This document shows, in pieces, positions 1-29,419 of a DNA stretch of 29,419 nt. Both the position numbers and the translations under genes were made by a program. Numbering within the stretch: the first letter of the stretch is position 1; every line of letters begins with the position of its first letter. This DNA comes from a virus, in IMG/VR virus record IMGVR_UViG_3300030098_000657, positions 1 through 29,419 of that record; one strand, written 5' to 3'. The notes below the pieces were generated by a model. That model searched no databases. It was given only the letters and a program-made list of their open reading frames with translations, and was not told the DNA's origin.

Positions 1-206
1 CTATTTAGAAAAAACTGATATTGCATATCCTTATCAAGGTTAGGATGCAAGTTCATTTCATTGGCATAGAGGATAGTATCAAGATGTCCACTAAGACATC
101 TATTAATAATATAAGGAGGATAATCCTTAATAGAGTCAGGATCATCAGTAGTTAAATCATCCTTATTAAAGTTGATGGAGTTTAACCAGTCTTTTAGTTC
201 AGTCAT
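1..206 (-). CDS. gp62: Clamp-loader small subunit gp62, 3' end beyond window edge
   Basis: This is the first 68 codons of a gene that runs off the left edge of the window. The start is the ATG at 206-204, which overlaps the end of the glycosyltransferase gene by 8 bases. The visible protein begins MTELKDWLNSINFNKDDL and contains the stretch INRCLSGHLDTILYANEMN. From memory this matches the N-terminal part of marine T4-like gp62, and it lines up with the T4 gp62 segment around ALSQFPECMPAVYAMN. In T4, gp62 joins four gp44 subunits to form the ATPase that loads the gp45 sliding clamp for the phage replisome. The assignment rests on this motif and on the nearby 45-44 genes. It is probable rather than certain because two thirds of the protein is not visible. 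In T4, gene 62 directly follows 44; here three genes lie between them. Confidence 0.75.
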   Translation of the reverse strand, partial: MTELKDWLNSINFNKDDLTTDDPDSIKDYPPYIINRCLSGHLDTILYANEMNLHPNLDKDMQYQFFLN

Positions 207-1251
207 CTTCATAAACAAATTCATCTTGTGGTGGCATCCAGATACCTTCTCCAGACATTTCGTAACCAGCGTCAATCATTTCTTGATAAGACATTTCTGG
301 TTCCTTTGCTACTAGTTCAAGATACTCTTGAGGAATATGTTGAGTATCTGCATACTCATGATAAGGATCAATGTCCTTACCCAATGCAACATGATCCCTT
401 AACAAGTTAGCATACTTTGGATCAGAACGTGCAAACTTTTGCTCATTCAATGTTGTGTAATGTAGAACTACAGGATTAAATGTTTCTTGATGCTTATGCT
501 CCAAATAACCCTGAGTCACATCCTGTAAACCAAATAATCCATTTGATAATTCAAGACGACTGAATATAATCCAAACTGCATACTCATCAACTATCCTTCT
601 ATTGGGAAGAGGCATCAAGACTTGATTCTTCTTAAACTTCTCCATCAATTCTGATAGATCATCTAGTGACTCTACTATCTTATGATGAACATTATTCATC
701 AGAACCACACCAAGACAATACTTATAAATCTCTACCTTACCACCCAGTTCATAAATGCAAACATCAACCAAATCCAACTGCTCTCTTATTCTTTTGCCAC
801 CACTAACCTTAGGATCATTTCTGAATCCAAACTCCTCTCTACCATAAACATCATGAACACAATAGGTATCAAAGAGATACTTAGGGTCATCATTAAAGAT
901 AGTATCAGAGTCAACGTATAGTATATTAGCTTCTTGTTCAAAATATTTTAAGTTATACCATCTATGAATAGACCACGCATTAAGCATATCATGATCAAAA
1001 CCTTCTTGAAATGGTTCAACTCTTACTGAATACTCAAGAAAGAAATAAAGGGGAATAATAGAAGGATCATCACAAAAAAGATAAACAGGTATTTCATTGT
1101 TAAACTCCCTAATAGATTTAATACTATGCTCAAGTCGATGTAGTTCATGAGTATTGATATGATCAATATCACTCTTCTTATAAGAGTAAAAGATAATATC
1201 TTCGTGATCATTCTTACCACGAAACTTGTTTAGTTTTTCACGTTGGTTCAT
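199..1251 (-). CDS. Glycosyltransferase, GT-A/GT8-like
   Basis: A 350-residue soluble protein. Near residues 110-118 it has ANILYVDSDTIFN, the hydrophobic strand plus DxD motif (D114, D116) that binds metal and nucleotide-sugar in GT-A fold glycosyltransferases such as GT8. The early segment PVYLFCDDPS, the later IYKYCLGVVLMNN with its acceptor-side hydrophobic strand, and VVLHYTT near the end are also typical of such enzymes. The family transfers a sugar from an activated donor. The acceptor here is unknown and could be a virion protein, DNA base or host glycan. It starts with ATGA overlap at the end of the DUF4338-like gene and runs into the start of gp62, so it is translated in series with the replication genes. 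It has no signal peptide or membrane segment. Function as a glycosyltransferase is likely; the role is not known. Confidence 0.72.
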   Translation of the reverse strand: MNQREKLNKFRGKNDHEDIIFYSYKKSDIDHINTHELHRLEHSIKSIREFNNEIPVYLFCDDPSIIPLYFFLEYSVRVEPFQEGFDHDMLNAWSIHRWYNLKYFEQEANILYVDSDTIFNDDPKYLFDTYCVHDVYGREEFGFRNDPKVSGGKRIREQLDLVDVCIYELGGKVEIYKYCLGVVLMNNVHHKIVESLDDLSELMEKFKKNQVLMPLPNRRIVDEYAVWIIFSRLELSNGLFGLQDVTQGYLEHKHQETFNPVVLHYTTLNEQKFARSDPKYANLLRDHVALGKDIDPYHEYADTQHIPQEYLELVAKEPEMSYQEMIDAGYEMSGEGIWMPPQDEFVYEDD

Positions 1252-2306
1252 CGAATAATCTCCAAATTAGCATCTGGTTTCCATACTTCTAATTCAGTCC
1301 TGAGTCTACCCTCACGAGTTAATTTATCATATCTCTTGGATGCTTTCTTCTTCCACCAATCAATTGCTTGTTGAGCAGTGTGTCTAAAGTCTCCAAGATA
1401 ATATCTCTTCTTTTCTGTAAGAGACATAGCATGTTTGATACATGCATTAAACTCTTCAAGCTTCTTGTTATCTTTAAGAGAGTTTTTGATAATAGAAATC
1501 ATCTTACTCTGTATCTTAATCTTCTTAGAAGACTTGTCTGCAGAAATAAGACGTTCATTATTGTTTCTAATATTAAACCAATTGAAGAATTCACGGAATT
1601 CATCATCATGGAATAGTGGAAGAAACTTACTCTCAGTGTCTCCTATATGCCTCAGGAAGGGTTTCAATCCATCATACATGGACATTCCCTTAGTCGTACC
1701 ATATAGAGAAGTGGTTTCAAAATACTTTAACTCAGTCCCATACTTATGATCGAACTGACTCTTTAGTTCATAAGATGATGCCAAAAGAGCAAGCAACTTA
1801 CCACCAAGATAATTGTATCCAAAAGGTTGAGTAGGAACAATGTTAAAACCCATGACAAAATAAGGATTAATTTCTTTAAGAGGAACTACCCTATCAAAAT
1901 AATTATTACGAGGTTTGCTATTGATTGTAGGAGAACCAAATCTAACAACCCCAACTATTTTCTTTGTATTAACTTCTTCTACTATCCATTTATGAGTGCG
2001 GCCTGGTATCGCTTCTTCTATAGCATTAGATGCAGTTAGGTTAAGTGTTTCTGAGTACAACCACTGATTATATCTAGATCTGGTTTTAGGATCTGTATCA
2101 ACTACATGGATCTCAAACTCCATCTTATTAGGATGAATATGAAACGCATCAAAGAACTCAGTATCAGCACCAAAAAGTGATCCAGAACGGTTGTCCATCC
2201 TGTCCTTTTTTACATGTCTGAGATAGTCATCAATACGATTAAAGTTGGAATAGTAATTGATAAACCGATCAGCAGCATAAACAGCATCTGATTCAGTAAG
2301 TAACAT
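1248..2306 (-). CDS. DUF4338-like phage protein
   Basis: A 352-residue protein. The central part (roughly 170-230) reads GFNIVPTQPFGYNYLGGKLL, then LLASSYELKSQF, a KYGTELKYFETTSLYG stretch and a Gly/Ser-rich segment. This resembles my memory of the DUF4338 family, which occurs in phage proteins and in Druantia-type bacterial defence loci; no biochemical role is settled. The protein also carries HKWIVEEVNTKKIVGVVRFG, a pair of strands that looks like the acyltransferase-like half of this family. The C-terminal third is highly basic, consistent with nucleic-acid contact. It begins at a TAATG junction with the preceding membrane protein and ends in ATGA overlap with the glycosyltransferase, so the three form a coupled cassette between 44 and 62. 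The family assignment is from pattern recognition only. Confidence 0.5.
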   Translation of the reverse strand: MLLTESDAVYAADRFINYYSNFNRIDDYLRHVKKDRMDNRSGSLFGADTEFFDAFHIHPNKMEFEIHVVDTDPKTRSRYNQWLYSETLNLTASNAIEEAIPGRTHKWIVEEVNTKKIVGVVRFGSPTINSKPRNNYFDRVVPLKEINPYFVMGFNIVPTQPFGYNYLGGKLLALLASSYELKSQFDHKYGTELKYFETTSLYGTTKGMSMYDGLKPFLRHIGDTESKFLPLFHDDEFREFFNWFNIRNNNERLISADKSSKKIKIQSKMISIIKNSLKDNKKLEEFNACIKHAMSLTEKKRYYLGDFRHTAQQAIDWWKKKASKRYDKLTREGRLRTELEVWKPDANLEIIR

Positions 2307-2542
2307 TAATAATATCTATTATAGTCTCTACCAACTTCTACTTCAATAGTATCAAAGATTCTATTTAAAGAACGAGCAAATCCCCTATAACCAGTGCCAA
2401 CATATAGTTGACCTAATACTACAGATGCTGTTGCAATACCCCAGAATAGATAATAAAATCTAGACTTAACTTGATTACGTGCTTTAGTAATCCTATCGCT
2501 CTTACCCCATTGAGGCAATGGTGGTAGTTGTGGTGAAGTCAT
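2306..2542 (-). CDS. Small single-pass membrane protein
   Basis: A 78-residue protein I do not recognise. It has a Pro-rich N-terminus (PQLPPLPQW), a basic stretch (residues 18-28), then one hydrophobic segment at about 29-48 (YYLFWGIATASVVLGQLYV), followed by a polar, partly amphipathic tail. The positive charges before the segment suggest the N-terminus stays in the cytoplasm. It lies 18 bases after gp44 and its stop shares an A with the start of the next gene (TAATG). It is not the clamp-loader subunit that usually follows 44. No function is assigned. Confidence 0.62.
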   Translation of the reverse strand: MTSPQLPPLPQWGKSDRITKARNQVKSRFYYLFWGIATASVVLGQLYVGTGYRGFARSLNRIFDTIEVEVGRDYNRYY

Positions 2543-2560
2543 TTCAATTTAGAATAAAGA

Positions 2561-3505
2561 TCATTTAAATTCACACTCACACATGATTTCAGTGAGTGCA
2601 GCCAAGAGGTTAATTTCTTGGTCAGCAACGAAAGCAATCTGATACTGGTACTTGGCAATGATAAGAACAGCAGCAGGGATACTAGGAGAGACCACTGCGT
2701 CAGTGAGAGATTCGTAGACACGGCGTAAGATAACACTAGGATCGTTGTCAAGGTTACTAACAACCCATTTACGAACCTCAGTGAAGTTCTTCTCCTTAAG
2801 TTTCTTGATAAGTTCCGTTGTCTTGACATCACTAAACTCCGCTAGTATGGAGGACTCAATTGTACCGCTACTACTGTAGCGTTGACACTCATTTAAGACT
2901 CTCCGCCAATCTGGAAAGTGCTTGTTGATGAGTTCAACCAAGACTTTCTTGTCAGCCTGAACCCTTTCGGAGTCCAAGATTCCATTGAGTCTCTGGAAGA
3001 AAGCAGCTGCGATTGCTGGTTTTTGTTTTGCCGTGATAGAAAACTCAACGACGGCACAACGACTATGTAGGGGTTCGATGATTTTGTTCTTATAATTGCA
3101 GGTGAATATAAATCTGCAATTGTTATAGAACGCCTCAATGTTGGCCCTAAGTAAGAGTTGCACATCATGGGTTGTGTTGTCTGCCTCATCTATAATGATG
3201 ACCTTGTGAGTACCAGTTGCTGAGAGAGAAACAGTAGAAGCAAAGTTCTTTGCCTGATTCCTCACTGTATCTAAGAATCTACCTTCATCAGATCCATTGA
3301 TGATAATGTAATCTGATCCTAGTTGTTCACATAAGGCACGTGCAATAGTTGTCTTACCACAACCAGCAGGTCCAGCAAGAAGAAGATTAGGTATCTCTCC
3401 TTTATCTACAAACTCTTGGAAAGTGTTTTTAATACTTTCTGGAAGGATACAGTCTTGGACAACCTTAGGTCGATACTTTTCTACCCATAAAAAATCACTC
3501 TTCAT
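2561..3505 (-). CDS. gp44: Clamp-loader large subunit gp44 (AAA+ ATPase)
   Basis: A 314-residue protein, close to the 319 of T4 gp44. The opening WVEKYRPKVVQDC is typical of clamp loaders. Walker A is GPAGCGKT at 45-52, Walker B IIIDEAD at 103-109, and the SRC arginine-finger motif is at 148-150. With gp62 it opens and loads the gp45 clamp onto primer-template DNA using ATP. The start ATG at 3505 lies 11 bases inside the end of gp45, which implies coupled translation. The C-terminal half is the helical collar region of clamp loaders. Confidence 0.95.
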   Translation of the reverse strand: MKSDFLWVEKYRPKVVQDCILPESIKNTFQEFVDKGEIPNLLLAGPAGCGKTTIARALCEQLGSDYIIINGSDEGRFLDTVRNQAKNFASTVSLSATGTHKVIIIDEADNTTHDVQLLLRANIEAFYNNCRFIFTCNYKNKIIEPLHSRCAVVEFSITAKQKPAIAAAFFQRLNGILDSERVQADKKVLVELINKHFPDWRRVLNECQRYSSSGTIESSILAEFSDVKTTELIKKLKEKNFTEVRKWVVSNLDNDPSVILRRVYESLTDAVVSPSIPAAVLIIAKYQYQIAFVADQEINLLAALTEIMCECEFK

Positions 3506-4163
3506 AAGTAGAATCAGGTTCTAGAGCAATGTAGTAAGTTAAATCATGTTCACGACATGTAAACTTGGATAAAAGTTTTTGTGAAACTACTACATCATAA
3601 GAACCAGGAATCAATTTGATATTCTCAACCTTAAAGTTAAGAATAAAGTTACCTTCAGTTTCTCCTACAACAACAGCATAGTCATTAGAAGTATCATTCT
3701 TCTTGTCACGGACGACAAGTTTAACAACACCATTCTCACCAATGGCAGATAAGTCTGGTAACTGATAAACAGATGCTGCCTTAAGTAACTTATCTAATTG
3801 ATCGGTGCTTAATTCAAATGATACATCCTCAGTAGGAAGTTCGATAGATTTCTCAGGAGGACAAACTATTACATTTGGATCTGCAAAGAAATACTTTGAC
3901 CGAGATCTTCCTTCTTTGATGACAACAAAATTGTCATTTGCAAAATCCAAATCAGGATTATTGTGTAAGGACAGTCCATTCAAAAACTGATTCAAATCAT
4001 AGATACCAAAATCTTTTGGTAACTCTTCATTGATAGTAGCCTCAGCAAGGATATTCTTCATAACTGAAATAGTGCGAAGAGACTTACCTTGCTTGAATAG
4101 GATAGACTGATTAATGTTGCTGAAGTTCTTCAGCAATGTCAAAGTTGAATCAGAAAGTTTCAT
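3495..4163 (-). CDS. gp45: Sliding clamp gp45
   Basis: A 222-residue protein, compared with 228 for T4 gp45. It is the DNA polymerase processivity clamp, and in T4 it also tethers gp55/gp33-bearing RNA polymerase to activate late promoters. The sequence starts MKLSDSTLTLLKNFSNIN, the usual opening of marine gp45 proteins, followed by alternating strands consistent with a two-domain clamp. An upstream in-frame ATG at 4196 would add 11 residues, but 4163 is preferred because it matches the family's start and overlaps the preceding DUF3310-like gene by only 14 bases. It lies immediately before gp44, as in T4. Confidence 0.92.
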   Translation of the reverse strand: MKLSDSTLTLLKNFSNINQSILFKQGKSLRTISVMKNILAEATINEELPKDFGIYDLNQFLNGLSLHNNPDLDFANDNFVVIKEGRSRSKYFFADPNVIVCPPEKSIELPTEDVSFELSTDQLDKLLKAASVYQLPDLSAIGENGVVKLVVRDKKNDTSNDYAVVVGETEGNFILNFKVENIKLIPGSYDVVVSQKLLSKFTCREHDLTYYIALEPDSTYEE

Positions 4164-4821
4164 AACCACGGGTCGGAGTTTCATTAGTTTGGCCACTGAA
4201 GTAGTACAACAGTAAGCAATAGTGCATTGCTTTTAATATATCTTGTTTTGCTTGTCCCTTCTTATCATACCGTGCAAGATACTTAATAGCATTAGAACGG
4301 CAGAAAGATTCTGCATCACCCACAGACTGAATCAGATCCAGTGTCTGTGTATTGTTTTGATCTGAGGTGTAGTGACCATTATATGTTGAAGAAACATAAT
4401 TTTTTAGATCAACAATACTCTTATCCTCTTGATACTTTTGGGACTTGTATTTAAAATCAGGTTCTGGTTTTTTAGAGTTCATAAAATCGTTGAATGCTGA
4501 GTCACTATTGACTTCAGTTACCTTACTAGAGGTGTAATAATCACCGTGAATGACTTCTTTCTCTAACGATCCTTGTACCCTTCTGGTTACGGTCTTACCA
4601 CCATCAGGTGATTCATAAACATAAGGAGGATAATTCCTTGGATCATCATGGTCATTTGGGTCTGGACCTGGATCTTTTTTAATGGGAGTATATTCATAAC
4701 CCCCATTCTTTTTGACCCATTCAGCACCTTCTTCTGCGGAAGCAAAACTGTTCATAGGAGGAAAATTTTCGTCAAGTGTTCCATTCAATACATCATAAGC
4801 GAGACTCCAGGAACATATCAT
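4150..4821 (-). CDS. Protein with C-terminal DUF3310-like domain
   Basis: A 223-residue protein. The C-terminal part (about 165-210) contains DAESFCRSNAIKYLARY, then DKKGQAKQDILKAMHYCLLL. This is the pattern of the DUF3310 (SaV-like) family of phage proteins, in which an NAIKYhxR motif is followed by a DLxKAxxY helix. The family is often labelled a nucleotide kinase in annotations, but I know of no firm activity. The first 120 residues are a low-complexity, Pro/Asp-rich segment (KKDPGPDPNDHDDPRNYPPY) with no recognised fold. The start is in ATGA overlap with the end of the CobS-like gene, and the end overlaps gp45. Confidence 0.6.
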   Translation of the reverse strand: MICSWSLAYDVLNGTLDENFPPMNSFASAEEGAEWVKKNGGYEYTPIKKDPGPDPNDHDDPRNYPPYVYESPDGGKTVTRRVQGSLEKEVIHGDYYTSSKVTEVNSDSAFNDFMNSKKPEPDFKYKSQKYQEDKSIVDLKNYVSSTYNGHYTSDQNNTQTLDLIQSVGDAESFCRSNAIKYLARYDKKGQAKQDILKAMHYCLLLYYFSGQTNETPTRGYETF

Positions 4822-5894
4822 AACACCTCCTCCTGTGTAATGTCAACATCATTATCAACCTTGTCATAAAGATCCAAAAATGATTGCTTAGTTTCATCAT
4901 CAAAACGATTCAAGCAAAGTTGAATTGCTTTGACTTTATCACCAAAGATCTTGTAGGCCTGAATGATGTGAACCAATCTACGAGTGCTGATGATCTCATC
5001 AATACCACCATCATAGAATGTCTTTCTAATAATGTCTGCCCAGTCAGCAAGACGAGCACAGAACTTATCATCCTTACATAACTTCTTAAGGATATTGGTT
5101 TCTGTTGCAGCAGATGGATACTCTTGCTCAAAGGTCAAAGCAAATCTTTCAAGGAATGCTTCATTAAGTACATTAGTACCAATGAACCTACCATCCTCAG
5201 ATCCTTTACCCTTTGTATTTGCAGTGGCAATAACATTAAATCCAGGTGCAGGTTTTACTACCTTACCAATCTTCTTAAGATAAACTCCTTTACCTTCAAG
5301 TATGGATTGTAAGCAAAGGATCTTATTAGATGCTAGATCAATCTCATCAAGTAACAAGATTGCTCCTCGTTCAAGTGCTTCAATAACTGGGCCATTGTGC
5401 CATACAGTATCACCATTAACAAGGCGAAATCCACCAACTAAGTCATCCTCATCTGTCTCAACCGTAATGTTTACACGCACCAATTCTCTACCCAATTGAG
5501 CACATGCTTGCTCTACACCAAAGGTCTTACCGTTACCAGAGAGACCAGTGATAAATGATGGATAGAAGATACCAGACTTGATAATTTTCTTGAGTAAAGG
5601 GAAGTTACCAAACGATACAAACCTATCATCTTTCTCTGGTACTAGTTGCACTGCAGCAGGTGCTTCATATGCTTTCTCAATCTGCTTTACAACTTCTTTC
5701 TTAACCTTGAGTTCTAGATTGTATCTTCCTTTACCAACACGATACTTACCGATCCGTTTCATCACAGTTGATTCAGAAACTTTATGAGATCTGCAATATC
5801 CTTTAACGTCAGCAAAAGTAAACTCTTTACCAAAGAGGTTCTTCAAATCGTTGACGATCTTGTCCTCAGTCATGTTAGGGTCAGCAACGAACAT
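4818..5894 (-). CDS. cobS: CobS/MoxR-like AAA+ ATPase
   Basis: A 358-residue AAA+ protein. Residues 1-65 form a small basic N-terminal domain (KEFTFADVKGYCRSHKVSES) that looks like a helix-turn-helix. Walker A is GLSGNGKT at 117-124, Walker B ILLLDEIDLA at 179-188, sensor 1 is in NVIATANTKGKG, and an arginine is present in FLERFALTF. Cyanophage annotations call such genes cobS after the cobaltochelatase AAA+ subunit, but MoxR/CobS ATPases generally act as remodelling motors with a VWA-domain partner. A VWA protein with complete MIDAS residues is encoded about 1.2 kb upstream, which makes it a likely partner. A second possible start is the ATG at 5873. A 78-base gap with inverted repeats and a TATAAT box precedes it. 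The real substrate is unknown. Confidence 0.85.
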   Translation of the reverse strand: MFVADPNMTEDKIVNDLKNLFGKEFTFADVKGYCRSHKVSESTVMKRIGKYRVGKGRYNLELKVKKEVVKQIEKAYEAPAAVQLVPEKDDRFVSFGNFPLLKKIIKSGIFYPSFITGLSGNGKTFGVEQACAQLGRELVRVNITVETDEDDLVGGFRLVNGDTVWHNGPVIEALERGAILLLDEIDLASNKILCLQSILEGKGVYLKKIGKVVKPAPGFNVIATANTKGKGSEDGRFIGTNVLNEAFLERFALTFEQEYPSAATETNILKKLCKDDKFCARLADWADIIRKTFYDGGIDEIISTRRLVHIIQAYKIFGDKVKAIQLCLNRFDDETKQSFLDLYDKVDNDVDITQEEVL

Positions 5895-5909
5895 AATGTA
5901 ATTTGTTTT

Positions 5910-5949
5910 GATACTGTTATTATAGTGTCATTTACCACTCAACAGTATC
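5910..5949 (-). repeat. 9-bp perfect inverted repeat around TATAAT
   Basis: GATACTGTT (minus strand 5949-5941) and AACAGTATC (5918-5910) are exact reverse complements separated by 22 bases. The TATAAT box abuts the downstream arm. A read-through RNA would contain both arms, while an RNA started at TATAAT would begin within the downstream arm. It could act as a hairpin, an operator, or both. Confidence 0.55.
5919..5924 (-). promoter_or_regulatory. Candidate -10 box before the CobS-like gene
   Basis: A perfect TATAAT on the minus strand, 24 bases before the ATG of the CobS-like gene, in the only sizeable gap between genes on this side of gp55. No convincing -35 is found at 16-18 bases spacing, so an activator or a different promoter class would be required. 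It lies inside the loop of a 9-bp inverted repeat. Confidence 0.4.
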
Positions 5950-5950
5950 T

Positions 5951-5994
5951 GGAGTGGACACTTTTTCAACTGTCACTCATTGGATCTCCACTCC
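5951..5994 (-). repeat. 8-bp inverted repeat spanning the DUF4385 stop codon
   Basis: GGAGTGGA (minus strand 5994-5987) and TCCACTCC (5958-5951) are exact reverse complements with a 28-base loop that contains a smaller GACA/TGTC pair. The upstream arm lies in the last codons of the DUF4385 gene. There is no U-tract after it, so it is not a standard terminator; it may be an mRNA-stabilising or processing hairpin. Confidence 0.45.
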
Positions 5995-6434
5995 TTTCTC
6001 ATTTTAACATAAGAATTATTCTTGGCCACGATATCTCTAACTTTCTTAAAAATACCAGCAGATTGTGCATACTTGCTTGTAGCATGATCTGATTCCTGTG
6101 GACGCACATTACCTTCTTTATCATACTTTCTACCTGAATTATGATTAGCGTACCTTCTAGCACGAGTAAACCCCATCTCAAGGAACTTACGGCACATATC
6201 CATACCTATAAAATCTTTCTCATCCTTATAATCAAGATACATGGCAAAGATTTTGTTTGATGATACTACGGCCTCATCAGGAGTTTTGAATCTCCAATGA
6301 GCACAAATAAGGTTAGTATAAGGGCGTACCAATAGCACTCCTTGTTCTCCCCTTCCAATGCGATAAAGTTTGCGATTTTCCTCAACTGTAAAGTCAAGGG
6401 TCTTGTAATCAAGTTCATAATCAAATTCTTTCAT
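5973..6434 (-). CDS. DUF4385 family protein
   Basis: A 153-residue protein matching my memory of DUF4385, a family shared by bacteria and T4-like marine phages. Diagnostic segments are FDYELDYKTLDF near the start, YRIGRGEQGVLLVRPY (about 25-40), AHWRFKTPDEAV, and FIGMDMCRKFLEMGFTRARR followed by YANHNSGRKY. No activity is established for the family; the many conserved aromatic and basic residues suggest a compact soluble domain. The ATG at 6434 is chosen over an upstream TTG at 6440 because it forms an ATGA overlap with the previous gene. It is the last gene of the coupled string that starts at gp55. Confidence 0.8.
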   Translation of the reverse strand: MKEFDYELDYKTLDFTVEENRKLYRIGRGEQGVLLVRPYTNLICAHWRFKTPDEAVVSSNKIFAMYLDYKDEKDFIGMDMCRKFLEMGFTRARRYANHNSGRKYDKEGNVRPQESDHATSKYAQSAGIFKKVRDIVAKNNSYVKMRKEWRSNE

Positions 6435-6943
6435 AACCAATTAGGTTTTCTGGATGGGTCACGTAAATAATTAGATGCAGCCCAAGGTTTGCTGGCAATG
6501 TAAGTTTTGTAAGCAGTAAAAGTGTCAATGCTTGTGTCATGTTTATACTCATCAGGCATAGCACGAGTGAATGATTTAGGTGTGGTTGGTTTACGAAGAG
6601 GAATAATACTTGCTGCCTCTTCTATAGTTTTTTGACAACTGTGAATTTTATCATACCTATGTGTATACTCTTGACATAATCCAATACCATGAGCAACTAA
6701 CCACCATGTATTAACAAGAGATTCGTTTGCCCATATAGTACAAGGATGATTGCGGAATGCACCCCTGTCTGTCCTGTATGGTTCACCATTGATACGGTGT
6801 ATCTTTCCATAACCATGACCCCACTTGTCAGAACAAATGAGAGCAAGCATTTGACAGGTCTCTAGTGGCATCTTGACGATATGTTTATCAGGTAATACCT
6901 GAGCAGACACATAGGGTGATGGATCAGTTACAAAAATGTTCAT
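6431..6943 (-). CDS. Conserved phage protein, possible DNA glycosylase-like fold
   Basis: A 170-residue protein opening MNIFVTDPSPYVSAQ, followed by DKHIVKMPLETCQMLA (about 19-34), then several Trp- and His-rich segments (RNHPCTIWANESL, NTWWLVAHGIGLC). Many tailed phages encode proteins with this MNIFV...DKHxVKMxLE opening. I recall a weak resemblance to the pyrimidine-dimer glycosylase family (T4 endonuclease V type), but I cannot confirm it, and the catalytic threonine-2 of endonuclease V is not present at the N-terminus. Function is left open. Both ends are in ATGA overlap with neighbours. Confidence 0.6.
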   Translation of the reverse strand: MNIFVTDPSPYVSAQVLPDKHIVKMPLETCQMLALICSDKWGHGYGKIHRINGEPYRTDRGAFRNHPCTIWANESLVNTWWLVAHGIGLCQEYTHRYDKIHSCQKTIEEAASIIPLRKPTTPKSFTRAMPDEYKHDTSIDTFTAYKTYIASKPWAASNYLRDPSRKPNWL

Positions 6944-7071
6944 ATATCACAGAGAGGATGTTGGCTTGGTTCTTCATCCTCTTCTATAATATACCCTTCT
7001 TTCTTGAGTTTGTCATAATTGTAACAACTCTTAAAGTTTAACTTGACTTTTGGTTCCTTCTTCTCTTTCAT
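6940..7071 (-). CDS. Small protein, 43 aa, coupled on both sides
   Basis: A short reading frame whose ATG (7071-7069) overlaps the TGA of the VWA gene as ATGA, and whose own TGA (6942-6940) overlaps the ATG of the next gene as ATGA. The protein starts MKEKKEPKVKLNFKSCYNY and ends in an acidic tail with EEDEEPSQHPLCD; two cysteines and a histidine are present. I do not recognise it. The double ATGA junction, matching the rest of this string, is the main reason to believe it is translated. Confidence 0.6.
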   Translation of the reverse strand: MKEKKEPKVKLNFKSCYNYDKLKKEGYIIEEDEEPSQHPLCDI

Positions 7072-9188
7072 GCTACTAACTCCACAAATTCAGATAGAAT
7101 CTTACGATTGAACTTCGACTTATTTAACGACTTTTTGAATGCACTTCTAATCTGTGCTTTAGTCGCATTGTCACTTACCTCAAAATCAACTTCCTTATTC
7201 ATCTCATTAGTAGAAAGAGCAAAGAACTTAGTATAGTTACCAATGGGAATAGAAACTGCTTTTTCTTTTCTCCACTTAGTAGAAATTCTTTCATCATAAA
7301 TTCCATTCATACGTAATAATCTTTGAACTGTTGAATTACCTGCTAAACGAATACCAATGAAATTGACATCAGGGAAACTATCTTGAAGGTGTCTCATCAA
7401 TGCAGCAGTTCCTTGTGTCCACTCTGAAAGACGATAGGTGGTTCCCAATTTACGATCCCTAAGATAGGTGCAAGTATTTCTTACTGGTCTGCAGAATAAC
7501 TTTCTATCATAAGTATAAGGGTTCTCAGTCTCAGCATTATAAGAAAGTGGTTCTGATTCACCATCAGTCAAGATAATAGTTTGAACTTTTTGTAAGTCAT
7601 ACTTCTTCTTGAATTGAGGAATAATGTCATGTAGAACTATCAAAGAAGTATCTAATGGAGTGCCACTCAAATGAAATCTTTGAGGAGCATCAATCCAATA
7701 TGAAACGTCACGAGCCATTGCACAAGTCAAACGCCAGAAGTTTCTGATTTGACGATCAAACTGTTTGATGTTTCCTTCACTAGATAAGAACTCCAACAAA
7801 CGATAAGACTCAGGAATAAAAACTTCATTTCTCTTTTGTTCTTTGATGAGAGATTCATTGCTACAGCAATAACGTCTTTCATTATCGTTAACAAAGTAAC
7901 AGTTAGTAAATCCATATACCCTGAATGGGATGTTTACTTTTTTACAGAACCACACAAGATTAAGTAACTGCTTAACAGTTGCACCTAAGCAGTCATGCAT
8001 TGAACCACTCCAATCCAATAGAAAGAGTAATCCGTGATTCTTACCATCAGGTAGAACAGTTACCTTTTTGAAAAGATCCTCGTTGTATTTGTAAGTATGG
8101 AGTTTCGTTGTGTCCAATACTCCAGTCCGACTAGTAGCAGCACGAGCATAAGCATCTGCAGACTTTCTACACTCAAATTCTTTAACAAGATAATTGACCT
8201 CCTTATCTGCCTCCTTTTTATATTGCAATAAGGATTCGTCTATTGGTTGTGTATGTGTCTTTTTATTAAGTGGCTCTGCATAGATCATATCCCAGAACTC
8301 TTCACAAAAATCACTTATCTCTTCGTTTCTGATGATAATCTCATCAGGTATCATATGAGGTTTTTCAATATATGTATTATTTCTAACTGGTTTTTGAGCA
8401 ATTTTCTTTAGGTTACCACCAAGACTCTTAGCAGTTTCTACATCTAGAGGAGAATCATTATCATCCACCCCAGTATCAGAAGCATCACCACTGCTCCCAC
8501 TTTCCACATCAGAACTGCTATCAGTGTCAGAAATGGAAGACTCATCAGTATCACTGCTATCAGAGTCACCACTCCCAACACCTTCGCCATCCCCCATAGA
8601 AGGTTCAACACTTTCTGTTCCTTCTTGATCTTGATTAGTGGGTTGGTTTTCTTTGCAGAAATTATATAACGCTTCTGCAGCTGCGAGGGTGTCCTCAAAC
8701 GTTTTAGCGTTTTCAACGACATTTACAATCTCCTGTTCTTGTGGGGTAAATTTGACTCCTAGAAATGCACCAATCTTAGCATGAAGATTTATCTTGTCTG
8801 CTAGATTGAATTCATCCACATCCTGATCTCCGACTTCAAAAAAATCTTTGCCATGAAGTTCACGATAACCACGATAGAATGTTTTGGCAATACCTAAGTA
8901 CTTATCCTTCATCATCTTTTCTACTCTAACATCTTCACATACATTCACGAACTGTTGAGGTGCTTTACACTTCTCTGTCCAATCCTCATTGGGTGTGAAT
9001 AGGGCATGAGCAACCTCATGACCAACCAACATATCAAACACGTAATTACTAGCATCCCAGATAGGAAGAGTAAGAACCCTGTTCTCTACATCAAACTGTG
9101 CTGTCTCAACTTCACGATGCTCTACCACAATGTTTTCTGTTGCCAAGAGTTTGGCAAGAGTTCCCTTAACTTCTAAATTAACTGTCAT
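7068..9188 (-). CDS. HExxH metallopeptidase-like / VWA-domain protein (CobT-like)
   Basis: A 706-residue protein with three visible parts. Residues 50-92 hold VGHEVAHALFTP, a zinc-peptidase HExxH motif (H57, E58, H61), followed by NVCEDVRVE whose acidic residues could be the third metal ligand. Residues about 190-247 are a Ser/Asp-rich acidic linker. Residues about 385-600 are a VWA domain with a complete metal site: DWSGS (D392, S394, S396), T510 in SGTPLD, and D542 in LTDGE. VWA proteins with acidic linkers partner CobS/MoxR ATPases, as CobT does with CobS. The ATG at 9188 is chosen over 9209 because it forms an ATGA overlap with the preceding 57-aa gene. Proteolytic activity is inferred only from the motif; cobalamin synthesis seems unlikely without other genes. 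Confidence 0.85.
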   Translation of the reverse strand: MTVNLEVKGTLAKLLATENIVVEHREVETAQFDVENRVLTLPIWDASNYVFDMLVGHEVAHALFTPNEDWTEKCKAPQQFVNVCEDVRVEKMMKDKYLGIAKTFYRGYRELHGKDFFEVGDQDVDEFNLADKINLHAKIGAFLGVKFTPQEQEIVNVVENAKTFEDTLAAAEALYNFCKENQPTNQDQEGTESVEPSMGDGEGVGSGDSDSSDTDESSISDTDSSSDVESGSSGDASDTGVDDNDSPLDVETAKSLGGNLKKIAQKPVRNNTYIEKPHMIPDEIIIRNEEISDFCEEFWDMIYAEPLNKKTHTQPIDESLLQYKKEADKEVNYLVKEFECRKSADAYARAATSRTGVLDTTKLHTYKYNEDLFKKVTVLPDGKNHGLLFLLDWSGSMHDCLGATVKQLLNLVWFCKKVNIPFRVYGFTNCYFVNDNERRYCCSNESLIKEQKRNEVFIPESYRLLEFLSSEGNIKQFDRQIRNFWRLTCAMARDVSYWIDAPQRFHLSGTPLDTSLIVLHDIIPQFKKKYDLQKVQTIILTDGESEPLSYNAETENPYTYDRKLFCRPVRNTCTYLRDRKLGTTYRLSEWTQGTAALMRHLQDSFPDVNFIGIRLAGNSTVQRLLRMNGIYDERISTKWRKEKAVSIPIGNYTKFFALSTNEMNKEVDFEVSDNATKAQIRSAFKKSLNKSKFNRKILSEFVELVA

Positions 9189-9358
9189 GGGGTCTTTGCT
9201 TGTATGCACATATTATAATACCCCTTCCGTGGGGAGGGGGCATTGAGTAGACGGTTTATCAACTGTCTACGCTTGGCACGTGCTTGACGTAGAGCCTGTG
9301 GTTTTAGATGGCGTTTCTGTTCCTTCTTGGAATGATGCTGCCAATTAGGAACTTTCAT
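9185..9358 (-). CDS. Small basic protein, 57 aa
   Basis: A 57-residue protein, MKVPNWQHHSKKEQKRHLKP then ALRQARAKRRQLINRLLN, with about one third Lys/Arg/His in the first 45 residues, which suggests nucleic-acid binding. The ATG at 9358 is chosen over 9361 and 9367 because a GGTGAGG ribosome-binding sequence lies just upstream at suitable distance. It overlaps the preceding 46-aa gene by 14 bases and the VWA gene by ATGA. I do not recognise the family. Confidence 0.6.
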   Translation of the reverse strand: MKVPNWQHHSKKEQKRHLKPQALRQARAKRRQLINRLLNAPSPRKGYYNMCIQAKTP

Positions 9359-9485
9359 CATCCTCACCCCATGATTCTAGGTCACCGCTATCCATGCCAC
9401 CACAAACAGTGTACTTGTCCTCTCCACCAGGTTCATTTAGATCTGCTGGATTAGATCCAACCTGAACGCATTTTTCTTCTGTCAT
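9345..9485 (-). CDS. Small acidic protein, 46 aa
   Basis: An ORF of 46 codons whose ATG (9485-9483) overlaps the stop of gp46 as ATGA. The product begins MTEEKCVQVGSNPADLNEPG and ends in an acidic tail (GDLESWGEDDESS). The product is unlike its basic neighbour in charge. The coupling to gp46 and the absence of any other use of this sequence support it as a gene. Function unknown. Confidence 0.55.
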   Translation of the reverse strand: MTEEKCVQVGSNPADLNEPGGEDKYTVCGGMDSGDLESWGEDDESS

Positions 9486-11215
9486 AGTTCTTGTGCGACT
9501 GTGCTAGGCATTATACGGGAAAATCCCTTGACTTTCTCAAATCTTATCACATTGTCAAATTTGTCAAACATACCCTCCTTATGGGATATTACAAATATGT
9601 TAGCACCTTTGATAACATAACGGATAATCTTAAGGAAGTCTTCATTACCAGAACCATCAAGGGAACTATCAAACACCTCATCCATGATAAGAAGATTGGT
9701 GTTAGTAGAATTCTTATATGCAGCGATCTCACGCCAAGTAAAGAGTAACGCAAGATCTATCCGCATCTTTTCTCCCTCAGAAAAACTTGCATATGAGAAG
9801 TCTTCGTGAATAGGTGATTCAATACTTTCATTAAACTCCTCATCGAGAGTGAAGTTAATATAGAAGTCCATCATCTGAAGGTATCTGTTAACTTGTTGAT
9901 TAATCAGTGGAAGATACTTCTTAATGATCGTCTTCTTTACTCCACTATCCTTGAGTAAACCAAATGCAAAGTCATGTTCTGAGATTAGTTCTTTTTGTTC
10001 TGCAACCTTTTCGTATGTTGTTGCAAGACTGTGTTGGTATTCAGCTAATTTCTCATGCTCAGTATTTCTATTTTCAAGTTGTTCGGTAATTCTTTGAATC
10101 TCCGATTCCAAATCCCTTGACTGTCGTTGTAGTCCAGAAACGAGCGTATTGTTTTGAGAAATGCCATGTGTTAGAGAAGTAACCTCCTGTGTGAGTTTAG
10201 TAAAACGAACCTCTCTTAACTCCTCTGCTTGTATCTTGGACTCTAATTCTTCGAGACCTATTTGGAGTTTGTTTATAGAGTTATTGAGATCCGTAATTTT
10301 ATTTACCCTAAAAGATTCTTCTATAGATTGTGTACATGTAGGGCATGATACATTTTCTTTAAAAAAGTTATATTCACTACCAACTCTTTCTTTCTTTGTT
10401 TGTATCTTAGCACGTAGATTACTTAATTTTTTTATTGATCCACCAACATCACTTAATCCTAAAAGTTTACTATCAAGGGTTTCAAGCTCTTCAGAAAGTT
10501 TTTCATTCTTATCAATATACTCTTTGGCCTCACCTGCAATTTTTTTAATTTGTTGCTGTTTCTTTTTAATATCCTCATGACTTGTTTGCTCAATAGTCTT
10601 AATAAAATTTTCTTGCATCTCTACCTTATCAATCAAACTATCTTTCTTCAACTCTAGAGTTCTAACTTCGTCTCTTTTAGATCTAAGTTTTGCCTTAACA
10701 ACCTCACTCATAGCAGAGAATATTTTAATATCCAATAGATCCTCAATCACCTCTCTACGATTAACAGCAGTCAATTGCATAAAGGGAACAAATGTACTAG
10801 ATCCTAATATAACAATCTGAGTAAATGATTTAAAATTTAACTTAAGAATATTCTGTTCAAAATACTTTTGTTGCTCAAGTGCATTAGCAAATTGATCTTG
10901 TATCTTACCATCAATCCATATTTCAAACTTATTAGGTTTTAATCCACGTACAACTTTATAATCTCTATTCTTAACATTAAACTCAATCTCAACTACACCT
11001 TCTCTCTCATTGGTAGTATTAATAAGTTGAGACTTAGTTATTTTCCTAAAAGGTTTATTGAATAAAGCAAAGCACAAAGCATCAAGAATGGTGGATTTTC
11101 CTGCACCATTTGTACCCACAATAATATTTGTGTCATATTCGGTTAGATGAACTTCAGTAAACTGATTACCAGTGCTTAAAAAGTTTTTCCATCTAACCTT
11201 CTGAAAGGAGATCAT
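9482..11215 (-). CDS. gp46: Recombination endonuclease subunit gp46 (Rad50/SbcC-like)
   Basis: A 577-residue SMC-type ATPase, near the 560 of T4 gp46. Walker A is GTNGAGKST at 34-42. Long coiled-coil arms at about 170-440 flank a zinc hook CPTC at 291-294. The ABC signature is FSEGEKMRIDLALLF and Walker B LLIMDEVFD near the C-terminus. With gp47 it resects DNA ends for recombination-dependent replication and host DNA breakdown. The start overlaps the end of the DUF3110 gene by 23 bases. Confidence 0.96.
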   Translation of the reverse strand: MISFQKVRWKNFLSTGNQFTEVHLTEYDTNIIVGTNGAGKSTILDALCFALFNKPFRKITKSQLINTTNEREGVVEIEFNVKNRDYKVVRGLKPNKFEIWIDGKIQDQFANALEQQKYFEQNILKLNFKSFTQIVILGSSTFVPFMQLTAVNRREVIEDLLDIKIFSAMSEVVKAKLRSKRDEVRTLELKKDSLIDKVEMQENFIKTIEQTSHEDIKKKQQQIKKIAGEAKEYIDKNEKLSEELETLDSKLLGLSDVGGSIKKLSNLRAKIQTKKERVGSEYNFFKENVSCPTCTQSIEESFRVNKITDLNNSINKLQIGLEELESKIQAEELREVRFTKLTQEVTSLTHGISQNNTLVSGLQRQSRDLESEIQRITEQLENRNTEHEKLAEYQHSLATTYEKVAEQKELISEHDFAFGLLKDSGVKKTIIKKYLPLINQQVNRYLQMMDFYINFTLDEEFNESIESPIHEDFSYASFSEGEKMRIDLALLFTWREIAAYKNSTNTNLLIMDEVFDSSLDGSGNEDFLKIIRYVIKGANIFVISHKEGMFDKFDNVIRFEKVKGFSRIMPSTVAQEL

Positions 11216-11477
11216 GATCTAATTCTTCAGGGGGAATTACAATGTCATCTTTGGTGATAATAGAATAACGGTATCCATTGTGTTCACAGATTTGAATAGC
11301 AGAACGATCTTCTACTTCTATGATACTCATTTCTGGATAACCTTTATCTTCCAACATCATAGCAAATCGTTCAGCATCATCTTCCTCTACAAAGAGGTAT
11401 AATACTTTCTGACCGAACCTATCATTGACAGCATAGGCTCCGCTATCTTCTTTACCAGAAACGGCAAGCAAGTGCAT
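11193..11477 (-). CDS. DUF3110-like protein between genes 47 and 46
   Basis: A 94-residue protein. The order of segments, VLYLFVEEDDAERFAMMLED then KGYPEMSIIEVE, followed by CEHNGYRYSIITKDDIVIPP, resembles my memory of DUF3110, a small domain family common in cyanobacteria and plastids. Its function is not established. It starts at a TAATG junction with gp47 and overlaps gp46 by 23 bases, so it should be made together with both nuclease subunits. This suggests, without proof, that it modifies the gp46/47 complex. The link to a cyanobacterial family supports a cyanobacterial host. Confidence 0.65.
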   Translation of the reverse strand: MHLLAVSGKEDSGAYAVNDRFGQKVLYLFVEEDDAERFAMMLEDKGYPEMSIIEVEDRSAIQICEHNGYRYSIITKDDIVIPPEELDHDLLSEG

Positions 11478-12526
11478 TATGTCACCTCACATGCCTCTTT
11501 GTAAACATTCTCCAATATTTTTTTAACCTTAGACTTGTCAATAGAAGTTTCAACCTCATCAACATACTGACTCAACAGACTAAGTGTATCTTCACTCTCT
11601 TGTCCTTGATATTCATGTGTAACAAATCCACTACCATAATCAAATGATTCAATAGTTTTTAACTCTGCAACACCTGCTTGATATAACTTATCAATAAACT
11701 TATCCAGTTTAGTTCCTTTTCCTTTGTCCTGGACAATTACTTTAACAATTTTATTTTCATAAGGACGTGCATCAAATGTCTGATGGTTAGTGTCATTAAA
11801 ATATATCTTCTCAAAAATACTAAAAGGATTATTGATTGGTGTATGTTCTAAAGTTTCGGTATCAAAGATATGAAATCCTCTTACATCTCCACAATCATTC
11901 CAATAGATCTCATATGGATTACCTAAGTAATGAATATTCTCTTGAGAGTTTCTATGATGATAGTGTCCAGAGTATACCTTTTCAAAGTCTTTATATATTC
12001 CTTTATCATGACCATGCTCCATAACATGATATGCATTAGCCAAGAAACCATTAAGTTCTAAATGTCCCATGACAACACGACACTTAGACTTCTTAAGTTG
12101 TTTATACGTATTATCTTGATTATCAGAGTTTACCCAAGGTACAAATGATATATCCAATCCACCAAAATTCAGTTCCTCATATTCAGTGATAACACGGATA
12201 TTATCGTACTCTCGTAATAATAATTCGCAAGCATTGATCTCATTAGTATTCTTGTAGTAGGCGGTGTGATTACCAACAATAGTCGTAAGATTAATTTTCC
12301 TATCTCGTAGAATGTCGAAATAGTTTTCTTTGGCCCAAGAGAGAGCACTGAAATTAATCCCTGTGCGATTATCGAAAGTATCCCCCATATCAATAACGGT
12401 ATCGATATTATTATCTTTGAGATATGGAAAAAAGATTTCATCATAAAACTTCTGGAAGAAGTCGTGAAACAGTTTTGAATTTTTGCGAGCACCAAAATGC
12501 TGATCGGTTATGATCGCAACCTTCAC
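11477..12526 (-). CDS. gp47: Recombination endonuclease subunit gp47 (Mre11/SbcD-like)
   Basis: A 349-residue calcineurin-type phosphoesterase, near the 339 of T4 gp47. Metal-binding motifs appear in the expected order: D8-x-H10, GDTFD at 48-52, GNH at 85-87, GHLELNG, and GHYHH. It is the nuclease partner of gp46 and makes 3' single strands for UvsX-dependent strand invasion. The start codon is GTG at 12526, overlapping the gp55 stop as GTGA. Confidence 0.95.
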   Translation of the reverse strand: MKVAIITDQHFGARKNSKLFHDFFQKFYDEIFFPYLKDNNIDTVIDMGDTFDNRTGINFSALSWAKENYFDILRDRKINLTTIVGNHTAYYKNTNEINACELLLREYDNIRVITEYEELNFGGLDISFVPWVNSDNQDNTYKQLKKSKCRVVMGHLELNGFLANAYHVMEHGHDKGIYKDFEKVYSGHYHHRNSQENIHYLGNPYEIYWNDCGDVRGFHIFDTETLEHTPINNPFSIFEKIYFNDTNHQTFDARPYENKIVKVIVQDKGKGTKLDKFIDKLYQAGVAELKTIESFDYGSGFVTHEYQGQESEDTLSLLSQYVDEVETSIDKSKVKKILENVYKEACEVT

Positions 12527-13029
12527 TGATAACCACTCCGAAGTTTTGTATGGATATTATCCTTGATGCTATTATAATCCGAATAGTTCCCTCCGTCAAG
12601 TGTGTTATCATCAACCATCACTTGTTCATATCCAGAACGTTCTAAAATTTTGTTCTTGACTTCTAGTTGTCTTTTCTCCCTTTGAATACGTCTAAGAAAA
12701 GCGTAATGTATGATCTGGGTAAAATAAGCGAAAGGATTACTAGATTTAGCAGGATCAAAATTATTGATATACTGCACACAGTTTTCAATTCCATCACAGA
12801 CCATATCATCTTTGAACATGTAATTGACAAAGTTTGGTTTGTATGACAGATGGGTTGCTATTTTTAGGAAACATTCACCAAGGTAATTAGTTATCCTAGG
12901 CTTAGGTTTTCCAAGTTCTTCTGCTTCTTTTACCGATTGCTTGTATGCAACAATAGCAGCAAGAAACTCCTTATTGTTTACATAGTGCTCGGAACGGGCT
13001 CTCCGTCTTGGCATAGTTGCTAATGACAT
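12523..13029 (-). CDS. gp55: Late-transcription sigma factor gp55
   Basis: A 168-residue protein, compared with 185 in T4. The recognisable sigma-like core is FDPAKSSNPFAYFTQIIHYA then FLRRIQREKRQL (about 105-135), which corresponds to sigma region 2; RARSEHYVNNKEF near the start is typical of marine gp55. It directs host RNA polymerase to late promoters with a TAAATA core, several of which occur in this window. The ATG at 13029 is preferred over 13014 because an AGGTGAGA ribosome-binding sequence precedes it. A perfect sigma-70 promoter lies 16-22 bases further upstream, so expression from host polymerase before late phase is expected. Confidence 0.93.
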   Translation of the reverse strand: MSLATMPRRRARSEHYVNNKEFLAAIVAYKQSVKEAEELGKPKPRITNYLGECFLKIATHLSYKPNFVNYMFKDDMVCDGIENCVQYINNFDPAKSSNPFAYFTQIIHYAFLRRIQREKRQLEVKNKILERSGYEQVMVDDNTLDGGNYSDYNSIKDNIHTKLRSGYQ

Positions 13030-13051
13030 GAGTATCTCTCACCTGTACATA

Positions 13052-13080
13052 ATTATATCAGGGGCTTGACAAGATGTCAA
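13052..13080 (-). promoter_or_regulatory. Consensus sigma-70 promoter for the gp55 operon
   Basis: On the minus strand TTGACA (13080-13075) and TATAAT (13057-13052) are separated by exactly 17 bases, a perfect match to the bacterial housekeeping promoter. Transcription would start near 13045, leaving a short leader that contains the gp55 ribosome-binding site. It should drive gp55 and the coupled genes down to about 5973. Confidence 0.85.
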
Positions 13081-13094
13081 ATGTTCATTAGAAT
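13066..13094 (+). promoter_or_regulatory. Candidate divergent (antisense) sigma-70 promoter
   Basis: On the plus strand TTGACA (13066-13071) and TAGAAT (13089-13094) are also spaced by 17 bases. The two TTGACA elements are arms of one palindrome, TTGACA-AGA-TGTCAA (13066-13080). No plus-strand gene follows; a transcript would run antisense to the Sm-like gene and uvsW. The -35 is perfect and the -10 matches five of six, but activity is not shown. Confidence 0.45.
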
Positions 13095-13122
13095 AACTCT
13101 GTTAAGGGTTCAGGGACAAGCC

Positions 13123-13530
13123 TTAGCTTTCTTTTTGTATATCTTTCTTATAGAGTTGTTCTAGCATTCTTTTAGCGTCTTTAACACTAGATATGTATCC
13201 CATACGTCTATCTATACGAGATAAATTTCCTTCTTGAGAAGACTCCTCAACATACCTTTGGTGTATCGAGATCATCTCCATGTCTTTACATTCTACCATA
13301 GTCATAATATTTTTCATATCTAGTACCATCATATCTTCATCATTGGTTTTCAACCAAGGTTCTACTTTATATCCAGCAACAATATTACCACCAGGTAATT
13401 TTACATTCTGAACTAACACTGGATGGTGTAGTAATAATAGAGTTCTATTTTCTTCATCACAAGCTGCTATCCGAGCGAATATTTCTTCCCCCGAAATTAG
13501 TTTTAGTGATGCATAAAAATCGTCTTCCAT
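13123..13530 (-). CDS. Small conserved protein, possible Sm-like fold
   Basis: A 135-residue protein. The first half (SLKLISGEEIFARIAACDEE then NRTLLLLHHPVLVQ, and later MVLDMKNIMTMVEC) alternates strands in the way of an Sm/LSm barrel, with a GEE..A.I..CDEE turn resembling an Sm1 motif. Marine phage proteins of this type have been described as Sm-like, but I cannot confirm that this one belongs. The C-terminal part is helical and charged. It starts at a TAATG junction with uvsW and lies just before the gp55 promoter. An RNA-binding role is possible only by inference. Confidence 0.55.
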   Translation of the reverse strand: MEDDFYASLKLISGEEIFARIAACDEENRTLLLLHHPVLVQNVKLPGGNIVAGYKVEPWLKTNDEDMMVLDMKNIMTMVECKDMEMISIHQRYVEESSQEGNLSRIDRRMGYISSVKDAKRMLEQLYKKDIQKES

Positions 13531-14993
13531 TATTTTTTGAGTTTGATTGAGATTATTTCATAATTGAATTGTTCTTCGTTGTAAGTTTTAATACGTTCAA
13601 TTAAATGATTTAGAGTATAATTCTTGCGGGACTGATGGGTACAGTCATCCGCAATATCATACAGCATTGCTTTTACCTTGTCTTTTCCTTTTCTAAGGAC
13701 TCTTCCGATTGACTGCAAGTTTCGTACTCTAGACTTAGAGGGTGATGCGAAGATAACGTTGTGTAACCTCCTGATATTAATCCCAGTACTGAAAGTACCA
13801 TAGCTGGCAACAATAATCGCATTGGATTGATCCTCCGTAATTGCTCTAACTTTTTCTCGGTCATCAGCAGCAACACCACCATGTATGAAAAATATTTTAC
13901 GATCTGCTGACTTATTATTATTTATTAAATTATATAACACTTCACCATGCGACTCTACTCTGCTATAAAGTAACAGGGTATTTCCCTTTTGATCTAATGC
14001 TAAGTTCTTTATAAAATTATTTCTTTGTTCATGTTGAATAAGATATTGTATCTCATCTTCATATGTTTCAAACTTGGTAGGCGGATGCCTTAAAACGAGA
14101 CATGTAATGTCGAGTTTTGCTAATTGACCTTTCTCCATCAACTCTTTAGTCCTTGTCACCTTATATGCTGGACCAAACAATCCTTCTAATACCCACTTAT
14201 GAGTTTGTGTACCATCAAGAGTACCAGTAAAACCAAATCGATACTTTGCAGTATGCAGTTTAGTCATGATCTGAATCAATGATTTGGATTTAAATTGATG
14301 TGCCTCATCTCCTACTACAACATTAAACTCCTCAAAATACTTTCGTGGTAACTTATAGATAGATTGCCACGTTGTAATGGTGACTGGACATGTTGTCTCC
14401 TTCTCTCGGCCTGCGTATATTTTGTGACAGTATGTCGCAGCATCCCAACCGTAGTCTTCAAAATCTTTATACATCTGCTCTACGAGAGATGTCGTTGGGA
14501 CAACTACAAGACTTTTTTGCCCTTTACCTGTATAGTACCTCACTAGAGAATAAATCATCAAAGATTTTCCAGAAGCAGTTGGTGATATCAATAATCTTCT
14601 ATGATGTCTTAAAGCGTCGTACACTCCCTCTATCTGGTATTCACGTGGAGTATGACGAGATATAGATGTCATATAATCTTTAACACCTTCCATCGACACC
14701 ATCTCATCCACTTGGAATGGTGTGCCAAAATATTTGTTATCTAAAAACTTATACTCGTAATTATAATTCTTACAGAAAGAAGTTATCTTATCTAATAGAC
14801 CAACGTATATCTCCCCTGTGTGGGTTGAGAAAAGACGAATCTTCCCATCCCAGTGCTTATTGCGATACTGTGGCATGAACTTTGCCCCAGGTACTTCAAA
14901 TGTAAAATGATCCGAGAGTTCTTGGTATATGTGGGGCTCTGCTTTAACCCGAAGAAAGACCTCATTCTTTTTCTCAATTTCAAGATCAACCAT
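13530..14993 (-). CDS. uvsW: UvsW RNA-DNA/recombination helicase
   Basis: A 487-residue superfamily 2 helicase, compared with 503 in T4. Motif I is SPTASGKSL, motif II GDEAH, motif III FTGTLDG, and the C-terminal RecA domain has IGRVLRKGKDK (motif VI). The N-terminal 90 residues match the small UvsW domain (FMPQYRNKHWDGKIRLFS). UvsW unwinds R-loops and branched DNA, switching the phage from origin- to recombination-dependent replication. The ATG at 14993 is chosen over 15026 because it begins at the conserved N-terminus and overlaps uvsY by only 8 bases. Confidence 0.95.
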   Translation of the reverse strand: MVDLEIEKKNEVFLRVKAEPHIYQELSDHFTFEVPGAKFMPQYRNKHWDGKIRLFSTHTGEIYVGLLDKITSFCKNYNYEYKFLDNKYFGTPFQVDEMVSMEGVKDYMTSISRHTPREYQIEGVYDALRHHRRLLISPTASGKSLMIYSLVRYYTGKGQKSLVVVPTTSLVEQMYKDFEDYGWDAATYCHKIYAGREKETTCPVTITTWQSIYKLPRKYFEEFNVVVGDEAHQFKSKSLIQIMTKLHTAKYRFGFTGTLDGTQTHKWVLEGLFGPAYKVTRTKELMEKGQLAKLDITCLVLRHPPTKFETYEDEIQYLIQHEQRNNFIKNLALDQKGNTLLLYSRVESHGEVLYNLINNNKSADRKIFFIHGGVAADDREKVRAITEDQSNAIIVASYGTFSTGINIRRLHNVIFASPSKSRVRNLQSIGRVLRKGKDKVKAMLYDIADDCTHQSRKNYTLNHLIERIKTYNEEQFNYEIISIKLKK

Positions 14994-15417
14994 AACCAGC
15001 AATAAATTTCTGCCACTCAATCGCATTCTTAATTTGATAAGTTCGATTACTTATCTGTTTTAAGATGCTCTCACAATAATTTAGGAGAGTTTCATAGTAG
15101 TCAATTTTGAGGTTAACTTCTTTTAGTTTTTCATCAGCATCAAGATACTTGGTCATAGTATCTTTATCTCTTATCTTCTTTCCAAAAGGATTCTTTTCAT
15201 ACACCTCTGGGTCTGCTTTTCCAGAATAGTATTCATATCTTTCATGTCTAATGTTTTTTCTTTGTTGTTCTGCTTTCTTTCTCAACAACAAAAAATTATT
15301 AAACATCTCATGGTACTTAGCATGTAATGCTGGTACTTTTAATGATTCTGTGTGAAGATTATCTGGATCAATCTGTGAGTCTTTCTCCCACATACTTTGC
15401 AAAGTTTCTAAATTCAC
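14986..15417 (-). CDS. uvsY: UvsY recombination mediator
   Basis: A 143-residue mostly helical protein, similar in size to T4 UvsY (137). Its segment MWEKDSQIDPDNLHTESLKV near the start, and the later EYYSGKADPEVYEKNPFGKK, are typical of the marine form. UvsY helps UvsX recombinase displace gp32 from single-stranded DNA. The start codon is GTG at 15417, overlapping the previous stop as GTGA. It sits directly before uvsW, as in T4. Confidence 0.93.
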   Translation of the reverse strand: MNLETLQSMWEKDSQIDPDNLHTESLKVPALHAKYHEMFNNFLLLRKKAEQQRKNIRHERYEYYSGKADPEVYEKNPFGKKIRDKDTMTKYLDADEKLKEVNLKIDYYETLLNYCESILKQISNRTYQIKNAIEWQKFIAGYG

Positions 15418-15983
15418 ATTGGTTGACCTTGATTGTTAACGATATTGTAGATAGTATATTTGAATGTTACCTCTGCAGTGAAGTAATCTATACTACCAGG
15501 TGTGGCATCAAACTGTAATGTTGTTAGTTCAGTTGGCCATAGATCATTATATTTTACCATAAATTGGGGATTATTGGTAGAGTCTAATACCATCAATGTC
15601 CCGTCACTCACTAGGTTATCTGGATTATTGGGATCAGAATCTGGAAAGCGATCATCCTTTCCACTTCTTAATAATGCAATCTCATTTAAACTATCTGGGT
15701 ATGCTATTCCACGCATCCAGTTCTGTATTTGCATATAGTTTTCTAAATTCTCATCAACCAAGAACCTTAAGGTAAAGTCTTGGAAATCTATCTTGTCACC
15801 AGGTCTTGGAATATCTTTAAGATAAGTTGGTTGTTCAGCAGGTTGTATATTAAGACCTGGTATTTGTGCAGTATTAGAAAAGAAACTTACCTTAGGGCAT
15901 TTGACCAATGTGAATTTAAATCCAATTGGTGAAAGAAAATTTCTATTTTGTATCTGTTTCTCAAATGGATTACTTGTTGCCAT
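15414..15983 (-). CDS. Tail-tube-fold protein in the gp3 position
   Basis: A 189-residue protein with the T4 gp19 tail-tube type pattern: FTLVKCPKVSFFSNTAQIPG at about 24-43, then a DIPRPGDKIDFQDFTLRFLV segment, ENYMQIQNWMRGI, and a C-terminal strand FTAEVTFKYTIYNI. In cyanophage annotations the gene in this place, between 23 and uvsY, is usually called gp3 (tail completion). Its sequence looks like a tail-tube paralog, so a role at a tube end (terminator, cap or adaptor) is likely. It follows the terminator after gene 23 and has its own late promoter box. Confidence 0.75.
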   Translation of the reverse strand: MATSNPFEKQIQNRNFLSPIGFKFTLVKCPKVSFFSNTAQIPGLNIQPAEQPTYLKDIPRPGDKIDFQDFTLRFLVDENLENYMQIQNWMRGIAYPDSLNEIALLRSGKDDRFPDSDPNNPDNLVSDGTLMVLDSTNNPQFMVKYNDLWPTELTTLQFDATPGSIDYFTAEVTFKYTIYNIVNNQGQPM

Positions 15984-15984
15984 C

Positions 15985-16009
15985 AGTTCACGCAGGTCTC
16001 CAATGAACT
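15985..16009 (-). repeat. 6-bp inverted repeat before the tail-tube-like gene
   Basis: AGTTCA (minus strand 16009-16004) pairs with TGAACT (15990-15985), which ends one base before the ATG. The upstream arm lies between the late box and the expected transcript start, so only read-through RNA could form the hairpin. Confidence 0.35.
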
Positions 16010-16016
16010 ATTTAGA
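16009..16016 (-). promoter_or_regulatory. Late promoter box before the tail-tube-like gene
   Basis: Minus-strand TCTAAATA, one base different from the T4 late consensus TATAAATA, lies 26 bases before the ATG at 15983 and merges with the T-tract of the terminator after gene 23. Confidence 0.6.
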
Positions 16017-16046
16017 TAAAAAAAGAGACCCCCGAAGGAGTCTCTT
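16016..16046 (-). terminator. Intrinsic terminator after the major capsid gene
   Basis: The minus strand reads a 10-bp stem (AAGAGACTCC paired with GGGGTCTCTT, one U-G pair) capped by the stable UUCG tetraloop, then a run of seven T. It starts 23 bases after the gp23 stop codon. There is no comparable T-run on the plus strand, so it acts in one direction. Confidence 0.93.
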
Positions 16047-16068
16047 GAAAAGTATATAAGCGTCTCGC

Positions 16069-17508
16069 TTACATAAGGTTCTTAACTGCAACTCTTCTGT
16101 AGTAGCGGTTGCTGTTAACACGTAGACGGCCAAGTCCCTGAGTGAGTCCCTCAGCAAATGGGTTTGAAACCATGCCGTAACGAGTCTTAAATCCAATTTT
16201 TGGTTGGAAGGTGTTCTCTCCAACTGCACGTACCATCTGTAGTGGAACGTATGGGCAGTAGAACAGACCAGCATCGTAAGGAGAAGTTCCTTTGTATCCA
16301 ACAACATAGTACTGGTTACCATTCTGTGCGTTAGCAGCAGTTAGGTTAGCAGAATATGGGTCGATGTATACACGATACTTACCATTGATAGTACCAGCAA
16401 ATGTGTTACCAGTGTCATCAACGTTAAGGTTAGCGTTCAATGCAGGAGTGTAATCTAGTACACCAGCCATTGTTAGTGCAGAAGCAACATCAGCAGAAGT
16501 AAGGATGATGTTACCCTTTCCACGACGAGTTCTTTGTGCGATTGCGTTAGCATCTCTTTCGATCTGGAATAGAAGTCCTTTGAACTTCTCAACTGACCAT
16601 CTTCCGTTTGAGTCGATGTCTAAGTCGAATATACCAGCAGTAGAGGTGTTAGCGATAGCACCTTGCTCAGCAACCTTGTAGATAGTTCTAATGACTTCCC
16701 TGTTGATTTCAGCAAGGATTTCAGTAGAAAGGATGTTAGCAAGTTCTGCTTCAGCGTTAAGGCCGTGAATTGCCTTAAGGTCTTGAGCAAGCTCAAGTGA
16801 GTACTCAGCCTTGAGTGCTCTGGACTTAGCAGTCACAGTAACTTTCTCAATGCTGAATGCCATTTCAGCAAACTGGTTGTTAGCACCGTTACCTAAGTTC
16901 TCGGCATCACCAGTTACCATACCCTGACCAACATTATAGTCGGTTGAGGTTGCAGTACCAACAGGGTTTAGAACAGCAGGGTTAGTACCATTCTGACTGA
17001 TAGTACCAATACCAGCAGGTACATCAGAGAATGCACTGTTGATACCAGCAGATCCATCTCCACCGAAATCGTTGGAAGACTGACCTGAGAAAGCAGTGTT
17101 TGCTTCGTTGTAGAATGCTTCAGTTCCACTTTGGTTAGTGAAGCGTGAACGCATTGCGAAGATTAGTCCTGTAGGGCCAGACATTGGTTGAACACCTGCC
17201 AAGTCATAAGCGACTAGGTTTGGCATTGAACGTCTGATTAGACTAATCAATACTGGGTCGAAACCAGCAACAGGGCCACCAGCTGTAGCAGATGAACTAA
17301 AACCACCTTGGGTTCCAGCAGCATTACCTGCGTTAGTTGGTGATTCCATCAAGGAATGTCCTTGACTGAATGCTTGCTCCTCTTTGAGGAATTTTTCTTG
17401 GTTTTCTAGTAGAACTGCGGTTACCGCCTTACGATGGGAATCTTGGATACCACCATCATGGTCCAATAGGGGCTTCCACTTTTCGACTAGATGCTCTGAT
17501 TGGAACAT
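16069..17508 (-). CDS. gp23: Major capsid protein gp23
   Basis: A 479-residue protein with the hallmark marine gp23 segments SLIRRSMPNLVAYDLAGVQP and MSGPTGLIFAMRSRF at about 88-123, and PKIGFKTRYGMVSNPFAEGL near the C-terminus. It forms the hexameric shell of the head. The N-terminal 55 residues form a charged delta-type peptide ending in HSLME, which fits the LxE cleavage rule of prohead protease gp21, so the mature protein probably begins at S56. It follows scaffold gp22 by a 36-base gap without a clear late box, and is followed by a strong terminator. Confidence 0.97.
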   Translation of the reverse strand: MFQSEHLVEKWKPLLDHDGGIQDSHRKAVTAVLLENQEKFLKEEQAFSQGHSLMESPTNAGNAAGTQGGFSSSATAGGPVAGFDPVLISLIRRSMPNLVAYDLAGVQPMSGPTGLIFAMRSRFTNQSGTEAFYNEANTAFSGQSSNDFGGDGSAGINSAFSDVPAGIGTISQNGTNPAVLNPVGTATSTDYNVGQGMVTGDAENLGNGANNQFAEMAFSIEKVTVTAKSRALKAEYSLELAQDLKAIHGLNAEAELANILSTEILAEINREVIRTIYKVAEQGAIANTSTAGIFDLDIDSNGRWSVEKFKGLLFQIERDANAIAQRTRRGKGNIILTSADVASALTMAGVLDYTPALNANLNVDDTGNTFAGTINGKYRVYIDPYSANLTAANAQNGNQYYVVGYKGTSPYDAGLFYCPYVPLQMVRAVGENTFQPKIGFKTRYGMVSNPFAEGLTQGLGRLRVNSNRYYRRVAVKNLM

Positions 17509-17544
17509 CTTTCTTTAAGTGTGTAGTTTGATTTAATGTTTAAT

Positions 17545-18615
17545 TCAATTGTTCATCTTGCCTAAGATATTCATGTAAGATTCCATTGAACCAGATACCT
17601 GCTCAACAGGTTCTCCGTCAGTGGCTTCCATTAATACATCGGCGGATGATTGAGGTGCAACCTTTTTATCAGAGAAATAAGATTCTCTCAGGGTGGTTAG
17701 CTTCTCTTTGTACGATTCTTCACTTTCAAACTCAACACCTTCAGCAAGTGTAGCGAGCTTCTCTTTCTGTGTGGCAGCAAGGCCTTCAGAAACTGAACCA
17801 AGAATTACGTCAGAAGTAGACTCAGAAAGTCTCTTATTTAATGCAACGTTCTTCTCGATTTGCTCGTTGAGTTTAGTCTCCATGTCATCTAACTTCTCTA
17901 CCATAGTAGAGACAACATCATATTTTTCTTCAGGGATAGTTACATAATGATCTTCAAAAAGACTCTTCATACCAGACAAGAATGATTCAGTCATTTCTGT
18001 CTTAAGTCCGTGCTCAACTGCGAGTTGATTTTCCTTCAACCACTCTGCAGCAACGTACTCAAGGTATGAATCAGTACGTTCGGTGAGCTCAGCTTTGTGC
18101 TCTGATACTGCTTCTTCAATTGCAGCATTCTTTTCTTCATCAAGTCTTGCCTTGATTTCAGAAACTTTTGAGTTAATGGCAGCTTCAAAGATTGTTTTTG
18201 CTTTCTCTCTGAATTCTTCAGAAAGTTCTTCGCCACCTAATAGAGCATTGACATCATCTTCCATGTCATATGTCTCTAAAACTTCTTCTTCTTCAACAGG
18301 AGTTTCTTCAGAAACGATTTCCTGATCGATCTCGACTTCTTCTGCTTTAGATGATTGTCCCATTGCTCCTGTTTTACCTTTACGATTGGTAACCACATCA
18401 GAAACTTGCTTAATGGTTCCACCAGGTGTAGCAATCTTATTGCTATCGTCATCTGGTTTAGAATTTTGTGGAGTTGGTCCACCTAAATCTTCCCAACTAA
18501 CGGCAGTACCGCCAGTAGTGAGTTTAGGCATAGCCTTATCACCAGGATTAGCATTTGCTGTTACGGCATTAGCTTCTGATACCTTTTCCATTTCTTGTAG
18601 TTTGCTACTCGCCAT
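17545..18615 (-). CDS. gp22: Prohead scaffold core protein gp22
   Basis: A 356-residue acidic, helical protein assigned by position between 21 and 23 and by character. Residues 100-290 are almost wholly charged helices (for example LDEEKNAAIEEAVSEHKAEL), as expected of the internal scaffold. The N-terminal 100 residues are low-complexity with a WEDLGGPTPQNSKPDDDSN stretch found in cyanophage scaffolds, and the C-terminus ends SMESYMNILGKMNN. gp21 degrades it after assembly. The ATG has a GAGGAAA ribosome-binding site and a late box upstream. Confidence 0.88.
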   Translation of the reverse strand: MASSKLQEMEKVSEANAVTANANPGDKAMPKLTTGGTAVSWEDLGGPTPQNSKPDDDSNKIATPGGTIKQVSDVVTNRKGKTGAMGQSSKAEEVEIDQEIVSEETPVEEEEVLETYDMEDDVNALLGGEELSEEFREKAKTIFEAAINSKVSEIKARLDEEKNAAIEEAVSEHKAELTERTDSYLEYVAAEWLKENQLAVEHGLKTEMTESFLSGMKSLFEDHYVTIPEEKYDVVSTMVEKLDDMETKLNEQIEKNVALNKRLSESTSDVILGSVSEGLAATQKEKLATLAEGVEFESEESYKEKLTTLRESYFSDKKVAPQSSADVLMEATDGEPVEQVSGSMESYMNILGKMNN

Positions 18616-18651
18616 TGAAGTTTCCTCGAATTACCTTTTGTAATCTAAATT

Positions 18652-18659
18652 TATTTATT
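18652..18659 (-). promoter_or_regulatory. Late promoter box before gp22
   Basis: Minus-strand AATAAATA, 36 bases before the gp22 ATG, in the short gap after gp21. It matches the NATAAATA form of the T4-type late promoter. Confidence 0.65.
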
Positions 18660-18663
18660 AAAG

Positions 18664-19314
18664 TTAGAGATTTGATAAGAAATCATTAAACAGATTCAAC
18701 TTGTTCTCATCAAGTTTTTTCTGATCAACTAAAGTGTTGATGGTCTTGTATGTTTTACGAGCCATTCTTTCACGAAGAATGCCACCATCCCATACCCAAT
18801 CTTTTCCTTCCATGATCCCTTCAACAAAGGCATCTGGAGCAGAAGGATCGGCAACAATGTCAGCAGCAGTTGCCAACATAAAGTCGTCTCCTACGACATT
18901 AATACCCTCACGTGTTGCTTTTAGAGAACCAATTCCTCTAGAAGAAACACCGAGTTTTACTCCCTCATCTACTAAGTTAGCAGCAATCTTACCCATTGGT
19001 GTGCCAAGAATCTTAGCCTTACCAATAAAGTTAGCACCACTCTCTTTAAGAGAAACAATCTTATGTGAAACTCTATCGAGATTCACGGTTGGTCCCTCTG
19101 GATGTCCAAGTTCACCAAGAGCACGTCCTGATTGAATGTGATTTTCGTTGTAACGTCCTACTTCTTTCCGAAGAGTTTCCATAGGATACATCCTACCATT
19201 ACGATTAGTAATGTTTCCTTGTAAGAAAACACCCTCAATATACATAGACTTCTTGCCGTTCTTATTTTCGACTAGAAATTCTACCTGTTCAATTTCTTCC
19301 GTAATGAGTTTCAT
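18664..19314 (-). CDS. gp21: Prohead maturation protease gp21
   Basis: A 216-residue serine protease of the herpesvirus-like prohead protease fold, similar in length to T4 gp21 (212). Visible landmarks are GRALGELGHPEGPTVNLDRV at about 63-82 (probable catalytic histidine) and KLGVSSRGIGSL at about 121-132 (probable catalytic serine). It cleaves gp23, gp22 and other prohead proteins after LxE or IxE, then cleaves itself. It starts at a TAATG junction with the 199-residue gene. Confidence 0.93.
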   Translation of the reverse strand: MKLITEEIEQVEFLVENKNGKKSMYIEGVFLQGNITNRNGRMYPMETLRKEVGRYNENHIQSGRALGELGHPEGPTVNLDRVSHKIVSLKESGANFIGKAKILGTPMGKIAANLVDEGVKLGVSSRGIGSLKATREGINVVGDDFMLATAADIVADPSAPDAFVEGIMEGKDWVWDGGILRERMARKTYKTINTLVDQKKLDENKLNLFNDFLSNL

Positions 19315-19913
19315 TATGCGTCACCGCTTATTTGAACTTGTTGTGCATATAATGTGCCAGTACTGCTATCAGTTCTAGCAGCAACCTTAAAGGATTTTCT
19401 CAAAGTACCATCATCACCACCACCTGAATCAGAATTGACCCAGTTACCACTAAAACCATTGGATGAGTAATCAACAACCACTGATACACTTTGTGCATTA
19501 TCACCAGTAGAATTACTGAATGATGGGAAGTTTATTGATTGAATTGGATGATGCTCAAACGACCAACCAGACTTGTTGCTTGAAAGTGAAACAGTATCTC
19601 CAACTTCAAATGGACAACCAATTACTCCTTGTGGGAAGAATATGGTAGTGACTCCACTTGCTGCAGGACTCTTGATAACATTAACACACCTTTGAGAACT
19701 TGGTTGCCCTAAGTTAATTAAAGCAGTTCCTCCCGCAGGTACATAATAATTTGCTTCAGTTGCTACTGGTGTTGAACCGTATCCAACATGAGCACCTTGT
19801 GTTAAAGCTACTACTCTCAAAGTATCACTCTTTTGATCAAATTGAATTGATTGAGCACTGGTAGTGCCTGTTGCAAAAGATGTACTATTTCCGACTGGTT
19901 GATGTGCAGCCAT
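19314..19913 (-). CDS. Structural-looking protein in the gp68 position
   Basis: A 199-residue Ser/Gly/Thr-rich, probably all-beta protein, not like the small helical gp68 that T4 has here. It contains GAHVGYGSTPVATEANYYVP then AGGT (residues 40-63), which is closely echoed in the 123-residue protein before terminase (AHAGYG...IYFVPNGGT at 40-60). This suggests a shared small virion domain, for example a decoration or fibre-like module, but the role is unknown. It joins gp67 and gp21 through TAATG junctions and should be expressed with the prohead proteins. Confidence 0.72.
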   Translation of the reverse strand: MAAHQPVGNSTSFATGTTSAQSIQFDQKSDTLRVVALTQGAHVGYGSTPVATEANYYVPAGGTALINLGQPSSQRCVNVIKSPAASGVTTIFFPQGVIGCPFEVGDTVSLSSNKSGWSFEHHPIQSINFPSFSNSTGDNAQSVSVVVDYSSNGFSGNWVNSDSGGGDDGTLRKSFKVAARTDSSTGTLYAQQVQISGDA

Positions 19914-20155
19914 TACTCTTCTTCCTCAGTTGTTTCTGGTTCTGTTGCGTCTGCAACTGGTTCGTCTTCTACTTCAATCTCATCTTCTATTTCAGGAACT
20001 TGATCTCCAAAGAGACTATCTGCAACTTCAGGCTTCAAAGCATCAACCTTATCTGCCGTCTTTGCATATAGTAGATCCTTAATAGCATCACTCACCTGTG
20101 AAGGTGAATCATTTGCCACAATAGCATCCATTAAATCGTCCATACTAATGGTCAT
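19913..20155 (-). CDS. gp67: Prohead core protein gp67
   Basis: An 80-residue protein directly after the portal gene, as in T4. The first 50 residues (MDDLMDAIVANDSPSQVSDA, then IKDLLYAKTADKVDALKP) match the cyanophage gp67 pattern, and the last 30 are nearly all acidic. In T4 it is a minor component of the prohead core that affects head shape and is cleaved by gp21. A perfect T4-type late box lies just upstream. Confidence 0.82.
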   Translation of the reverse strand: MTISMDDLMDAIVANDSPSQVSDAIKDLLYAKTADKVDALKPEVADSLFGDQVPEIEDEIEVEDEPVADATEPETTEEEE

Positions 20156-20171
20156 AACATTTCCTATAGGT

Positions 20172-20179
20172 TATTTATA
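20172..20179 (-). promoter_or_regulatory. Perfect T4-type late promoter before gp67
   Basis: Minus-strand TATAAATA overlaps the end of the portal gene and lies 17 bases before the gp67 ATG. ATAAC at its end could pair weakly with GTTAT at the start codon (5 bp). Confidence 0.72.
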
Positions 20180-21881
20180 TCTCTCCGTCCTTAGGTAGTT
20201 TTGTCATACCTGCGTCTTTCGATCCTTCAAGGTTTGGTTCCATAACTGGAGCACCTAAATCACCGCCACCACCAGCTGCTTGCTCTCCTACACCTGGAGA
20301 CATACCATTGAACCCATCAACTGTCATTGCTATTTCTGCAGGATCTTGAATTATTCCTTCTGCAATTTCCTTTTCAATCAGTTCATCTTGTTCTAAGATA
20401 TCCTCATCAGATTGGCGAAGAATTTGTCTCCTAATATAGTCTTGAGAATAGTACTTACCAATATAAGGTTCTGCTTCCATAGCAAGAGAGAATCTTTCTC
20501 TTTGTAATTCAGCATCTTTAAGTTCTGAGAAATGATTATCATAGTTAAAGTCAAACTGAATATTCTCAGACATTGACTCCCAATCCTCAGGAGTACAAAC
20601 ATTCTTAAGAAGACATTGAGTTCTTAAAATATCTAAGAATAGATTAGAAAATCTCTTACGTAATCTACCAACAAACTTGGTAAACTTAAGTTCATCTCTT
20701 AAGATTTCAGAGGATCTACCTAAGTTAAATCCACCATCTCCTTCAATTCTAGAGATAGGAACATTGAGTGACTTATAAAGTTTCTTCTTAAAGTATTCAA
20801 TATCTGTAATCTCTCCAAGGTTTTGTCCACCTGGAAGTGTTGAGATCTCAGTTCCTCTTCCACCCTCACGTCTAGGTAACCAGAAGTCCTCCATCATAGA
20901 CATGAACTTCTTGTCATCACGGATTTCTCCAGTGTTTGCATCGTAAACTAATTTGTTACGATACCTCATCATGACATCACGAAGGTATTGTTCGGCCTTC
21001 ATCTTAGGAAGATTACCTACATCAATGTAGAATATTCTTCTTTCTGGAGCACGAGATAAGCGATAGATTACAAGACTATCCTCAATCATTCTAAGTTGAT
21101 TAAGTGATTTGATTGCCTTATGAAGGTATGAAAGAACAGAACCTTTGTTTCTATCTACCAATCCTGAAGTACAATATGCAATAGAGTCTTTCGAGAAACG
21201 GACACCTTTAGTGTCTGTAAGGTCACTAGATGGGTTTAGAGCACCACCTACAGTGTTCTTAGTACTGTAAATAAAATATTCTTCTATATCTGGAAATGCA
21301 CTATGAATACTATTAACTTCTTTTTGACTCTGGATAGCAGCTATTCTACCTGCTTCACCTGCTTTATCTTTAACAGCATGACGAACAAAACGCATTTTCA
21401 TTGCGTCAATGTAACGCAACTCTTGAATACCCTCTTCAGGTTTCTTTAGATCGATAACTTTATGATAATATAATCTACCATCTACATACCAGTTACGATA
21501 TATCTCATGAGATTTTTTATCAAAATCTAAAAGATCTTTAACAAATTTAAATTCTTCTCTAATTTTTTTCTTAATACCATCACTAGCATTTAATTTTGAT
21601 AGTTCAATCTCTACAGGACTTTCATTAGTATCAGATACTATTGCTTCTTGTATAACATCTTCAATTGCAGCATCCACTTCTGGATGCAAAGCCATCTCTC
21701 TGTATCTACGTATTAATTGAAACTCATTCTTAAATACACCTTCTAAGTCAACATAGTTGCCAAAAAACCCCGAAGTCATATAGTAATCACTTTGGTCCTC
21801 TTTGGAATCGGGGACTGGTGATACTACCGACTTCGGAGTTTCTTCATTATTCTCAATCGAGAATCCAAATAATTTAGCCAT
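20175..21881 (-). CDS. gp20: Portal vertex protein gp20
   Basis: A 568-residue protein, compared with 524 in T4. Marine gp20 landmarks include RRYREMALHPEVDAAIEDVI near 60-80, YRLSRAPERRIFYIDVGNLP near 290-310, then FWLPRREGGRGTEISTLPGG near 345-365. It forms the dodecameric ring through which DNA is packaged by gp17 and to which the neck attaches. The C-terminal 60 residues are a low-complexity Gly/Ala/Pro tail. It has its own late box and hairpin upstream. Confidence 0.96.
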   Translation of the reverse strand: MAKLFGFSIENNEETPKSVVSPVPDSKEDQSDYYMTSGFFGNYVDLEGVFKNEFQLIRRYREMALHPEVDAAIEDVIQEAIVSDTNESPVEIELSKLNASDGIKKKIREEFKFVKDLLDFDKKSHEIYRNWYVDGRLYYHKVIDLKKPEEGIQELRYIDAMKMRFVRHAVKDKAGEAGRIAAIQSQKEVNSIHSAFPDIEEYFIYSTKNTVGGALNPSSDLTDTKGVRFSKDSIAYCTSGLVDRNKGSVLSYLHKAIKSLNQLRMIEDSLVIYRLSRAPERRIFYIDVGNLPKMKAEQYLRDVMMRYRNKLVYDANTGEIRDDKKFMSMMEDFWLPRREGGRGTEISTLPGGQNLGEITDIEYFKKKLYKSLNVPISRIEGDGGFNLGRSSEILRDELKFTKFVGRLRKRFSNLFLDILRTQCLLKNVCTPEDWESMSENIQFDFNYDNHFSELKDAELQRERFSLAMEAEPYIGKYYSQDYIRRQILRQSDEDILEQDELIEKEIAEGIIQDPAEIAMTVDGFNGMSPGVGEQAAGGGGDLGAPVMEPNLEGSKDAGMTKLPKDGEI

Positions 21882-21883
21882 CT

Positions 21884-21911
21884 ATACTATGGACTATACC
21901 GTTCATAGTAT
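21884..21911 (-). repeat. 8-bp inverted repeat next to the portal start codon
   Basis: ATACTATG (minus strand 21911-21904) and CATAGTAT (21891-21884) are exact reverse complements with a 12-base loop. The downstream arm ends two bases before the ATG. The upstream arm overlaps the late box and precedes the expected transcript start. Confidence 0.55.
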
Positions 21912-21916
21912 TTAGT
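21909..21916 (-). promoter_or_regulatory. Late promoter box before the portal gene
   Basis: Minus-strand ACTAAATA, 27 bases before the gp20 ATG. It has the TAAATA core but C instead of A at the second position, as at the box before the tail-tube-like gene. Confidence 0.55.
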
Positions 21917-21928
21917 ATAGCACAAATA

Positions 21929-22573
21929 TTACCTTATGTCTGCAGCCTCTGCAGATCCAAATGACTCGAAGAACTGAACTTGGAATTCAACTGTAAACTC
22001 TTCAAGAGTGTCACCTGTTTCGTAAGATAATGCTATCTCAGAAATGTTAGTTGGGAAGATATCAAAGAACTTGTATGCTCTCAACACATTTGCTGCTTCT
22101 GTAGGGCCTGGACCAGTTATATCAGCAGTTGGAGATTCGGATGCAATAGTTGCTCCTCTACCTAACTGATACACAAATGCATCTTGCATGTAAGAAGTAG
22201 GTGCGGTTGCTCCAGTGTTATTATCTAACTTGGAGATACCATTCATCCATCCTTCAAAAGCAGTACGAAGTCTAAAGTCTTCGTCGTTAATAACTGTAAT
22301 AGTCCAAGGATCGAAAGTTCTGTCTCCAGCAACTTTTAAAATACGACCTCTGAAAGGAACGTCTATTGGTGCGACGTTAGATGCAGGAAGATTAGCAGCC
22401 TTACATAAGAAGCGTAGATTGCTCTTATCATCATTGTTGTAGACTGCACCGACATAATCTGGGAAGCTAGGAATTGCTACTTCAAACAGATTAGGACGTG
22501 CTCCACCACCTCTCAGTTTACTTTTAAACTGAGAGATATTTCTTACTGCAGGGGGGTTTGGTGCGGTTGCCAT
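21929..22573 (-). CDS. gp19: Tail tube protein gp19
   Basis: A 214-residue protein between sheath and portal, as in T4 (163 residues there). It contains NLFEVAIPSFPDYVG near the N-terminus, FLCKAANLPASNVAPIDVPF at about 50-70, GRILKVAGDRTFDPWTITVI, and a C-terminal strand LEEFTVEFQVQFFESF, all typical of the gp19 family. It stacks as hexamers to form the inner tube. A GGAG ribosome-binding site precedes its ATG, 17 bases after gp18. Confidence 0.95.
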   Translation of the reverse strand: MATAPNPPAVRNISQFKSKLRGGGARPNLFEVAIPSFPDYVGAVYNNDDKSNLRFLCKAANLPASNVAPIDVPFRGRILKVAGDRTFDPWTITVINDEDFRLRTAFEGWMNGISKLDNNTGATAPTSYMQDAFVYQLGRGATIASESPTADITGPGPTEAANVLRAYKFFDIFPTNISEIALSYETGDTLEEFTVEFQVQFFESFGSAEAADIR

Positions 22574-22590
22574 TTACGTTTGCTCCTTAA

Positions 22591-24789
22591 TTATACTCTA
22601 CCAGCAACTTCCTCGAAGCTGACACCTGTGCGAGTAGCAACAAATGTTAGTGAAACGAAGTTGATAGATTTAGCGGGCTTGAGGAAGATGTCAGCACGGA
22701 ACTCATTATTATCTATGACATCTGGTGTGTTGTTTGTCTCGTCACAAATTACTAGGAAGTCATAAAGACCACGCTTACTTTGTACGTCACGTAGATATGG
22801 TTCTACGATATTGATAAAGTTTGCACGAGTAATTTCGTCATTGAACTCAAAGAGTTGAGCTTGTGCAGCTCTCTCTAGTGCCTGCTCGACTGTAAGGAAC
22901 AGTCTTCTAACGTTAATTCTGTCAAACGCTGAGGCATAACTAAGGGCAGTTTTGTCTCCGAAGAGCATAATGCCGATACCAGGACGGAATACAATCGGGT
23001 TGATCCGCTTGGTGTAAAGTGAATCTCTTTGTGCCTGCGTAGGATTGTAAGCCAACTTAGTAGCGTTATTAAGAACACCACGTTGTTGTCCTGCAGGAGA
23101 GAACCAAGGGAAGAACTCTCTATTAGTTCTTACCATTAGTCCAGCAATGTCTCCGTTACATGGAACATATCGGAATTCATTGTTGAACCTATCAAACATA
23201 TACTTATAACCACTATCTAGAATTAGATATGAAGATGAATTTGCACCATCTAGAGTGGCAATAACGTTTGATGTTTGTGTTGCAGAGTTGGTGATGTTAA
23301 CAACGTCTCCACGTTGAGGACCAGCAACAGCAACGCAATCTTTTCTATTCTCGGCAAGATCTGCTAACTTGTTGATCTTAGCTTGTGATTCTGCTCTAGT
23401 ATCACAACCAGGACCAGCAATCAAGTAATCAACAGCGATCTCGTCTTTTGTTTGGAACTTGTTGTAAGAAGTAATCAAAGCACCGAGTGTTGCCTTGAAT
23501 CCATTTGCAGCAGTGTAATCATTACCACCTGTAAGTGAATAAGTGGTAGCACCAATACCTGCAAAGTATCTTACATCTCCAGCATTCTGTCCCCACTGTG
23601 CATCAGCATTGCTAATAGCAGTGAACTGTGTATCAGCAAAACCAGTGTTAACTGGTCCAGTAAGACGCAGTGCGTCAAATGCTATGGATGGATTATATCC
23701 TGCAAATATTTTCTCTGAGAAGTCTGCAAGATAATTCTTATACCAAATGTTTTGTCCAGCACCAGATGTATTCTCAGCATCAAGTGCTTTAGAAAGTGAG
23801 ACGTGCTTCTCAAGGATATTACCCTTGATACCTGTGATTGATCCAGAGTCATCAACAACAACGACATGCATTGCATCGTTGTATGCACCTCTCTCAACAA
23901 CGTACTGATTAGTTACTGGTTTCTGAGCAATTGATTTCCAGAAGATAGTTGCGTTATCTAATTGGAGAGTCTGAGAATCATACCAATCTGCAACTGCAGA
24001 AGGTGTGAATCCACTAGAAGAATCTACTGTACCAGCAGGAAGCGTTGTGAACAAAGCTTGTGTGGTATCAAATGCATAGATGCCTCCTTCAGTGTAATCA
24101 ACCTTAGTTTCGGTTGAACCACCACCAACTGTTTCTACACGAGAAACAACCTTAACATCAATTGTTGAATTACCACCAACAGCGTCAGTAGAAACACCAG
24201 TAACAATACCCTTAAGGAATCCTGTGAAACTAGAAGTAGTTCCAGCACCAGGAAGAACTGTGCTTAGGGGAGCAGTTATACCATAACCAACAGTTACACC
24301 AGAACCTGCTAAACTTGTAGAAGATACAGTAAGTGTCTGATCAGCAAAGTCGTCAACGAAACAAACTTTTAGACCTTTTGCCCAAGTACCAGGATTCTTA
24401 GCGGCGTAATAGAAATCGGTAGCATTAGTGTAGTTAGACTGATAATCGTCGTAACTCTTAATCTTCAGAGTAGTAGTATTAGCAATACCAACACCAGCGT
24501 TAGCATTCTTGAGGTCATCATCATCAGTTCTAGCAACCTTAATGATACCACCATATGAGAGGAATGACGATGCTGTCATCCAATATTCATACTGACTGTC
24601 GGTGCTCAATGGCTTACCGAAAGTGTTGATTAAATCCTGTTCTGTTTCCACAGTGATTGGATCATCAACAGGTCCAAGTTCAAAAGGGCCTGCGATTGCA
24701 CCGATATTATCGAGTACATTATCCGCCCTTCCTACTGTTAGATCGACTTCCCTGATTAATACACCAGGTGATACTAACTGAATAGCCAT
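22591..24789 (-). CDS. gp18: Contractile tail sheath protein gp18
   Basis: A 732-residue protein, longer than the 659 of T4. The opening MAIQLVSPGVLIREVDLT and the C-terminal segments FRPGIGIMLFGDKTALSY, VRRLFLTVEQALERAAQAQL and EPYLRDVQSKRGLYDFLVIC are standard for T4-type sheath proteins; these C-terminal parts build the conserved contractile core. The middle (about 150-330) is variable, Thr/Ser-rich and likely surface-exposed. It has its own late box after gp17, and an AGAGGG ribosome-binding sequence inside an inverted-repeat arm. Confidence 0.97.
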   Translation of the reverse strand: MAIQLVSPGVLIREVDLTVGRADNVLDNIGAIAGPFELGPVDDPITVETEQDLINTFGKPLSTDSQYEYWMTASSFLSYGGIIKVARTDDDDLKNANAGVGIANTTTLKIKSYDDYQSNYTNATDFYYAAKNPGTWAKGLKVCFVDDFADQTLTVSSTSLAGSGVTVGYGITAPLSTVLPGAGTTSSFTGFLKGIVTGVSTDAVGGNSTIDVKVVSRVETVGGGSTETKVDYTEGGIYAFDTTQALFTTLPAGTVDSSSGFTPSAVADWYDSQTLQLDNATIFWKSIAQKPVTNQYVVERGAYNDAMHVVVVDDSGSITGIKGNILEKHVSLSKALDAENTSGAGQNIWYKNYLADFSEKIFAGYNPSIAFDALRLTGPVNTGFADTQFTAISNADAQWGQNAGDVRYFAGIGATTYSLTGGNDYTAANGFKATLGALITSYNKFQTKDEIAVDYLIAGPGCDTRAESQAKINKLADLAENRKDCVAVAGPQRGDVVNITNSATQTSNVIATLDGANSSSYLILDSGYKYMFDRFNNEFRYVPCNGDIAGLMVRTNREFFPWFSPAGQQRGVLNNATKLAYNPTQAQRDSLYTKRINPIVFRPGIGIMLFGDKTALSYASAFDRINVRRLFLTVEQALERAAQAQLFEFNDEITRANFINIVEPYLRDVQSKRGLYDFLVICDETNNTPDVIDNNEFRADIFLKPAKSINFVSLTFVATRTGVSFEEVAGRV

Positions 24790-24797
24790 GCTTGCGT

Positions 24798-24856
24798 CCC
24801 TCTGAGAGTTCCCAATTTCCTACAAATTATTTATTGAAAGCTACTTTTTCAGAGGG
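24798..24856 (-). repeat. 8-bp inverted repeat enclosing the gp18 late promoter
   Basis: CCCTCTGA (minus strand 24856-24849) and TCAGAGGG (24805-24798) are exact reverse complements 43 bases apart. The downstream arm contains the gp18 ribosome-binding sequence AGAGGG; the late box lies between the arms. Confidence 0.55.
24828..24835 (-). promoter_or_regulatory. Late promoter box before the tail sheath gene
   Basis: Minus-strand AATAAATA, 38 bases before the gp18 ATG, between the arms of a long-range inverted repeat. It matches the NATAAATA late consensus. Confidence 0.66.
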
Positions 24857-24874
24857 GAAACCGTGCGTGAACTA

Positions 24875-26542
24875 CTAACGATACTCCCACATATAACTCA
24901 TATCACCATAGGTTGACTCTATATCATCCCTATCTGCCTTAGTCCATCTAGTACCATCTTCATCTACAAATGAGTCATCTTCTAGTCCATCAAGCATAAA
25001 ACCAAATGGTGCCATGTCCTGTTCTATCTGATCTCTTTGATCTTCATATAGTCTTTTTCTTACATCTTGATCAGTAAGTTCTTTAAAATAATCCTGTGCC
25101 ACCAACCATGCGTATATCACAAGACACATTGCTAAGTCATCATTACAACCATCATCTGCTTCAAAGGAATTACTCTTTGAGATAAATGTAGTCAATTCTG
25201 ATATGATGTCATAATCATTAAATAAAACCTTGTCAGCCTCAATCATTGTCTTAAGATTCAATGCTCCGACTTTCTTCACAGTCTTGGACATCTTAACACC
25301 AAGTTGAACCTTAGATCCAGAGAATCCTTGTCCTATAACCTGTCCTGCTCTTCCTCTCATTGATGACATGAGAAGATTAGGATATTCAAAATCATAATTT
25401 AATATAGATGCTACCTGATCTCCTATATCATTTACCTCAACTAATATAAAAGCATCATTGTATCCTTTACAAGTTTCGTGTATAATATTAGGGAACAACA
25501 TAGGTTTAATTTCATTATTCCTATACTTTGCTACAACTTTATGGGGAAATGTGGTTATGTCTACGATTATAAATGTAGAATAATCTTCACCCACACCACG
25601 AGCAACGTCCACAGTGCAAACATAATCATGTTTCTCTTGTGGTTCCTCATATAAATCCAATCCTTCATTCGACATTTTTGGTTTGTCATAAACCAAGGAT
25701 TTTAATTTTGCTGGATTTATTAAAGTGTCAACAGAACCTAAGAAGTTACATTCAAACTCAACCTTGAATTGTGCTTCTGATGTGTTAGCAATAGTTTGTT
25801 GTTTCCATGCTTCATCTCTACCAGGGACTTCACTCCAATGGACTACAGTAGGTACATATTCATTATCTCCGTTCTCAGCATCGTGCCACATGCGATAGAA
25901 GTGGTTCATACCCTTAGGGGTAGAGACGATGATAATCTTAGTTGATTTACCAGATGAAATTGTAGGATATACTGAACTAAAAAAGTCGTCAGCAATATGA
26001 TTAGGAACGAATGCAAATTCGTCTAGGAATATGATGTTAAAGGTCATACCCCGAACTGCAGCAGCAGAGGTAGATGCTGCCATAATCTTAGAACCGTTCT
26101 CCAGTTCTAAACTACCTTTGTTCCATACGAGGATACCCTGTTGCATCCATTTTGGTAAGTTTTCGTAAGCAGTCTGAAGTCTTGCTAACAAGTCTCTGGC
26201 AGTCGCTGCCTTGTTTGCAAGGATACCAATATTAACATTATCATTAAAGATAGCATAATGAAGTAGATAAGATACAGACGTGGTTGACTTACCAGTCTGT
26301 CTAGGCATCATACAAATATTAAATCTATTCTCATGAAATCTATTAATTAACTTTTCTTGGAAGGGCCACATATCAAACCCAACCAGTCCCTCATCAACGT
26401 TTACAATCTTGATATATTCACGAGCAAAATAAACTGGATTAAGTTTGCACTTAATAAATTCATTAATTTGTTCACGGGTAAAATCAATCTCAGTATTTGC
26501 TTTCTTGAGATTGGGATTACCAAGATATATTTCTTGAGCCAT
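24875..26542 (-). CDS. gp17: Terminase large subunit gp17
   Basis: A 555-residue DNA-packaging motor, compared with 610 in T4. ATPase motifs: Walker A MPRQTGKST at 79-87 and Walker B IIFLDEF at 170-176, with a coupling motif near STPKGMNHFYRMW. The C-terminal RNase H-like nuclease has the acidic triad in VCTVDVARGVGEDYSTF, FILVEVNDIGDQ, and GCNDDLAMCLVIY. It translocates DNA through the portal and cuts the concatemer. It starts two bases after the 123-residue gene. T4 has small terminase gp16 just before 17, but no gp16-like protein is recognised here. Confidence 0.97.
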   Translation of the reverse strand: MAQEIYLGNPNLKKANTEIDFTREQINEFIKCKLNPVYFAREYIKIVNVDEGLVGFDMWPFQEKLINRFHENRFNICMMPRQTGKSTTSVSYLLHYAIFNDNVNIGILANKAATARDLLARLQTAYENLPKWMQQGILVWNKGSLELENGSKIMAASTSAAAVRGMTFNIIFLDEFAFVPNHIADDFFSSVYPTISSGKSTKIIIVSTPKGMNHFYRMWHDAENGDNEYVPTVVHWSEVPGRDEAWKQQTIANTSEAQFKVEFECNFLGSVDTLINPAKLKSLVYDKPKMSNEGLDLYEEPQEKHDYVCTVDVARGVGEDYSTFIIVDITTFPHKVVAKYRNNEIKPMLFPNIIHETCKGYNDAFILVEVNDIGDQVASILNYDFEYPNLLMSSMRGRAGQVIGQGFSGSKVQLGVKMSKTVKKVGALNLKTMIEADKVLFNDYDIISELTTFISKSNSFEADDGCNDDLAMCLVIYAWLVAQDYFKELTDQDVRKRLYEDQRDQIEQDMAPFGFMLDGLEDDSFVDEDGTRWTKADRDDIESTYGDMSYMWEYR

Positions 26543-26544
26543 AA

Positions 26545-26916
26545 TTAAGTTTGTCGATAACCACTAACGATAAAAGTACAAGTTCCACCAGCACCAGTTG
26601 ATTCAAAATTACCAGCACCAACGAACAAAGCATCTCCACTATTTTCAAGAACTAAAGGAGAGGCATAAACATCAAATCTATAATTTCCTCTATCTACAAT
26701 ATTTTCATCAGCAATCCTAAAATCAGGGGAATCTGTAGTTCCTCCATTAGGAACGAAATAAATCTGAGCACTAGTAGACGCTCCGTATCCAGCATGTGCG
26801 TATATACCATCAATATAAATCTTTTTATTGTCAATACAAGTAATCACACCTACAGTGCTACCATAGGCAACCTTTATGGGATTACATATTTTACCATAAA
26901 CAATTGGATTTGCCAT
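26545..26916 (-). CDS. Small structural-looking protein before terminase
   Basis: A 123-residue, probably all-beta protein, rich in Gly, Ala and aromatic residues. It has KKIYIDGIYAHAGYGASTSA at 31-50 and IYFVPNGGT at 52-60, repeating the pattern seen in the 199-residue protein between gp67 and gp21. It occupies the place of small terminase gp16, but gp16 is helical and this is not, so that assignment is rejected. A virion decoration or neck role is plausible only by inference. It connects to the 275-residue gene by TAATG and to gp17 with a 2-base gap. Confidence 0.72.
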   Translation of the reverse strand: MANPIVYGKICNPIKVAYGSTVGVITCIDNKKIYIDGIYAHAGYGASTSAQIYFVPNGGTTDSPDFRIADENIVDRGNYRFDVYASPLVLENSGDALFVGAGNFESTGAGGTCTFIVSGYRQT

Positions 26917-27743
26917 TAATTGATACTACTAGATTTAATTGCTTGGATTCTTTTGAAAGTTTCTTTTGGTTTATCAATCATATTTTTCTTTCTCTTTGCT
27001 ATTTGTTTAGATTGAACCTGATCAACTGTAGGGCAATTGGCCTCAGGTAACTGTAAAATTGGTTTAGTAGGATCTCTCATGACGACATCATAATTCATGA
27101 CCCTAGATCCAGGATATACTTTTACAATTGCATCTTGTACTTCTCTCTTAGAAGGAACCTTTAACTCAGGGAAAAACATCTGAAGAGACATATACTTACC
27201 ACGCCATTGGAACGTGACATACATTGTCTGTCCGTTTACTCTTGGAAGAGTTGTTGCTTCATAAGTATAAGTCTTTTTACCAACTTTGGTTTGACCATAC
27301 TCACTAGTTCTACCTGGACGCACTTGACCTAACTTAGTTCCTTTTCTAGAAACACCAGTAGATGTTTTACGTCCCCTCTTAGTAGTTGGGTGTAATGTTG
27401 CTTTGTCTTTTCCTCTTTTTGTGATCACAGCATCTTGGTCATACTTCTTACCAAGACGTTTCATTTGCTTTTTAAATTTCCTAAATTTTTTCTTAGGAGC
27501 ATTAACAGCAATAGATGGTTCACTTACTGTTTTCTTTTCACCAGTTTTACTATCTGTTTCAGGATACTCACCTTTTACTTTCTTATATCCGTAACCCATA
27601 CTACGGACTTTTTTACCCAGTTCCTTGTTACGTGCTTTATTTTCTTTACTAGATTTGTCACCCCTATTAGCAGTTAGGACTGCGGTGCTGCGTCTCTTAG
27701 AGTGCTGCACCTGACGTGACATACTGCCTTCATCTATCAGCAT
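26916..27743 (-). CDS. Basic two-part protein of unknown function
   Basis: A 275-residue protein. The N-terminal half has a segment (NKARNKELGKKVRSMGYGYK then KVKGEYPE, later EPSIAV) that recalls the DUF3293 pattern of a basic helix, GY turn and Glu-Ser strand, followed by very Lys/Arg-rich sequence. The C-terminal half (TMYVTFQWRGKYMSLQMFFP, then ELKVPSKREVQDAIVKVYPG) looks like a separate alpha/beta domain seen in other marine phage proteins. The ATG at 27743 is chosen over an in-frame GTG at 27749 because a GAGG sequence lies 8 bases upstream; it overlaps the preceding gene by 7 bases. Role unknown; position suggests a head or packaging-related protein. Confidence 0.6.
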   Translation of the reverse strand: MLIDEGSMSRQVQHSKRRSTAVLTANRGDKSSKENKARNKELGKKVRSMGYGYKKVKGEYPETDSKTGEKKTVSEPSIAVNAPKKKFRKFKKQMKRLGKKYDQDAVITKRGKDKATLHPTTKRGRKTSTGVSRKGTKLGQVRPGRTSEYGQTKVGKKTYTYEATTLPRVNGQTMYVTFQWRGKYMSLQMFFPELKVPSKREVQDAIVKVYPGSRVMNYDVVMRDPTKPILQLPEANCPTVDQVQSKQIAKRKKNMIDKPKETFKRIQAIKSSSIN

Positions 27744-29380
27744 TTCCACTTCCTCAACGCTAAAGCTTTACGAGTAGGTCTACCTTTCTCGTCTTTCATC
27801 GGTCCCTTCATACCACCCATGCGAGCACAGAATGATCTCTTTCTAGGACCGCCTTCTGGTTGTGGTGCTTTTAGATCAGATCCAGGATTCTCACGTTCGT
27901 AAGACTTTCTACCTTTCTCATTCAAACCACCAGACTTATTCTTACCTTCCTTGCGTTGCCATGCAGCAGACTTCTCTTGTATTTCTAGTTCTTCATTCTT
28001 TGGTCTACAGTCAGCAACCATTTTTCCACCTTTCATTTTCATACCAACTTTCTTATGAGTTTTCCAACACTCATCATAGAATTGATTAAATGTTTTGTAT
28101 TCTACTTCCTCCTTCTTACTACTATTACCCCAATTAGCAGCACCTACTTTACGGCACTTAACCAATGCACCTGATGCATATGCACTAGGCCATACAGAGT
28201 AACGTGACTTTACTTTATGATAGCAAGCATCTTTTGTCCCACTGCCCTTACCTTTCTTATCTGTTTCTGTTAATTGTGCTTCTTCTGTTTTATATGCAGG
28301 AACCTTTGCACCTTTAACACCTCTTCTTGCCTTATGCTCTTCTCTACGTTTGTCAATTAACTTACCTCTCTTATTCTCTGGATCAAACATTGCTGGTTCA
28401 CCATGACCAGGACCAGATCTTCTATAGTTTCTTATGCTTGCTTTACCATAATCTGAACGACCCTGATCAACCTTAGCCTCTACCTGAACTTCTTCTTTAG
28501 TCATACCTGATTGAAAACGATATCTGTCTAAAGGATCCAACCTTTTCTTCTTTTTAAAAGTACTCTTAACTTTATCTACTGCTTTACCAACAGGGCCTTT
28601 TACTCTAGATGCATCAGTCATGCCTGATTGATAAATGGCAAGTCTAGGATCTGCCTCTGTTACATGCTCTACTTCTTCTTTACGAGTCTTCTTTTTCTTC
28701 ACGCAGTTTGGATATCTCTTTCCAAACATAGTCTTCATACCCTTCTTCTCATAACCTTTCCAACATGCTTCATCAAGCATATCTTTATAACGCTCATAAT
28801 ATTCTTCCTTTGATATAGGAACACAATTAGGAACCATTCTATTTCCTTTTTTCTTTAATCCTTTTTGTGTATATCCATCCCAACATTTCTCATTCATTTC
28901 TTTCTTTTTATTCTTCTTACCATAAGTAATGCAAGGATCCTGTCCACATCCACAATTCTTCATATGACCTTCATTAGTCATTTTCTCCAGTTTATTTGCT
29001 TGACCCTTATGCATCTTACTCGCTTTAGCAAGTGCCTTAGACTGTCCCTTATGTAATTTACTTGCTTTATGAAGTTCCTTTGCAATTACTTTGAGTTCCT
29101 TTTCCTCGTATTGAACCTGATCTTCTAATTCTCTAGGAACTCTATCAGTTGAACCTGAAACCGTGCTGGCATAATCTCTTCTTTGCATTGCTCTTCTTGC
29201 CTTTGCACCAGCATCCATTGCCTTAGTCGCTTTCTTCTCCTTCTTTCTCTTACCAATCATGGTGATGACACTTTCCATAGCAGGTTTATCATGTTTCTTT
29301 TTACTACCAATCTTCTTTTTTAAACCTGCATAGGCATCGCCGTAAAGATTGTTGTCTTGCATGGAAGTTTCCTCTTTCAT
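27737..29380 (-). CDS. Large Lys-rich multidomain protein with Cys-pair repeats
   Basis: A 547-residue protein, very rich in Lys. Seen in order: a Lys-rich N-terminus; a tandem KASKxHKGQ repeat at 104-131; a CGCGQDPC cluster at 143-150; two Cys-pair repeats (C166-C186 and C206-C226); two QSGMT motifs (251, 290); a basic region; a Cys-bounded domain (C385-C409) containing VWPSAYASGALVKC; a third Cys-pair repeat (C438-C458); and a C-terminal domain (about 471-547) with SGGLNEKGRKSYERENPG and SFCARMGGMKG, which I believe is the DUF6321 family. It may be a virion DNA-associated or capsid-related protein, but no function is known. The frame is open upstream to the window edge, so the start may be 29380 (AGGAAG site), 29362 (GAGG site) or outside. 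Confidence 0.75.
   Translation of the reverse strand: MKEETSMQDNNLYGDAYAGLKKKIGSKKKHDKPAMESVITMIGKRKKEKKATKAMDAGAKARRAMQRRDYASTVSGSTDRVPRELEDQVQYEEKELKVIAKELHKASKLHKGQSKALAKASKMHKGQANKLEKMTNEGHMKNCGCGQDPCITYGKKNKKKEMNEKCWDGYTQKGLKKKGNRMVPNCVPISKEEYYERYKDMLDEACWKGYEKKGMKTMFGKRYPNCVKKKKTRKEEVEHVTEADPRLAIYQSGMTDASRVKGPVGKAVDKVKSTFKKKKRLDPLDRYRFQSGMTKEEVQVEAKVDQGRSDYGKASIRNYRRSGPGHGEPAMFDPENKRGKLIDKRREEHKARRGVKGAKVPAYKTEEAQLTETDKKGKGSGTKDACYHKVKSRYSVWPSAYASGALVKCRKVGAANWGNSSKKEEVEYKTFNQFYDECWKTHKKVGMKMKGGKMVADCRPKNEELEIQEKSAAWQRKEGKNKSGGLNEKGRKSYERENPGSDLKAPQPEGGPRKRSFCARMGGMKGPMKDEKGRPTRKALALRKWKC
28007..28069 (-). repeat. Cys-pair protein repeat, copy 3
   Basis: Encodes C438 to C458 with CW, KVGMK and DC at the same 20-residue spacing, 212 residues after copy 2. 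Confidence 0.65.
28703..28765 (-). repeat. Cys-pair protein repeat, copy 2
   Basis: Encodes C206 to C226 with CW, KKGMK and NC at the same spacing as copy 1; 40 residues after copy 1. Confidence 0.7.
28823..28885 (-). repeat. Cys-pair protein repeat, copy 1
   Basis: Encodes C166 to C186 of the Lys-rich protein: CW at the start, KxGLK in the middle, NC at the end, exactly 20 residues from Cys to Cys. Confidence 0.7.
28988..29071 (-). repeat. Tandem 14-residue helical repeat
   Basis: Encodes two adjacent copies, KASKLHKGQSKALA and KASKMHKGQANKLE, with a possible third partial unit before them. The copies are degenerate in DNA, so they were kept at the protein level. Confidence 0.55.
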
Positions 29381-29419
29381 TTTTTTCTTCCTTGGACTAT
29401 CGGTTGAAACATAAGTTGG
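29377..29419 (-). CDS. Possible 3' end of an upstream gene
   Basis: One minus-strand frame entering from the window edge encodes QLMFQPIVQGRKK and stops at a TGA (29379-29377) that overlaps the ATG of the Lys-rich gene as ATGA, the junction type seen throughout this genome. The frame of the Lys-rich gene itself is also open to the edge, so which is real cannot be decided here. Confidence 0.25.
   Translation of the reverse strand, partial: QLMFQPIVQGRKK

Follow-up and report, generated by a model that had tools for sequence, protein, structure and literature searches.

A probable gene e-type RNA hairpin around the portal gene late promoter of T4-like cyanophages, and a conserved element upstream of the sheath gene late promoter

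Late genes and late promoters of the window

The window analysed here (29,419 nucleotides of viral DNA, IMG/VR record IMGVR_UViG_3300030098_000657) carries the head-tail module of a T4-like cyanophage, in which gp17, gp18, gp19, gp20 and the genes for the prohead protease, the scaffold and gp23 follow one another in that order on the minus strand. The large terminase gene gp17, whose reading frame ends with YMWEYR and the stop, spans 24875..26542, the tail sheath gene gp18 22591..24789, the tail tube gene gp19, placed by synteny with annotated cyanophages, 21929..22573, and the portal gene gp20, placed by its tblastn relatives as well as by synteny, 20175..21881. Transcripts of T4-type late promoters are expected to start 6 nt after the late box. 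A gp55-like late sigma factor is also encoded in the window (12523..13029, minus strand; phrog_234, E 1.2e-70), which supports the use of late promoters of the NATAAATA type; this box is shared with the cyanophage late promoters that have been reviewed (PMC2984593). In the papers covered by a text search, cyanophage late promoters are described by the box alone, with neither hairpins nor an upstream element.

The late promoters of gp18 and gp20 each lie at an inverted repeat, and a preliminary description of the sequence had read both as one device: RNA reading through from upstream genes would fold and hide the ribosome-binding region. That proposal finds support for its geometry at gp20, where enrichment, arm-swap tests and compensatory changes stand behind it, and is largely unsupported at gp18.

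The gp20 hairpin in the window and its clade

The gp20 late box, ACTAAATA (21909..21916, minus strand), is of the NATAAATA type with one mismatch; T4 spacing puts the predicted late transcript start at 21903 (minus strand), 6 nt after the box. The 5' arm of the hairpin, ATACTATG (21904..21911, minus strand), does lie between box and predicted start, as had been described, with the refinement that its first three bases are also the end of the box; its last base directly precedes the predicted start. A loop of 12 nt separates it from the 3' arm, CATAGTAT (21884..21891, minus strand), which stops 2 nt before the ATG (21881), and in the continuation of the predicted fold the AUG is paired as well. 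Folding of this region of the window beats that of its shuffled counterparts (z -2.39 and -3.24, with 4 and 2 of 200 shuffles as good).

Folding with and without the upstream arm, the check that the preliminary description had proposed, separates the two RNAs clearly. The read-through RNA of the window reaches -16.3 kcal/mol (z -3.24) and the late RNA -4.3 kcal/mol (z 0.07); the probability that the gp20 AUG is unpaired is 0.02 in the former and 0.96 in the latter. Corresponding values in close relatives are 0.05 and 0.79 (L001), 0.06 and 1.00 (L002), and, weaker and in the same direction, 0.19 and 0.49 (L205); masking of the AUG is absent in L206 (0.53 versus 0.49). The window shares identical arms with L205, L206 and L002, the differences in length falling mainly in the loop. 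In L001 the 5' arm is one base shorter and the altered 3' side now matches the stretch before the box (TGCTATA/TATAGCA), so that pairing is retained with a different partner. Arms within the window clade are mostly identical, and the covariation signal thus comes from relatives. Rfam returned no match.

The gp20 hairpin across relatives

The wider comparison covers 327 gp19|gp20 junctions, picked through gp18 or gp20 protein similarity or through the gp18-promoter pattern, and never through gp20 hairpins; stem counts refer to 91 non-redundant junctions. A late box lies 15-60 nt ahead of gp20 in every one of the 327, and A is the commonest base at the predicted start position (54 of 91). Strong stems adjoining the box occur in 22 of the 91 junctions, against 3.7 in shuffled leaders (maximum 7 in 40 rounds) and 6.5 with swapped leaders (maximum 11 in 40 rounds). 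Stems straddling the predicted start are three-fold enriched, at 29 of 91 versus 9.7 expected (maximum 14 in 30 rounds), and are missing in about two thirds of lineages; the P-SSM4-like clade has a gp20 stem in none of its members. Over the gp20 junctions, read-through RNA is more structured than its shuffles (mean z -0.73) and late RNA less so (+0.27).

Native arms out-pair swapped arms at each of three levels of redundancy (p<0.0001, n=80; p 0.0001, n=37; p 0.04, n=12); with reversed arms as the control, the signal is weaker at n=80 (p 0.002) and absent at n=37 (p 0.09). One clade, in which the stem begins ACTAG, has two-sided changes at 4 of its 8 pairs, and 142 of its 160 cells are paired, whereas the best of 5000 arm shuffles reached 140. 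For this count the register was set from the conserved ends, MAFFT having shifted hairpins by one base. Conservation or co-variation of the arms, on which the preliminary description had let its reading stand or fall, is accordingly found at gp20, through four compensated pairs in one clade. On a quick gp20 tree, supported branches carry 10 or more gains or losses of the hairpin as a trait; together with the lineage-specific stem sequences, this indicates that gp20 stems arise repeatedly with different sequences.

In the main class of gp20 stems the 5' arm is anchored at the box end (-4 to -1) and the distance to the ATG varies. Many type-A stems have a 5' arm that extends past the predicted start by a few bases, and type-B stems end 14-25 nt upstream of the ATG, too distant for simple masking. 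On average, the native upstream arm lowers start-site accessibility by a small amount (0.511 versus 0.532, p 0.043).

Comparison with T4 gene e and with other late promoters

Control by a hairpin at a late promoter is known in T4 for e (lysozyme), soc, 49 and I-TevI (PMC3014915, PMC2988022). The scan used here, run on the T4 relative RB10 as a positive control, recovers e, 49, I-TevI and soc; four further RB10 matches were discounted as divergent late promoter pairs, which occupy the same positions on both strands. At RB10 gene e the 5' arm begins 4 bases before the box end, the register of the main gp20 class, and the analogy with gene e that had been drawn from the window is to this extent borne out for gp20. 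The likenesses are that the late box sits in the 5' side (strand) of the hairpin, that the hairpin exists only in the longer upstream RNA, and that the start region is covered there, the AUG of the window being taken up in pairing when RNA reads through and exposed in RNA from the late promoter; selection on the structure, as judged by covariation, is a further gene e-type property found at gp20. The differences are that the gp20 device sits inside the late structural block, so that the upstream RNA is itself late, that a clear Shine-Dalgarno sequence is not seen in gp20 leaders, that the stem sequence varies by lineage, and that the evidence presented here is computational.

The same geometry at two structural genes had also been taken to suggest a general timing device, and this extension is not supported. 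The other late promoters of the module that were tested (orf80 and gp22) lack hairpin enrichment, and in three cyanophage genomes 5 of 72 stems score at least 16 where about 2 are expected, S-SM2 and P-SSM4 being at chance and S-RIM44 having 3 versus 0.5. General late-promoter hairpins in cyanophages were rejected, there being no clear enrichment.

Several individual structures deserve a record. In the window, a stem TAGTTCA/TGAACTG (15984-16016) runs from the late box TCTAAATA to the ATG of an ORF of the tail-tube family (15414-15983) and, in the window sequence alone, shares the geometry of the gp20 hairpin; inside the gp20 coding sequence (about 21748-21840), CCGAAGTC/GACTTCGG followed by GGTTTTTT is terminator-like with a long loop. 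Before gp13 of S-RIM44 (box near 12795 of L450, about 112795 of the genome), a terminator-like AAGTCCCTGCCTG/CAGGTAGGGACTT followed by T's has the late box in its loop. Rhizobium phage RHph_I1_18 (L202) has, before its portal gene, the terminator-like arrangement GACCTCGC-box-GCGAGGTTTTTT, with the late box CTAAATA in the loop. At gene 9 of RB10 (L478, about 2660-2695), a stem TTTCTTTAT/ATAAGGAAA surrounds the late box, with an AAGGA ribosome site in its 3' arm; it is possibly a further case of the T4 gene e type.

The gp18 repeat and the element upstream of its promoter

The gp18 late box, AATAAATA (24828..24835, minus strand), lies within the 43-nt loop of an inverted repeat whose arms, CCCTCTGA (24849..24856, minus strand) and TCAGAGGG (24798..24805, minus strand), flank it as had been described; the downstream arm holds the Shine-Dalgarno-like AGAGGG (24803-24798), 8 nt ahead of the gp18 ATG (24789). 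The preliminary description had warned that each match might be chance. For gp18 in the window the warning was apt, shuffled versions of the region folding about as well as the region itself (z -0.48 and -0.79), whereas gp20 folds beyond chance. The 3' arm TCAGAGGG is restricted to the window, L001 and L044, and in L002 one pair is broken without compensation; failing covariation beyond the closest relatives, the arms were rejected as a conserved hairpin.

The CCC of the upstream arm belongs to something else: a conserved TTTCCCC that forms part of the element GTTCACG-N4-GTTTCCCC (24854..24872, minus strand), recognised by its logo, its fixed spacing and its uniqueness. The consensus GTTCAYG-N4-GTTTCCCC recurs at the same place in about 140 gp17|gp18 junctions, and the logo includes loci selected by TTTCCCC, by which those columns are inflated. 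In an unbiased set of junctions, selected by gp18 protein alone, the element is present in 56 of 69, with a spacing to ATAAATA of 19 nt in 52 and 20 nt in 4; in the window the late box lies 18 nt past TTTCCCC and ATAAATA 19 nt, and the element repeats with an 11-nt period, from GTTCACG to GTTTCCC. In the genomes searched, exact and one-mismatch matches fall at the gp17|gp18 junction and elsewhere are sporadic, at chance level. That the spacing between element and box is fixed while leader length varies points to promoter function in DNA. TTTCCCC was rejected as a plain anti-Shine-Dalgarno arm: it is constant while the ribosome site varies (GGAG, GGGG, AGAGG), and TTTCTCC would pair better with gp18 ribosome sites, yet TTTCCCC is retained.

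There is accordingly a good case, the firmest of the readings offered in this paper, that the gp18 hairpin is incidental, its C-rich arm being supplied by the promoter-associated TTCAYG..TTTCCCC and matching by chance the ribosome site of one clade. The prevalence and near-constant spacing of the element in the unbiased set and its indifference to changes of the ribosome site argue for it, as do the unremarkable folding of the window and the finding that native upstream arms hide the gp18 ribosome site no better than swapped ones (0.248 versus 0.257, p 0.33). Set against it are the L001 region, which folds with a z of -2.53, a swap test of the 18 nt before the box (p 0.0005, n=68; p 0.03, n=25), and a modest excess of stems between pre-box sequence and leader that score at least 16 (19 of 68, with 8.6 and 9.9 expected), so that some lineages may have a hairpin of this kind at gp18. 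Averaged over phages, openness of the gp18 ribosome site is 0.25 in read-through RNA versus 0.39 in late RNA; with the excess of long stems, this may reflect a generic effect of read-through at gp18.

A small ORF lies directly before the element in 132 of 140 element-bearing junctions. It is an endonuclease-VII-like Zn-ribbon (phrog_4723; for example L199:3693-3920) that overlaps the gp17 3' end in most relatives, and its strongly conserved protein, which ends in YPDW, has the pattern CR.CG..K.L...FY..RK..S.YSYECK.CT..W.YPDW; Pfam and PDB searches gave no confident relative. The ORF falls in the T4-GC282 group (S-SM2 SSM2_111), which has been described at the gp17 3' end as a homing-endonuclease remnant, most copies being called likely non-functional because catalytic residues are missing (PMC3037559). 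The present ORF differs from that description in the strong conservation of CxxC..YSYECK.C..YPDW, which suggests a working Zn-ribbon protein that lacks the nuclease part, and in its co-occurrence with a cis element of the gp18 promoter. The window clade has the element and is missing the ORF; the window record being a fragment, the ORF may lie elsewhere in this phage.

The homing endonuclease I-TevI autorepresses its transcription at a late promoter (PMC2988022), and offers a model of such a protein acting at a late promoter. The gp18 element differs in lying upstream of the box and not over it, and its binding by the Zn-ribbon protein is putative, a conjecture by analogy. It is rather unlikely, and is put forward as a speculation, that the cyanophage gp18 promoter is a two-part promoter, unlike the box-only promoters of T4, with its -35-region element bound by the Zn-ribbon protein, a domesticated relative of homing endonucleases that would regulate the sheath gene.

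A hairpin that would insulate portal synthesis

At gp20 the geometry and its enrichment were computed here, as were the covariation of the arms and the shift in accessibility that folding predicts; from these, and from a transcript start placed by T4 spacing, we infer an effect on translation and a purpose in dosage. The 5' arm lies in the stretch from the late box to the predicted transcript start, and RNA reading through from gp18-gp19 would contain it along with the 3' arm, fold, and cover the gp20 start region; RNA started at gp20's own late promoter would lack the 5' arm and have its start region open. In many marine T4-like phages, read-through transcripts would then probably yield little portal protein. 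The likely use is that portal synthesis need not follow the sheath and tube message, which is abundant: an insulation of dosage rather than a matter of timing. The T4 virion has about 12 copies of the portal protein and well over a hundred of sheath and tube, which makes dosage insulation the more natural purpose; with gp17-gp19 upstream being late structural genes themselves, timing by early read-through has little force, and insulation fits better.

In the main rival reading at gp20, the hairpin stabilises the 3' end of the gp18-gp19 message or marks a place where that message is processed, and overlaps the promoter only because the junction is short. The hairpin does lie directly past gp19, often overlapping or adjoining its stop, its structure is retained while the sequence changes, as with stabilising hairpins, and the stems of type B stop well short of the ATG; the small mean effect on start-site accessibility and the distance of some stems from the AUG are what keep this alternative in contention. 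It does not account for the main class, in which the 5' arm keeps its place relative to the box end but not to the ATG, for stems lying entirely within the gp20 late leader being without excess (9 versus 8.2 expected in the 91 junctions), or for the window clade, in which the stem extends to the AUG. We give it a minority chance, large enough to be reckoned with.

That the gp20 hairpins are intrinsic terminators, ending the gp18-gp19 transcript and enclosing the next promoter, is improbable. A T run follows a few gp20 stems (L038, L189 and L202), and the S-RIM44 hairpin before gp13 has such a form, but gp20 stems as a group are followed by 2.07 T's in 6 positions versus 2.10 expected and the window has no T run, on which account this candidate was rejected. 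Still less probable is a symmetry that works in DNA, as a cruciform or as the operator of a dimeric protein: the palindromes do sit on a promoter, but their sequences are lineage-specific, leaving no common operator, and divergent promoter pairs, to which the T4 signal is partly due, do not explain the gp20 case. On balance the reading to be preferred, with somewhat better than even confidence, is a joint one: the gp20 late promoter lies within a selected RNA hairpin of the gene e kind, likely serving dosage insulation, and the gp18 hairpin is local to one clade and overlies a conserved promoter element.

Implications

The gp20 case is a known type of device at a new gene and with new evolutionary behaviour; the gp18 promoter element is a separate matter, and newly noticed. 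It raises a testable question, whether some gp55-type late promoters have a second, upstream recognition site. At gp20 the selected feature seems to be the position of the promoter within a hairpin, and not the sequence of the hairpin. If the reading is true, a form of post-transcriptional control that T4 is known to use chiefly for genes with early or middle transcripts reaches a core virion gene of abundant marine phages, and the placement of a promoter within a hairpin would help to explain how neighbouring structural proteins come to be made in unequal amounts.
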